Positions 1 through 64,000 of a DNA stretch of 64,000 nucleotides are shown in pieces. The stretch is from Moesziomyces globuligerus (Eukaryota; Basidiomycota; Ustilaginomycetes; Ustilaginales; Ustilaginaceae). The notes under the pieces are model-generated. The model worked only from the letters and a program-made list of their open reading frames with translations, did not search any database and was not told where the DNA came from. A program made the position numbers and the translations under genes. Each line of letters starts with the position of its first letter. The first letter of the stretch is position 1. Where the stretch lies: NCBI GenBank assembly GCA_030849465.1, contig JARVLF010000002.1, positions 1 through 64,000 of the forward strand, read 5' to 3'.

Positions 1-1426
1 CAAGGAATATGCTCAATGGGACCTAAAGAACCTATAAACATCATAAAAAGAGGTGGTCAAATCCCAACCCCAAGGGGCGCACCTTGTAACCCAATAAAAA
101 GAGGTGGTCAAAATCCCAACCCCAAGGGGCGCACCTTGTAACCCTAACCCTAACCCAAGTTTACTTAAGACCCCAAGACATGTTTGTACCCCACCCCCAA
201 GGGGCGCACCTTGTAACCCCCCCCCCTTACCTAACCCCTAACCCTAACCCTAGGAGCTGGCATACCTCCATGACCCCTTGACCTACCTTCCTGAAACTTT
301 GCATACAGCCTTCTTTCAGCATTATAAGCATCTTTCATTAAGGACACTGGCAAGATCCAAGCACTTTTTGAAGACCCCGTTTTGCCACCCGGCCAAATTT
401 CTTTGGCTCATATCTCCGCAACCTACTGATAAACTTGAGTGGGGTTCAGCAAGGAATATGCTCAATGGGACCTAAAGAACCTATAAACATCATAAAAAGA
501 GGTGGTCAAATCCCAACCCCAAGGGGCGCACCTTGTAACCCCATAAAAAGAGGTGGTCAAATCCCAACCCCAAGGGGCGCACCTTGTAACCCTAACCCTA
601 ACCCAAGTTTACTTAAGACCCCAAGACATGTTTGTACCCCACCCCCAAGGGGCGCACCTTGTAACCCCCCCCCCTACCTAACCCTAACCCTAACCCTTGG
701 AGCTGGCATACCTCCATGACCCCTTGACCTACCTTCCTGACACTTTGCATACAGCCTTCTTTCAGCATTATAAGCATCTTTCATTTAGACACTGGCAAGA
801 TCCAAGCACTTTTTGAAGACCCCGTTTTGCCACCCGGCCAAATTTCTTTGGCTCATATCTCCGCAACCTACTGATAAACTTGAGTGGGGTTCAGCAAGGA
901 ATATGCTCAATGGGACCTAAAGAACCTATAAACATCATAAAAAGAGGTGGTCAAATCCCAACCCCATGGGGCGCACCTTGTAACCCCATAAAAAGAGGTG
1001 GTCAAATCCCAACCCCAAGGGGCGCACCTTGTAACCCTAACCCTAACCCAAGTTTACTTAAGACCCCAAGACATGTTTGTACCCCACCCCCAAGGGGCGC
1101 ACCTTGTAACCCCCCCCCCCTACCTAACCCTAACCCTAACCCTAGGAGCTGGCATACCTCCATGACCCCTTGACCTACCTTCCTGAAACTTTGCATACAG
1201 CCTTCTTTCAGCATTATAAGCATCTTTCATTAAGACACTGGCAAGATCCAAGCACTTTTTGAAGACCCCGTTTTGCCACCCGGCCAAATTTCTTTGGCTC
1301 ATATCTCCGCAACCTACTGATAAACTTGAGTGGGGTTCAGCAAGGAATATGCTCAATGGGACCTAACGAACCTATAAACATCATAAAAAGAGGTGGTCAA
1401 ATCCCAACCCCAAGGGGCGCACCTTG
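1..1426. repeat. 446-bp tandem repeat, 3.2 copies
   Basis: Unit starts at 1, 450, 895 and 1341, each beginning CAAGGAATATGCTCAATGGG. Each unit holds one to three copies of a motif ending AAGGGGCGCACCTTGTAAC and two short CCCTAA tracts, then a 190-bp stretch without telomere-like sequence. A diverged piece of the same repeat is present at 15229-15345. ORFs through it are artefacts of the CCCTAA repeats (Pro-Asn or Leu-Thr runs). Confidence 0.9.
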
Positions 1427-1501
1427 TAACCCTAACCCTAACCCTAACCCTAACCCTAACCCTAACCCTAACCCTAACCCTAACCCTAACCCTAACCCTA
1501 A
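1427..1501. repeat. Interstitial telomere tract (CCCTAA)12
   Basis: About twelve uninterrupted CCCTAA repeats, the longest in the window. On its right it abuts GCAGATGG, a point inside the zinc-finger coding sequence, which it truncates. Confidence 0.95.
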
Positions 1502-2388
1502 GCAGATGGTGCTTCTGCCTCCTCCTCAGCGGTGTCAAGAGCAGGCAGCAGTACCACAATACCGTCTGCTGGCATGTCTTGAACATCTTGCAGCTCTAGT
1601 GTATGCTGGGGACATGCTTGTGTTGGTGCTGCAGGTCCTTCTTGGGGAAGGTACGGTAGCGTCTCTCCGTCTTCCTCTCCGCCTGACTCCTGCTCAGAGT
1701 CCGCGTTGACGTCAGGTCCATGGGGAGATAGGGTGGGCACTAGACCAGGAGACGCGTCAATTTCCAGGGAAATGTCCATCTCCAGTCCGTCTCCGTCTCC
1801 ATCTTGCCCAGACTCTGGCTCTGGATCCACGTCTGGCTCCCGCTCAGAATCAGAGACGTGTGTCTCCGCTGGAAAATCCAAGATTGGGCTCGGAGGCAGG
1901 CTGGGCACCAGACCAGGAGATGCGTCAATTTCCTGGAAATTCTCCTCCTCCACATCTGCCTCCGTGCCTGTTGCCTCTGGGGCCAGTGGTGAGCTGGGAG
2001 ACGGTGATGCTGTGTGCATGGGTGCTGGGCTTGCACTTGGAGGCAGCAGCAGGGCCAGAGCCTGCGCCAGCGCTGACACAGCTGCCACAATGACGGCTGC
2101 TGCCTGCTCTGCCGGTGCTGATTCTGACTGTGCTGGAGCAAAATCTTCTGCTGCTGCAGCTGCTGCTGCTGTGGGCTGGGACCGTACACCCTGGCACTTG
2201 CGGATGCCCTGGTGCTTGTGCAGTGCCGCAGCATTCACCACTACCTGGCCGCACTGGCATGCCACCAGCCCAACAGCAGCAGCAGCCTCCTGACTGACGT
2301 GTGCACCGCTGTGCGCCTTGCGCAAATGATTGGTGATGTTTGTTGCCGCATAGGAGAGACCGCAAACAGGGCAGGTTGTCCGTGACAT
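1502..2388 (-). pseudogene. Zinc-finger protein, copy 1, truncated after about 295 codons
   Basis: The ORF starts at the ATG at 2388 and is open to the telomere tract at 1501, where homology to the longer copies stops. It keeps the two N-terminal zinc fingers (C6-C9-H21-H26 and C44-C46-H59-C65) and the Ser/Pro/Asp/Glu-rich linker, but lacks the conserved middle domain and the zinc ribbon. A few amino-acid changes separate it from the 6468 copy, and it shares the Val-for-Ala and Met-for-Val changes near residues 100-130 with the copy at 16475. Truncated, so unlikely to work as a full protein; a short finger-only product is possible. Confidence 0.75.
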
Positions 2389-2455
2389 ATTGGCTGGCAG
2401 AGGGGAGTGGGTGATGTGATGGGCATTGACGGGTGCACATCTCTGCTACTTGCCC

Positions 2456-2662
2456 TTGACGGTCTCCCTTTTGTAGCTGACCATTTCACCAACTGTAGTG
2501 GACCGTCTCTCTGACTGTAGTGGACCGTCTCCATTTTTGAAGCAGACCGTCTTTATTTCTGAAGTGGACCGTCTTGATTTTTGAAGCAGACTGTCTTGAT
2601 TTTTGAAGCGGACTGTCTTCCTGTGAAATTCAACGCGTCAGATTTTTGAATTGGACCGTCTT
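2456..2662 (-). repeat. 22-bp phased GACYGTCT array upstream of zinc-finger copy 1
   Basis: GACCGTCT or GACTGTCT starts at 2501, 2523, 2545, 2567, 2589 and 2611, exactly 22 bp apart, with a further copy at 2653. Between them lie T-rich spacers ending TTTGAAGC. The array begins about 70 bp upstream of the ATG at 2388, where a promoter or operator would be. The remaining part to 2739 is non-coding and ends GGATCTGGAA next to the telomere tract. Confidence 0.85.
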
Positions 2663-2739
2663 CCATGAGGGCAGACCAGGGACCGCTGGATGCGGAGCGC
2701 GTCCAAAAGTTGGAAACCCACCGTCAAAAGGATCTGGAA

Positions 2740-2790
2740 CCCTAACCCTAACCCTAACCCTAACCCTAACCCTAACCCTAACCCTAACCC
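2740..2790. repeat. Interstitial telomere tract, 8.5 repeats
   Basis: (CCCTAA)8.5 between GGATCTGGAA (element start) and AAGGCGAGTTTAAAAACC (element end). The same two junctions recur at the other tracts. Confidence 0.95.
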
Positions 2791-3232
2791 AAGGCGAGTT
2801 TAAAAACCGCCTGGTAACCCCCTTTGCTAGGCGAGTTTAAAAACGCACCTGGACAGGCTCTTTGCTTGGCAAGTTTAAAACCCACCTGGACAGGCACTAA
2901 CCTACCTGGACATGGCCAGCAGACCTTAGTCCAATTGACCAAACAGCCATTGTGCTGCCAGGCAGGTTTAAAAACCCACCTGGACAGGCTCTTTGCTTGG
3001 CAAGTTTAAAAACCCGCCTGGACAGGCTCTTTGCTCGGCGAGTTTAAAAACCCACCTGGACAGGCGCTAACCTACCTGGACATGGCCAGCAGACCTTAGT
3101 CCAATTGACCAAACAGCCATTGTGCTGCCAGGCAGGTTTAAAACCCGCCTGGACAGGCTCTTTGCTAGGCGAGTTTAAAAACCGCCTGGTAACCCTCTTT
3201 GCTCGGCGAGTTTAAAAACGCACCTGGGTTTG
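2791..3232. repeat. Palindrome array with GTTTAAAAAC core
   Basis: Nine TTTAAA-centred imperfect palindromes (near 2798, 2834, 2873, 2969, 3004, 3041, 3137, 3173, 3210), for example GGCGAGTTTAAAAACCGCC, many spaced about 37 bp. A longer block containing ATGGCCAGCAGACC is duplicated inside the array. It follows the 3' end of the oxygenase gene and joins the telomere tract. Confidence 0.85.
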
Positions 3233-3287
3233 ACGATTGGACCACGGTCTGCTGGCCAACCTGGTTCACCAAACTGGTTTGCTGCTG

Positions 3288-3727
3288 TTACTGGCTTGCT
3301 AGTAGTGTGTCTAGTCTGTCACCAGCAATGATACTCAGTGGCTTCTCGTTGAAGATGCTCTGCCGGAAGAATCCACTGAATGCCCACCGTGCATCCCCAT
3401 TGCCACCAGCTTGGAGGGAGCGGTGGAAGTATGTGTGTGAGTTGAGCACAAGAATGGTGTGCGGCTCCACCCTGATGCTGACTCCAAACTGGGGAAGCGC
3501 AAGCAATGCCGGCTCTCCAAAGTTGAAGAGAAGCGACGGTATGCAGTCAAGATCATCACGGTGAACCCCACCGTCAGAGGGGAAGCCTGTGAAGAAGGCA
3601 ACTGTGGTCCACCACGGATGCAGAAGCTCCGTGCTCTTTCCAAAATAGCTCTCTAGCCACCTGCGGTGCGGCGCTCGAGCAGCAAGGCTACTTGCAAAGT
3701 CTGTGTTGATCTTGTCTTTGAGTGTCC
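3288..3727 (-). pseudogene. TET/JBP-like oxygenase, C-terminal fragment (unit alpha)
   Basis: Encodes the last 146 or so residues of the oxygenase that is intact at 7381-8361, including the His-Arg-Asp motif and distal His. At about 3727 it is joined directly to the 3' part of the zinc-finger gene; compared with the unit at 6820-11110, 940 bp are missing (7821-8760 there). The deletion removes the oxygenase start, its upstream 89-bp repeats and the zinc-finger stop codon, with CC at the joint. Confidence 0.8.
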
Positions 3728-6468
3728 AACGCCGCCAACCGGAATGACCTGGCAGGACCACGCTCTGCGCAGAAGCGTGAGGTGGGCAATGTGAGTGTTG
3801 AACGCACCTGCCACACCGTGCAGCAGCAAGACCTCCTCCTCCGTGCTGAGCTCTGCATCACGCACAGCCAGCTTGTTGATGCAGGCATGGACGGCAACCC
3901 TGCTCCGTGCACCAATGTGATGCTCCACTGCCAGAGTGTTGTCCCGCAGCCAGTCTGTTGCTGCCTCCTGGATCTCAATGGGACCTGGCCCACCGTGTTG
4001 ATCTTCCAATGCAAAGGAGAGGCACTCCAGCATGGACTCGCGCATGCTGGCAAACTCATGCGTGCGGACAAGACCACTGAGGTCCCTCCGCTGGCTGAGC
4101 TTGCAGACAGCTTGGTCTGCAGGTATGCTTGCAAACAGCAGCCGTGCTGGATCCACAATGAGCGTGCTGAGGTCAACGCCCAGCTGCCGGTTGAATGCCA
4201 GCGTGGCAATGTGCATGCGGAATTTCTGCGCGCCAAGGGTGGCTCGGCACTCAGTGCAGCGGATGCGGAACTGATGGGCACCTCCACAGAGGATGTACGT
4301 GCCCACGCGCCGGCAACCCTGGCACCGCAGGTGGATTTGAATGTGCCCAAACAAATTCTTGGTCCGCTTGGGCGTGCTGAACCGCTCCAGCTCTTGCGCC
4401 AGATCCACCGCAGCTTGGTTGGACACCCACCATGCGGTGGGACTGTCCAGCGCTGTGGGCCGTCTGCCCGGATGCCAACCCATTGCATTGTACAGGTCCA
4501 CCACGGCTTGCCGCTGCAGCCGTGTGGACTGCTTGCTGCTGTTGCCCCGGAAGAGCTGCTTCTGCTCTGCAACAGCAAGCAGCACGTCAGGTCCCTGAAC
4601 ATGTCTTCTTTCTTGATGGTGTGCGTCAGCAGCTGCTGCACCCCTGCTTGTGCGGTGAACAGGTAGCGTGGATCAAGGAAGCGGCTTGCCTTTGCCACTT
4701 GCTGCGCCTGCTGCATGGTGGCCGCTTGCACGGTGAGCTCCAGCCGGATGCCGCTGCCCACCTCTGGTGCTGTGCCAGAGACGCGCTCTTTCCACCTCTG
4801 CAGTGTGGCAATGCGGTCTTTCACCGTCTTCATGATCATCGGCTGACCTCCCTGCCCGGCACCTGCTGCTCCGGCTTTGAGCAGGTGCGTGAGTTTGGAA
4901 TATGCCTTGAAATGGGAAATTCCATCTGCACGGTGAGCCCATCGCAGCTCCACACTGCCAAAACCACGGCCAACGCGCAGAGCGCTGGGATACTGCTTGT
5001 AGCCGCCCTTCTTTGTTTTGGGTGCAAGCAGCGTGACGTGGCCTGTGTCCACCGTGCAGCCAATGTCAAACACATTGAACGCCTGCATTGGATGCTCTGC
5101 TAGCGCAGCTGGATCCAGGAAGCGGTGGATGGCCACCTTGAAGCCGTATGCACCCATGCGTACACTCTGGCAGCCTATGTCCTGCAGCGCCTCCACCAGG
5201 ATGCTGATCTCCACCCGCAGCTCTCCAAAGGTGAGCGTCTTGGCGTGTTCAGAGGGGACAAGGATGGCGTGTTGTGGCGGTCCCTGCAGCCGTGCTACAA
5301 GGGGGAGCTTGAACTGCGGTTCAAAGCGGAAGACCACCTTGAGCTCGGCAAAATAGACCCAATTGTCAAAGACGTGCATGTCCTTGAAATCAGGTGCATG
5401 GCTGATCAAGGACGCGTAGCAGCCAGCTGGAAAAATCTGCAGCATGCTGGCAGGAGAAATTGTCACCGCAAAGGAGTCCACATCCGTGTGGACAGGCACG
5501 TCCCAGTTGGAAATTGGTGCCATGGCTGGGATAGGCGGGAGTTCTGGAAGCTGCTCCCCTGTGTCCAGCACCAGCTGGGGTGCAGATGGTGCTTCTGCCT
5601 CCTCCTCAGCGGTGTCAAGAGCAGGCAGCAGTACCACAATACCGTCTGCTGGCATGTCTTGAACATCTTGCAGCTCTAGTGTATGCTGGGGACATGCTTG
5701 TGTTGGTGCTGCAGGTCCTTCTTGGGGAAGGTACGGTAGCGTCTCTCCGTCTTCCTCTCCGCCTGACTCCTGCTCAGAGTCCGCGTTGACGTCAGGTCCA
5801 TGGGGAGATAGGGTGGGCACTAGACCAGGAGACGCGTCAATTTCCAGGGAAATGTCCATCTCCAGTCCGTCTCCGTCTCCATCTTGCCCAGACTCTGGCT
5901 CTGGATCCACGTCTGGCTCCCGCTCAGAATCAGAGACGTGTGTCTCCGCTGGAAAATCCAAGATTGGGCTCGGAGGCAGGCTGGGCACCAGACCAGGAGA
6001 TGCGTCAATTTCCTGGAAATTCTCCTCCTCCACATCTGCCTCTGTGCCTGTTGCCTCTGGGGCCAGTGGTGAGCTGGGAGACGGTGATGCTGTGTGCACG
6101 GGTGCTGGGCTTGCACTTGGAGGCGGCAGCGGGGCCAGAGCCTGCGCCAGCGCTGACGCAGCTGCCACAATGGCGGCTGCTGCCTGCTCTGCCGGTGCTG
6201 ATTCTGACTGTGCTGGAGCAAAATCTTCTGCTGCTGCAGCGGCTGCTGCTGTGGGCTGGGACCGTACACCCTGGCACTTACGGATGCCCTGGTGCTTGCG
6301 CAGTGCCGCAGCATTCACCACTACCTGGCCGCACTGGCATGCAACCAGCCCAACAGCAGCAGCAGCCTCCTGACTGACGTGTGCACCGCTGTGCGCCTTG
6401 CGCAAATGATTGGTGATGTTTGTTGCCGCATAGGAGAGACCGCAAACAGGGCAGGTTGTCCGTGACAT
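3728..6468 (-). pseudogene. Zinc-finger protein, copy 2, frameshifted and lacking its end
   Basis: The ATG at 6468 opens a 926-codon ORF, but after about residue 625 (near 4590) the correct frame continues in a different register: this copy reads GGTCCCTGAAC where the copy at 8692-10759 has one base more. Domains before the shift: two zinc fingers (residues 6-65), an acidic low-complexity linker (about 90-310) and a conserved globular region (about 330-625) that I do not recognise. After the shift there is a zinc ribbon with two CxxC pairs (CQGC and CTEC). The 3' end is lost by the deletion at 3727. Identical lesions occur in the copy at 12100-14843. Confidence 0.75.
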
Positions 6469-6535
6469 ATTGGCTGGCAGAGGGGAGTGGGTGATGTGAT
6501 GGGCATTGACGGGTGCACATCTCTGCTACTTGCCC

Positions 6536-6742
6536 TTGACGGTCTCCCTTTTGTAGCTGACCATTTCACCAACTGTAGTGGACCGTCTCTCTGACTGTAG
6601 TGGACCGTCTCCATTTTTGAAGCAGACCGTCTTTATTTCTGAAGTGGACCGTCTTGATTTTTGAAGCAGACCGTCTTGATTTTTGAAGCGGACTGTCTTC
6701 CTGTGAAATTCAACGCGTCAGATTTTTGAATTGGACCGTCTT
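6536..6742 (-). repeat. 22-bp phased GACYGTCT array upstream of zinc-finger copy 2
   Basis: Same array as at 2456-2662, displaced by exactly 4080 bp, with repeats from 6581 to 6691 at 22-bp steps and one at 6733. It lies just upstream of the ATG at 6468. Confidence 0.85.
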
Positions 6743-6819
6743 CCATGAGGGCAGACCAGGGACCGCTGGATGCGGAGCGCGTCCAAAAGTTGGAAACCCA
6801 CCGTCAAAAGGATCTGGAA

Positions 6820-6882
6820 CCCTAACCCTAACCCTAACCCTAACCCTAACCCTAACCCTAACCCTAACCCTAACCCTAACCC
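6820..6882. repeat. Interstitial telomere tract, 10.5 repeats
   Basis: (CCCTAA)10.5 with the same flanking junctions as at 2740-2790 but two repeats longer. Confidence 0.95.
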
Positions 6883-7325
6883 AAGGCGAGTTTAAAAACC
6901 GCCTGGTAACCCCCTTTGCTAGGCGAGTTTAAAAACGCACCTGGACAGGCTCTTTGCTTGGCAAGTTTAAAACCCACCTGGACAGGCACTAACCTACCTG
7001 GACATGGCCAGCAGACCTTAGTCCAATTGACCAAACAGCCATTGTGCTGCCAGGCAGGTTTAAAAACCCACCTGGACAGGCTCTTTGCTTGGCAAGTTTA
7101 AAAACCCGCCTGGACAGGCTCTTTGCTCGGCGAGTTTAAAAACCCACCTGGACAGGCGCTAACCTACCTGGACATGGCCAGCAGACCTTAGTCCAATTGA
7201 CCAAACAGCCATTGTGCTGCCAGGCAGGTTTAAAAACCCGCCTGGACAGGCTCTTTGCTAGGCGAGTTTAAAAACCGCCTGGTAACCCTCTTTGCTCGGC
7301 GAGTTTAAAAACGCACCTGGGTTTG
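6883..7325. repeat. Palindrome array with GTTTAAAAAC core
   Basis: Nearly identical to 2791-3232. It lies between the telomere tract and the 3' end of the intact oxygenase gene. Confidence 0.85.
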
Positions 7326-7380
7326 ACGATTGGACCACGGTCTGCTGGCCAACCTGGTTCACCAAACTGGTTTGCTGCTG

Positions 7381-8361
7381 TTACTGGCTTGCTAGTAGTG
7401 TGTCTAGTCTGTCACCAGCAATGATACTCAGTGGCTTCTTGTTGAAGATGCTCTGCCGGAAGAATCCACTGAATGCCCACCGTGCATCCCCATTGCCACC
7501 AGCTTGGAGGGAGCGGTGGAAGTATGTGTGTGAGTTGAGCACAAGAATGGTGTGCGGCTCCACCCTGATGCTGACTCCAAACTGGGGAAGCGCAAGCAAT
7601 GCCGGCTCTCCAAAGTTGAAGAGAAGCGACGGTATGCAGTCAAGATCATCACGGTGAACCCCACCGTCAGAGGGGAAGCCTGTGAAGAAGGCAACTGTGG
7701 TCCACCATGTATGCAGAAGCTCCGTGCTCTTTCCAAAATAGCTCTCTAGCCACCTGCGGTGCGGCGCTCGAGCAGCAAGGCTACTTGCAAAGTCCGTGTT
7801 GATCTTGTCTTTGAGTGTCCTCAGCACCAGCTCGGCATGCTGCCTTGTCCACCACAGCAATGCAAAGGCTTCATCACGGTACTTGGGGTTGGTGGTCTCA
7901 GATGTGAAGCCCAGGCTGACTTCCCCCCGGCTGTGCCAGATCCCCAGATGATGCTCGACCAGGTTCCGCTTGTTTTTGTGTATGGCACTCCGTGTTGCCT
8001 TTCCTGTCTGCGTGGTCTTCTTGGCCAAATAAGTATCAAGGAGGATCCTGCCCGCCTTGGAGCTAGCTTTTGCCTTCCGATGCACTTCCCAGGATGTTGG
8101 AGCTAGCCGTTGTACTATCACCTTGTGGTTGCTGCCGTCCATGAGTGTGAGATTGGGAACAGCACATCCGGGCTGCGGCTCTCCGATGACTTGAAGCTGG
8201 GTACCCTCGGTCCAGTGCTCCTTCTGCCAGCCAGGTATGGGATCCACGGTGATTGCAAGTTCCTCCTGCTTGCTTTGCTGGTATAGTTGCCGTTGAGCTG
8301 CTTCACGGACCTTCCTTGCCGTCTTCTTGCGGGCAATTGCTTCAGGTGTTTTTGCTGGCAT
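7381..8361 (-). CDS. 2OG-Fe(II) oxygenase, TET/JBP-like
   Basis: Intact 326-codon ORF from the ATG at 8361; codons upstream belong to the 89-bp repeat. The C-terminal half has the features of a double-stranded beta-helix dioxygenase: His236-Arg-Asp238 as the iron HxD, distal His near 282 in SHTYFHRS after a strand like the usual PGxxxxxxS element, and Arg294 or Arg301 placed to bind 2-oxoglutarate. The order HRD, then a hydrophobic strand, then S...H, then R...F..FR matches, from memory, the TET/JBP-type proteins expanded with transposons in basidiomycetes. The first 35 residues are basic (RKKTARKVRE). Expected chemistry would be oxidation of 5-methylcytosine or thymine, but this is inference; a different nucleic-acid or protein oxygenase is possible. 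It is the only full copy; 3' fragments lie at 3288 and 11660. Confidence 0.65.
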   Translation of the reverse strand: MPAKTPEAIARKKTARKVREAAQRQLYQQSKQEELAITVDPIPGWQKEHWTEGTQLQVIGEPQPGCAVPNLTLMDGSNHKVIVQRLAPTSWEVHRKAKASSKAGRILLDTYLAKKTTQTGKATRSAIHKNKRNLVEHHLGIWHSRGEVSLGFTSETTNPKYRDEAFALLWWTRQHAELVLRTLKDKINTDFASSLAARAPHRRWLESYFGKSTELLHTWWTTVAFFTGFPSDGGVHRDDLDCIPSLLFNFGEPALLALPQFGVSIRVEPHTILVLNSHTYFHRSLQAGGNGDARWAFSGFFRQSIFNKKPLSIIAGDRLDTLLASQ

Positions 8362-8392
8362 GTTGACGGATGGAGATGAGACGGGGGTCCCG

Positions 8393-8622
8393 TCTCCAAA
8401 CTCAACTTTCCTGAGCCAAAGTGAAAATTTTGACGCGGTACCCCCTCCACCTGGAAAGAGCGTGCCCATCTGGGGGTACCGCCTCCAAACTCAACTTTCC
8501 CAAGCCAAAGTGAAAATTTTGACGCGGTACCCCCTCCACCTGGAAAGAGCGTGCCCATTGGGGGTACCGCCTCAAAATTCCAACTTCCCCTGCCAAAATG
8601 AAAATTTGGACACGGTACCCCC
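8393..8622. repeat. 89-bp tandem repeat between the two element genes
   Basis: Copies start at 8393, 8482 and 8571 (the last diverged), each with the KpnI-type palindrome GGTACC and GGAAAGAGCGTGCCCAT. Located between the stop of the zinc-finger gene (8692) and the start of the oxygenase (8361), so it may hold the oxygenase promoter or the zinc-finger terminator. Confidence 0.85.
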
Positions 8623-8691
8623 AGCTCTCATCCAGCTCACCCGGACCACTGTTCAGCTTGCACAAACACACGTGAACAAAATGATATTCTC

Positions 8692-10759
8692 CTACTGCCT
8701 AGAGTGTGTCAGCACCTCGTATCCATCACCCATAAGCTTGACAAGGCCCACATATGGCCCAACGCTGCCAACCGGAATGACCTGGCAGGACCACGCTCTG
8801 CGCAGAAGCATGAGGTGGGCAATGTGAGTGTTGAACGCACCTGCCACACCGTGCAGCAGCAAGACCTCCTCCTCCGTGCTGAGCTCTGCATCACGCACAG
8901 CCAGCTTGTTGATGCAGGCATGGACGGCAACCCTGCTCCGTGCACCAATGTGATGCTCCACTGCCAGAGTGTTGTCCCGCAGCCAGTCTGTTGCTGCCTC
9001 CTGGATCTCAATGGGACCTGGCCCACCGTGTTGATCTTCCAACGCAAAGGAGAGGCACTCCAGCATGGACTCGCGCATGCTGGCAAACTCATGCGTGCGG
9101 ACAAGACTGCTGAGGTCCCTCCGCTGGCTGAGCTTGCGGACAGCTTGGTCTGCAGGTATGCTTGCAAACAGCAGCCGTGCTGGATCCACAATGAGCGTGC
9201 TGAGGTCAACGCCCAGCTGCCGGTTGAATGCCAGCGTGGCAATGTGCATGCGGAATTTCTGCGCGCCAAGGGTGGCTCGGCACTCAGTGCAGCGGATGCG
9301 GAACTGATGGGCACCTCCACAGAGGATGTACGTGCCCACGCGCCGGCAACCCTGGCACCGCAGGTGGATTTGAATGTGCCCAAACAAATTCTTGGTCCGC
9401 TTGGGCGTGCTGAACCGCTCCAGCTCTTGCGCCAGATCCACCGCAGCTTGGTTGGACACCCACCATGCGGTGGGACTGTCCAGCGCTGTGGGCCGTCTGC
9501 CCGGATGCCAACCCATTGCATTGTACAGGTCCACCACGGCTTGCCGCTGCAGCCGTGTGGACTGCTTGCTGCTGTTGCCCCGGAAGAGCTGCTTCTGCTC
9601 TGCAACAGCAAGCAGCACGTCAAGATCCCTGAACATGTCTTCTTTCTTGATGGTGTGTGTCAGCAGCTGCTGCACTCCTGCTTGTGCAGTGAACAGGTAG
9701 CGTGGATCAAGGAAGCGGCTTGCCTTTGCCACTTGCTGCGCCTGCTGCATGGTGGCCGCTTGCACGGTGAGCTCCAGCCGGATGCCGCTGCCCACCTCTG
9801 GTGCTGTGCCAGAGACGCGCTCTTTCCACCTCTGCAGTGTGGCAATGCGGTCTTTCCAGCACCAGCTGGGGTGCAGACGGTGCTTCTGCCTCCTCCTCAG
9901 CAGTGTCAAGAGCAGGCAGCAGTACCACAATACCGTCTGCTGGCATGTCTTGAACATCTTGCAGCTCTAGCGTATGCTGGGGACGTGCTTGTGTTGGTGC
10001 TGCAGGTCCTTCTTGGGGAAGGTACGGTAGCGTCTCTCCGTCTTCCTCTCCGCCTGACTCCTGCTCAGAGTCCGCGTTGACGTCAGGTCCATGGGGAGAT
10101 AGGGTGGGCACTAGACCAGGAGACGCGTCAATTTCCAGGGAAATGTCCATCTCCAGTCCGTCTCCGTCTCCATCTTGCCCAGACTCTGGCTCTGGATCCA
10201 CGTCTGGCTCCCGCTCAGAATCAGAGACGTGTGTCTCCGCTGGAAAATCCAAGATTGGGCTCGGAGGCAGGCTGGGCACCAGACCAGGAGATGCGTCAAT
10301 TTCCTGGAAATTCTCCTCCTCCACATCTGCCTCTGTGCCTGTTGCCTCTGGGGCCAGTGGTGAGCTGGGAGACGGTGATGCTGTGTGCACGGGTGCTGGG
10401 CTTGCACTTGGAGGCGGCAGCGGGGCCAGAGCCTGCGCCAGCGCTGACGCAGCTGCCACAATGGCGGCTGCTGCCTGCTCTGCCGGTGCTGATTCTGACT
10501 GTGCTGGAGCAAAATCTTCTGCTGCTGCAGCGGCTGCTGCTGTGGGCTGGGACCGTACACCCTGGCACTTACGGATGCCCTGGTGCTTGCGCAGTGCCGC
10601 AGCATTCACCACTACCTGGCCGCACTGGCATGCAACCAGCCCAACAGCAGCAGCAGCCTCCTGACTGACGTGTGCACCGCTGTGCGCCTTGCGCAAATGA
10701 TTGGTGATGTTTGTTGCCGCATAGGAGAGACCGCAAACAGGGCAGGTTGTCCGTGACAT
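8692..10759 (-). pseudogene. Zinc-finger protein, copy 3, with a 743-bp internal deletion
   Basis: Starts at the ATG at 10759 and ends at the TAG at 8692. Near 9856 the linker (PQLVL) is fused to a point in the middle domain; relative to the 6468 copy, 743 bp (4823-5565 there) are missing, which is not a multiple of three. Downstream, the frame from 9840 to 8692 is fully open, through the site where other copies are frameshifted, the zinc ribbon and a true C-terminus ending THSRQ. This copy therefore defines the real 3' half of the gene and shows the protein was one ORF of about 950 codons. Confidence 0.75.
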
Positions 10760-10826
10760 ATTGGCTGGCAGAGGGGAGTGGGTGATGTGATGGGCATTGA
10801 CGGGTGCACATCTCTGCTACTTGCCC

Positions 10827-11033
10827 TTGACGGTCTCCCTTTTGTAGCTGACCATTTCACCAACTGTAGTGGACCGTCTCTCTGACTGTAGTGGACCGTC
10901 TCCATTTTTGAAGCAGACCGTCTTTATTTCTGAAGTGGACCGTCTTGATTTTTGAAGCAGACCGTCTTGATTTTTGAAGCGGACTGTCTTCCTGTGAAAT
11001 TCAACGCGTCAGATTTTTGAATTGGACCGTCTT
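10827..11033 (-). repeat. 22-bp phased GACYGTCT array upstream of zinc-finger copy 3
   Basis: Same array at the same distance from the ATG at 10759, with repeats from 10872 at 22-bp steps. Confidence 0.85.
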
Positions 11034-11110
11034 CCATGAGGGCAGACCAGGGACCGCTGGATGCGGAGCGCGTCCAAAAGTTGGAAACCCACCGTCAAAA
11101 GGATCTGGAA

Positions 11111-11161
11111 CCCTAACCCTAACCCTAACCCTAACCCTAACCCTAACCCTAACCCTAACCC
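11111..11161. repeat. Interstitial telomere tract, 8.5 repeats
   Basis: (CCCTAA)8.5, the same length as the tract at 2740-2790, which heads the near-identical unit alpha. Confidence 0.95.
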
Positions 11162-11604
11162 AAGGCGAGTTTAAAAACCGCCTGGTAACCCCCTTTGCTA
11201 GGCGAGTTTAAAAACGCACCTGGACAGGCTCTTTGCTTGGCAAGTTTAAAACCCACCTGGACAGGCACTAACCTACCTGGACATGGCCAGCAGACCTTAG
11301 TCCAATTGACCAAACAGCCATTGTGCTGCCAGGCAGGTTTAAAAACCCACCTGGACAGGCTCTTTGCTTGGCAAGTTTAAAAACCCGCCTGGACAGGCTC
11401 TTTGCTCGGCGAGTTTAAAAACCCACCTGGACAGGCGCTAACCTACCTGGACATGGCCAGCAGACCTTAGTCCAATTGACCAAACAGCCATTGTGCTGCC
11501 AGGCAGGTTTAAAAACCCGCCTGGACAGGCTCTTTGCTAGGCAAGTTTAAAAACCGCCTGGTAACCCTCTTTGCTCGGCGAGTTTAAAAACGCACCTGGG
11601 TTTG
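11162..11604. repeat. Palindrome array with GTTTAAAAAC core
   Basis: Third copy of the array described at 2791-3232, with few base changes. Confidence 0.85.
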
Positions 11605-11659
11605 ACGATTGGACCACGGTCTGCTGGCCAACCTGGTTCACCAAACTGGTTTGCTGCTG

Positions 11660-12099
11660 TTACTGGCTTGCTAGTAGTGTGTCTAGTCTGTCACCAGCAA
11701 TGATACTCAGTGGCTTCTCGTTGAAGATGCTCTGCCGGAAGAATCCACTGAATGCCCACCGTGCATCCCCATTGCCACCAGCTTGGAGGGAGCGGTGGAA
11801 GTATGTGTGTGAGTTGAGCACAAGAATGGTGTGCGGCTCCACCCTGATGCTGACTCCAAACTGGGGAAGCGCAAGCAATGCCGGCTCTCCAAAGTTGAAG
11901 AGAAGCGACGGTATGCAGTCAAGATCATCACGGTGAACCCCACCGTCAGAGGGGAAGCCCGTGAAGAAGGCAACTGTGGACCACCACGGATGCAGAAGCT
12001 CCGTGCTCTTTCCAAAATAGCTCTCTAGCCACCTGCGGTGCGGCGCTCGAGCAGCAAGGCTACTTGCAAAGTCTGTGTTGATCTTGTCTTTGAGTGTCC
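11660..12099 (-). pseudogene. TET/JBP-like oxygenase, C-terminal fragment (unit alpha')
   Basis: Same fragment and same deletion joint as 3288-3727 (TGTCC joined to AACGCC at 12099), with only a few substitutions. The HRD motif is retained, but the first 180 residues are missing. Confidence 0.8.
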
Positions 12100-14843
12100 A
12101 ACGCCGCCAACCGGAATGACCTGGCAGGACCACGCTCTGCGCAGAAGCGTGAGGTGGGCAATGTGAGTGTTGAACGCACCTGCCACACCGTGCAGCAGCA
12201 AGACCTCCTCCTCCGTGCTGAGCTCTGCATCACGCACAGCCAGCTTGTTGATGCAGGCATGGACGGCAACCCTGCTCCGTGCACCAATGTGATGCTCCAC
12301 TGCCAGAGTGTTGTCCCGCAGCCAGTCTGTTGCTGCCTCCTGGATCTCAATGGGACCTGGCCCACCGTGTTGATCTTCCAATGCAAAGGAGAGGCACTCC
12401 AGCATGGACTCGCGCATGCTGGCAAACTCATGCGTGCGGACAAGACCACTGAGGTCCCTCCGCTGGCTGAGCTTGCAGACAGCTTGGTCTGCAGGTATGC
12501 TTGCAAACAGCAGCCGTGCTGGATCCACAATGAGCGTGCTGAGGTCAACGCCCAGCTGCCGGTTGAATGCCAGCGTGGCAATGTGCATGCGGAATTTCTG
12601 CGCGCCAAGGGTGGCTCGGCACTCAGTGCAGCGGATGCGGAACTGATGGGCACCTCCACAGAGGATGTACGTGCCCACGCGCCGGCAACCCTGGCACCGC
12701 AGGTGGATTTGAATGTGCCCAAACAAATTCTTGGTCCGCTTGGGCGTGCTGAACCGCTCCAGCTCTTGCGCCAGATCCACCGCAGCTTGGTTGGACACCC
12801 ACCATGCGGTGGGACTGTCCAGCGCTGTGGGCCGTCTGCCCGGATGCCAACCCATTGCATTGTACAGGTCCACCACGGCTTGCCGCTGCAGCCGTGTGGA
12901 CTGCTTGCTGCTGTTGCCCCGGAAGAGCTGCTTCTGCTCTGCAACAGCAAGCAGCACGTCAGGTCCCTGAACATGTCTTCTTTCTTGATGGTGTGCGTCA
13001 GCAGCTGCTGCACCCCTGCTTGTGCGGTGAACAGGTAGCGTGGATCAAGGAAGCGGCTTGCCTTTGCCACTTGCTGCGCCTGCTGCATGGTGGCCGCTTG
13101 CACGGTGAGCTCCAGCCGGATGCCGCTGCCCACCTCTGGTGCTGTGCCAGAGACGCGCTCTTTCCACCTCTGCAGTGTGGCAATGCGGTCTTTCACCGTC
13201 TTCATGATCATCGGCTGACCTCCCTGCCCGGCACCTGCTGCTCCGGCTTTGAGCAGGTGCGTGAGTTTGGAATATGCCTTGAAATGGGAAATTCCATCTG
13301 CACGGTGAGCCCATCGCAGCTCCACACTGCCAAAACCACGGCCAACGCGCAGAGCGCTGGGATACTGCTTGTAGCCGCCCTTCTTTGTTTTGGGTGCAAG
13401 CAGCGTGACGTGGCCTGTGTCCACCGTGCAGCCAATGTCAAACACATTGAACGCCTGCATTGGATGCTCTGCTAGCGCAGCTGGATCCAGGAAGCGGTGG
13501 ATGGCCACCTTGAAGCCGTATGCACCCATGCGTACACTCTGGCAGCCTATGTCCTGCAGCGCCTCCACCAGGATGCTGATCTCCACCCGCAGCTCTCCAA
13601 AGGTGAGCGTCTTGGCGTGTTCAGAGGGGACAAGGATGGCGTGTTGTGGCGGTCCCTGCAGCCGTGCTACAAGGGGGAGCTTGAACTGCGGTTCAAAGCG
13701 GAAGACCACCTTGAGCTCGGCAAAATAGACCCAATTGTCAAAGACGTGCATGTCCTTGAAATCAGGTGCATGGCTGATCAAGGACGCGTAGCAGCCAGCT
13801 GGAAAAATCTGCAGCATGCTGGCAGGAGAAATTGTCACCGCAAAGGAGTCCACATCCGTGTGGACAGGCACGTCCCAGTTGGAAATTGGTGCCATGGCTG
13901 GGATAGGCGGGAGTTCTGGAAGCTGCTCCCCTGTGTCCAGCACCAGCTGGGGTGCAGACAGTGCTTCTGCCTCCTCCTCAGCGGTGTCAAGAGCAGGCAG
14001 CAGTACCACAATACCGTCTGCTGGCATGTCTTGAACATCTTGCAGCTCTAGTGTATGCTGGGGACATGCTTGTGTTGGTGCCGCAGGTCCTTCTTGGGGA
14101 AGGTACGGTAGCGTCTCTCTGTCTTCTTCTCCATCCAACTCCTGGTCAGAGTCCGTGTTGGTGTCAGGTCCATGTGGAGATAGGCTGGGCACAAGACCAG
14201 GAGACGCGTCAATTTCCAGGGAAATGTCCATCTCCAGTCCGTCTCCATCTCCATCTTGCCCAGACTCTGGCTCTGGATCCACATCTGGCTCCCGCTCAGA
14301 ATCAGAGATGTGTGTCTCCGCTGGAAAATCCAAGATTGGGCTTGGAGGCAGGCTGGGCACCAGACCAGAAGACGCGTCAATTTCCTGGAAATTCTCCTCC
14401 TCCACATCTGCCTCCGTGCCTGTTGCCTCCGGGGCCAGTGGTGAGCTGCAGGACGGTGATGCTGTGTGCACGGGTGCTGGGCTTGCACTTGGAGGCGGCA
14501 GCGGGGCCAGAGCCTGCGCCAGCGCTGATGCAGCTGCCACAATGGCTGCTGCTGCAGTCTGCTCTGCCGGCGCTGATTCTGACTGTGCTGGAGCAAAATT
14601 TTCTGCTGCTGCAGCTGCTGCTGCTGTGGGCTGGGACTGTACACCCTGGCACTTACGGATGCCCTGGTGCTTGCGCAGTGCCGCAGCATTCACCACTACC
14701 TGGCCGCACTGGCATGCAACCAGCCCAACAGCAGCAGCAGCCTCCTGACTGACGTGTGCACCGCTGTGCGCCTTGCGCAAATGATTGGTGATGTTTGTTG
14801 CCGCATAGGAGAGACCGCAAACAGGGCAGGTTGTCCATGACAT
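12100..14843 (-). pseudogene. Zinc-finger protein, copy 4, frameshifted and lacking its end
   Basis: ATG at 14843 (MSWTTCPVCG). It carries the same one-base frameshift (near 12962) and the same 3' deletion as copy 2, so the two derive from one damaged parent. Its first 300 codons are more diverged from copies 2 and 3 than the rest (for example QELDGEED in place of QESGGEED, and an extra Thr-Ala near residue 95) and resemble copy 5, which suggests a recombination break between copy types within the linker. Confidence 0.75.
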
Positions 14844-14910
14844 ATTGGCTGGCGGAGGGGAGTGGGTGATGTGATGGGCATTGACGGGTGCACATCTCTG
14901 CTACTTGCCC

Positions 14911-15142
14911 TTGACGGTCTCCCTTTTGTAGCTGACCGTCTCTCTGACTGTAGCTGACCGTCTCTCTGACTGTAGCAGACTGTCTCTCTGACTGTAGTGG
15001 ACCGTCTCCCTTTTTGAAGCAGACTGTCTTTATTTCTGAAGTGGACCGTCTTGATTTTTGAAGCAGACTGTCTTGATTTTTGAAGCGGACTGTCTTCCTG
15101 TGAAATTCAACGCGTCAGATCTTTGAATTGGACCGTCTTCCA
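14911..15142 (-). repeat. GACYGTCT array upstream of zinc-finger copy 4 (variant)
   Basis: Same repeat family, but the ATG-proximal part has three extra units of TCTCTGACTGTAG type, so the array has expanded relative to copies 1-3. It is followed by GGATCTGGAA and only two CCCTAA repeats (15217-15228). Confidence 0.8.
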
Positions 15143-15216
15143 TGAGGGCAGACCAGGGAGCGCTGGATGCCAAGCGCGTCCAAAAGTTGGAAACCCACCG
15201 TCAAAAGGATCTGGAA

Positions 15217-15345
15217 CCCTAACCCTAGCTGATCAACTTGAGTGGGGTTAAGCAAGCTTACTGCTCTGAAGGACCCATAGAACAAGTTTACTTAAGACCC
15301 CAAGTAACCCTCAGTACCCCAACCCCAAGGGGCGCACCTTGTAAC
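15217..15345. repeat. Degenerate telomere tract plus a piece of the 446-bp repeat
   Basis: Two CCCTAA units (15217-15228), then TGATCAACTTGAGTGGGG and AAGTTTACTTAAGACCCCAA, both found in the 1-1426 repeat, ending AAGGGGCGCACCTTGTAAC. It joins the zinc-finger gene at about 15346, mirroring the layout at 1-1502. Confidence 0.8.
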
Positions 15346-16475
15346 TTGGCAAAATAGACCCAATTGTCAAAGACGTGCATGTCCTTGAAATCAGGTGCAT
15401 GGCTGATCAAGGACGCGTAGCAGCCAGCTGGAAAAATCTGAAGCATGCTGGCAGGAGAAATTGTCACCGCAAAGGAGTCCACATCTGTGTGGACAGGCAC
15501 GTCCCAGTTGGAAATTGGTGCCATGGCTGGGATAGGCGGGAGTTCTGGAAGCTGCTCCCCTGTGTCCAGCACCAGCTGGGGTGCAGATGGTGCTTCTGCC
15601 TCCTCCTCAGCGGTGTCAAGAGCAGGCAGCAGTACCACAATACCGTCTGCTGGCATGTCTTGAACATCTTGCAGCTCTAGTGTATGCTGGGGACATGCTT
15701 GTGTTGGTGCTGCAGGTCCTTCTTGGGGAAGGTACGGTAGCGTCTCTCCGTCTTCTTCTCCATCCAACTCCTGGTCAGAGTCCGTGTCGGTGTCAGGTCC
15801 ATGTGGAGATAGGCTGGGCACGAGACCAGGAGACGCGTCAATTTCCAGGGAAATGTCCATCTCCAGTCCGTCTCTGTCTCCATCTCCATCTTTCCCAGAC
15901 TCTGGCTCTGGATCCACGTCTGGCTCCTGCTCAGAATCAGAGCCATGTGTCTCCGCTGGAAAATCCAAGATTGGGCTCGGAGGCAGGCTGGGCACCAGAC
16001 CAGAAGACGCGTCAATTTCCTGGAAATTCTCCTCCTCCACATCTGCCTCCGTGCCTGTTGCCTCTGGGGCCAGTGGTGAGCTGGGAGACGGTGATGCTGT
16101 GTGCATGGGTGCTGGGCTTGCACTTGGAGGCAGCAGCAGGGCCAGAGCCTGCGCCAGCGCTGACACAGCTGCCACAATGACGGCTGCTGCCTGCTCTGCC
16201 GGTGCTGATTCTGACTGTGCTGGAGCAAAATTTTCTGCTGCTGCAGCTGCTGCTGCTGTGGGCTGGGACTGTACACCCTGGCACTTACGGATGCCCTGGT
16301 GCTTGCGCAGTGCCGCAGCATTCACCACTACCTGGCCGCACTGGCATGCAACCAGCCCAACAGCAGCAGCAGCCTCCTGACTGACGTGTGCACCGCTGTG
16401 CGCCTTGCGCAAATGATTGGTGATGTTTGTTGCCGCATAGGAGAGACCGCAAACAGGGCAGGTTGTCCATGACAT
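15346..16475 (-). pseudogene. Zinc-finger protein, copy 5, truncated after about 376 codons
   Basis: The centromere-most copy. The ATG at 16475 opens through both zinc fingers, the acidic linker and the first 60 or so residues of the middle domain, then runs into the 446-bp repeat fragment, which supplies a chance tail and stop at 15288. Sequence variants are shared partly with copy 1 (VIVAAVSALA) and partly with copy 4 (start MSWTT). Confidence 0.75.
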
Positions 16476-16539
16476 ATTGGCTGGCGGAGGGGAGTGGGTG
16501 ATGTGATGGGCATTGACGGGTGCACATCTCTGCTACTTG

Positions 16540-16873
16540 CCCTTGACGGTCTCCCTTTTGTAGCTGACCATTTCACCAACTGTAGTGGACCGTCTCTCTG
16601 ACTGCGGTGGACCGTCTCCATTTTTGAAGCGGACTGTCTCTCTGACTGTAGTGGACCGTCTCCATTTTTGAAGCAGACCGTCTTTATTTCTGAAGTGGAC
16701 CGTCTTGATTTTTGAAGCAGACCGTCTTGATTCTTGAAGCGGACTGTCTTCCTGTGAAATTCAATGCGTCAGATTTTTGAATTGGACCGTCTTCCATGAG
16801 GGCAGACCAGGGACCGCTGGATGCCGAGCGCGTCCAAAAGTTGGAAACCCACCGTCAAAAGGATCTGGAACCC
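16540..16873 (-). repeat. GACYGTCT array and inner end of the element array
   Basis: Fifth copy of the 22-bp array, with one extra TCTCTGACTG unit, upstream of the ATG at 16475. It ends at GGATCTGGAA followed by CCCCATAGCC; all repeat similarity stops here, marking the boundary between subtelomere and single-copy chromosome. Confidence 0.8.
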
Positions 16874-18905
16874 CATAGCCAGTATCAGGCACACGACCCC
16901 TGACACCAACTTGGCTAAAGCACTCTTGTTTGAACACCCTCAATCTTTAAATTGATGAGCATTACTCTTGGACCGCGCGTTGAACGTTCCTAGTCTCACA
17001 GCTGTAGCAGACTGCCTCAAATTGAAAGCGGCCTGACCTTGGCTTGAAGCGTGACGGAAAAATGACTCTGCCCCCGGGCCAGAAATTAGTGCTGAAAGAG
17101 CGCGACGGCATTGAATCTGTATATTCACGGCGCAGAACCCATTTGCAAATTCTTCGGCCAAAAGGGAGGAAAAAAGAATGACAGGAATGGAAACACAGGG
17201 GATCGAACCCCGGACCTTCGCTTTTCCGGACCGCGAACTTGGAGATCCTAGGTATGCGGAAGCGACGTCATACCACTAGACCATATTCCCGAGCTTGTTC
17301 GCCGAGGTCGAGCTCTGCAGTTATATTTCTTTCAACCACCTCGAGAAGTTCAGCGCACAGTTCTCGCCGCTGGGAAACCGTCCAGAGCCAGCAGAGCGTG
17401 GTTTGTTCATCGGTCAATTCGGCTGCTCACGTTCCAGCGAGGTGGCAGCTTGCACAGTCTGAGGGACATGTCTGGACTTTAGTCGCAAGCCGTACTCGCA
17501 CGCGAGCGTGCAACGGCGTCGTACTGTGCAACTGCATCAGGGAGAACGCACCTACGGCGTCGAAATGCAAGCGTTTCACGGCAGCTGGGGATCTGCAAAT
17601 TGGGGAACCAGCGATCGACAGCAGTCCCACGACGTACGTGCGAAGTCGCATTACCAAGACCAAGACAACTTTCCTGCGTGCCAGCAAAGGCGCAGCTCGA
17701 ACGCAGCTTTGGAGCCCCGCGAATCGCTTCGGAGAAGCGCGTGACCGCTAATGTCGATTCCGAGATGACCACGGGGGCTAGACGGCCTGTGCATGTGTGT
17801 GTGTGTGTGTGCAGAGGACCTTGCGGCAACGGGTCGTTCTGAGCCGGAAAATATGTACGCATTGGATCACAGTTCAGCGCTGGTTGCGAAATCGTCTGCA
17901 CAAGACTCAGACCCGGAACGGGACGATGATCTCCATCTTAAACTTGCCCGGTGACTTGTTAGTGAGGCAGCTGTCAGGCTGAGCAGCCTAAGCGCTTTGG
18001 ACCCCCCGAATTGCGGCCGTTCGCGGGGCATGCGCCCGCTGCACCGACTTTGAGCCTGTGGAGATTACCGCTCGGCTGCGACAACCAGGTTCATGCGTTA
18101 AGCGACGATCATGCGCAGAGACCGGCCATCTTTGCTCCGGACGAGAGTATGGCGGCAAGCTTTTGGACGCATGGACAGCTGCCATTGTGACACTCCTTGA
18201 AGCCCGACGCCTGCGGTAGCTAATGCATCAGTGCGGCGTGACCGGCAACCGACCGATCCATCTGCCGGTATCGTGTCCGTGCCATAGCTTCTGTGTGGGG
18301 CGGACGATCAATGCTGATTTTGGGGTCCCGGTCACTTCTTGCAATCGTCGCTCAATCTTAGACCATCCAGCAGCATCGTATTCAGCGCAGACTGAATGCT
18401 CAACGGAGACAAGTCCGGTGGGAACAGAGGTGAAGGGCAGCACCAGGTAAGCCATGTTGCTACGATAGCCCCTGTTGCTGGCTTTTATTGTGCAACGACC
18501 GGCAACCTCTGCAACGATTCCGCGAACTGCCACCAACGCAGCGGGATCCCCCCTCTTTGCCTCACTCAGCTCTTGGTGGTTGGTTGCATCTCGCTTGTGG
18601 CGTTCCGACGGAGGCGGGGGTGGGTCGATGAAAGAAGGCAAACATTTACGCCCAAGCGTGCCACCATCCTGGTGACCGCACCTAGCCGCATTGTAACGGG
18701 CTCTGACAGCCCACTCAACATGATGAAACGGGGCCTCAGGTGCTCCCACAAGGCCCTACTCCGGCTGCTCCCACGTAATGGAGACACGCTCGGACCTGTT
18801 CACCACGCCCGGCTCGACCTTCACAAGATTGCGGAACGTGGGTGAGGCATCCTTGCCCTTTTGGCCGAGCATCGAGCGTCCAGCACGCATGTAAGTGCAA
18901 ACACG
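16874..18905. other. Gene-poor stretch between subtelomere and first single-copy gene
   Basis: Apart from the tRNA-like gene (17188-17290) and a short TG run near 17794-17811, I see no feature. Open frames here have no recognisable domains and overlap one another on both strands. Confidence 0.6.
17188..17290 (-). tRNA. tRNA-like gene with an intron, identity unresolved
   Basis: Minus strand folds as a cloverleaf: acceptor GGGAATA with TGTTTCC plus A73, A box TGGTCTAGTGGTATGAC, anticodon stem TCGCT with AGCGA, variable AGGTC, T arm CGGGG-TTCGATC-CCCTG. The loop region is about 31 nt too long, as expected for an intron after position 37, and TTCCG can pair with CGGAA in it. In the best fold the position that should be U33 is C, so the anticodon is unclear (CCG or TCC by shifting one base). 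A damaged tRNA copy is a real alternative. No other RNA gene was seen in the window. Confidence 0.6.
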
Positions 18906-18911
18906 TATAAA
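18906..18911 (+). promoter_or_regulatory. TATA box of the GH62 gene
   Basis: TATAAA 135-140 bp before the ATG at 19046. A clear TATA box fits an inducible, highly expressed secreted enzyme. Confidence 0.5.
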
Positions 18912-19045
18912 GAAGCGATCCTGTGGGCTCCCGTATCCATCTGAGGAGCATCCCGCCGCCAGTCCCTCGTCAGCGTTTCCCGACGTCGTTACCATTCGTC
19001 AGCAAACCTCGGCGTCCAACCCCCAGCAGTGGACTGTTCGCCAAG

Positions 19046-20044
19046 ATGAAGATCTACGCTTCTCTCATCGCCATCAGCGTGGCTCTGGCAGCCACACTGG
19101 CTGGTGCTTCTGCCGACTTCGAACGTCGCCAGAGCTGTGCTTTGCCTACTTCGTACAAGTGGACGTCAAGCGCTCCGCTCGCTCAGCCCAAGAACAGCTG
19201 GGTTGCTCTCAAGGACTTTACGCATGTCCCGTACAACGGAAAGCATCTCGTCTATGCTACCACGCACGACCAGGGCACAAACTACGGCTCGATGGGCTTC
19301 TCGCCCTTCTCGACGTGGTCCGACATGGCTTCAGCCACGCAGACGCCGATGCAGCATTCCTCTGTGGCTCCGACCATCTTTCAATTTGGACTTACGAAGC
19401 AATGGATCCTTGCTACTCAGTGGAGCGGGGCGGCCTTCACCTACATGACCAGTTCCGACCCCACCAACGCTAACGGCTGGTCCGCACCGAAGCCCCTGTT
19501 CACCGGTAGCCTCGGTGACAGTGGCACCGGTCCCATCGACCAGACGCTGATTGGCGATAGCAAGAACATGTATCTCTTCTTCGCCGGCGACAATGGCAAG
19601 ATCTACCGCGCAAGCATGCCCATCGCAAAGTTCCCGAGCAGCTTCGGTACCGCCGCGGAGGTCGTCCTGTCCGATACCAAGGCCAACCTCTTCGAGGCAG
19701 TGCAGGTGTACACCTTGGCTGGTCAGAACAAGTACCTGATGATTGTCGAGGCCATGGGCACGCACGGACGCTACTTCCGCTCCTTCACCGCCAACAGTCT
19801 CGATGGAGCGTGGACCCTCAACGCCGGATCCGAGTCCGCTCCTTTCGCCGGCAAAGCCAACAGCGGCGCTTCGTGGACCGACGACATCAGTCACGGTGAT
19901 CTGATCCGCTCCAACCCGGACCACACCATGACCGTCGACCCCTGTCGCCTCCAGCTTCTGTTCCAGGGCCGAGACAAGAGCGTCCCCAATGAGAACTACG
20001 ACCTCGCCCCTTACCGTCCTGGCCTTCTGACTCTGCAGAGGTAG
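19046..20044 (+). CDS. Secreted alpha-L-arabinofuranosidase, GH62
   Basis: 332 residues. Removes arabinose side chains from arabinoxylan outside the cell, a step in plant cell-wall degradation or colonisation. The start at 19046 gives a signal peptide ([20 protein letters not shown]), likely cut after ASA, then a basic FERRQ site that a Kex2-type protease could use. The GH62 fold covers nearly all the rest. Conserved acidic residues fall where expected: Asp57 in LKDFT (base), Asp165 in PIDQT and Glu217 in LFEAV (acid); [16 protein letters not shown] and the C-terminal QGRD region also fit the family. There is no carbohydrate-binding module. The open frame upstream of the ATG has no methionine and holds the TATA box, so it is not coding. 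Confidence 0.93.
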
Positions 20045-20597
20045 TCACTTCGAGGCGCCGACACTGCAGATTGCTTTGTCTTCTGAACAGTCCGTACTTC
20101 CCCCTCAGATTTAAAGCACTCTTCCCTCGCTTGCTCCTCGACCAACCATCAGTCAATAGGCGACAAAGCCGTGGCCGTGCATCAGAAGGAGAAACGAGGA
20201 GGATGGGAACAGACAGCAACTAGCTCCGTCATTTTTATGGCCCTGTTTGCATTCCAATTTAAATCCTGCGATTCATAAAAAGAGGTACGGCATCATGTCC
20301 AAGGCAGCCAGACTGACTTTGTCAACCATCGTAAGTTCGAGACGAATGGGCTATAAGCAGCGCAGGATGCGAACCTGACATCTGAAGATCGTTTGAGCAT
20401 GAAGCAAGTCGTCTTGAAGGTCACGTTGGCGAAGTGGTGTCTTGGGAGGAGAGAGTCCTGCGGGTGCAATTCGGGTCTCGGAAGTGGAGGTGGGGCGTGT
20501 TGATCTGCTGAACACGAGTTGGTTTGCACCATCTCGTGTTCTTCCCCACTTGTCCGACGAGATCTCTTTCTCCTTCGTCATCGACACGAGTGTTCAG
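20045..20597. other. Intergenic region, GH62 to PPWD1-like gene
   Basis: GH62 3' UTR and the upstream region of the next gene. The frame of the next gene stays open upstream to 20442 but without an ATG. Nothing else seen. Confidence 0.5.
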
Positions 20598-23066
20598 ATG
20601 TCGTCGTCTGGCTTATCCGAGGGTCCTCGGGAAGATCTTGCGTCTGCTGCATCTTCGGCGTCCGGAACGCCAGGTCCATCTGCGCCGCCGGCCAGGAGGA
20701 GATCCCGGTCCTTTGCCACGACCGATTCCGAGTCAGACACGAACGCGGGTCGAGCCCCAGGTCCTTTTCTGCCTTCCGATCGAATGGACAGCGCAGACGA
20801 CAGCGACGATGAGGATGTTGGTCCTCCGCCCCCTCCCCTGCCTGGACCTGTCACCGACTCAAAGCCCGCGGATGCAGTTGATCCGTCTGGCAGCCGCATG
20901 GCGAAGCGCCCACAGGAAGAGCAGGGGGATGCCACACAGCTTCCGCCGCAAAAGAAGAAAAAGCCTGTCGTTCTGCCTCACGAGAACACCTTTCTAGAAA
21001 ACTTGCCCTCGGCAGATCGCTACTTCAAGTCGCTCATGCACAGAGACACGGTCAATTCGGTCACCGTCACGCCGCGCACCAACTTCGTCATCACCACCAG
21101 CGTCGATGGCTGGGTCAAGTTTTGGAAAAAGTCGTCGCTGGCACCTGCCGTCGGCTCATCAGCTGCATCAGCCTCGAGATCGGCAAGCTCGAGCTCCGCT
21201 TCGACTCTGTTCAGCGGCTCCTCTGTCGTCGAGTTCGTCAAACAGTACCGCGCGCATCTTTCCCCTATCATTGCGTGGTGCTGCTCCGCTGACGGTGCTT
21301 CCTACGCCACTCTAGATGCCGATGCCAACGTCAAGGTCTTTGATGTCGACAACTTTGACCTCATCAATATGATCCGGCTCCCGTACAAAGCACGTACGCT
21401 GGCCTGGGTTCATCGTCCCGGCAGTGCCCGTACGTTGCTCGCCATCTCCGACGAAGAGTCCAGCAAGGTTCGAATCTACGACGCCCGAAGCTCACCCGAA
21501 ACCGCATCGAACGGCAAAAGCATTGACGTAGAGGACGGGCAAAACCCTTCCGCCGTACGGTCCGAGCCTGCGATGGTGCATCAACCCATTTTCACAGCAT
21601 CCAATGTGCACCGTGCGCCTGTCCACTTGCTCGCATTCAACGCACTTCACAACGTGGTCGTCTCCTGCGATGTCACCGGCTTCGTCGAGTACTGGGTTCC
21701 CGAAGATTCGTGTCCGGCGCCTTCTCCGCTCAAGATCGCCGGCATCTTCGACCTCAAATCCACCACGGATTTGTTCGAGTTCAAAAAGAAAAAGACGGTT
21801 CCTACCACGCTCGCCTTCTCGCATGATGGAGAAAGGTTCGCTATCTTCTCCGTGCTTGATCGAAAGATCAGGGTATATGACTTTCGCACCGCCAAGATCT
21901 TTCGAACCTACGACGAGAGCCTCGAAGCTCTGCAGGCACTACAGGCAAAGTCTCCGTCCGGGCCGGCTCCAGCCCAACCCACGGACAGTGAGGGGGACGA
22001 CCAAGTGCCGGCTTCGCAGCAAGCGATCAACTTCAAGCTGGACCAGATGGAATTCGGACGCCGCTATGCTCTGGAGCGCGAGATCTCTTCGTCGAGTGCA
22101 GATGGGCCTCTCTCCGGACTAGGCAATGCAAGCTCGGCTGCGCTGTGGAACGTTGTCTTTGACGAGTCCGGCCACTTCCTTATCTACGCCTCGCTGCACG
22201 GGATCAAATTCGTCAACCTGGTCACGGATCGTGTGGTGCGGCTCTTGGGCAAGGATGAAAGCGTGCGCTTTATGCATCTCGCGCTCTTCCAGGGAGCGCC
22301 GGACAAGAAAGTCAGTTCGCTCGCCGCAGCTGCGTCCGAGAACCCTCTGCTGGCCAAGCAGGGCCTAGCGGATCCAACTCTGTTTGCGTCCGCGTACGGG
22401 CGGGCGCGCTTCTACATGTTCACGCGCGTCGATCCAGACGCACTGAGTGCAGCAGGTGAGGCGGTGGGGGGCGATCGCGATGTGTTCAACGAACGACCGA
22501 CACGCGAGGAGCAGACCATCGCCTCGGCTACCGCATCGATTGGCAACAATCGTTCCTCCACGCCTGCAGGCTCTAGCACGTCTGCCAGCAGCATCAAGCA
22601 CTCCACAGCCACGCTGCACACCACTCTCGGTGACATCCACCTTACGCTCTATCCCGATCTGGTCCCTAAGACGTGCAAGAATTTCGTCGGACTTGCCAAG
22701 AAGGGCTACTACAACGATGTGATCTTTCATCGCATCATCAAAAAGTTCATGGTTCAGACCGGCGATCCGCTCGGTGACGGCACGGGCGGCGAGAGTCTTT
22801 GGGGTGGAAACTTTGAGGATGAGTTTCACCCGAGCCTCAATCATTCTAAGCCTTTTACGCTCAGCATGGCCAACGCGGGGCCCAACACCAACGGCAGTCA
22901 GTTCTTTATCACCACCGTGCCCACGCCTTGGCTCGACCGCAAACACACCGTCTTCGGCAAAGTCTCGGCTGGCATGGACGTCGTCAAGCGCATCGAAGAT
23001 GCCAAGGTTGACAAGAATGACAAGCCCCGCCAAGACATCCGCATCATCAACATCAGCCTACGCTGA
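20598..23066 (+). CDS. WD40-repeat cyclophilin, PPWD1 type
   Basis: 822 residues; peptidyl-prolyl cis-trans isomerase linked to pre-mRNA splicing (human PPWD1 is a spliceosome component), likely nuclear. The start is the first ATG in frame ([10 protein letters not shown]). Residues 1-125 are a disordered acidic/Pro-rich region with KKKKP. WD40 repeats span about 130-640, beginning with a [10 protein letters not shown] repeat. The cyclophilin domain is about 664-822, with the catalytic [15 protein letters not shown], the [11 protein letters not shown] loop and [12 protein letters not shown] (the Trp that binds cyclosporin). The protein is longer than the human one (about 650 residues) because of the N-terminal tail and inserts between WD repeats. 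No introns. Confidence 0.93.
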
Positions 23067-23194
23067 TTCCGCGTCCTTCGCACGGAGCGCAGCAACTTCA
23101 GCCAATCCGATGCGAACAGAACCCCTCCTCATGTTGTGTGATGTGATGTCTATGATTCATTTTGAGTTTCGACCGAAGCAAGCAGCGATGCGGC

Positions 23195-24316
23195 TCAGGA
23201 GAGGGTTTTGATACCTGCATCAAAGGTGCCAAGGAAGACGGCGCCGCCAAGGCCGATCCACATGGTGCGCGGCAGGAAGCCACTGAACAGCGTCTTGACG
23301 CCCTCGGTGCGGCCGATATGGAGCAAGGTCGGAATGATGTCCGTATTGACGCCGCGGGGGAGCGTCTCAACCGCAGCAGCCGCGACCGTGCCTGAGCCTG
23401 CCGCTGCAGAGCGTTTGGTGTGTAGCATGATACGGGTCTTGACCACATCAAGCGGGGTAGTGAGACCAGCAGCAATAGCACCAGCGATGCTGCCAGCAAG
23501 ACCCGCTTGCCACGTCGGAAGGTTGCGTACCATCTCTTGATCCGAAAGTCCCTTCACTGGCTCCCCCACGTCCACTTCTGAGCCGGAAGCCGACTGGCTC
23601 TTAGCCCTTGTTCGCGCCATCTCGAGCTTGAGCCTCTCGTATAGCGGGAACTGGATGCAGGTGAAGGGGATTTCCCGTCCTACCGTGCTGCCGAAGCCGC
23701 GATAGTAGCCCCGAATGCCTGCCTCCTGGAAGACCTTCTTGAAAGCTTGAAATGTGGTTGTACCTTTGCCGTACGTCATGGTCTGCTGACGCGATTTGAT
23801 CACCTCGGTCGGCACCCGAATGAGACAGGCAGCGACTTCAGCCATGGATGCAGCCGCCATGTGCACGCCTGCGGGGCCAAGGGTGCCCTCAGCACCAAAC
23901 ACTCCAGGCATCCAGCGCACCAAGGCGGGCTTCATCGACTCGTACGTCGTGAAGAAGACCGAGGCACCCGGAGCCGAGCCAACAGCTGTAGAGGCCAGGC
24001 CTCGATACACGCCGCTGAAGCCTCCAGCGGCCCAGAAGCCCTGCGCCGACTGCAAGCGCGTCTTGATCGTGTCGATGGGGAAGAAGAGCAGGTCCACCGT
24101 CAGGCCGGATAATGCACCGGCGAGAAGCGCCGAGGTGAACGCCGGCCCGCGAGACTGAGCCTCCAGAGCCGAGCGCGCCACCTCACTCTCTTCGAGTACC
24201 GAGGGAACGTCCGAGTGAGGGATGCGTGCTCGTGCAAGTGTGAGTTCATCTTTTGGCAATCCCTTGAATTCGGGAACATGCGCTTCCGCTACGGAAGCTG
24301 AACCGTGTGCCTGCAT
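23195..24316 (-). CDS. Mitochondrial S-adenosylmethionine carrier
   Basis: 373 residues from the first in-frame ATG (24316); the frame remains open to 24625 without another ATG, so an upstream exon is possible. It belongs to the mitochondrial carrier family: three repeats, each with a PxD/ExxK/R signature at P80 (PIDTIKTRLQ), P169 (PTEVIKSRQQ) and P288 (PLDVVKTRIM). YYRGFGSTVGREIPFTCIQF in repeat 2 is typical of the SAM carriers (yeast Pet8, human SLC25A26), which import SAM into the matrix in exchange for S-adenosylhomocysteine. The first 57 residues are an extension, and an insert rich in Ser and acidic residues separates repeats 2 and 3. Convergent with the gene ending at 23066, only 128 bp apart. 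Confidence 0.85.
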   Translation of the reverse strand: MQAHGSASVAEAHVPEFKGLPKDELTLARARIPHSDVPSVLEESEVARSALEAQSRGPAFTSALLAGALSGLTVDLLFFPIDTIKTRLQSAQGFWAAGGFSGVYRGLASTAVGSAPGASVFFTTYESMKPALVRWMPGVFGAEGTLGPAGVHMAAASMAEVAACLIRVPTEVIKSRQQTMTYGKGTTTFQAFKKVFQEAGIRGYYRGFGSTVGREIPFTCIQFPLYERLKLEMARTRAKSQSASGSEVDVGEPVKGLSDQEMVRNLPTWQAGLAGSIAGAIAAGLTTPLDVVKTRIMLHTKRSAAAGSGTVAAAAVETLPRGVNTDIIPTLLHIGRTEGVKTLFSGFLPRTMWIGLGGAVFLGTFDAGIKTLS

Positions 24317-25065
24317 ATCTGGCCAATGCTCCAGCGAGACGCACACTGTCGACTTGGAAAGCTGCAGCGTCGAGACGGGCGAGGTGGCAGCACTATATTG
24401 CGCTTGCGCTTGCAACTTGACGGGAAGTGTGGGAACGCGAGGCGGAGCTTCACGGTCCTTGCGAGCAGGCTGAAGCGCACGAAGGCGGTGTGCGGACGTC
24501 TGCCCTCGAGCCTTGGTAGGGTGTCTGTTGCGACGCAAGGCGTCGATGGCGCGGAGGTGGCGAAGGCGAGCGGACACGACGGAGGTGAAGAAGTCGGCGA
24601 CGAGCTGCAGATCTTCGCGAATCACGAATCTGACCGGATTAACGCGCGCTGCTCAGACCAACACGAACGTTTCGCACTCAGGGTGCTGCTCGACTCTCGG
24701 GCCGGAATAACGCTTCTTCTCTGCATGCGGTCTGACGCAGAAACCGCAGCGACCGAGAGGCACGGCATCGCCTGTGCTCGTTCAACTGCTCATGCACACC
24801 GTCGCGATGGCATTGTTCGACAACTTCCACTCATGCTGACCAGCCATCGCGGTATCGGGCCGTGCGCGCATCATCGCCTGGTGTTCGTGAAGGCGGTCGG
24901 CGTGCCACACGGATTGCTCGAGATCTCTCTCACTGTCTCAGTAAATCGCAGCAGGGTTCCGCACTCGTCCGCACGATGAGTTGTGAGCATGGACCAAACC
25001 ATTGCGTGATTGCAGCTTTCCAGAAATTGCAACCTAGACAACGACTGACCCTCTGCGGCTCGTTG
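24317..25065. other. Intergenic region, SAM carrier promoter and alpha-actinin 3' side
   Basis: Holds the upstream region of the SAM carrier gene, with the open frame to 24625, and the 3' flank of alpha-actinin. No separate gene seen. Confidence 0.5.
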
Positions 25066-27262
25066 TTAACTCTGAGCAACGCCGAACAAGCCCGTCAGAT
25101 AGCCTTCATAGTCGTATACGGCGTCCTCGACCCCCTCGACGCGCACCTGGGGCATAGCGGCTTTGAGATAGTCGATCGAGCCCTGCGGAAGGAGTGCGAG
25201 ACGCAGATCGAGTTCGGTGACGTATGGCTTGTCCCCCGCCAAGCCTTGGAACGCCTCGAGGAGCTGGTCGGGTGATGTGGTGTCCTCAGTGATTTCGCGC
25301 AAGAAAGTGAGGAAGGCGTCGTACGAGACGGCGCCAAACGTCTCGCTCAGCTGCAGATGGATCTGCTCGATATCGTCTTCGGTGTAAATGATGCCGAGAC
25401 TGGCGAGCGCCGCTCCGAGCTCGGGCACCGTGAGCGTGTTGGATGCGTCCTTGTCAAAGTAGCGGAAGGTGGACTCGAACTCTTCAAGCTGTGCGGGCGT
25501 GAGGTTGGTGTGCTGCCGAGAAACGATTTGGTTCTCGATGAAGGCCAGCTTCTTGGAGACGCTTGCTCGGACCAGCTCCCACTCGAAGGCAAGGTCGCTG
25601 AGCGTGAAGATCGTGTGGTCGTTCTCTTCGACCTTGGCGTCGGTGCATTCCTGCTCGAGAGCCGTGATGAGCGTGAGCCCGTCCTTGATGGGGTCGAGTT
25701 GTGCGAGCAGATTCTTGACCACGCCCTGTTGCCCCTCGAGGTCACCTTCGAGCGTGGTGATGCCTCCAGCTACTTCTCGTAGTTGTCGCTCAAAGGCATT
25801 GGCAGCGTCGGCAAATTTGATGCGCAGATTCTCCTTTGCGTTGCGGATCTCGGCGTTGATGGAGCGACTGCGATGCGCCTCGGCTCCAGCCAGCTTCGTC
25901 CATGCGGCGTCCAAATCATTTTGCCGGAGTCCTACCTGGGGCACCCATTCGGGCAAGTGATAGGTTTTGAGCTTCGTCTGGATGTTGCCGAGGAGCGCGG
26001 CAAGATCAGTGCGTTCGCGGACGAGCTCGCGCTTGACACCGATCTTGTATTCGTTGAACTCGGTTAGCTGGGATCGAGCGTCTGCGTAACTCCCGACGAA
26101 TTTGGCTGCGGCCCAACCGTCTTGAAGTCTGTCCATTGTGTTGACAAGCTGAAGAGGTCGCATCACCTGTATAGTCAGCAAAGAAGCTCGTCATCCGGAT
26201 AAAGCAAGGACCGACGCTCGCGTCGCCGACAGTCAGCGCGACTCTGGCCACTTACCTCGCGGGCCCTCCTTTCATAGTCTTGCTGCATCAGCCAAGCGCT
26301 TTGCATGACGTCGGCAAAGGTGGCTACTCTGCGGCTTACGACCTCTGCTTGTTCCATGGAGCTGAAAGCGTGGAAGTACTGGGCGACGTAGGTCATGACA
26401 CTCCGTTCGTCTGGCTTGGCGCGATCGCACAAGTCTTCCACATCAAGCAGCTGTGGGATGCCGAGATGCTGCTCGGCAACTTGGAACGCTGTTCTCGTGC
26501 AAGCATGTGGATCTGATTTTGGCAAAGCGTCGTAGTTGAGGAGGTCAGGGCGATGTCGATGAATCAGAGCACACAACGCAAGGCCGTCCTTGAAGGAAGT
26601 GGTGAAGTTGGTGACTTCGACCTCTTGGTACGGGGCCGTCTTGCGCTGACACCACAGCAAGAGACCTTCTTTGGCGGTGACTCCCTCCTCGCTGCAAAGG
26701 GCAAGATGGTTAGTGACATGGCTGCGCTACATGCTCTTTGCGAGGATGTCGGGCAAGACGTACCTGATGTCGGCGATGGTGAAACGGAGGATGAGCGTCC
26801 AGATCATGCCGAGGATGAGCTTGAGGTTGCCATCGACGATATCTTCTGCACCGACGTTGGTGAGCACGACGCCTCTGCTCTTGATGAATTCGAGAGCGAG
26901 ATTGACATTCTCTGCCTTCTGCACGCGCATGCGCGGGTTCATGTAGAAGCGGCCGAGGGTGGTGTCGCCCATGATCTCCATTAGCTGGACGAGTTTGACG
27001 CCATCGGAGAGATCTGTGGATAGCGATCGCATTGGCGCGATCTGCCTCGCCTCCAGTTTGGTGTTGAGCCTGCACCGAGGATGGCAGCGACGAGCGAAGC
27101 AAGGAGTGCCGATGTCGATCATGTCAGCACACGTGAGCATCAGAAGCATGAGGCGCAGCGTGCTGCAACGTACCATTTTGTGAAGGTCTTTGCCTGAACC
27201 TCTTCCCAGCCGCGGTCCTGGTCAGGCAGTCCGACGAGCACTGACGATCGTTTGTACGCCAT
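25066..27262 (-). CDS. Alpha-actinin, actin cross-linker
   Basis: Four exons: 27262-27174, 27069-26764, 26691-26256, 26166-25066; 643 residues, close to S. pombe Ain1. Introns of 104, 72 and 89 bp have GTACGT or GTAAGT donors and CAG acceptors, and the joined frame is continuous. The start MAYKRSSVLVG gives the usual short head before the first calponin-homology domain (FTKWLNTKL). CH1 is about residues 24-130, CH2 about 140-250 (AKEGLLLWCQRKTAPY, DGLALCALIHRHRPDLL), one or two spectrin-like coiled repeats about 270-480, then EF hands about 500-640, the first with a full calcium loop (DKDASNTLTVPE). It bundles actin filaments at the cytokinetic ring and endocytic sites. The gene for cofilin lies 3.7 kb away. 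Confidence 0.92.
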
Positions 27263-28697
27263 CGTTGGGGTGAAACTCTCGGCAGCGGCGCCAGAGTCCC
27301 GAGGAGGGTTTGGAAGCGCGTGAGGCTGCCCGAGCTTTTCCTTCTTGTGTGTGGATTGGTGAGAAGCTGTTCAGAGCTTTCGTTGAGATGAGATAGAGGT
27401 GGATCGCGGTTCGCAAAGGTGATTGAGGGTGGTGGCGAGGCGGTGCGAGCGATGTGCGCAATGCTTCTGGAGAATCTACGCTCTAGACCGCGTCTCGCAG
27501 CTGTGTTACTTTTTTTATTTAGCTCCGCAAATGAGCGCAGCAAAGACGCATGGGCGCGCCAGGCGCATCCAAGACCAACACCTGGCTGAGCGCGTCGGTG
27601 GAGTTGGCTCTTGTTTTGCATCACTTTTGTGGGATTTTTCGTGCGCGCACGGTCGAGTGGATGAGACCCTGATCTGCAGCTCGTGGGTCGCAGATCGGGG
27701 CTTGGCGAGAGCGAGCGTTGCAGGTGGTGATTGCCACCTTTGCTCTAGAAAGAGGGGCTTCCCCCGGCCATGCAGTGCAGCGTCAAGCTCTTCCGGTGTC
27801 ATTCGCTCACATCAACAAACGCAGGCACAAAGCAAAGGGGTAGCTGAGCACAAGGAGCAATCGATCCCCTTTCCAAGCGAGTGAAGGAATCCCACGCTCT
27901 GCATGGGGGCGCTGCTCTGACTCTCTGCGGGCTGAAGGAGTGGGGAACAGGGCATGGGCGGCGGAGGGCCAAGCGTGCGGCTATGTGCGTCCGAAACGCT
28001 GGCATCCGGGCTGTAGCAGTGGACGGCTGCAGCACGCACTCTTCCTAAAGCTGCACTAAATTTTGGCTTCAGTTGGCAACTTCATGGCCCCGCCACTCTG
28101 CTCGGCGTGTGAGCGGCGCGCCTCGTGACAAGCCGCTATAACCCGCGCCTGGCGGCAAGCTCGCTGTGTCGGATGTACCGACGCGTGGCAAGCCTCTGGC
28201 TCTCTCTCTGCGCAGGCACTTTATTCTGTGGTTCCGGAATTCAACGCCTTCTCACGCCCAAGCTCATGCCTGGGCGTGCGCACGACGGCCTGGCGGCACC
28301 GCGTCGATAGCAGGCCACCAGCAGCACCATCCCACAATCTCGGCCTCGGCACTTTTGCCCTTCATTCCGCTCCTCTGCTCACTTTCGATAATCGTGACCA
28401 ATTCATCCAAGAGCCCTCTTACCTACTGCCGGCTGGACCGGCTTCCGACAGCTCGCTCCTAATCATCATCCTCGAGCATACCGCCTGCGCACAGAACACT
28501 GGTGGCGCAGCCACGGAAGTTCGGTAGCTCGCTGATCCTCTCTCATCGGCATGGATCGGACCTGACCAAGCCCGACCACGTCCAATCTGCGCTTCTGGCA
28601 AGCAGCGATGCAGATCTGATACCAGCATCGCTCAGCACCTCTGTTTCTCTGCCCTTTTGCCCTCCTGACGGCAGCGGTGCTGCTGCTTTGCTCGGCG
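27263..28697. other. Divergent intergenic region
   Basis: 1.4 kb between the starts of alpha-actinin (minus) and the 648-residue gene (plus). Open frames on either strand have no domains; nothing else seen. Confidence 0.5.
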
Positions 28698-30644
28698 ATG
28701 AAGGCCATCTTTGCAAACTTCGGAAGGCGTGGCAACATCGACCGGAGAGACAACTCCTTTGATACGGCGTCCAAATCACCACTCGGTGCACCCAGTAGGG
28801 ACTCGCCACGCGTACACACTATCTATGCTTCCTTGGACACCTCAGCCAGCGCTATCGGCGATGTTCCCTCCACCACAGCTGCTTCGAGTCGCTCCAAAGT
28901 CGATATATCCAACAATCGCAACGGCGACGCGAAACAAGGGCCTGCTAATCCTTGGGCTGCAAGGCTGGCAGGTTCCCTCCGGAATGGCAGTATCCGTCGC
29001 AAACCGCTGCAGAGTTTCGACTTCAGCAGCGCACCTTCCGAGGTCCGTTCCGACTCGTCTCCTTCCAAAGCAGCACCCCAAACCCCTCATCCGCCGTCGA
29101 GCTACAACACGTCCTCTTCGCAGCCACCCGAACCCGATGCTACCGGACCAGCTCTCACGAGAAAGCTTTCTACCGCGAGCAAGCGAAGCTTGCCAATCTC
29201 GCACGCAACGGCGCATCAGCCACTGTCGAGCCCATCGACTTCCCAGCCTCGTCGGCCGCACCTTGGCACCAACGCGAGCGACTCACGTCCAAGATTCACG
29301 TCTGCGGTAGTCAAACCCCAACCTGTCGCAGAAATTGACTTGGATAGGCGATCGACTGTCCCGCTTCACGTCGACGTGCCTTCAATGTCCTCGGCCGATC
29401 TGGCGACAAGGCTCGACGAGCTTGCAGTCGCCAATGCAGACGGTCTACTCACCGACGACGAGTACAGAACGCTGCGCCAGGCCGTATTCGACCGCATGTT
29501 CCAGTCCGACAAGCAACTCATGTCGGCACCTACCGATCGGGACCTCACCGGCTCGGGATTACCTCGCCATGTCCGATCCACCGGTGCAGCCAGCCCTGCA
29601 AGTGCACCGGCCCGCCACGCGAGCAGCTCACCTGACCACCTCACTGTCACCCGCAGCGATTCGATGCAGGGTCAAATAGAGCGGTCGGGCTCATCCATTC
29701 GTAGCGGTCGGAGTACCACATCCTCCAGCCTCCAACACGCTTCAAGCTTCTTGAGGAGAGGCCCGAATACTTCCAAAGCGCATGGTCATCACAGCAACGT
29801 CGCGACATTAGGCGAGCCAAGTGGCAGCAGCGAGAAGGTCCGCATCGGCCCATTCCGACGCGATTCGGAAAGCAAGTCGAGCGGAGACAGCCATTCCCAG
29901 CGTGCAATGTCCTCGCACACTCGCCGATCGTCTGGCGCCAAATCTTCGCGCATCTCGACACTTGGACGACTACGTGCGGGCAGCCAATCACGGCGAGCGC
30001 ATGCCGAGACAGCGGCACGCGACCTGGAAGAGGCCCTTTCTGTTGAGAGGACGGCGCGTTCGCTGCGCGCCGTCTCTCTGTACGATACAGGCGCTTCCGG
30101 GCCGTCGGAGGTGCCGAAGATTCCACGCGAGAGGTCGCCCACTTCGTTGCGTGCCGAGATGGCGCCAACGACCATGTTTGGCGTCGAGTATGCGGACAAA
30201 TCGTCCGCGGAGATCCACGCAGAGATTGCGGTGGTGCTGGGAGAAGGTAACCGTATGCTGGACACGTTTGGCACACTCGAGCAGGCGCTTGTAGCTAAGC
30301 ACGGTGCTCTGGAGCCGCAGATGGTGCGCGAAGTAGCCGAGAGGCTGCGCGAGACCAACCCATTGGCGAGTGTGCATCGCCTGGAGACCAGTGGAGAGCT
30401 GGTCGCCTCGCGCATGCGGCGCCCACCTCCGCCTTCTTCGTACCGACAGCCACGTCCTGCGAATAGCACGGCCGGTGCGCTCAGTCGCGATGAGCTGGGC
30501 GAATCGCCGGAGGCGATCGCGCTCGAGACTGAGCTCGCAAGCATCTACGCGCAGAGAGCTGCTGTGGTCAAGAGATATCAAGACCGCCTCGCGTTCTTGC
30601 AGAGCAAAGCGCGGTCCGCGGCGATCCGCGAGGGCCTCAAATGA
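28698..30644 (+). CDS. Unrecognised Ser-rich protein with a helical motif
   Basis: 648 residues from ATG 28698 (MKAIFANFGRRGN). I do not recognise the family. Most of it is Ser/Arg/Pro-rich and probably disordered. Two ordered parts stand out: around residue 235, LATRLDELAVANADGLL followed by TDDEYRTLRQAVFDRMF, a helix-turn-helix pattern resembling short oligomerisation (SHOCT-like) motifs; and the last 150 residues, predicted helical (SAEIHAEIAVVLGEGNRMLD; ETELASIYAQRAAVVKRYQD), ending in a coiled coil. Basic clusters and RxxS sites suggest phosphorylation. The long ordered ORF with GC-rich codons supports a real gene. It may be a fungal cytoskeleton or membrane-associated regulator, but that is a guess. 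Confidence 0.75.
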   Translation: MKAIFANFGRRGNIDRRDNSFDTASKSPLGAPSRDSPRVHTIYASLDTSASAIGDVPSTTAASSRSKVDISNNRNGDAKQGPANPWAARLAGSLRNGSIRRKPLQSFDFSSAPSEVRSDSSPSKAAPQTPHPPSSYNTSSSQPPEPDATGPALTRKLSTASKRSLPISHATAHQPLSSPSTSQPRRPHLGTNASDSRPRFTSAVVKPQPVAEIDLDRRSTVPLHVDVPSMSSADLATRLDELAVANADGLLTDDEYRTLRQAVFDRMFQSDKQLMSAPTDRDLTGSGLPRHVRSTGAASPASAPARHASSSPDHLTVTRSDSMQGQIERSGSSIRSGRSTTSSSLQHASSFLRRGPNTSKAHGHHSNVATLGEPSGSSEKVRIGPFRRDSESKSSGDSHSQRAMSSHTRRSSGAKSSRISTLGRLRAGSQSRRAHAETAARDLEEALSVERTARSLRAVSLYDTGASGPSEVPKIPRERSPTSLRAEMAPTTMFGVEYADKSSAEIHAEIAVVLGEGNRMLDTFGTLEQALVAKHGALEPQMVREVAERLRETNPLASVHRLETSGELVASRMRRPPPPSSYRQPRPANSTAGALSRDELGESPEAIALETELASIYAQRAAVVKRYQDRLAFLQSKARSAAIREGLK

Positions 30645-30996
30645 CACGTCGGCGCCAAAGGCCATCACATTGCACTGCCACTTTCCGTGGAGCTCCGTGT
30701 TCCACTTTCGTCGCTTCTACCATTTGTACTTGTATCCAGACTGCCAGCATATTTCGGTGCACACAGGCAATCACGTCCATAGGACCGCCGGCGCTGCAGA
30801 CAGTTCAGAGTCGAACGTGGACGTGGGGAGATGTTGGGAGCGTAGGGCATGATGGCATTGCGCGTTGGATCTGATTCGGAGGGCGAGCACTTTGATTCGA
30901 TGCAGGGATACGCATTGATCGGGCTATGCTCTGAAGCTGCGGTGGGCGCTGCGTATGGGCGCTGCGTATGGATCGCAGGAGGGGATAGCGCAAGAT
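30645..30996. other. Convergent intergenic region
   Basis: 3' ends of the 648-residue gene and of cofilin face each other; no feature beyond UTRs. Confidence 0.5.
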
Positions 30997-31502
30997 CTAG
31001 AAGGTCGAGCGGCTGACCTTTTCGAGGACGGTCTCGTGGCTGACTTCGGAAAAGTCGGTGCCCTGGATCTCTGACGAGATGCCGACGAGAGCCTTCCTGA
31101 GGGCGTCTTTGGAGGAGGCGAAGACCATCTTCTGCTTGATCTTGGCATCATCGGGAGACCAAGTGAAGAAGCAGATCTTGTTCCTCTTGCCCTCGTCGCC
31201 CTTCTCGTATTCAAAGTCGTAGATGGCGTAGCGGCATTCGGCGGGTGGCAATTCGGCGATGAAGTCGTCGTACGAGCTCGAGGTGGAGGTCTTGGCAACG
31301 ACGATCTCGGTGTTGTTGGCGTTGAGCGTGTAGATGATGTACTTGATCTTCTTGCCCAGCTTGAGCTCCTGGAACTGAGCCAGGCACTCTTGCGAGACGG
31401 CAACACCGGACGACTATGCGTTTCCAACACGAGGACATCAGCATTGCGAATCTTTCGTGGAGCGGTCAGCACCGAGCTGCGCTTTCCCATCATACTTACC
31501 AT
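30997..31502 (-). CDS. Cofilin (actin-depolymerising factor)
   Basis: 139 residues in two exons: 31502-31500 is only the ATG; an 86-bp intron (GTAAGT donor, TAG acceptor) follows; exon 2 is 31413-30997. The joined start [12 protein letters not shown] is the classic cofilin N-terminus with the regulatory Ser and Gly. The protein is a single ADF-H domain with [32 protein letters not shown] (actin-binding) and [14 protein letters not shown] (the long actin-binding helix). It severs and depolymerises actin filaments in the cytosol. Without the one-codon exon the gene would appear to lack a start. Confidence 0.93.
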
Positions 31503-34500
31503 GTTTGGAACGAGGAGGTGGGTGGTGGAGGAAGGAGGGCAGGCGAGGATGTGGATGGGGAGCGGAAGAAAGCGAAAGGCAGCTCGGAAGCGCTGGGCGA
31601 TAACACGCGGGGCGTTGCTTCGAGCGCGAGCCGAATGCAACAGCTGGCCGACGGCCGAGGACGTGCGCGTGTGAGCGCCCTTGCTGTCAGCTGCTTGCTC
31701 ACCTTTGGTCGACCAACTCCACTCGAGATTGCCATCCAACTTGCCCTCTGCACGAGACCAACACCGCGGCTTTCCGCCCTGGCCAGCCTAGGCAAGGCTG
31801 TGTTGACGACGTCCCTCGCCTCGACACGCGTGATGCACGTTCATATCACCGATTCGAATATATCGAAAGCCACTTGAATTCTTTGTAGTCGGAAAGCGAT
31901 TACACGACAGACTACAAGGGGCCTCGTCGAAAATAGGGGAACCATTGAAGCTGACCACAGTTAAAAAGGAAGGGAAACCAAACCGAACGTCGACCTAACA
32001 GATCCGGCCTCTCTACAACGTATGATCAATCTGCTATCGGGAAGCTCCATCGTGGACCCGTTGTCTCGGGCGAATGGGATGTAGGGCTCCTGCTTTGTAA
32101 TCTCGGATGGAGAGAAGCGGCCCAGTCTCGGGCTCTGTTACGTTCTACTTCCCGACAGCTACAAGAGGCGGACGAAGTGATCGAGATGTCGGGCGTGGCG
32201 GGTCCGAATTTAGATCACGCGGCTTCGCTCGGCAAAACGTGATCTTCCGGGGACGAGGTTGGCGAGGGGCGTGTTCGGTGAGCGCAATTGTGAAGCTGAT
32301 CATGCACCTTTCCCATCGCCCTCGCTTAACACAAGCGAGGTCCATCGCGACGATGCCGAGCGAGGCGACCGGCAAAGCCACCTCCTCAGCCTGTCATGCG
32401 AAATTTCCTCCGTCTTCGCCCTCGTTCTGAAGATGAGGCTGCCCAGACGATACAGGCTGCACAGTCCGACACAGTTGCGGCCAAAGGGGCTCGATGGAAG
32501 AGAAATTAAAATAACAAGAAAGCGGCTTACACTTCAAGGCGGATCTGGGTCCGCCTCGGTTTTGCAGAAGCGAGTTGTGGCTTGCAGCGGCAAAGTCGGG
32601 CGATGGACTCGGGAGCCGCTCAGGATTGGATGCCAGCACGAGGGAACACGTAACAACAACGCTGGAGGCGCCCAGGTTTTAGAGCCACCGCGATTGCACC
32701 TCCGGCGGGGTGGCACTGTACAGTATCTACAAGTCTAGCGAGATGCAATGCAAAACGCGGACTAGCGGGCATGCACGCCTCGCCTAGCAGCGATCCGAGC
32801 AGTAAGAATGCTACACGTGGGGAGGCTCTCATGCTGCCGTGGCGGCGTTGTCAGCCGCTGCGACTTGTTCTGCTGTCAGACGTCCCCGTTACAAGTCAGG
32901 CGACCGTTCCGGCTCAATGGAGAGCGGCAATGCAGTAAAGAGGCGGCTGCCTTCGGGCGTGCATGTACAGCAGACGCGCGGAGACGGATGTGCGGTTCTG
33001 TTTTGCTTCTCCGCCGTCTGCCAGTCCGAACCTGTCTGCACCACTTTGGGTGTCACCTTGATCGGCTTCCTGCCATGAGAGGCGTCATGGTGATGGCTGA
33101 ACCTCCGAAACTGGAAGCAGATGTGTCATTCCGCTGTCGCCGATGTTTCATCACCGCTTCGCTTCCCACAATGAACTTGTCAGAGGAACCCCTTACGGAC
33201 GCCTATCTTCTCTGCATGATTTACCCCAGTCCTGGGCTAGATCGGACCTCCCGCTTCCGTCGGAGGTACTTCGGACCTAGCTTCATGTTGTATCCAGCCC
33301 GATGCGTGCCGTTGACGGATGTTTACAGTAACTCCATCTCTGGCAATTCATCGCTGCCATCCTCTTCCGAACATCCTCTGCCGCCAGCGCTTTGTCTCTC
33401 CTCGTATGACAACATGCTCGAATACCGCGTCTTGGAGAGGCTCTGCAGCAGGGAAACCCGTCTCGAAAAAGTTGCGTCTAGCGTCAAAATCCCTTTCTGT
33501 TTCCATGTTCATTGCGGGCTTTCAGCCTTCTGGCTTGGTTGAGTACAGCTGTCTCACGCTAGCTCGATGGAGGACATCTTCGCTATCGTCTACAGCGCAT
33601 AGCAAACAGCCGTGCAGACAGCAATTGATACGCGCAGGATTTGCGGAGCTAACTTGACGCTTCGGGAAGCTTGCTCTACGACCTGCTTAGGCCGACTACG
33701 CCGACAGCGACCAAAACACGATCAGCTCCATTTGCGGCTAAAAAATGCTTAGTGCGTTCGGGGAAAAGGGGCGATTGACATCCCAGGGCGTGTCGTATAC
33801 GAACCCATGTTTGGTGTTTCTCGCTTCGGGTGTGGTTCGGCATCGGGTTCTTCGACGGATTTCAGCAGACGGGTATGCAATTCATTTCATTGGCGCGGTC
33901 CAATTTTCAGCGGTGAGACACCACTGGTCGCTCTGCATGCCAGCGGGTCGGCGCGTCGTTTTCCATATCTGCACAGGCAAGATCTCGCAGGCGATCCGCC
34001 CCGAGCTTGTGTGGAGATCGGGTTCCTGAAGCAATCGGAGCTTTGCCGACTGCGACCGCCTTTGGTTCGATTGAAATGCCAGTGATATGAGGCATTCCAG
34101 CCGTCACCTGAGCGTGAGTGCACCAGGGACGCGTGCATCCCGAACAGAGCGGATGCAGACCTTCCGAGCTTCTTCAACCCAGACCCAGCCAGCTGAGTTG
34201 CGCCATCGACTCGTACTCGGTCGGACCTGACAAACGGATATCGCACACTATTTTAAATTGTCTAGGCTTCTCTGACACCTGCGCAACTCCGCCGACGCCT
34301 GACCTTGGCCGCATGCCTTGGGGCGAATCCTATCCGTCGGATGAGCTCATGCCCACGTTCTGCAACTGCAAGCACAAAATGCATGCAAAGTCGATAGTGC
34401 CGAGTGTCCGGACTCCAAACGCACAGGCAACTTCGCAGTGCGAAGCCAAGCTTCTGGACGCAGCGTAGAAGTGGACCTGGGAGCGTTTCGACAGAGGCTC

Positions 34501-37500
34501 GGAGCCATTCTAGCCAGGACTTTGTGGTGAGCGCTATCGCATCGCCGCGCAAAGATGGGCTGCGTCGAACGCCCGAACAGTCGCAACCATGTTCGTTGAT
34601 CGCTTCATATCGCGGCAGGATTCATGGAGAAACGTGCCGTAATGGAGATGATGCACCATGAGAGAGCAGGAAGCCGGACTGGTTCCCGAGATCGGACCGT
34701 CCGAGCAGGCTGGACCGCGGCTCAATGTGGCAGATCAAAGCTTCCAGCCTGGAAGCCTGCGCAGCTGCAGGAGCGATTCGATTTTGCAAAAACAAAACAG
34801 CGGTAGCGGACGGGAAACGTGCATCTCGATCCCGAGACCGAGCTTCCATGAGCCTAGCAGGAGGTGTCAGCTGCCTGATGCACGGGCGAGGACTACGGGC
34901 AGGGATGGCATGCCCAGATGCACGATGCCAAGAAGACCGACACCAAGTGCGACGCCATCCGATGCAGAGTGTGGCGGAGTAAGAAATGCAAGGAGCTGAG
35001 AGAGTCCAGTGGGACCCCTGTCGCTGCATGCGTTGAGACACGTACCGCAACAGCTGTGGTTCCACTCGCGCGCGCATGAAATCCGTGCAAGAGCCTCGAG
35101 GCTTCCATCATGACCAGACGGGACTTACTTGCGTCCGCACAGCCGCCGAGCGTGTCGCCGTGTCTGTTTCTTCACGTGCGAACACGCGGCCTCCTTCCAT
35201 CTTAACTATCATCGGTCGTCCGATAAGCAAAAGCGCAGTGCTTGCAGAACGAAGGATCGAATTTGCAACGCAGATACCGCCGATGCAGGCGGAGCGGGCA
35301 CGTCTGGTTCGACACGAGGGGTTGACCGATCACGAGCCGATCGGCTACGTCGGGTGGGTGAGATCCCAACCAACCAACGCAGACGGTTTGACCGCTCTGC
35401 GCGTGTGGTGTCTTTGCTGAGTGATGCAGGCCGCAGAAGACCGGGCGTCTTTCTCGGTGCTCCAGTCTGCAGAATTTGCGACTTGGCTTCGGACAGCTGG
35501 CTGGACGTGTTGACGCGTTTCCCAATCGTCACAATGAAGGAGCGGGGCTGCGAAATCTGGCCTGCGGACGTGGCTTGTTTGGGCTCCCGCAGAGCCGCGC
35601 GCAACAATGTCGGGCGCGGGCACATGCAAGTGCGCCTGCTCAGCCGCGTCAGGTTCCCCTCTGCTAGGAACGGCATCGGAGTCTAAATTTCGCAAGACCC
35701 TCATCGCAAGCTGTCTTGGCCTCTGCAGGGCAAGTGCTTGAGCAAAACGCACAAGTCAAGATTTTCGTTTCTTTTCTGTTTCGGCATCGCACGCAGGCAC
35801 GGCGTCGCAGTTGCGACGCCGCATGATGGATTGTTTCTCCCAATATGTCTTGTCAGGTACGGATGCTTGGCAAGAACAGGCCTGCGTATCCAAGCAGCGT
35901 ACGACCGAGAAGGCCCACCGAATGAGGCAGCACCAGCGTCCGATGTTCGGACTTGCAAGGGGAACCGCGGAGCTGCGGCAGAGTTGAGAATCATTCGGAG
36001 CTACCTCGTTCGGGAACGGCAGCAAAGTGCAGTATTATAATATAGTGCGGCCGTCGACGCAGAGAAGCGCCGACCGAGCAGACTCTTGATCGGAGGCAGG
36101 CGTCGCTTCTGCTGGAGGGCGCCAGGCCGTCGTTTCCGAGTGGCTCTGATTGGCTTTTGACGAGCGCGTTCTGCTTCTGTATGCATCCGCGACGTACAGT
36201 CGCCGCGGCCAACGGGGAAACAAGCGATCCGCCACTTCAGAATCAAACAAGCCTCCGCTCCGCCCAAACCTGCACGTCGGACCTGGAACCCTCAGACCCG
36301 GACAGACTCGCATGGGTCCACTCGACGCGCGTACGCTGGCCCTTATGCTCGCTGCTTCGAAAGGAACCGATCCCGCCCCCCTGCCCCTCGCGGCCGCAGC
36401 GGCCGAAGAAAGGTCCACATCAGAGTCGCTTTTTCTGTATGCGCCTTACCGACTCGGGCGACAAAACCTTTGATGTTGCTGTGAGGCCGGCGGCTGTCGC
36501 GACGCTGCAAATTGTATATAATATCACGGAGCAGGTCGCTTTCGGAGCCCGGCGCACGAGCGAGGGATCCAAGGGGTCCGAGCAAAGGGTGGCGTCCGGA
36601 TGTCAAGCGAGGCTGCCGATTGGCTTCGCCTGACGATGGGCTTCGCCAGACGCAATGTTCAGGTTCGCTCGAAATCCTACAAATTTAGAACTCGGCTACC
36701 AGAGGGTGCGCGAGCATCAGAGCGCCTCGCATGAAATCACAAGGCATGGCACGTCGCCTCGCCTCACCTGACCTTGATCCGACGGGCGTCCCTGGCTACC
36801 AAGCTCGCATCGATCCGTCGTTGGCTCCGATTTGTGTGAGCGTGTGCTGTGCGTGCGCATGTGTGCGCGTGCAATGCAGCTGCACCCGCAGCTGCACCCG
36901 CATGATCGGACACACCTCCGCCCAAAGCTTCCCGCCGCTCCCCTCGCGTGTCGCTTCAGCTTGGCTCTGGCGGCTCTGGATCCACGGTGGAAAGCTAATG
37001 GTAGAAAGCACGCCATCGAAATCAGCAACCTCGTCTCTTCCCGTCGCCCGTTTGGCCTTCTATTCGCTGTGTCGACCTTTGTCCATGACTCAGTCCCCCG
37101 GTCGTCTGCACAGCGTGAGGGCCCAACTCCCAGCTGTGTGCTCCGAGATATTGTACACACGCGAGGAGCATGTGCCGCTTTGTGTGCCTGCGGCTGCGCG
37201 TCGAGTATGCAATTCGCCCGCTTTTCTGCAGGGCGGCCAGCTCAAGTGCCATTTTGGGCTGGTTCCACAACGCGTGCGCCTTATGATGCGGAGGTAGATG
37301 CGCAAAGCACCCAGGTTTGGCGAGCCGAAGCGCTGTGCCCAACCTGCCATCCAACAATCCTGGAGCTCACATGCGCCGAGCGAGGGTGTGCGTGCTTCCC
37401 ATGGCGGCCCGCCAGGCCCATAACCGCGCTTTCGGGTCCCTCGCCCATCCGGCATGATTCAGCTTTGCGGACGTCCCCTTCCTCGCTACTCGCCGCCCGC

Positions 37501-38481
37501 CGCTAATGGCCGCGCGCTGGCTCCCAACGCATCCGTTTTGCGCTTCCCCTTTGTGCTGGGTGCTCGGTCGAAGCCGCCGTCGGCCATCGTCTCGTTCTGC
37601 CGAAGTGCCTTCTGCCGACTGCACGCCCTCTTTGATCTTGCAGCACGACTCGCACCGCATTGCGTCGCAGCACCTCGCTTGACTTTACCTTGGCCTCGCC
37701 CTTCCTTTGGCTCGCTCGCGCCTCGCCCCTTGCTTGCTTCTTTGCGTTTGCATTTGGCAACGCCCAAGATCCCCGACCACGTCGCACCTGCGGCCCTCCT
37801 GTCGACCTGCATCGTGCGTGTCTCGCTCAGCCTGTGTCTGTGGTCTCGGTCGGTGTTGGTAGAGTCCTGTTCCTGCTTGCGCTGTTGCTCCGACCTCGTT
37901 CGACGCCTCCTGTTCCATCTTTAGCACCCGACACATTCGCGTCTGCCTCGCTCGTTGCCTATCCTCGTCCCGGTCGAGCGGCGGCTGCCAAACAGAAGAA
38001 TCTTGGCTTGGCTTCCCTGCTGAGCTATCCTTTTCGGTCTCTCCGAGACTCGCCCATCTTCCTCACCGCAAGCTCCGCTCTCCCAGTGCTCGATCTGGTG
38101 TCCTTCGCATCCTTTGTAGCTGCCACCTTTCACGCCTTGCTCCATCTCCTCCTTCTCCTCCGCACGCTCACACTTCTCCCTTCCCCCTTGACATTCATCC
38201 CGTCACCTCCGCAGAACGCTCCTTCAATCGCGACCACAGACCACGGATTGGTTTCGGGGATCTAATAGACCATCACACGGATTCGGCAGCACCAACCGCA
38301 GCGACACCGACCTTATCACTTGAATCGTTCGCACCTCCTTCTAGAAATCGGCTCCTCCGATTGTGACCTTTCTCTCGCCACGCAAACCGACCGGTCGGCT
38401 CTTCCGACTCACAGCCCCTCGGCGTGCACCAATCCACTTGCCTGCATCGCCTCTCAGCCATCCTCCGAGACTCTTCTCAGC
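31503..38481. other. 7-kb stretch without a supported gene
   Basis: Between the divergent cofilin and bHLH starts. Open frames up to 244 codons (e.g. 32808-33542) carry no recognisable domain or signal peptide and have shadow frames of similar length on both strands. From about 37450 to 38270 the plus strand is strongly pyrimidine-rich (CT runs), as in long 5' leaders or promoters of this group. A long non-coding RNA or small unannotated genes cannot be excluded. Confidence 0.5.
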
Positions 38482-40314
38482 ATGTTTCCCGCCACAGGTC
38501 TCGAAGCGGACCGCAGCACACTCCCACGCATCGCGCATGACGGTGACTATGCAAGAGGCGACCACCACGCCAGAGACGGCGGTGCCCGATCATCGCGTGC
38601 TCCACCGCAAAACCTCGAGGCGATGCACGAAGAGCGACGACCCGCCACAGCAACTGAGCGCCATCACACGCCACCTTCCGGTTCGCTAGGACGTCCGTCA
38701 CGAGAAATGGAAGCTCCGCGTCTTCCTCCCTTCGGACGTGCGGCCGACGATGCCTACGCTGCGCCGGGAAGCTCGCGCTTTGCCCAGCCCGGCGCATCCA
38801 ACCTAGCCTATCACCGTGATCAAGGACGGGTCTCGCCTGCCTCTGATGAGGGCAACTGGCACTCGTTCGATCGGTCCGATCCTCGCTTTGGGCCCAAAGA
38901 TCAATACAGCCCGCACACGGGGCCGGCTCCTTACCCGCCCAGGGAGGACGTCCGACCCTCGCCGTGGCAGCGCCCTCTCGAAGAACTGAATCGACCCCGC
39001 ATGCCAGGCCCTCCCGTCGGCGTACGCGACGAGGCTGCCTGGAGGCCAGGCCCGCCACCTTACGATCGCACTGGTGCTCATCCCGAGGCGCTAGCGCACG
39101 CACGCATTCAGGAGGACGAAAGGTGGGGCGGTGGCGACTTCGGTGGCCGACCGATGCATCCGTACGAAGCAAGCGGTGGCCCTGCGCATCCGGCCGCCTA
39201 TCCCGCTGACCCTCGCGGTGGCCCGCGTCCACTTGATGGCGAGTTTCTTGATGACAGCCGTCGGGTGCGCCGACGCGGCCCGCCTGGTCTGGTCGACGCT
39301 GATCAGGATGCTCACCGATACCCACCAGTCCATGCACGCCCCTACGGACCAGGCCCTTACAGCCCTCCCGACTCGAGGAGCCAGAGCGTGGCACCTGGTC
39401 CCGGAGGCATGAGACCGATGCCCGGCATGGAGGCGCCTCGGCCCGCTTCGTCGCTCGGCGTCATGAATCGAGGCGGCATGCACAGCGTCGCCGGCCCTGT
39501 TTCGGGCGTGGCAGCCTCGGGCCCAGCCAACGCCAGCACTGTCAATGCGAACCGAAGAGTGGCGCATCTGCTGTCAGAGCAGAAGCGACGCGAGTCGATC
39601 AACACGGGCTTCGAAGATCTGCGTCAAGCCATCCCGGCGTGCCGAGACGGACAGGACAGCAAAGCGACCATCCTCAAGCGTGCGCTCGAGTACATTCGCG
39701 AGCTGGAAAGTGTAGTCGAGCGGCAACACCGCGCTCCGCTCGACGGCCATGCCGTTGGCGGCTACAGCAACCGCAGTCCGCCTGACGACAAGGACCACCT
39801 TCGGCGCTTCGGCCGCCCTGGCGCCGACGACGAGCGCCATGCATCCACCAGCGGGCGACACTTGGCCGGCGCCAGCAGTGGCAGCAACAGCGAGACCGGA
39901 AGTGGTCCCCGGATCGGTGGTCTGCCGTCGAACGCATTCAGTGGTGCGGCGAACAACTATGCGCCGGGCACCGGGCCGTATAGCACGCAGGCGTATACAC
40001 AGCGAGATTCGCCCAACATGGCCGCTGCACCGATGCGAGCCGGAGCTGCGCACGACCCGAGCGAGGCGCGCGGCTCGGCAAGCAAGCGGTGGGCAGAAGC
40101 GGAAGAGGACGACCAGCGCTCGCCTTCGCGGAGGCGAGTGTCGGACGGTGACAAGGACGAGCCAGAACACTCGCCTATTGCGTCGCACTACACCATTGCG
40201 CCTCATGCGCGTCGCCGGTCGCCCTTGGCACATTCGCCGAGTCTCGAGAAGCCACGCGACTGGCACCCGCGGCTCGAGAACAAGTCTCTTGTCGACTCGG
40301 CGGTGCGTGTCTAG
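38482..40314 (+). CDS. bHLH transcription factor
   Basis: 610 residues from the ATG at 38482 (MFPATGLEADRS); the frame is open upstream to 38320 without an ATG. The bHLH domain is about residues 357-412: basic region RRVAHLLSEQKRRES with His5, Glu9 and Arg13, the set that reads E-boxes of CACGTG type, helix 1 NTGFEDLRQAIP, helix 2 KATILKRALEYIRELE running into a short coiled segment. The N-terminal 350 residues are Pro/Gly/Arg/His-rich and disordered (many PPxY-like and GPPxD stretches); the C-terminal 200 are Ser/Gly-rich with RSPSRRR and RRRSPLAHSPS, likely phosphorylated. The target pathway is unknown. No introns. Confidence 0.88.
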   Translation: MFPATGLEADRSTLPRIAHDGDYARGDHHARDGGARSSRAPPQNLEAMHEERRPATATERHHTPPSGSLGRPSREMEAPRLPPFGRAADDAYAAPGSSRFAQPGASNLAYHRDQGRVSPASDEGNWHSFDRSDPRFGPKDQYSPHTGPAPYPPREDVRPSPWQRPLEELNRPRMPGPPVGVRDEAAWRPGPPPYDRTGAHPEALAHARIQEDERWGGGDFGGRPMHPYEASGGPAHPAAYPADPRGGPRPLDGEFLDDSRRVRRRGPPGLVDADQDAHRYPPVHARPYGPGPYSPPDSRSQSVAPGPGGMRPMPGMEAPRPASSLGVMNRGGMHSVAGPVSGVAASGPANASTVNANRRVAHLLSEQKRRESINTGFEDLRQAIPACRDGQDSKATILKRALEYIRELESVVERQHRAPLDGHAVGGYSNRSPPDDKDHLRRFGRPGADDERHASTSGRHLAGASSGSNSETGSGPRIGGLPSNAFSGAANNYAPGTGPYSTQAYTQRDSPNMAAAPMRAGAAHDPSEARGSASKRWAEAEEDDQRSPSRRRVSDGDKDEPEHSPIASHYTIAPHARRRSPLAHSPSLEKPRDWHPRLENKSLVDSAVRV

Positions 40315-40553
40315 GCACCTTACCTTTCGCGTCAAGCTCAACAAGCAAACATGCCCTCTCTAGAGTTGTCGAGCTGATAACAAAGCTCGCTACTCAGACC
40401 TTTACAACTAATCCCTTACATCTGCATGCGTCTCCCCTACTACTTTGTCCTTTGTATCGTGCCGATCTGCTATATTTTTTTTGGGCACCGCCGCTGTAAT
40501 CTTTGTATAATCCGCTGCTCGTGTAAGAACTTTGTCACATTGTCCATGGCTTC

Positions 40554-40600
<47 letters not shown>

Positions 40601-40746
40601 ACACTTGTCTCATTGATTCCGCGGTGCCGAGAAAGACGTGAGACAAAGGCGAGCTTTCGACCACAGCCTGGGAAACAAGGCTTCGTAGGAGGATCGCCTT
40701 TGCCAGTTGGATACATCAGTCAAGATCACAGATGTAAGCGCGACGC
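40315..40746. other. Convergent intergenic region with GT run
   Basis: 3' flanks of the bHLH gene and the secreted-protein gene; contains the dinucleotide run listed separately. Confidence 0.5.
40561..40597. repeat. (GT)18 microsatellite
   Basis: Uninterrupted GTGT run in the convergent 3' region between the bHLH gene and the secreted-protein gene; preceded by CTGTGTTT. Confidence 0.95.
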
Positions 40747-41508
40747 TTAGGGCTTGCAGGCGTTGAAGAGACCCGCCTTGAGCTCGGCGTTCTCGCGGAG
40801 GTTGAAGATCTCGGTGACGACAGTGGTCTGCTCGCCCTGGGAGTACTGATCGTAGCGCACCCAGCGCTGGTGGCCGTCTGGGCCGGTGACGAAGTAGAAG
40901 CTAAGGGCGAGACCCTGACCGAAGAATGCGACCCACTTGTCGGCCTGACCGTACTGTGGCAGCTGCTCGATACCGGCATAGACAGCCTGCTGACTCAAGA
41001 AGTTGGGCGGAAGGAGCTGGCCCTGGGCGGCGCCAATCGGAAGCTCGTCGACGTTGCAGGAGCCAGTACCGACGGACGCGGTGTAGTCGCTGGCATAGTA
41101 ATAGTTTTTGACGTGGCCCTTGGATGCAGCGGACTGGTCAGCGTAGTCGAAGAGCGAAGAGGTGTAAGCGCCGGTCAACTCGGCAGCGATGGTGGCGTTG
41201 TCCGATGCCCAGTCGAGGGTCGTTGCGGCGACCAAAACCTTGCCTTGGTTGAGGGACGAGTACCAAGTGCCGGTGCTCATGTGGTTGACGCCGGCGCCGT
41301 TCTGGTTCCACTTGTGCTGTTTGAAGCTGAAGGCGTAGTCGCCTCCAGGGAGCGTGGGCGGGATGCGACCTTTGACCTCGGGCTCGTAGGGCAGAGAGGC
41401 AAAGGCCATTGGCTGCTGAGCGGGATGAGTGTCGGCACGGCGTGGGCCTGAGGGACGCGCTTCAGAGCCGACGAGGAGGAGGGCAGCGATCAGCAGGTGC
41501 GGAACCAT
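40747..41508 (-). CDS. Secreted protein of unknown function
   Basis: 253 residues from ATG 41508; the signal peptide MVPHLLIAALLLVGSEA precedes an RRAD processing-like site. The mature part has strand-rich, aromatic sequence (GDYAFSFKQHKWNQNG, HVKNYYYASDYTA, WVAFFGQGLALSFYFV, RWVRYDQYSQGEQT) and only two cysteines (in GSCNVDEL and the terminal NACKP), which could form one disulfide; an NAT glycosylation site is present. I do not recognise the family. Two cysteines and 250 residues are unlike typical small Cys-rich effectors; a lipid- or sugar-binding extracellular protein is possible. A TATA box lies 112 bp upstream, and the gene shares its promoter region with the divergent Zn2Cys6 factor. 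Confidence 0.85.
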   Translation of the reverse strand: MVPHLLIAALLLVGSEARPSGPRRADTHPAQQPMAFASLPYEPEVKGRIPPTLPGGDYAFSFKQHKWNQNGAGVNHMSTGTWYSSLNQGKVLVAATTLDWASDNATIAAELTGAYTSSLFDYADQSAASKGHVKNYYYASDYTASVGTGSCNVDELPIGAAQGQLLPPNFLSQQAVYAGIEQLPQYGQADKWVAFFGQGLALSFYFVTGPDGHQRWVRYDQYSQGEQTTVVTEIFNLRENAELKAGLFNACKP

Positions 41509-42135
41509 TTTGACTCGGAGATTGAGGGGCAAAAAGGGTCAAGGACTGTAGACTAGCGGTGCAAGATAGGCGAGGTTGATGAGTGCAAATGCTTTCTTCC
41601 ACGGTTCTTCGACGTGCCCTTTATACATCTTGAGCCCGACGTCTTGTTCCGCCAGAAGAAATGGAGAGCGCCAACCTAGTCTCCGTGGAGGCTTTGTCGC
41701 AGGAGTGTGGTGCCTTGAAGCCTCCTGCAGGACCGCCGATCAGCGTCGATCCGAGCGGACGACGACGAAAGCATGAAACTCTGGTTCTGCACAGCTGGAT
41801 AGCTCCGGTCGGAACCTCCGGCCGGCGATATGAATTATCTTGTGCACAGCCTGGAACGGGCGCAGCGTCCGGAAGCTCATAAATCACCGAATAAGGAATA
41901 AATCACTGCATTATAAATGCAGACCTCTGACGGGTGCCAAGGTGTGCCGGCTAAGTTGTCGGCAAGGATATTTTGATGGCCCGAACAAGCCGAGCGGGCG
42001 AAGGCGTCGTTGGCAATCCTGGCTCGGAAGTCGGAAGGACCCGCTCAGACAACCACCGGCCGGCGCTTTCTGCTTTGCTCTCCAACCCGACCACATCAGC
42101 GGTTGAGGTGCAGACGCGCCATCACATGGGCCGCG
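41509..42135. other. Shared divergent promoter region
   Basis: Lies between the starts of the secreted-protein gene (minus) and the Zn2Cys6 gene (plus). The minus-strand TATA box at 41620-41625 is the only element I can point to. Confidence 0.5.
41620..41625 (-). promoter_or_regulatory. TATA box of the secreted-protein gene
   Basis: TATAAA on the minus strand, 112 bp before the ATG at 41508, within the 627-bp divergent promoter shared with the gene at 42136. Confidence 0.5.
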
Positions 42136-43854
42136 ATGGGCAAACGAGGCCTGCCGAGGGCTTCCTGCGAAGAATGTCGCCGCAAGAAGGCTCGATGCGA
42201 TCTCCCCGACCGGACGGCGCTCGGCGGAACTTCTTGCTCGTGGTGCTCCTCCAAAGGCCTGCCTTGTCGAATCGAGCGAGATAGGTCCGCTCCAAGCACG
42301 TCGTCCAAGACATCTTCGCCGAGCACGGCTACTTCCTCTACACCGGCGGGAGTGCCAGTGCCCGGAGAGCCGACGCTCCCGGACGAGCTTTACCTCCCTG
42401 GCTCTAGTCGACTCTCTCGCACGGTCTCGGCTGTCGCATCCGCTGGCAGTACTAGCGACAAAACCGGAAGCGCACCGCCAAGACGGGACGATCACGCCAT
42501 ACGCGACTACGCTGGCATCCCGGCGGCGGGCCTCCTCGACGTGCCTGGTCTCAGCTACCCGCTACTTCAAGAAGCCATCGACGCTTACTTCGCAACCGCT
42601 GGACACCTCAATCCGTCTCTCGAGCAGAATGACTTTCGATCTCGCTGTCGAGCGTACTTTGCGCCGCTCTTCACATCCTTGCCGGCCGAAAGCTCGGAGG
42701 AGATCTCGCCTCTGCTCATCCTCGCCGTCGTAGCAGTCGGTATCGCCCACACCGCTCAGCCGGCTCGATTCGACCTGCAGCGCCGCATCGTCGTAAGGGC
42801 CAAGCAGATCGCTGAGCTGGGTCTGCTGGGGCACGGACTCGACGGTATGACTGCCATCCTTATCCTCGATGATATCCTGCAAAGTGCCGATGGCGCTCCT
42901 ATCTTCTGGCGAAAGAGTGTCGATCCATTGCACATCCAACCACTCAGCCACGAAGCACTCGTCCGACTTGCACGACACATCGGCCTGCATCATAAGACCT
43001 CAACCACACGAGAGAGCCGCCTGTTCTGGCACATTTACGCGCTCAACTGCTGGCGCCATGAAGTGCCCGGATACCTGCATCCTCGCGAAGTCGATGTCGA
43101 GCGGCCGCCACGAGGCTCGCTGCTCGGCGCATGGCACGATAGTTTGCTGTCCCTGGGTGAGATCAACCAGGAGATGCACGAGCTCTGCTGGACGGGACCC
43201 TATCGCAAGCAGGGCATTGCTCCAGTGCAGATTATCACGCTGCTCAAGCGGCTACACGAATATGAACGGATTCACATCAACGCGCGGCGTCTTCATACGG
43301 ACCTGGCCTTGGGTGCGCAGGAAGGGCTCGTTCAAATGCTCTATTACAACACCATCATGTCGCTCGAGGCCTATGCACGTGTCGCCGGCCTCGAAGCCGA
43401 CAGTGCGGATGTGGGCGAGGTGCGTGCAATGCTCCGCACAAACGCCACGCGCGCCTTCGGCCAGGTCGTTCAAGTCGCCGCCGACGCCGCCCATCGCGGC
43501 TACTTTCGCTTTCAGGCGCGCGCGTTCCGATCCCTCACCGCTGGCTGTGTGTTGTGGTGCATCGAGCGCATCCGACGAGCATACGAGCACGGACGCACCG
43601 ACGCAGCGGCGTGGCTCCTTGGATGCGGCGAGCGCATGGTCGACGCGATCGACTCGACCGCCATGTGCTACATCGATACCTCGTCGTTGGTCTTGGAGCT
43701 GCGCGGCCAGCTGCTTCAGGTCCAGCTGCCGCAAGCGGCGCCGCCGCAGCTACCGGCACCGGCCATTTCACCGTTCGACGGAAACGATGCGAGCGAGCTC
43801 TGGGCTTGGCTTCTCGACCCGAACTTTTATGTTCCGGGTCAGCCATCAGTATGA
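42136..43854 (+). CDS. Zn2Cys6 fungal transcription factor
   Basis: 572 residues from ATG 42136 (MGKRGLPRAS). The binuclear zinc cluster is right at the start: C11, C14, C21, C34, C37 and C44 (spacing 2-6-12-2-6, a slightly long middle loop), with basic RRKKAR between. A Ser/Thr/Pro linker (about 50-130) leads to the fungal-specific regulatory domain (about 150-450), with YPLLQEAIDAYFATAGHLNP, HIGLHHKTSTTRESRLFWHI and EVPGYLHPREVDV. It is likely a pathway-specific regulator; since it shares a promoter region with the secreted-protein gene, that gene is a candidate target (inference). No introns; an ATG at 42126 is in another frame. Confidence 0.9.
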   Translation: MGKRGLPRASCEECRRKKARCDLPDRTALGGTSCSWCSSKGLPCRIERDRSAPSTSSKTSSPSTATSSTPAGVPVPGEPTLPDELYLPGSSRLSRTVSAVASAGSTSDKTGSAPPRRDDHAIRDYAGIPAAGLLDVPGLSYPLLQEAIDAYFATAGHLNPSLEQNDFRSRCRAYFAPLFTSLPAESSEEISPLLILAVVAVGIAHTAQPARFDLQRRIVVRAKQIAELGLLGHGLDGMTAILILDDILQSADGAPIFWRKSVDPLHIQPLSHEALVRLARHIGLHHKTSTTRESRLFWHIYALNCWRHEVPGYLHPREVDVERPPRGSLLGAWHDSLLSLGEINQEMHELCWTGPYRKQGIAPVQIITLLKRLHEYERIHINARRLHTDLALGAQEGLVQMLYYNTIMSLEAYARVAGLEADSADVGEVRAMLRTNATRAFGQVVQVAADAAHRGYFRFQARAFRSLTAGCVLWCIERIRRAYEHGRTDAAAWLLGCGERMVDAIDSTAMCYIDTSSLVLELRGQLLQVQLPQAAPPQLPAPAISPFDGNDASELWAWLLDPNFYVPGQPSV

Positions 43855-44354
43855 GATCTTATGTTCACGTTCCTTTCAAACCTTACATTCAACATGGTTG
43901 AACTTCCTAGAGGAGAAAGAGGGCTTGACCTTATCTCGATCTTGAGGCGGAGCGGTCGCGGTGGGTGTGCAACCTGGTCTCAGGCTCCACTCATCGACAA
44001 GACAGGTTGAGTGTGGGACGCCTGATGCCTTGATGTGCACAGTGCGGTATGAGCTTTTTTGCCACTGCGTCTTGCCAGTACTTTATGAATTTCATCATAG
44101 GGGGATCTCGTAGCGTTACTTGGTAATAATATTGGGGCCGTGCACCCGGCGCCCGCCAGCGTCCCTTTGTTGCTCACTTCCATCTCCAACGGCATCCTGT
44201 CCCTTTCGTCGCACACTCTTATGGCGGCACCGACTGCCTTGTGAGCCGCGCACACGGCTGCATGTGCACCACTTTGTCGTTCCGTGCTTAAGCGCCATTT
44301 GACCTGCTCGTTGCGCCGTTCCTTGCTATTTCCAACAACCTCTTGCTCGCCAAC
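43855..44354. other. Intergenic region upstream of the prenylcysteine oxidase gene
   Basis: 500 bp; no gene or distinctive motif seen. Confidence 0.5.
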
Positions 44355-46190
44355 ATGCTGCTTTTTGGGCAATCACACCAGCTGGTCTTGCTGCTTGCGG
44401 CGCTGCTTGCGACGCTGCTTCAGCTCTCGGCTGCAGCGGTGCACCAGCGAAAGCCGAACGACGCACCATTGGTCAGTAACGACAAGTACTACTACGAACA
44501 GGGCGAGGCGTTGGCAGAGACACGACCGCTTCAGGAAGGCGGCGGTCACACGCGCAAAATCGCCATCATCGGAGCAGGACCTTCGGGCACATCGGCTGCA
44601 TACTTTCTTAAGCGGGCGCAGGACCGACTGGCGGCTAGCAACTTTTCGAATAATACGAATGGGTTGGACATCACCATCTACGAGCGTGAGACGCGGATCG
44701 GCGGCCGAGTGGCCATCACGCATCCGTACGACGACGACACGCACGAGCCCATCGAGCTAGGCGCGAGCATCTTTGCCGACGTCAATCTGAATCTGCGCAG
44801 AGCGGTGAAGGAGTTTGGACTCGAGACGGGCGCGCACATGGGCCTCGATGGCCAGATGGGCATCTGGGATGGGCAGCAGTTCCTGTTCGAGGGCGACCAG
44901 AGCAGCTGGTGGACGAGCGCCAAGTTCTTCCTCCGCTACGGTTACAGCGCCATCACCACCGAGAACATCGTCAAGAAGCAGCTCGCTTCGTTTGGCGCGC
45001 TCTACCGCGCGAGCTTCTTGCACGGTCGCCAGGCCGGCAAGACGGACTCTGGCTATCCATGGACATCGATAGAGGCATTGGCCGACGCGGTGAATGCTTC
45101 GGAGCTCGCGGCGACGACGGGCATGCAGTTCTTCAAGGAGAGGCGGGTCTCGGAGCTGTTCATCGAGGAAATGGTGGAGGCGGCCACGCGCGTCAACTAT
45201 GCGCAGGACACGGACCGGATCCATGGCTTTGGCGCGCTGGTCAGTCTCGCCGCCTCGGGTGCCACGGGTGTCAAGCAGGGCAACTACCGCATCTTTGAGG
45301 AGTTTGCGCGCCGCAGTCGCGCGCGTGTGCTGACGGGGGTCGAGGGGCAGGTGACGGGTATCGTGCGTGTGCCGCGCCCCTCGCGTGAGCGCGGTCGCGG
45401 GGCGCGGGACGGTTCGCAGGTACAGTGGTACGTGGGCGCCAAGAGCGGCGAGGGCGAGGTGTACGATGCGGTGATCATCGCCACGCCTTGGCACAACGCC
45501 GACATCACGCTGCTCAACACGCCGGAGCGCGTCAAAGCCAAGTCTTTTGTCCACCTGCACGTCACCTTGCTCACCACCTGGCGCGCGAGCCCCGATCCAG
45601 AGTATTTTGGCATGGGAACGCAGGATGCGGTGCCTACGACGATCCTCACGTCCGACGAGAGTGTCAGGCGCGCAAACGACAAGCACACGCCTCCTCCTTC
45701 CGAGCCAGAGGACCCGGGCAACGAGCCACCTACGGTGAAGGGCGAGCTCAAGACGCCGGTAGTCGAGTTCTTTTCGCTCAACTATCTGCGTTCGATCGAG
45801 CGCAATGCGTCGGCGGCGAGTGAGAAGCGTACGGAGTATGTGGTCAAGATCTTCTCGCCCGCACGCATGGAAGACGCGACGCTCGAGCGTCTGTTTGGCA
45901 AGCACTCGATCTCGTGGGTGCGCAGACACGAGTGGGACTCGTACCCGTACCTCACCCCCACCAACCGCTTCCCCGCAGTCAAGATCGACGAAGGTCTCTT
46001 CTATCCCAACGCGATGGAGAGCCTCGTCTCAACCATGGAGACCTCGACGATCTCGGCGAGAAACACCGTCGCGCTGCTCCTCCAGGACTGGTACGGCCCG
46101 GACTTTGTTCATGGCAAGGATTGCACCTTCGCAACAGACAAGCCGATCGACAACCCCAACTGGGCAGGATGGGGATGCGACGCCGCCTAG
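44355..46190 (+). CDS. Prenylcysteine oxidase/lyase, FAD-dependent
   Basis: 611 residues from ATG 44355 (MLLFGQSHQLVLLLAALLAT), a signal peptide consistent with lysosome/vacuole or secretory location. The FAD-binding Rossmann motif IAIIGAGPSGTSAAYFL is near residue 70, followed by ETRIGGRV. The prenylcysteine-lyase domain follows (RVSELFIEEMVEAATRVNYA, FGALVSLAASGATGVKQGNY), and DAVIIATPWHNADI is the second FAD-contact region. The family splits farnesyl- or geranylgeranyl-cysteine, released when prenylated proteins are degraded, into cysteine and the prenyl aldehyde using oxygen. In a smut fungus, farnesylated pheromone is one plausible source of substrate (inference). It is somewhat longer than human PCYOX1 (505 residues). 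Converges with the antiporter gene. Confidence 0.88.
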   Translation: MLLFGQSHQLVLLLAALLATLLQLSAAAVHQRKPNDAPLVSNDKYYYEQGEALAETRPLQEGGGHTRKIAIIGAGPSGTSAAYFLKRAQDRLAASNFSNNTNGLDITIYERETRIGGRVAITHPYDDDTHEPIELGASIFADVNLNLRRAVKEFGLETGAHMGLDGQMGIWDGQQFLFEGDQSSWWTSAKFFLRYGYSAITTENIVKKQLASFGALYRASFLHGRQAGKTDSGYPWTSIEALADAVNASELAATTGMQFFKERRVSELFIEEMVEAATRVNYAQDTDRIHGFGALVSLAASGATGVKQGNYRIFEEFARRSRARVLTGVEGQVTGIVRVPRPSRERGRGARDGSQVQWYVGAKSGEGEVYDAVIIATPWHNADITLLNTPERVKAKSFVHLHVTLLTTWRASPDPEYFGMGTQDAVPTTILTSDESVRRANDKHTPPPSEPEDPGNEPPTVKGELKTPVVEFFSLNYLRSIERNASAASEKRTEYVVKIFSPARMEDATLERLFGKHSISWVRRHEWDSYPYLTPTNRFPAVKIDEGLFYPNAMESLVSTMETSTISARNTVALLLQDWYGPDFVHGKDCTFATDKPIDNPNWAGWGCDAA

Positions 46191-46426
46191 GCCCCATTTT
46201 ACCCTGCAACCGTGCGAAGATCGTGTTTCAGTCTGTTTCCGTCCCCTCTTCTTGCATTGGCAACTGATTCTCCTATTTTCTGTGGCTGACACGTGTCTTG
46301 CACTTGCTGCGGGTCGATTGAATGGCAAACATGAGTGCGGGGCGGGTATCTAATGGAGCAGACAAAAGTGTATCTACGAGCGGTGGAATGTGTATGAAAG
46401 CTAGAGCGGAGGGCAGCGAAAGAAGA

Positions 46427-49312
46427 CTAGAGCAGGGCTGACTGGAGAACGATGGCAGGGGCCGTGAGGTTGTTCAGGAGGAAGCCCTCGGTGGCGGCTC
46501 CGAGGCAGGTGCCTGCGGAGCTGATCTCGTCGCGAACGTCGTCTGGCACATGGTCGCGTGTCTGGTGCATCTGATCCACCTCTTGGCGGAACGTTCGCGG
46601 GCGCTGATTCCACTTTCCTCTGCCGACGAGCAGCAGGTCGGTGTGCGCATCAAGCAATGGCAGAACCACGCCGCTCATGGTGGCGATCGGCTTCGTCGTC
46701 GCCTCCTCTCCCCCGGCGCGAAGATGGACAAAGACGAGCCCCTCAACCGCGCCTTCGGCCACACTTGCCGCCTTAGCGGCGGCTGCAGCTGCAGGAGGCT
46801 CTTCGGGGATTGCGGTGGTCGTGGCCGAGTCCTGCTGGTGGAAGAGGAAACGCGCGTCTACACGTGCAGCCTCATGCTGGTGGATGGTCTGCAGGTTGAT
46901 CGAGTGGACAATGTCTTCCTCTGCCGAACCCAGAGGCAGATCCACCCCCACCTGCGGCCTGGCCTTCTCTTCCGCTTCGGCCAGCCGCGCAGCATTGGCA
47001 GCTGTCTCGTTGGCAAACGCGACAACCACGCCCTGCACTGCGCCTGCGGAGGCGAGCACGATCGTCCTCACCAACTCCACCGCCACCCTATCATCGGCTC
47101 CGCCAAAGAAAGGCACCACGATTCGCCTGATTCCCGCCCTCCTCTGCAGCCCATACTGCATCTCCAGCTGTCCGCGCTTCGCAGCGCGTTGTTCGGCCTC
47201 GTCTCCGCGCGTGAGTGCCGCGACGCGCGCTGTGCTCGGATCGAGCAGTACGCCCGTTGCGCACTGCCTCCTCAACCCCTTGAAGAGCCTCGCGGGCAAC
47301 GACTGCGCATCCGAGCTCGCTTGCCAGAAGCTCGTGGCTGCATCCTCGTCGTTCATCGTCTTGGCAAACGACAGTCCGCTCGCTGCGGCCGCTGCGCCCA
47401 GCCAGGACAGGCCGCGGCCGTACGCATGGTGTGCCTCCCATGTCACCAGCGCTAGGCCGCCGCCCAGCTCTGTACCCGCTTCTGCGCCACCGAGCCGCGC
47501 CTGCGCCCGTGTATTTTGAGCCGCGATGGTGCGGATTATCTCGCTGCGCGGTACGATGAAGGTATCGGGCGGCACACTGCCTGGCTCTTCGTGGACCGCG
47601 GTGACGGTGGCGCTGAGGTGACGTTCGCGTGCCAGAGTGCTGGATGTGTGCACACCGCACAGGAGCTGAACTTGCTTGAGCGACTGCATCATCTCGTCGC
47701 GATGACGCTCGTCGGAGTAATGGATGAGCTGCATGATCGACGACGTCGTATACTCGGTGGGTAGCAGCCGCAGCAGATCCACCGCTACCTGACCCCGCGC
47801 GCCACCTTCCTTGGCTTCCGCGTTGGCCGCACCGTACCGCCCCAAGACGTCGAGGAGCAGCATGAGCGTTTGGATCGCCGGACTGGGTGAGGCAATCGCC
47901 ACGGTGATGGCCAAATCACCCGCATCTGTTCGTGCCTCGCCATCGACACGCTTCTCGTTTGTATGCTTGGCATCCGTGCCGGTCTTTACTTGGCCCGTGG
48001 AGTCGTGAGCGAGGCTGGAGAAGTAGACGTAGCGCGAGAGCGGGCGTACGGACATGGTGGTAGCGAGGAAGCAGATGACGAGCATGGCAAACACCTTTGC
48101 ACTCACCACCTCGAGCTGCAGCGCTACATTGAGGATGATGATCTCGATGATGCCCTTGCTCTGCATGAGGCTGGCTACGCACATGGCCTCTCGCCAGCGC
48201 ATGCCGGCGAGCCTGGCGGATGCTGCGGTGGCGCCGAACTTGCTGACAAAGATTCCGACGACGAGCAGAAAGATGAGGCCCCATGTGGTGCCGTCGTCGA
48301 GGAGCTTGAAGTTTGTGCTGAGACCGCTGGTGACAAAGTAGAGCGGGAGGAGGACGAGCATGACGAGGGTCTCGATGCTCTCGGTCACTTTGACGGCAAA
48401 GTTGCCGTGCGGACAGCAGACGCCGAAGCTAAAAGCGCCGACGATGGGATGGACGCCCATCGAGTCTGTGTAGAAGGCGCTGACGAGCGCGCCGACGAGA
48501 GCGATGACCAGGAGGTGTTCCGGTACGCGGTCTTCGGCGCCGGGTGACATGTCGAACCCGCTTCGAACGATGAGTCGATTCATGAGCGGACGGAAGACGA
48601 ACCACAGCAGGGCGATGTAGCCGGCCGCGGCTAAGAGCTGGTAGAGAGCGTCGATCTGCTTGCCTCCGGTGCCAAGAGCGGAGCCGAGGGCGAGGAGCAT
48701 GTATCCGATGAGGTCGTTGCACACGCCGGCAGCGATGGTGATGCAGCCGAGCCTTGTGCTGAGGATGTTCATCTCTGCCATGATGCGCGAGAGGACCGAG
48801 AGGGAGGTCACGGCCATGACGGTGCCGACAAAGAGGAAGAAGGTGGTGAACTTGACCGACTGATCTGTTTCGATGCTCCAGATGAGTCTAGCGATGCCCA
48901 CGGCAATGCCAAAGGGGATGGCCATGCCTGGGAGGGTGATGAGGACGACCTGGCGCCAGTACTTTGCCATGAGCTCGGTATCTGTCTCGAGGCCGATGAG
49001 GAAGAGGAAGAGCGAGAGGCCGATGGTGGCCATGAGCTTGAGGAGTCCGAGCGCCTGCGTGGGTACGATGGTCTGAGTGAAGCCGGGAATGTTGCCGAGA
49101 GCGGTGGGGCCTAGGAGGATGCCGGCCAGCAGCTCGCCCACCACGGCGGGTTGGCCGATGAGCTTGAAGAGGCGGCCGAGCAGCTGACATAGTAGGATGA
49201 TGATGATGACCTGCGTGAGGAAGAGGCCAAAGCCGTTGGTGGTGAGGATGTAGTTGTTGGGGTCAAAGACGAGCGGATCGCTGTGGCTGAGAAAGCCATA
49301 GTTGAACGGCAT
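46427..49312 (-). CDS. KHA1: K+/H+ antiporter, CPA2 family (KHA1 type)
   Basis: 961 residues from ATG 49312 (MPFNYGFLSHSDPL); the open frame upstream has no other ATG. A Na+/H+-exchanger domain of about 12 membrane segments fills residues 30-430: FGLFLTQVIIIILLCQLLGR, QPAVVGELLAGILLGPTALG, LGLLKLMATIGLSLFLFLIG, VGAFSFGVCCPHGNF. The C-terminal 500 residues are soluble and contain two weakly universal-stress-like segments (LAITVAIASPSPAIQTLMLL; IRRIVVPFFGGADDRVAVEL), as in yeast Kha1, plus a long Ala/Glu-rich stretch. Known homologues sit in Golgi or vacuolar membranes and exchange K+ for H+. Close to yeast Kha1 in length (873). Confidence 0.9.
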   Translation of the reverse strand: MPFNYGFLSHSDPLVFDPNNYILTTNGFGLFLTQVIIIILLCQLLGRLFKLIGQPAVVGELLAGILLGPTALGNIPGFTQTIVPTQALGLLKLMATIGLSLFLFLIGLETDTELMAKYWRQVVLITLPGMAIPFGIAVGIARLIWSIETDQSVKFTTFFLFVGTVMAVTSLSVLSRIMAEMNILSTRLGCITIAAGVCNDLIGYMLLALGSALGTGGKQIDALYQLLAAAGYIALLWFVFRPLMNRLIVRSGFDMSPGAEDRVPEHLLVIALVGALVSAFYTDSMGVHPIVGAFSFGVCCPHGNFAVKVTESIETLVMLVLLPLYFVTSGLSTNFKLLDDGTTWGLIFLLVVGIFVSKFGATAASARLAGMRWREAMCVASLMQSKGIIEIIILNVALQLEVVSAKVFAMLVICFLATTMSVRPLSRYVYFSSLAHDSTGQVKTGTDAKHTNEKRVDGEARTDAGDLAITVAIASPSPAIQTLMLLLDVLGRYGAANAEAKEGGARGQVAVDLLRLLPTEYTTSSIMQLIHYSDERHRDEMMQSLKQVQLLCGVHTSSTLARERHLSATVTAVHEEPGSVPPDTFIVPRSEIIRTIAAQNTRAQARLGGAEAGTELGGGLALVTWEAHHAYGRGLSWLGAAAAASGLSFAKTMNDEDAATSFWQASSDAQSLPARLFKGLRRQCATGVLLDPSTARVAALTRGDEAEQRAAKRGQLEMQYGLQRRAGIRRIVVPFFGGADDRVAVELVRTIVLASAGAVQGVVVAFANETAANAARLAEAEEKARPQVGVDLPLGSAEEDIVHSINLQTIHQHEAARVDARFLFHQQDSATTTAIPEEPPAAAAAAKAASVAEGAVEGLVFVHLRAGGEEATTKPIATMSGVVLPLLDAHTDLLLVGRGKWNQRPRTFRQEVDQMHQTRDHVPDDVRDEISSAGTCLGAATEGFLLNNLTAPAIVLQSALL

Positions 49313-49986
49313 CTTGCACGCCTTGCGATCTCTGGTGGCCGCGGTCGCGCTCAGCTGGTGCCTACGATGGTGGTGCAGAGGCAAAGGACCGACGCATGAG
49401 GGCTGGCTCTGGCATGGCTTGCCCGCAGACGGTCAAGGTGGGGGGCAGATCCACGTTGGTGAGCGAAGGGGGAGGTATGGAGCAGTCAGGGGTCCGCTCC
49501 GCCACATGCAACAAGCGCTGGCGCATGGCGTTGCTGCGCAGAGCCGCCTCGGTTGCTCCTCGATTGATTAATTTAGCCAAAGCGGGCGAGGCGGGCCGAC
49601 CGGAAAAGTGTCACTTTTCGCTGATGCGCGTCTCGGCGCATCACCTGACCCAGGCACAGAAAAGTCAAGGACGATCAATGTTCAAGCTGGTGGAAATTCC
49701 GCATCGTCTCGTGCATGTGGTCAAAGCTGGTATCGTAGTGTCTACAATGTCAGAACCCGCGCAGAGGAGTGGTTCAAAGGCATGTTTTGGGTCGAGGGGG
49801 TTCAAGCGAGCGAGGCAAGTGGGGGGAAAGGGTGGGAGTTCAATGCAGCGTGGGGTGCGGAAGGATCAAGAGGAGGATTCACAAGGTGCAGTCGAAGAGC
49901 GAGCGGACGGCGGCTGCTGCCCTTCAGCTGGGCGATATCGTAGCCGGATGGTTTTCTAGCCCACCGTTGCGAGCTCACGTGCAGCT
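49313..49986. other. Intergenic region, antiporter promoter and PP2C 3' side
   Basis: Both neighbours are on the minus strand. No supported gene. Confidence 0.5.
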
Positions 49987-51617
49987 CTAGGCGCTCGAGG
50001 CTTGCTTCTGCGCCTCGTCCTTGTCGACGTCCATCTGGTCCGCTTCCTGTGTCGTGTTGGCCGACTTGGCGTCCGGTCGTGGCGACTCGACCAGCCTCGG
50101 CTCGTCGGCGGCGCCGGTCGAGGTGACCGAGGTGGACTTGGAGCCGCTCTCGCCGGCGCTCTTGTCCTGACTCGAGCCGTCGGACTGGTCGTCGCCGCTG
50201 TCCTCCTCGTCGACGACGTGCGCTTCGTACACCACCTCGCCGCCCTCGGAGCGTCCGCCGGGGCGGAAGACGATGCCGGCGCCGCTCAGCGCGCCAGCCA
50301 ATCCGCCCGAGAGGCGCAGCGCCTCGGCCGGATCTTCGTCGTCGTCGCCGCCACCGCCGCGTGCGAGACCGCCCGAGAGGAGCGACTGAATGCTCACGGT
50401 GCCGTCCATGCCGCCTTCCGCGCTGCGCGCGGTCGGCGCCGCGTTTTTGAATACGGGCGCCACGTCGTCGGGCGTCTTGCGGCCGTTCTTGGCCACATCA
50501 ATGTTGTCCTTGATCCAGGAGTACCACTCGTCCTTGGTGCGGCCGTTGAGGAGCGCGACGACGCAGACCGTCATGTTGTCGCAGCCGATGCCGCCGGTGT
50601 CCGAGTCCGGTGCGAGGCAGCGGTCCATGAGGTCTTCGCAGATGTCGTTGAGCTGCTTGCCGTTGGCGACGGAGCGACGGACAATGTCCACCACGTCCTG
50701 GCTGCTGAGGCAGTCCCAGATGCCGTCGCAGGCGAGCACGAGGAATTCGTCTTGGTCGTCGTCGACGTCGGTCTCGATGATCTCGGGGAGGGCGGTGACG
50801 ATCTGGCGCTCGACGGGGAGGCCGGGGGTGCGCTTGAACTCGAAATCGCCAATGGCGCGGCTGAGGGCGAGGTTGCCGTTGACGCGGCCCCAGCTGACGT
50901 AGCCGCCGGCGGCCTCGATGCGGTCGCGTTCCGAGGCGAGCGTGGGTTTGTGGTCGTTGCTCATGTCGACGACTTGGCCTGCGCGCGAGAGGACGCAGCG
51001 CGAGTCGCCGGCGTTGGCGACAAAGATGCGCTCCAACCGCTTCGAGTCGGTTTGCGAGGCCTGGATGAACGCGGTGACGGCGGTGCAGCCTGATGGGTCG
51101 TTGGCGTAGTTGATATCTGGAAGAGTGGAGAGGGAAGGCAGAGAGGCAGAAGCGTGAGTGGACGGGGGCTGGTATCGAGAGGGTGATGGATGCGGAAGTG
51201 AAGCTTACCAGCCTTGAGATCTTCGTCGACGTTGAGGAAAGCACGCTCGAGCGCGGAATTGTATTGGCCACTCTGAAACGGCTGCTCTTGGATGAGGTTT
51301 GTGTGCAGTTTGCGTCCGCAGTACTGGGCGACCGTCGAGCCTATTGGGTAGTAAGAGACACAGGAAGGAGAGGAGGTCAGTTGTGTACGGACATTTGTTG
51401 AAAGAGAGCGGGGCGACGTACCTCCGTGACCGTCGTAGACACCAAAAAAGTTGCCTACGACCTTGTCTGCGTTGTTCTTGATGTCGAGGATGGTTGCGTG
51501 GGAGTCCTCCATGCTGATGCGCCAACCCTGCATCTCGGAGATGGCGTAGAGGATGGCGTCATTGCCGCCGGACGAGGTGGTCTTCTCGGTGACGGGTTCG
51601 GAGAGAGTCTGACCCAT
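49987..51617 (-). CDS. Protein phosphatase 2C (Ptc2/Ptc3 type)
   Basis: Three exons: 51617-51422, 51340-51209, 51116-49987; 485 residues. Introns of 81 and 92 bp, donors GTACGT and GTAAGC. The N-terminus MGQTLSEPVTEK has the Gly2 found in Ptc2/3 and may be myristoylated. PP2C motifs in order: WRISMEDSH, VYDGHGG (split by intron 1), ANAGDSRCVLS, NDHKPTLASERDRIEAAGG, GNLALSRAIGDFEFK, LACDGIWDCLSSQ and GIGCDNMTVCVVAL, with all metal-binding aspartates present. The last 150 residues are acidic, Ser/Asp-rich and disordered. Yeast homologues switch off Hog1 and other MAP kinases and Rad53; a similar role is inferred. Confidence 0.93.
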
Positions 51618-53135
51618 GATGTAAGAAAGACGTCAGGCGCTCGGATCGAGACGGCCTGCGAAGAGATGGGTCGAGGGAAGCGGAGAGGCGGCGAGCGATG
51701 GGTCGGATGGATCGACGGGAGGAGATGTGAGCTTGATGGAGGGCTAAGGAGGGTTGAGGCCAGAGATGGGAGCGGAGGCGGCGGATGCTGGGATCGATTA
51801 GCAGGATCGATGGATGGTATCGTGAGCCGAAGAGACGTTACGGAGGGTCGTCACCACACGGATTCGAAAGGCGAAGAGATGGTGTGGCGGGTTGTGGTAG
51901 CCTAGCGAGAAGCGAGAAGCCCAAAGAGAATCGAGAAGAAGAGGTGGAGGAGAGAAGGGTGCGGTTGGGATGATAAGAATGCGGATTGGGATGCAGGATG
52001 GATGGGGAGCGCGCGGTGGAGACGACGACCCCACCAGCCGACCGGGCGAGCGAGCGAGTTGGGCGACGGGCGGGCGAGCCAGAGAGAGCCAGAGAGCCAG
52101 AGACCGGCGCGGCGAAAACGGGAAAGTTGGCAGAGGGCGGCGGGGTGAGCCTTGAGCGGCGGCGGATGGAGGTTCATCGGACTTGAATTTGGCTGGCTCC
52201 AGTGCCTGCTGTGCCTGCTATGCTTGCTGAGCCTGCTATGCTTGCTGAGCCTGGTGGCCCTCGGCTGAATGCCGCTTCTCTGCTGAATTTGGCTGCAGTT
52301 GACCTGCTGCTGCCTGCTGCTCGCTGCATGGCTGTCTCGCCTGACGGTTGCGGGCGTTGCGTGCGTTGCGTGCGTGCGTGTGTGTGTGTGTGTGTGTGTT
52401 GTAATTTTGGGTGATTTTCGCCCAACTGCGTGGCTCAGTCCTGCAGACTGCAGTCTGGACCCGCCGCTCTCGGACGGACGCGCGGCCACCAGGCCACCTC
52501 TGTCACTGTGACTGGCATACAGTAGCATGTCGAATTCAAGTCTGGGAAACACGGCACAGCCCAGCCTGCAGCTTGCCTTGCTTCCGGCCGGGCTCGGCCC
52601 TTCGGAGCTCTGGAATCGGGAGATCGGGTTGGCTTCGCGATGCGATTCAATACTCGGAACGGCTTGGAGCTGGCCCCGCGTTAGAGCAAAGGCAGTGTCA
52701 AGCCACGCCCGTCGTGCAGACTAAGCAGCTTGCCCTCCCAAGGATCCAAGCCAGGTTGGCAGGCAAAGGGTTGGAGGCGACTCGACAAAGGGCCGTCGAT
52801 TCAAGTCGCATTTGGAGTCGTCTCTATTTCAGAAGCGCACTTGCTATTGCCTTGGAAGCCAGAGTACAAATTTTGACTTGAACCCGCCTCCCAGTGAGCC
52901 TAACTAACATGCGCGAAGAAAATGCCGCCAACTCGGCTGCCGCGTCGAGTCCAGTGCGGTGCAGCGCTGAGCTTGGCCAAGGCTGGGCTGCGCCGAGCTG
53001 GGCTGGGCTGCCGTGGAGAATTCTTTTCGAGATCTTCTGGCGGGCGTTGCGCGTTGGTCGTCGTTGACCCTCGTCGCTTGCAGATATTGACATGGTCTAC
53101 CACCATCATCATCGATCCCCCGCATCCTTCCAATC
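51618..53135. other. Divergent intergenic region, PP2C and eIF3i
   Basis: 1.5 kb. Contains a TG run (about 52377-52399) and a short direct repeat of GCTTGCTGAGCCTG type near 52205-52255. No supported gene; open frames are low-complexity. Confidence 0.5.
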
Positions 53136-54389
53136 ATGGTACGTAGCAATCGCATCAGCAGCAGCAGCATCATCATCATCAACATCGAGCCACACGCTAG
53201 AATCGTCCAACGCTGACACGCACCCACCCCTCATCCCCATCCAACAGCGGCCCATCCTTCTCTCGGGTCACGAGCGTTCGCTCACCCAGGTCAAGTTCAA
53301 CCGCGAGGGTGACCTGCTCTTCTCCGTCGCAAAGGACCCCACCATCAACGCCTGGTTCTCCCACAATGGCGAGCGCCTCGGCACCTACGAGGGTCACAAC
53401 GGTACCGTCTGGTCCGTCGACGTAGACTCCACCTCGACGCTCCTCGTCTCCGGCTCCGCCGACAACCAGATGCGCCTCTGGGAGGTCGCAACCGGCAAGT
53501 GCCTCTACGTCTGGGAGTTCGCCACCGCCGCAAAGCGCGTCGCCTGGTCCGAAGACTGCTCCCAGGTGCTCGTCGTCACCGAGGCACGCATGGGTCACCG
53601 CGGAGCGCTCCGCGTCTTCCGCATCAACCGCGACCCCGCCACCTGGACCCAGCAGAGCGCAGAGCCCACCCGCACCATCACCTTCTCCGGCCCCAAGGCC
53701 GTCGTCGCCGCATTCGCCCCCTGCGACCAGTACATCATCACCGGCCACGAGAACGGCAAGGTCGCGCTCTACTACCACGACGACAAGGAGCCCGAGAGCG
53801 GCATCGACGCCGAGCTCGAGGAAAACTCCACCGACGCCCACTCGGGCGAGATGATCTCCGACCTCCAGATGAGCGCAGACCGCACATACTTTGTCACCTC
53901 CTCCAGAGACAAGACCGCAAAGGTACGTCGCTTCGTCGCCAAGCTGCAACAGCCAGCCAGCTACGTTGGACAGGCGCATCCGACTGACGTCTCTTTACTT
54001 TTCACCCTTGCTATCCACAGATGATCGACTCCAAGACGCTGCAGGTGATCAAGACGTACGCAACCGAGACGCCGTTGAACAGTGCCTCGATCCACCCGAC
54101 CAAGCCTTACGTGATCGTCGGTGGTGGCCAGGACGCGATGAACGTCACCACCACCTCGGCGCGACAGGGTCGTTTCGAGACGCGCTTCTGGCACAAGGTG
54201 TTCGAGGAGGAGTGCGCTCGTCTCCCCGGTCACTTTGGCCCCATCAACACGATCGCCATCCACCCGGCCGGTACCGCGTATGCCTCGGGCGGCGAGGACG
54301 GATACGTGCGTGTCAACTGGTTCGACCCCGGCTTCTTCAACTCGAAGCTCTACGGCGCCGACCTCGAGCTCGCCCTCGAGGACCAATAG
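53136..54389 (+). CDS. TIF34: Translation initiation factor eIF3 subunit i
   Basis: Three exons: 53136-53138 (only the ATG), 53248-53922, 54021-54389; 348 residues. Introns of 109 and 98 bp, both with GTACGT donors. The joined start [19 protein letters not shown] is the usual eIF3i beginning. A seven-bladed WD40 propeller fills the protein: [68 protein letters not shown] and [29 protein letters not shown] sequence is characteristic of eIF3i. It is a core scaffold of the eIF3 complex in the cytosol. Reading frames 5' of 53248 in the same register are intron sequence (poly-Ser from AGC/TCA repeats). Confidence 0.93.
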
Positions 54390-56183
54390 ACGGCTTCGCT
54401 CATCTCTCCGCCCCCAAAAAGGGAGCTCATCCGGGCTCCCACGTGCTTCACAGTTGTAAATTAGCCACATCACCCATCATCCATCTCGCAAACCATCCGG
54501 CGTGGCGGCGCGATGCAATCACGATTCTTCCGACGACGCGAGTTGGTGCCGATGTACCAAGCAAGAGGCTGTGCAGTGTCAACGAAATTTGACGAGGCGG
54601 ACAGGTCGGGTGCAGTTTCAGCACAGTCAGGGTGGGAGGGAAGAAGAGGGTGCGATTAGCCCCGGATTGCGCGGGGGGGAAGGAATGATATTGACAACAC
54701 GTGTGAATGCGAGAGCGATTGGGTATAATGAAGAAAAGGGCGGGAGAAAGAGCGGATCGGGTAGCGTGTAGGGAGGAATGCATCAGATGGGTTTGGGCGA
54801 GGTTTGCGGCGACGACGACGAGGCCGAGTCTGGCGAAGAGGGACGTTCGTCGCGATGCGAAGACTTTGGCTTGGACTTTCGAATCCAGCTGGTCAAGGTG
54901 GTGGAAGCGTTCGAGGTGATCGAGGGAGGATAGCTCGACGATTTCTTCGACTCTTGGCTCTGTCGCGGTGTGGATTGAGAAGGTGTGCGATGGTGGTGGT
55001 GTTGCGGCGCAGGTTTGGTGCCGTTTTCGAGCAGATGGAGAGGCCAGGGCTTCTGGATCGCCTGAGCCATCTCCCAACGCGCGCGCATCTCGGCTTGCTT
55101 GTGCGAGGTGCGCGAGCCGATGCTCCCTGCTCGACCCCCGCCGCTGCGACTCGATTCAGCCTTGGAAGATCCCATCATCATCATCTTTGGTGTTTTTGCG
55201 GCCCCTCCTTTCCCAGGGTCGATGTCGTGGATATAGGTTCGAGATCAAGGATGGCGGATATGGTTTCGGCGGAGATGTGAATGGTGAAAGGGCAACCGAG
55301 TATATATCCCACGACCACCACTAAGGGTCTACCAACCCATTGCGAGGCGGCAGACCATGGCAACAAGGGCCAGCAATGCGCTAGGCGTCAAAAGGGCCAA
55401 GGAGCAGCGAGCTGTCAAGTGCGCACGCCGATGCTGGGGCTTGGCAAGCTGCACGAGACGGGCGGGTAGAGTGGGTGGAGGAGCTCCCAGAAATCTCTTG
55501 GCAACTTGGCTCTGGACCTTTTTCTTTGGTCGCTCTCGCCAATCCGAGAGTGGGCCCAAGTTGCTTTCGACCAGTGGATGGAAAATCGAGGTCTTGGCGC
55601 CAAAAAAAGGCCTCCAATCCACACTGGCGCCCTCGGGCGCGCACCTAGTCTTGGCAACCCTACCCACCTCTCGCCATCTCTTGGCACAATCCGAAAGCCT
55701 TGGCACATTCCCCATCCGCCGCACTAAACCGACCTCCTCCCCTCCTTGCCACCTCTCAAAACTCCGCCCATCACATGCAAGACCTCTCACAACCCTGAAC
55801 ACGCCCCCCCTCCCCCTCCCCTTCCCTCTTCCCTTGGCCAAAAAAAGACAGGCTCACTCATATCCATCCATCCATACAAGTCTCACAATCTTCGCCCACC
55901 CTCGCGCCTACTCAGCCAAGCCCAGTTCGCCAGACCCTTGGCTCCACTCATCCTGCGCTCGGCTCTGCGCTTGGCTTCCATCTTGGCACCACCTCCAGCC
56001 AACCCCCAATGTTCCCGCCTGCGTTGCTCGAAATTCCACTAGATTGCCAAGAGAGTGTGCGTGCTTTTCAGAGACCATCGACAAGAACAAAAAAAAAGAG
56101 AATGTGGGCCGCAAACTAGACATGTCCCCGTTTGCGGCCGTTGGCGGGTCGGGACCCGGGTATATGGGGCCGGTGCTGTTGCA
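54390..56183. other. Convergent intergenic region, eIF3i and RING-PH-VWA genes
   Basis: 1.8 kb; contains the possible small ORF at 54783-55184. A 297-codon plus-strand frame (55357-56250) is CT-rich, has no domain and overlaps the end of the minus-strand gene; not accepted. Confidence 0.5.
54783..55184 (-). CDS. Possible small basic protein
   Basis: 133 codons from four successive ATGs (55184). No family recognised. The middle has an ordered-looking amphipathic stretch (RARWEMAQAIQKPWPLHLLE) with three Trp residues, flanked by Ser/Pro/His/Lys-rich sequence. It lies between two convergent genes and in the opposite sense to eIF3i. The Trp-rich core is unusual for random sequence, but nothing else supports coding; it may be part of a UTR. 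Confidence 0.3.
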   Translation of the reverse strand: MMMMGSSKAESSRSGGGRAGSIGSRTSHKQAEMRARWEMAQAIQKPWPLHLLENGTKPAPQHHHHRTPSQSTPRQSQESKKSSSYPPSITSNASTTLTSWIRKSKPKSSHRDERPSSPDSASSSSPQTSPKPI

Positions 56184-59100
56184 TCAACGCATCGATGCAA
56201 ACGACGCCGACCACGCCGTAAAGGCGGCCGCGTTGTCGTCTCTGAGGTAGAGGAACTCGGTATCCGTGCGTGCCGTCCACGCCTTCTGGTCGCGCAGGAT
56301 CATGGCCTGTTGCGCGCCAAAGTTGCGGCCGTCGCGATCAAAGCTGGAGCGGTGCTGGTGCTCGAGTCCGTCGCTGAGCACGTCGAGGTCGCCCATCATG
56401 GCCATGAGCGAAGCAATGGTGCGCTGGTTGGCCGCCTCGCGCACGCGGCGCTGGTTCGAGCGATGCACCACCACCGACCTCCGCTTCGACTGGTTCGGCC
56501 CGTTGAGCGCCTGGACCACCGTATCGATGATGCGCCGCGTCTCGGTGATCACCCGCAGCGCCTGCGCATAGTTCTTGCGCGAGATGAGCAGAAGCGAGCG
56601 CGTCATCATCTCGGACACTAGCACCTCGAGCCGACGTCGCGTCACGCTCGGCTCGGCGACAATTGCAGCCAAGCCGGCCGGGCCCGTGGTGAGCGGATCG
56701 GGCGAGTGCGTGTCGATCTCGAGCGTCAGGATGCCCGGATTCGCCAAGCGCGACGTCGAAACGCCCGTAGCCGGATCCTTGAAGCTGACGTCGGCCTCAA
56801 ACACGCCCACCTCCTCGACCATCTGCTCGAGGAAGCCCTCGGCTCCATCCGAATCGGCTAGGCTGAGATCCTGGATGCCCATGCGCTGCATAAAGTCGTC
56901 CGTCGCAGAGCCCTGCTCGATCGGACCGAGCCCCATGCTCTTGCTCTCGCGCCGCTGCTCCAGCAGCATCGGCAGCAGGCTCGCCGCATCCAGCTCCAGC
57001 TCCACCAGCAGATCCTTGGTCTCGCCAAACTTGAGCTCGCCAATGTCCACATCCACGTCCTTGCCGCTCGACGAGATGATGGCGCCGGGCAGACCCGCGA
57101 TCTTGCGGATGCGGAAGCAGTTGTCGTGCGGCACCGCCAGGTGCACCTTGACCTCGGTCAGCGCCACGGACATGGTCGAGCCCAGGCAGCCGGCGAGACA
57201 CTCGCGCAGCTGGTACCACTCGCGCACAAACGTGTACGAGCCGCGCGTGTGGTTCGAGATGAGCCACAGCGACGACGGATCGTGCGTCTTGCCGTAGCCG
57301 AAGCAGTGGATCGCCACATTGGCCGCCTCGGCGCGCGCCATGACCAGATCCATCTGGTTGCGCTTCGGCCCGTCCGACGTGTCGTTGACAAGCATCATGG
57401 TCGTCACCGAGTTCTTTGCCTTGCGTCCGAGCACGACGTCGAGGCCGACGTTGACGGCGGTCACCGAATCGATGCGCTCGCTCGAGCCGCCAAGCTGACT
57501 CAGATCGACGCGGAACACGTCCGCCTCCTCCGTCTCCCACGGCCGGCCGATGTTTTGCACGAATTCCTCGAGCAGCAGCCGGCTCGGCTCGCGGTGCGGA
57601 TTGAGCAAGCCCGTGCGGCGCACCTCGCCCTCGATGCCCACCGTGAAGGCGACGAGCGAGATGCGGTCGTTGGGCCCGAGACTGTGGATGATAAAGTCAA
57701 GCGACGATCGGATGAGCCGCAGCTTGAGCGCTGCCGACGAGCTGATCGAGCCGCTGACGTGCTCCGGCAGTACCGAGGGGACCGAGATCATCAGCACCAC
57801 ATCCATCGGCGTGTGCGGCAGCATGCTCGGCGGAGGCAGCCGCGGGTCCAGCCCACCCGAGCTCGACCACTGTTGGTACAAGGGGATCGTGTCGCTCGAC
57901 GCCGACACGCGTCGTGCGCCTGCAGTGCCGTTGCCATGATGGCTTTGATGGCTTGAAGAGACACTCGACAGTCGTCGGCTATTGCGAGATTGCGCGTTGT
58001 GCTGCGAGCCCGACTTGCCGCTCAGCACCGACGCTGAGCCGCTCGTCACTGGCGGAGCGCCGACGTTGCGATGCGGGCTCAATCCGGGCACGGATGCAGC
58101 CTCGCCGGAAGCGTTTGTCGACTTAGTGGGGGCGGCAGCCTCGGTGGGATGCTGTCCGGCGCCAGGACTCGTGTGCATGCCGTCGGCGTGCGGCGCATCC
58201 ACCGCGGCTGCCTCTGCGCCTGCCACGGCGGGGGAGGCCTCTGCAGGTTCGATGAGCTCGTGCAGTCGAGATCGCCAGACCGCCATGGTGCCCGTTTCGC
58301 GGAAGCAGAGGACGAACTGATCCAGATTCTCGTCGTCCATGGTGATGCTCAGGCTGTGCTCGCCGGCGACTGAAGAGTCGAGCACGCGTCGGATGTGGCG
58401 GAGGTAGATGCGGCCCTTGAGTTTGAGTGCGGGCTTTCCGAGCTCGGCCTCGCTGGTGTTGGCGCCGTTGACATGCGGCTGCGAGATGAAGCGGCCGAGC
58501 CCCTTGCGCTTCTCCTCGGTGACGCAGAGGAGCGCCTCCTGGAAGAGGTAGACGTGGAACTCGCGCACGACCGAGTCCTGGCGGATGTTGAGCAGGTCGT
58601 GGAGCACGAGCGGGCCAAAGTGTTCGATTGAGTGGCCCTTCCAGTCGGCGACGCGCTGCTGCAGGTCGTCGAGGATGGCGCGCGTTGGGTCCAGCATGGG
58701 CAGACCAGCTGGCGTGGCGCCGTAGGAGAATCCCTGGTCGTTGGGCGACTCGACGCGAGCCATGACGTTCTGCTTATCGCCGTGCTCGGTGAAGCCGACG
58801 CGTGCTTCAGGCATTGGGCTGCGGCTACGGTCGTCGGCAGCGGAATGGCCGTCTGGACCCGAGGCGGCCCAGCCAGTGCCGCTGCGCTTGAGGTCATCCG
58901 AGCAGTCGTCATCATCGTCTTCGCGCACGCTGGTGCTGAGATGATCTTCGGCAAACTCGTCCGAGATGGTGTCAAGCGCATGATCGCGCGTGTCGGTGGG
59001 CGAGCGGCGGCTGGGCACCTCGATGGAGAGGACGGAGACGACGTTGAGCTTGGCCGACTGCTTGCCGTTGGGCTTGCAGTAGATGGTGGGGAATTCGGGT

Positions 59101-60137
59101 CTGGCGCGCACGGTAGGGAGCGTTTGCGTGGTAGAGGAGGAAGACGAGAAGGAAGCAGACGAGCTCATGACGTGGCGAGACTTGTGGGAGGAGGGCGAGT
59201 CGATCGGATCATCGTGGTGAGCGTGCGAGGGCTCGGCGGCGTCTGCAAAGTGGACCTGGGAGGCGTGAGAGGGGGCGGCGGCAGCGAGGCCGTTGATGCC
59301 GGCGAGCTTGTGCGACTTGGAGGTGTTGCCCTCGCCGAGAGCGATGGGTTTGCGGCAGACGCCGCACATGCCGGGAGGACTGACGCTGTGCCTGGAGGTG
59401 GAGCTGGTTGCGCGAAGACGGCCGGCTGGGGCGCTAGCAGCAAGGAGGGCCTCTGGCGGGCCGTAAATGGCGGTGAAGCAGGCGTTGTGGAGCGCGTGAC
59501 CGCAGGTGGGGACGACGTGGGGCTTCTCGCCGGCGAGACGGTGGGAGAGGGGCTCGAGGCAGACGGGGCAGTCTACTTCGGCCATCTCTGTGAAGGTGGT
59601 AGCGGCGCCTGCGATCGAGTTGGAGATGTCTGTGGAGAAGGTGCGCGAGTAGGTGGAGTGGGCCTCGCTGGCCTCGGAGATGGACTTGGACCTGGACATG
59701 GAGGGGCCGCGGAGAGTGGATTGGGACTGTTGCGAGCGGTGATGGAGCGAGTCGACCGAGGCGGCGACGTTGTGAACGTGGTGTGCCGAGGGCGTTCGAC
59801 GCTCGGTGCGCTCGTTGCGGCTGACGACCTGAATCTGGGGAACGCCTGCGCCCATCATGCGTTCGAGCTTGGACTGCCTGAGAGCGTCTGTGGAGGACAT
59901 GCCGGAAGCGCTGCGTTTGGCATGGAGAGCGGCATGAGCGGCGTGCGGGGATGGCGCGTGGTTTGCGGAAAGCGAGCGGGTGGAAGCCGCTTGCTGCGAA
60001 TGCGAGTAGAGACCGAGCTCGGCGGCGAGCCTCTGGTCGTTCTGGCGACGCAAGAGCTGGGAGTCGGCTGTGTTGGCATCTCTTGCGGCTGAAGAGAGCT
60101 TCTTGACCCTGAGCGAGCCAACGTCAAAGAGACCCAT
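56184..60137 (-). CDS. RING-PH-VWA protein, Ste5/Far1-type scaffold
   Basis: 1317 residues, no introns, ATG 60137 (MGLFDVGSLRVKK). RING at about 187-270: CPVC, TCGHALHNACF, then a long loop and CGVCRKP. PH-like domain at about 505-630 (FGPLVLHDLLNIRQDSVVRE, HVYLFQEALLCVTEEKRKG, DQFVLCFRETGTMAVWRSRL). VWA domain at about 770-990 (MDVVLMISVPSVLPE, LIRSSLDFIIHSLGPNDRIS, DSVTAVNVGLDVVLGRKAKN, MMLVNDTSDGPKRNQMDLVM); the metal-site DxSxS is replaced by ISVPS, so metal binding is doubtful. RING-PH-VWA in this order is the architecture of Ste5/Far1, the scaffolds that tie Gbeta-gamma, membrane and MAP kinases in pheromone response. A role in mating is inferred; other RING/VWA proteins exist. The flanking linkers are Ser-rich. 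Confidence 0.85.
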   Translation of the reverse strand: MGLFDVGSLRVKKLSSAARDANTADSQLLRRQNDQRLAAELGLYSHSQQAASTRSLSANHAPSPHAAHAALHAKRSASGMSSTDALRQSKLERMMGAGVPQIQVVSRNERTERRTPSAHHVHNVAASVDSLHHRSQQSQSTLRGPSMSRSKSISEASEAHSTYSRTFSTDISNSIAGAATTFTEMAEVDCPVCLEPLSHRLAGEKPHVVPTCGHALHNACFTAIYGPPEALLAASAPAGRLRATSSTSRHSVSPPGMCGVCRKPIALGEGNTSKSHKLAGINGLAAAAPSHASQVHFADAAEPSHAHHDDPIDSPSSHKSRHVMSSSASFSSSSSTTQTLPTVRARPEFPTIYCKPNGKQSAKLNVVSVLSIEVPSRRSPTDTRDHALDTISDEFAEDHLSTSVREDDDDDCSDDLKRSGTGWAASGPDGHSAADDRSRSPMPEARVGFTEHGDKQNVMARVESPNDQGFSYGATPAGLPMLDPTRAILDDLQQRVADWKGHSIEHFGPLVLHDLLNIRQDSVVREFHVYLFQEALLCVTEEKRKGLGRFISQPHVNGANTSEAELGKPALKLKGRIYLRHIRRVLDSSVAGEHSLSITMDDENLDQFVLCFRETGTMAVWRSRLHELIEPAEASPAVAGAEAAAVDAPHADGMHTSPGAGQHPTEAAAPTKSTNASGEAASVPGLSPHRNVGAPPVTSGSASVLSGKSGSQHNAQSRNSRRLSSVSSSHQSHHGNGTAGARRVSASSDTIPLYQQWSSSGGLDPRLPPPSMLPHTPMDVVLMISVPSVLPEHVSGSISSSAALKLRLIRSSLDFIIHSLGPNDRISLVAFTVGIEGEVRRTGLLNPHREPSRLLLEEFVQNIGRPWETEEADVFRVDLSQLGGSSERIDSVTAVNVGLDVVLGRKAKNSVTTMMLVNDTSDGPKRNQMDLVMARAEAANVAIHCFGYGKTHDPSSLWLISNHTRGSYTFVREWYQLRECLAGCLGSTMSVALTEVKVHLAVPHDNCFRIRKIAGLPGAIISSSGKDVDVDIGELKFGETKDLLVELELDAASLLPMLLEQRRESKSMGLGPIEQGSATDDFMQRMGIQDLSLADSDGAEGFLEQMVEEVGVFEADVSFKDPATGVSTSRLANPGILTLEIDTHSPDPLTTGPAGLAAIVAEPSVTRRRLEVLVSEMMTRSLLLISRKNYAQALRVITETRRIIDTVVQALNGPNQSKRRSVVVHRSNQRRVREAANQRTIASLMAMMGDLDVLSDGLEHQHRSSFDRDGRNFGAQQAMILRDQKAWTARTDTEFLYLRDDNAAAFTAWSASFASMR

Positions 60138-63100
60138 GGCGGCGGATCAAGAATAAAGGGGGATCGTGTCAGAGACGGAGTTGAGGGGAGGACAGGAAGG
60201 GAGCAAGTGGTGCGGGTTTTGATGTTTGCCGACCGAGGCGAGAAGTGGTGGTGGAGGCGGCGCGGGAGAGCGTAAGTCGTGAATGCCGGAAGAAATGTGT
60301 GTGGCACGAGTGTGTTGGAGATCCAAGCGGGCTTGGAAGGAGGCTAGGCCGGAGCGAGGTTCGCGTGCTGCGCGGTCGGTGCTCGCCTGGGGGGTTGCCG
60401 GAGTGCGACGATCGGGATGCGGTGGTCGAGGCACTAATGCGGTTGTTTCTGCAGAGGTGATGCGCAGTCGCCCGGTGGTTCGGTTTGCGCCGAACAAGCT
60501 TGACAGGAGGGAGCGAGAAGATGAGGTGAATGCGTGCCTTGATGAGATTTGCTGCGAGTGGCGACGATAGGATGAGGGGTGGGAAAAGTTTATCGGTCGC
60601 CGATGCGGGATGGTTTGGTAGCCGGTGGAAGAGTGAGTCGGGGATGATGGAGGGATGAAGCGAGGCCGGCGAGCAGTCGAGGTCGAGAGACGACAACGAC
60701 GACGACGAGGCTCGGCGGGAAAACGAGGCGAGTCGAGGGCTCAAAGGGTGTGGGGGCGCAGCCGCTCGACGTTGAGCGTGGCGAGATCAGGAGACTCGCA
60801 GGCTGAGCATACTGCCCTGTGAGTTACAGTACAGTACTGGTCGGGTGCGTTGCGGTGCGGTGCGTGTGCATGCAATGCAGTCTTCCAGATTCGAGCGGCA
60901 TGAGAGCTGCGGGCGCCGTCCCAGTGCCGACAATCTGAAACTCGACTCGAGAGTTGGTCTCGCTTGAGCCGATGAGCCAAATCCACCGACGCACGGCTGC
61001 TCCGAGAAAGAGAGAGAGAAAAAAAGTGACGGGGCCGGAGTGAGGCGCCGGTGTGTAAATGCAGGTGAGCTGCAATGGAGCGCACGCCCAGACGACCAGC
61101 CGGGTTTTATTTTTTTTTTCTTTTCATGTTCTGGTTCGTGTTCTCTTTCCTCTTCTTTAAGTTCTGGTTGACTTAGGCTCTGCGCGGGGGCTGCAGACGC
61201 GGCACCTGCATGGTGAATGCATGATTGATTGGGCGGCGAACAATGTGGTCATGGGAACGCAACCGCCGCTCTCTGCACTGCACTGCTCGCTGCGTTCCGG
61301 TGGGATTGTTGGTGCCAGCGTGAATGCACCTCGCCTTGTTCCTGCCTATAGCGTGCGCAAGCCGAGACGGAAGAGCCGATGTTGCCATGCTCAAGCATCG
61401 ACGTTGCGTCGGGCCAGCCGTTATCGTGGCGTGCGCATTGGGTTTGGAAGGGGGACGGTGGGGCAGCGCGTTGGGAGTGGCCAAGCACGTAGCGAGCCCG
61501 GTTTCCGACCCAAGGCGCATCGTCCAGCAGCGGAAAAGCGCGCCTCCGTCGCGTTGTCGGCCTGCTTCCGATGCACCTCGCTCTCTGTTGGCGCCACTAG
61601 GCATGGTAGTTGCGCCAGTTGCGAGCTCCCGTTGCTTGAAGCTCGAGACGCAAGCCAGCGTGCGCCGCTTCTTTCGAGGCGTGGCAGTTGGCGCCAGGAC
61701 GGGCTAGTCGGTCGTCGCATGGAAGCTGCGTTGTTCAGCCGGCAGAATGTGAGCGGCGGACTTTGGAGCGGCTGATCAAAATCTTGCATCAGGGCGCGGG
61801 CTCACCCATCCCGAGCTGGGAGCCCGACCAAAGCTTTGGCTCCCAGCCGCCAACCATTGGTCGGAGGCGCGACAAAATTCGGACAAAGTGGCAACGCCAT
61901 GCGCTTCCAGATCCGACGACACGCTGCGCCCTGCCATGGGCGATTGGCGTGCAGTTGGACTGGACTGTATGCATCTGACGCCGCGTTTCGTGTGCGGGCT
62001 TTTCCCCGTCGGTTGGATCGTCCAGGACGAGATGTGGCTGATCCGAGCTCAGCAGCGAGCGTCGATAGGGCACCCCGTACAATCGGTAGAGCTGCGCATC
62101 GTCGTGAGCCGATGCGGGCGAGAGGCGCATGCTGCTTCTAGCGAACGAGCGAGCGAGCCTTGGGCTTAGCGCTCGCGAGCGCATCACATGCCGAGGCGGC
62201 AAGCGAGCTTCGCCTCGTTGAACCGAGCCGAATCCGCACATGAGCAGCCTCAGCCTCGCCTTGCCAGGGTTTGTGGGCGAGGTCGGCGGAAATTTGAGAT
62301 GCAACGAATTCGTGCTGGGAAAGCATCGTCGCCCGATCGGGCCATCGATTCGGCGCCCACACCGACGGGTGAGAGGCTGGTAGGGTCGAGAGTCGGTGCG
62401 TACAAAGAGCAGCTGGGGTGTACCGGCACGGTGGAAGCGCTGTCGGCTAGGCCCAGTGCTGCACGCGCGTCACTGGTTGGAGTAGCGTAGAGTTGAGAAA
62501 CATGCAAGGGGCCGACGTCTTACCGCCTCTACTGTGGAACACGAGCTCTCGCTTACCGCTTTTGGTCGCCGAACAAGCCTGGTCCTGCGCGCTGCTGCGT
62601 GACATGGTTGGCGCCCCTCGCGCAGCTACACACCACCGGAAGGCGCGCCATCTTCCGGTGTACGGAGCACCCTTTCGCACGAGAGGGCGTACCACATTGC
62701 AGAAGTCATTGGCTTGCCAGCCCGTGCCCTTGCGTCGCCGAAGCATCTTGAGCAGACGATGGCCCTGACGACATCACGCCCGATGCAAGATGCAAGGAAC
62801 AACGTATCGGCTGATCCGTCCTCTCGCGCTTCAATCTCCAGACTTGCATGCCAGTACGTGATGCGGCACGACTGCGAGCACGACGGTGATGACGCGGTCA
62901 GCGTGTATAGCCGGACAAGCTGCGAGGATCTCGATCGACACGGGCTGGCTCGGACGCGCCATGTCCTACGAGCTGCCAAACGCCGAGATCGAGGCGCACG
63001 CTGGTGCGGCACGCTGGTGCGGGTGTACGCGCTGCGCGAAGACGGACGCGCTGTACTGTACGCGTTGCGGTTGTGATCTCTGGCCAGGAGACGCGCCCAA

Positions 63101-63837
63101 GCACACGGACGCAGCCCGGCGTTTGAGGCCGAGGCGGGCGCAGAGAGGGGCTGGAACGGCAGCCGCGCGTGTTGGTCTTTGCGCATGCCGAGCCTCTGGA
63201 AACTCCGGTGTTGCACTTTACACGCCACGCGTGCGAACCGCGCGCCTCGCCTCGGACGCGTTGGCCAGCGCTCCAGAGTTGCCAAATCGAATTCCACTCG
63301 GCCTTAGCTCCGTCCGAGGATTCGCCAGTCGCGTCTGAGTGCATTCCGCGCGCTGCGAGCACTGGAAAGCGCGACGTGGAGTTGGTGTAAATGAGCGCGG
63401 CTTGGCCCTCTAAAACGCGAAGCATCGACGGCTCAGTCAACAAACGCAGCGGCGCAGCAGCGCAGCAGCGCAGCAGCGCAGCGCATCCCAAAGAGCAACA
63501 CACCACGCACCTACAAGGCACCACACGACGAAAATTTGCCTTTGCGCAGCGCAGTCGACCCAAACGCCTCGTCCAACATATATTGCTCCAACGCGTTGAG
63601 CCTACTTGCTTCTCCTTCTTCCTCCATCGTCGCCCTCTCCTCTCCTCGACATCTCCCCTCTAATCCCTTTCTCTTCCACCATACCCCCTTCCTCGAGCAT
63701 CCCAGCTCACCTTCTGTGCACGCGGAGCTACCCACGCGCGTCGCTCTCGCCATCACCACAAGACATCACGCGTTCGTGATCACCCGGCCCCCCAACCCAC
63801 ACATCCCCGCAAATCTTTCTGCGGTCACGACGCAACG
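60138..63837. other. Divergent intergenic region upstream of the scaffold and RNR1
   Basis: 3.7 kb. Open frames of 100-220 codons occur on both strands but none has a recognisable domain. Contains the ACGCGT cluster near RNR1, a poly-T run near 61110 and a (GCAGCGCA)n-like stretch at 63450-63482. Confidence 0.5.
63227..63773. promoter_or_regulatory. Cluster of MluI cell-cycle boxes (ACGCGT) before RNR1
   Basis: The palindrome ACGCGT occurs at 63227, 63256, 63591 and 63768, that is 65 to 611 bp before the RNR1 ATG. This is the MCB site bound by MBF (Mbp1/Swi6), which drives ribonucleotide reductase at G1/S in yeasts. By chance fewer than one would be expected in this length. Confidence 0.55.
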
Positions 63838-64000
63838 ATGATCTACGTATACAAGCGAGGTTAGTTGCTTCCCGCCTCTAGCTTGATCCTTTCGCTACCA
63901 GCTTGCTGATCTTTTTCGCGCTTCCTGCTTCGCTTTCGCACAGACGGTCGCAAGGAGGTGGTCAAGTTCGACAAGGTCACCGCCCGCATCTCCAAGCTCT
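63838..64000 (+). CDS. RNR1: Ribonucleotide reductase large subunit, 5' end only
   Basis: Exon 1 63838-63859, 84-bp intron (GTTAGT donor, CACAG acceptor), exon 2 from 63944 running off the window. The joined N-terminus MIYVYKRDGRKEVVKFDKVT, continuing ARISKL, matches the ATP-cone start of eukaryotic Rnr1 (yeast MYVYKRDGRKE). The enzyme reduces ribonucleoside diphosphates to deoxyribonucleotides for DNA synthesis; the ATP cone senses ATP/dATP. Only about 26 residues are visible, but the match is distinctive. Confidence 0.88.

Follow-up and report, generated by a model that had tools for sequence, protein, structure and literature searches.

Array structure at the contig end

What kind of element forms a head-to-tail array joined by telomere repeats at a chromosome end, and what does a putative DNA-modifying enzyme do there? 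The question is raised by the left end of a 577-kb contig of Moesziomyces globuligerus (GCA_030849465.1, JARVLF010000002.1), of which the first 64,000 nt (the window) were analyzed. Five element units lie head to tail between positions 1 and 16873, with TTAGGG sequence at their joints (Table 1), and TTAGGGTTAGGG was matched 40 times in the window versus 0 times in 100 shuffles. The whole unit is ~5.1 kb long and carries two genes, ORF1 and ORF2, both read toward the telomere. All five window copies of ORF1 are broken by a frameshift, an internal deletion, or truncation, and one of the three copies of ORF2 is whole.

The original prediction described units with constant junctions, each closed by a (TTAGGG)n tract. 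All five units do run in the same direction, and all five end on the centromere side in GGATCTGG followed by AACCC (2737, 6817, 11108, 15214, and 16868). On the telomere side, however, only three open with AAGGCGAGTTTAAAAACC (2791, 6883, and 11162); the units from 1502 and from about 15335 are truncated there and lack this start. Four (CCCTAA)n tracts are perfect, but at the two centromere-side joints the telomere sequence is just 13 bp and 5 bp long, so a long tract does not close every unit. Bases 1 to 1426 belong not to the element but to a separate satellite with a period of about 446 bp. The contig starts within this satellite and therefore does not include the physical telomere at this end.

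TABLE 1. Features of the window, from the contig start toward the centromere
Feature	Positions	Strand
Subtelomeric satellite, 3.2 copies of about 446 bp, containing short stretches that resemble telomere repeats; present at further ends as well, e.g., C12R	1..1426	
(TTAGGG)n tract, 12.5 repeats	1427..1501	-
Unit, telomere side truncated (reference 3810-5073); ORF1 start only	1502..2737	-
(TTAGGG)n tract, 8.8 repeats	2738..2790	-
Unit, internal deletion from reference 1013 to 1953; C-terminal part of ORF2 (3291-3725), frameshifted ORF1 (3725-6468)	2791..6817	-
(TTAGGG)n tract, 10.8 repeats	6818..6882	-
Unit, ORF2 whole, ORF1 split by deletion from reference 3050 to 3792	6883..11108	-
Tandem repeats, 37/38 bp and 170 bp, at the unit's telomere-side end	6884..7320	
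ORF2, predicted 326-aa TET/JBP-like dioxygenase	7381..8361	-
ORF1, C-terminal part, deleted copy	8692..9856	-
ORF1, N-terminal part including C2H2-like finger	9855..10759	-
Tandem repeats, 22/44 bp, upstream of ORF1, at the unit's centromere-side end	10843..10991	
(TTAGGG)n tract, 8.8 repeats	11109..11161	-
Unit, internal deletion as in 2791-6817; ORF1 frameshifted (12097-14843)	11162..15214	-
Telomere stub of 13 bp, then a partly satellite-like fragment	15215..15344	
Centromere-most unit, telomere side truncated (start about 15335-15345); ORF1 residues 1-379	15345..16868	-
Telomere stub of 5 bp (AACCC) at the joint of element and nonelement sequence; next 1.2 kb has CpG o/e of 1.05	16869..16873	-

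Distribution and joints across the genome

Throughout the genome, the matches found lie near contig ends, and nearly all are oriented alike; their centromere-side end is constant and joins telomere repeats in one phase, and truncation on the telomere side varies. They occur at 29 of the 48 contig ends, leaving 19 ends without a match. In line with the original prediction, matches were found only near contig ends: all 126 matches (from three DNA searches with overlapping queries and thus not separate copies) lie ≤17.3 kb from a contig end, with 39 of 54, 19 of 19, and 40 of 63 candidates scored, so that interior copies may have escaped. The ORFs are directed toward the telomere in 124 of these matches.

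In the end regions examined, 36 joints were found on 31 distinct flanks, all with the same centromere-side element end and with the stub in a single phase. The stub reaches at least AACCC in 26 of the 31 flanks, and its median length is 10 bp. Comparison of 18 centromere-most flanks (651 to 1200 bp) gave five BLAST matches in four pairs, none of them in register at the joint. Truncation falls on the telomere side of the copies, several of which (C5L, C12L, C13R, C19L, and C23L) are capped directly by the terminal tract. The copies at C2R and C19R have a common break at reference position 1166 and different sequence beyond it, as recombination would give. When 20 truncation points were compared with the reference by eye, leaving out the out-of-register points at C17R (1321) and C19R (171), most breaks had few or no bases in common with the telomere repeat; at the C13R break, the reference itself reads AACCCT. 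The breakpoints do not distinguish telomerase healing from end joining.

The phase of the element joint is that of 5'-AACCCT, the commonest C-strand 5' end in Ustilago maydis, reported for about 50 to 60% of ends (PMC6167521). This agreement is suggestive. It is not proof, since the joints of other subtelomeric sequences vary in phase, with AACCCT again the commonest (by distinct contexts, AACCCT 11, CCTAAC 7, CCCTAA 5, TAACCC 4, and ACCCTA 2). Many of those contexts are interrupted telomere tracts, and the satellite joint is one base off the phase of the element.

The two encoded proteins

ORF2 encodes a protein of 326 aa, and intact copies are also present at other ends. The enclosing frame of 362 aa starts upstream, at 8469; the Met-Pro at frame residue 37 is invariant in the seven aligned members and is the start in five of the six relatives. 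In keeping with the TET/JBP-like oxygenase of the original prediction, the predicted fold is a TET/JBP-type double-stranded beta-helix. Residues H272, D274, H318, and R330 are invariant in all seven members, and the alignment with the Naegleria Tet-like protein matches the HxD and the distal H; together these residues make up the Fe(II)-binding HxD...H motif, with R330 as the probable 2OG-binding arginine. The PF12851 profile matched one of the seven members, weakly (E = 0.068), and the best PDB profile matches were to Naegleria Tet-like (E = 0.0093 and 0.012). One relative matched DDE_Tnp_1 at E = 0.06 with an unconvincing score. A role in countering methylation, as a putative dioxygenase acting on DNA, is likely but unproven.

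ORF1, at 936 to 938 aa, is likewise intact at other ends. The zinc finger predicted for it is supported in part: the N terminus is C2H2-like, and the protein is an orphan. Profile searches gave no convincing match to helicase, reverse transcriptase (RT), or transposase domains in ORF1 or ORF2, in agreement with the earlier reading of the window. PF12013 (OrsD) was not listed for the ORF1 N terminus at E values up to 10, and OrsD was searched for in the same genome without a positive control. Scans of viral contigs contained no relatives of ORF1 or ORF2. Among intact copies of both genes, nonsynonymous change is reduced, with pN/pS values, from uninterrupted copies only, of 0.32 for ORF1 (13 copies, 78 pairs) and 0.26 for ORF2 (7 copies, 21 pairs).

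CpG depletion and mutation of the copies

CpG depletion, loss of TCG, and divergence by C>T at CpG are findings beyond the original prediction. Along the unit, CpG o/e is 0.43 to 0.65, versus 0.96 to 1.23 (about 1.1) in 216 overlapping background windows. TCG is almost absent from ORF1, and the RIP-like TCG index is 5.2 for the unit and 13.4 for the ORF1 part, compared with 0.84 for the background. The main difference between copies is C>T at CpG. In ORF1, C>T affects 67 of 282 CpG, compared with 30 of the 1381 other C; in ORF2, the counts are 9 of 84 versus 0 of 458. This bias is not unique to the element, since C>T also falls at CpG in an interior retrotransposon control (5/46 CpG versus 0/174 other C). 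Unlike the element, the interior controls L084 to L087 (four of the 37 RT matches in the genome, two of them identical) have a CpG o/e of 0.77 to 0.90, and TCG makes up 68 to 72% of their NCG.

Among the centromere-most flanks, CpG o/e is at least 0.90 in 11 of 18 and lower in seven; the low-CpG flanks include C22R (0.53), which consists of element sequence, and C17L (0.01). Three DNA methyltransferase matches, at two loci, were found in the genome. Methylation and gene content need not agree, given that 5mC has been reported by HPLC in U. maydis (2.26% methylation) although no DNA methyltransferase gene is listed for that species (PMC7862722).

Proposed mechanism and alternatives

We favor, at a probability of roughly 60%, a Y'-like element of chromosome ends. 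It would spread through end capture and recombination, and its copies would be methylated and subject to RIP-like mutation, with its own dioxygenase counteracting this. The Y'-like element of the original prediction is partly supported, by its end restriction, nearly uniform orientation, and tandem copies with telomere sequence; the mode of spread is inferred.

A broken or eroded chromosome end would acquire a terminal piece from another end, made up of telomere stub, element, and telomere, by break-induced replication or end joining. The outer copy could later be truncated by erosion and healed by telomerase, after which a further copy could be added. It counts against this reading that homologous recombination usually uses stretches longer than the median stub of 10 bp, so that many joints would have to be products of end joining or healed breaks. 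The joints may preserve a history of how chromosomes broke, were healed, and captured new ends. Repeated copies would be methylated and then undergo RIP-like C>T mutation, and the dioxygenase may oxidize 5mC on element copies, leaving them expressible and less damaged. ORF1 may be a partner that binds DNA, perhaps at the tandem repeats of the unit ends.

The constant inner end and outer truncation are also the footprint of end-primed reverse transcription. An RT encoded elsewhere, by a telomeric non-LTR element or as telomerase, could mobilize the element, with the inner end as the start of copying and the outer truncation as incomplete copying; the RT-less MoTeR2 is thought to borrow the RT of MoTeR1. 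The single phase on the telomere G-strand is consistent with this route, as are its agreement with the U. maydis C-strand end and the finding that 14 of the 37 RT matches in the genome are no more than 17.3 kb from an end. However, none of the 37 RVT_1 matches overlaps any unit or element match, and one founding joint could have passed on the phase. Furthermore, both ORFs run toward the telomere, so that the copied RNA would be antisense to the element genes. MoTeRs have the reverse arrangement, with their 5' ends directed to the chromosome end (PMC7367193). We consider this route unlikely.

Somewhat further down in plausibility is a subtelomeric gene family of the host that is spread passively, as telomere-linked helicases are, and whose genes are kept for a benefit to the host in telomere chromatin or subtelomeric expression. 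The presence of copies at 29 ends and the reduced nonsynonymous change would fit such a family, as would the RecQ matches, of which two of 28 exceed the family cutoff, both interior and none near ends; Sporisorium scitamineum, in contrast, has three predicted telomere-linked RecQ genes (PMC4466345). Yet many broken copies persist, 19 ends have no match, and the element is scarred like a target of genome defense. A weak RecQ match near the end of C14 is below the cutoff, and its frame was read as another DEAD-box-type helicase rather than a telomere-linked RecQ.

Just as doubtful is a new class of selfish element that is autonomous and targets ends. Here, ORF1 would place the element on native ends, with no known transposase or RT involved, and its methylation would be removed by the TET-like enzyme. 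The joint phase, being that of the commonest U. maydis C-strand end, would fit such placement, and the orphan ORF1 could be an unrecognized mobility enzyme. Misassembly of terminal repeats into tandem units is highly improbable: the contig does start inside a satellite and one internal deletion is common to two window units, but the units differ in tract length and deletions, and consistent structures recur at many ends on different flanks.

If the autonomous, end-targeting reading is correct, telomeres would be the site of an arms race between DNA methylation with RIP-like mutation and an element-borne demethylase, and smuts that have kept DNA methyltransferases would be the main place to expect such elements.

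Comparison with known systems

The Y' elements of Saccharomyces are subtelomeric and occur in tandem copies that telomere tracts often separate; they measure about 5.2 or 6.7 kb and have a tandem 36-mer array and conserved ORFs (PMC13177704). The present element resembles them in its restriction to ends, its single orientation (among the candidates scored), and its tandem copies with telomere sequence, here often cut to a stub. It differs in that its ORFs specify no detected helicase but instead a TET-like dioxygenase and an orphan protein and in that its stubs have a median of 10 bp, versus 20 to about 500 bp, with two longer, reported for Y' (PMC13177704). The UTASa and UTASb repeats are likewise found at smut telomeres; the former carry a RecQ-like helicase and the latter an OrsD domain and/or core sequence (PMC10532341). 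Neither domain was found in the units, with UTASb compared by domain content.

MoTeR and FoTeR arrays (PMC7367193, PMC12857005) also have TTAGGG joints, a constant centromere-side end, and truncated copies that are telomere healed. In contrast, no RT was detected in the element, and its ORFs point toward the telomere, not in the opposite direction.

TET+ DNA transposons of fungi, of types PU, AG, and PE, have been described by Kojima in 2025 (PMC12730594). They are transposase-encoding DNA transposons and Helitrons of Pucciniomycetes, Agaricomycetes, and Pezizomycetes, and the TET/JBP dioxygenase that they carry has been proposed to act against methylation or RIP-like mutation. The element is like them in pairing mobility with a predicted TET/JBP dioxygenase and unlike them in occurring in Ustilaginales and at chromosome ends. 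Neither a transposase nor terminal inverted repeats were detected in it (the best 12-mer match of one end to the reverse complement of the other was 8/12, as in most of 500 shuffles). Among the matches listed from open-licence PMC literature, none described a subtelomeric element of smuts with a TET-like gene. To the three lineages with TET/JBP genes in DNA transposons or Helitrons (PMC12730594), the locus adds a chromosome-end element in which no transposase, helicase, or RT was detected. Since the element bears the mutation pattern expected of methylated repeats, the proposed escape from methylation by mobile TET genes is directly testable here, in a compact system where the chromosome ends are known and intact copies can be compared with broken ones as internal controls.

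Arrangement of the element at chromosome ends

The window, 64 kb from the start of contig C2 (577,327 bp, in a genome of 18.54 Mb and 24 contigs), holds an array of five successive units in the same direction, and four long (CCCTAA)n tracts lie within positions 1 to 11161. The original observation was of unit junctions that are constant on both sides; at the centromere side all five units end in GGATCTGG followed by telomere sequence, and at the telomere side three of the five start with AAGGCGAGTTTAAAAACC. Beyond the array, toward the centromere, lies a glycosyl hydrolase family 62 gene (19046-20044, + strand).

Positions of the array units and of DNA methyltransferase matches
Feature	Location	Remark
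Unit 1	window 1502-2737	
Unit 2	window 2791-6817	
Unit 3	window 6883-11108	
Unit 4	window 11162-15214	
Unit 5	window ~15345-16868	
DNA methyltransferase match	C9:51181-52580	
DNA methyltransferase match	C19:63493-63981	inside a 2443-aa open frame

Three DNA searches gave at least 126 matches to the element (units and parts, overlapping between searches), and none of the 126 is more than 17.3 kb from a contig end. With 39 of 54, 19 of 19, and 40 of 63 candidates scored, these searches give a minimum copy number, and the absence of interior copies is probable rather than certain. Matches occur at 29 of the 48 ends, with none at the other 19 in these searches, and 124 of the 126 share one orientation relative to their end, the remaining two being 37-bp repeat stretches at the left end of C18. 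Tandem expansion is seen at the left end of C16 (three copies, 1,995-bp spacing) and at the right end of C15 (seven element end pieces, ~1,556-bp spacing).

Across the end regions examined, there are 36 joints at which the centromere-side end meets telomere sequence, with 31 distinct flanks. The telomere sequence starts in a single phase (AACCCTAACCC...), reaching at least AACCC at 26 of the 31 distinct joints and keeping one to four bases at the other five. These stubs are 1 to 27 bp long (median, 10 bp), apart from two distinct joints near 58 bp, one of which represents four joints (53 to 65 bp) that precede whole telomere-side ends. The flanks include sequence unrelated to the element, some of it transposon-like, and the interior of other element copies; BLAST among the 18 centromere-most flanks gave five matches, which fall in four flank pairs and in no case line up with the joint. 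Telomere-side truncation falls at many different positions of the reference unit (the 5,073-bp copy at the right end of C12), and the terminal tract directly caps several truncated copies. The right ends of C2 and C19 share a break at reference position 1166, and the sequence beyond it differs.

Mode of spread

Our best reading, at a probability of about 0.6, is that of a Y'-like terminal element whose copies are carried along with chromosome ends. Interstitial TTAGGG tracts of more than three repeats are described as breakage prone in Magnaporthe, the broken ends being repaired via healing, BIR, or end joining (PMC7367193). The same events, if they took place here, would account for a stub phase that stays constant, for stubs that are short and flanks that vary, and for truncation on the outer side and the formation of arrays. 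The main alternative, copying of the element in trans by a reverse transcriptase, is unlikely. Of the 37 RVT_1 matches, 14 are no farther than 17.3 kb from a contig end (e.g., the right ends of C14, C7, and C9 and the left end of C23), a subtelomeric non-LTR element may exist, and the joint phase is that described as the commonest C-strand terminus in U. maydis (PMC6167521); however, the element's genes are oriented opposite to those of MoTeR-type elements. Passive spread of a host gene family is slightly less probable still.

Genes carried by the element

ORF1, an orphan protein gene, and ORF2, encoding a predicted TET/JBP-like dioxygenase, both read toward the telomere. The DNA examined at contig ends contains 13 uninterrupted ORF1 frames (936 to 938 aa), none of them at the window's end, and seven uninterrupted ORF2 frames (326 aa), one of them within the window. 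Of the five ORF1 copies in the window, two are frameshifted and cut by a deletion, one is split by a deletion, and two are truncated; of the three ORF2 copies there, one is whole and two are truncated. The pN/pS values of 0.32 (ORF1) and 0.26 (ORF2) are descriptive rather than a test with independent points, since only uninterrupted copies were used and the pairs are paralogues with shared history.

Twelve relatives of ORF1 were found, the closest named ones being proteins of Ustilago trichophora (the top named relative, 71% identical across the part that was searched), Ustilago sp. UG-2017a, and Kalmanozyma brasiliensis; U. trichophora and K. brasiliensis belong to the Ustilaginales, and on that basis the genome is described as smut-like. 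Alignment with 11 of the 12 (P0018 omitted; some members truncated) reveals a common conserved C-terminal part of ~650 residues, preceded by a variable linker; most of the 11 also have the C2H2-like N terminus. The ORF1 finger scores 22.3 bits against Pfam, under the 25.2-bit cutoff, and the rest of the protein has no explanatory match in the libraries searched. Cysteines at about 718, 721, 740, and 743 are invariant across a four-sequence alignment. Tandem repeats differ between the unit ends, with 22/44-bp repeats on the centromere side (window 10843-10991) and 37/38-bp repeats on the telomere side (6884-7320); both are candidate binding sites.

CpG depletion and probable methylation

CpG observed/expected ratios are 0.43 to 0.65 in all 500-bp steps along the unit and 0.96 to 1.23 in the background (216 overlapping 2.8-kb windows of 18 to 64 kb). 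Along the window, the ratio climbs at about 17 kb, from 0.6 to 1.1; the centromere-most flanks have ratios of at least 0.90 in 11 of 18 cases and lower ratios in seven. Among the 13 intact ORF1 copies, C>T changes in some copy affect 67 of 282 cytosines within CpG versus 30 of 1381 in other contexts (odds ratio, 14), and the corresponding ORF2 counts are 9/84 versus 0/458. TCG makes up 5/268 of NCG in the ORF1 part, 14/114 in the ORF2 part, and 2486/9182 in the background. A RIP-like TCG index akin to the one published for anther smuts (PMC10502011), computed here without that study's overlap correction, reaches 5.2 over the whole unit, 13.4 over its ORF1 part, and 3.3 over its ORF2 part, versus 0.84 over 18 to 64 kb. 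A ~446-bp satellite (window 1-1426; 1-6850 from the right end of C12) has CpG ratios of 0.26 to 0.28, and its index at the C12 end, 35.8, exceeds that of the element. An interior retrotransposon control (four 477-bp stretches) keeps TCG at 68 to 72% of NCG and also has C>T changes at CpG (5/46 versus 0/174 other cytosines). Two loci in the genome account for three DNA_methylase matches. Together, the CpG depletion, C>T changes at CpG, TCG loss, and DNA_methylase matches indicate that this genome probably methylates repeats and that the element is a marked target, although it retains intact genes. A TET-like enzyme would make sense as a countermeasure. U. maydis is described in a review as lacking such a DNA methyltransferase gene, with low methylation by HPLC cited there (PMC7862722). 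Separately, CpG is almost wholly erased (ratio, 0.01; two NCG over both strands) in the 1.2-kb flank of a unit at the left end of C17, after position 11041 of that end.

Comparison with known systems

Y' elements and smut telomere-linked sequences are described as encoding helicases (PMC13177704, PMC10532341, PMC4466345), whereas none of the RecQ profile matches in this genome that exceed the family cutoff lies near an end, in agreement with the earlier observation that no helicase was visible. The prediction of a Y'-like element spreading at ends is partly supported, by chromosome-end location, an orientation shared by nearly all matches, and telomere-joined arrays. In the Kojima survey, which covers TET genes carried by mobile elements of fungi, the groups named are Pucciniomycetes, Agaricomycetes, and Pezizomycetes, the carriers are only DNA transposons and Helitrons, and the main text contains neither "ustilag" nor "smut" (PMC12730594). 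The element seems to be constructed like Y', yet by gene content it is not a Y' element.
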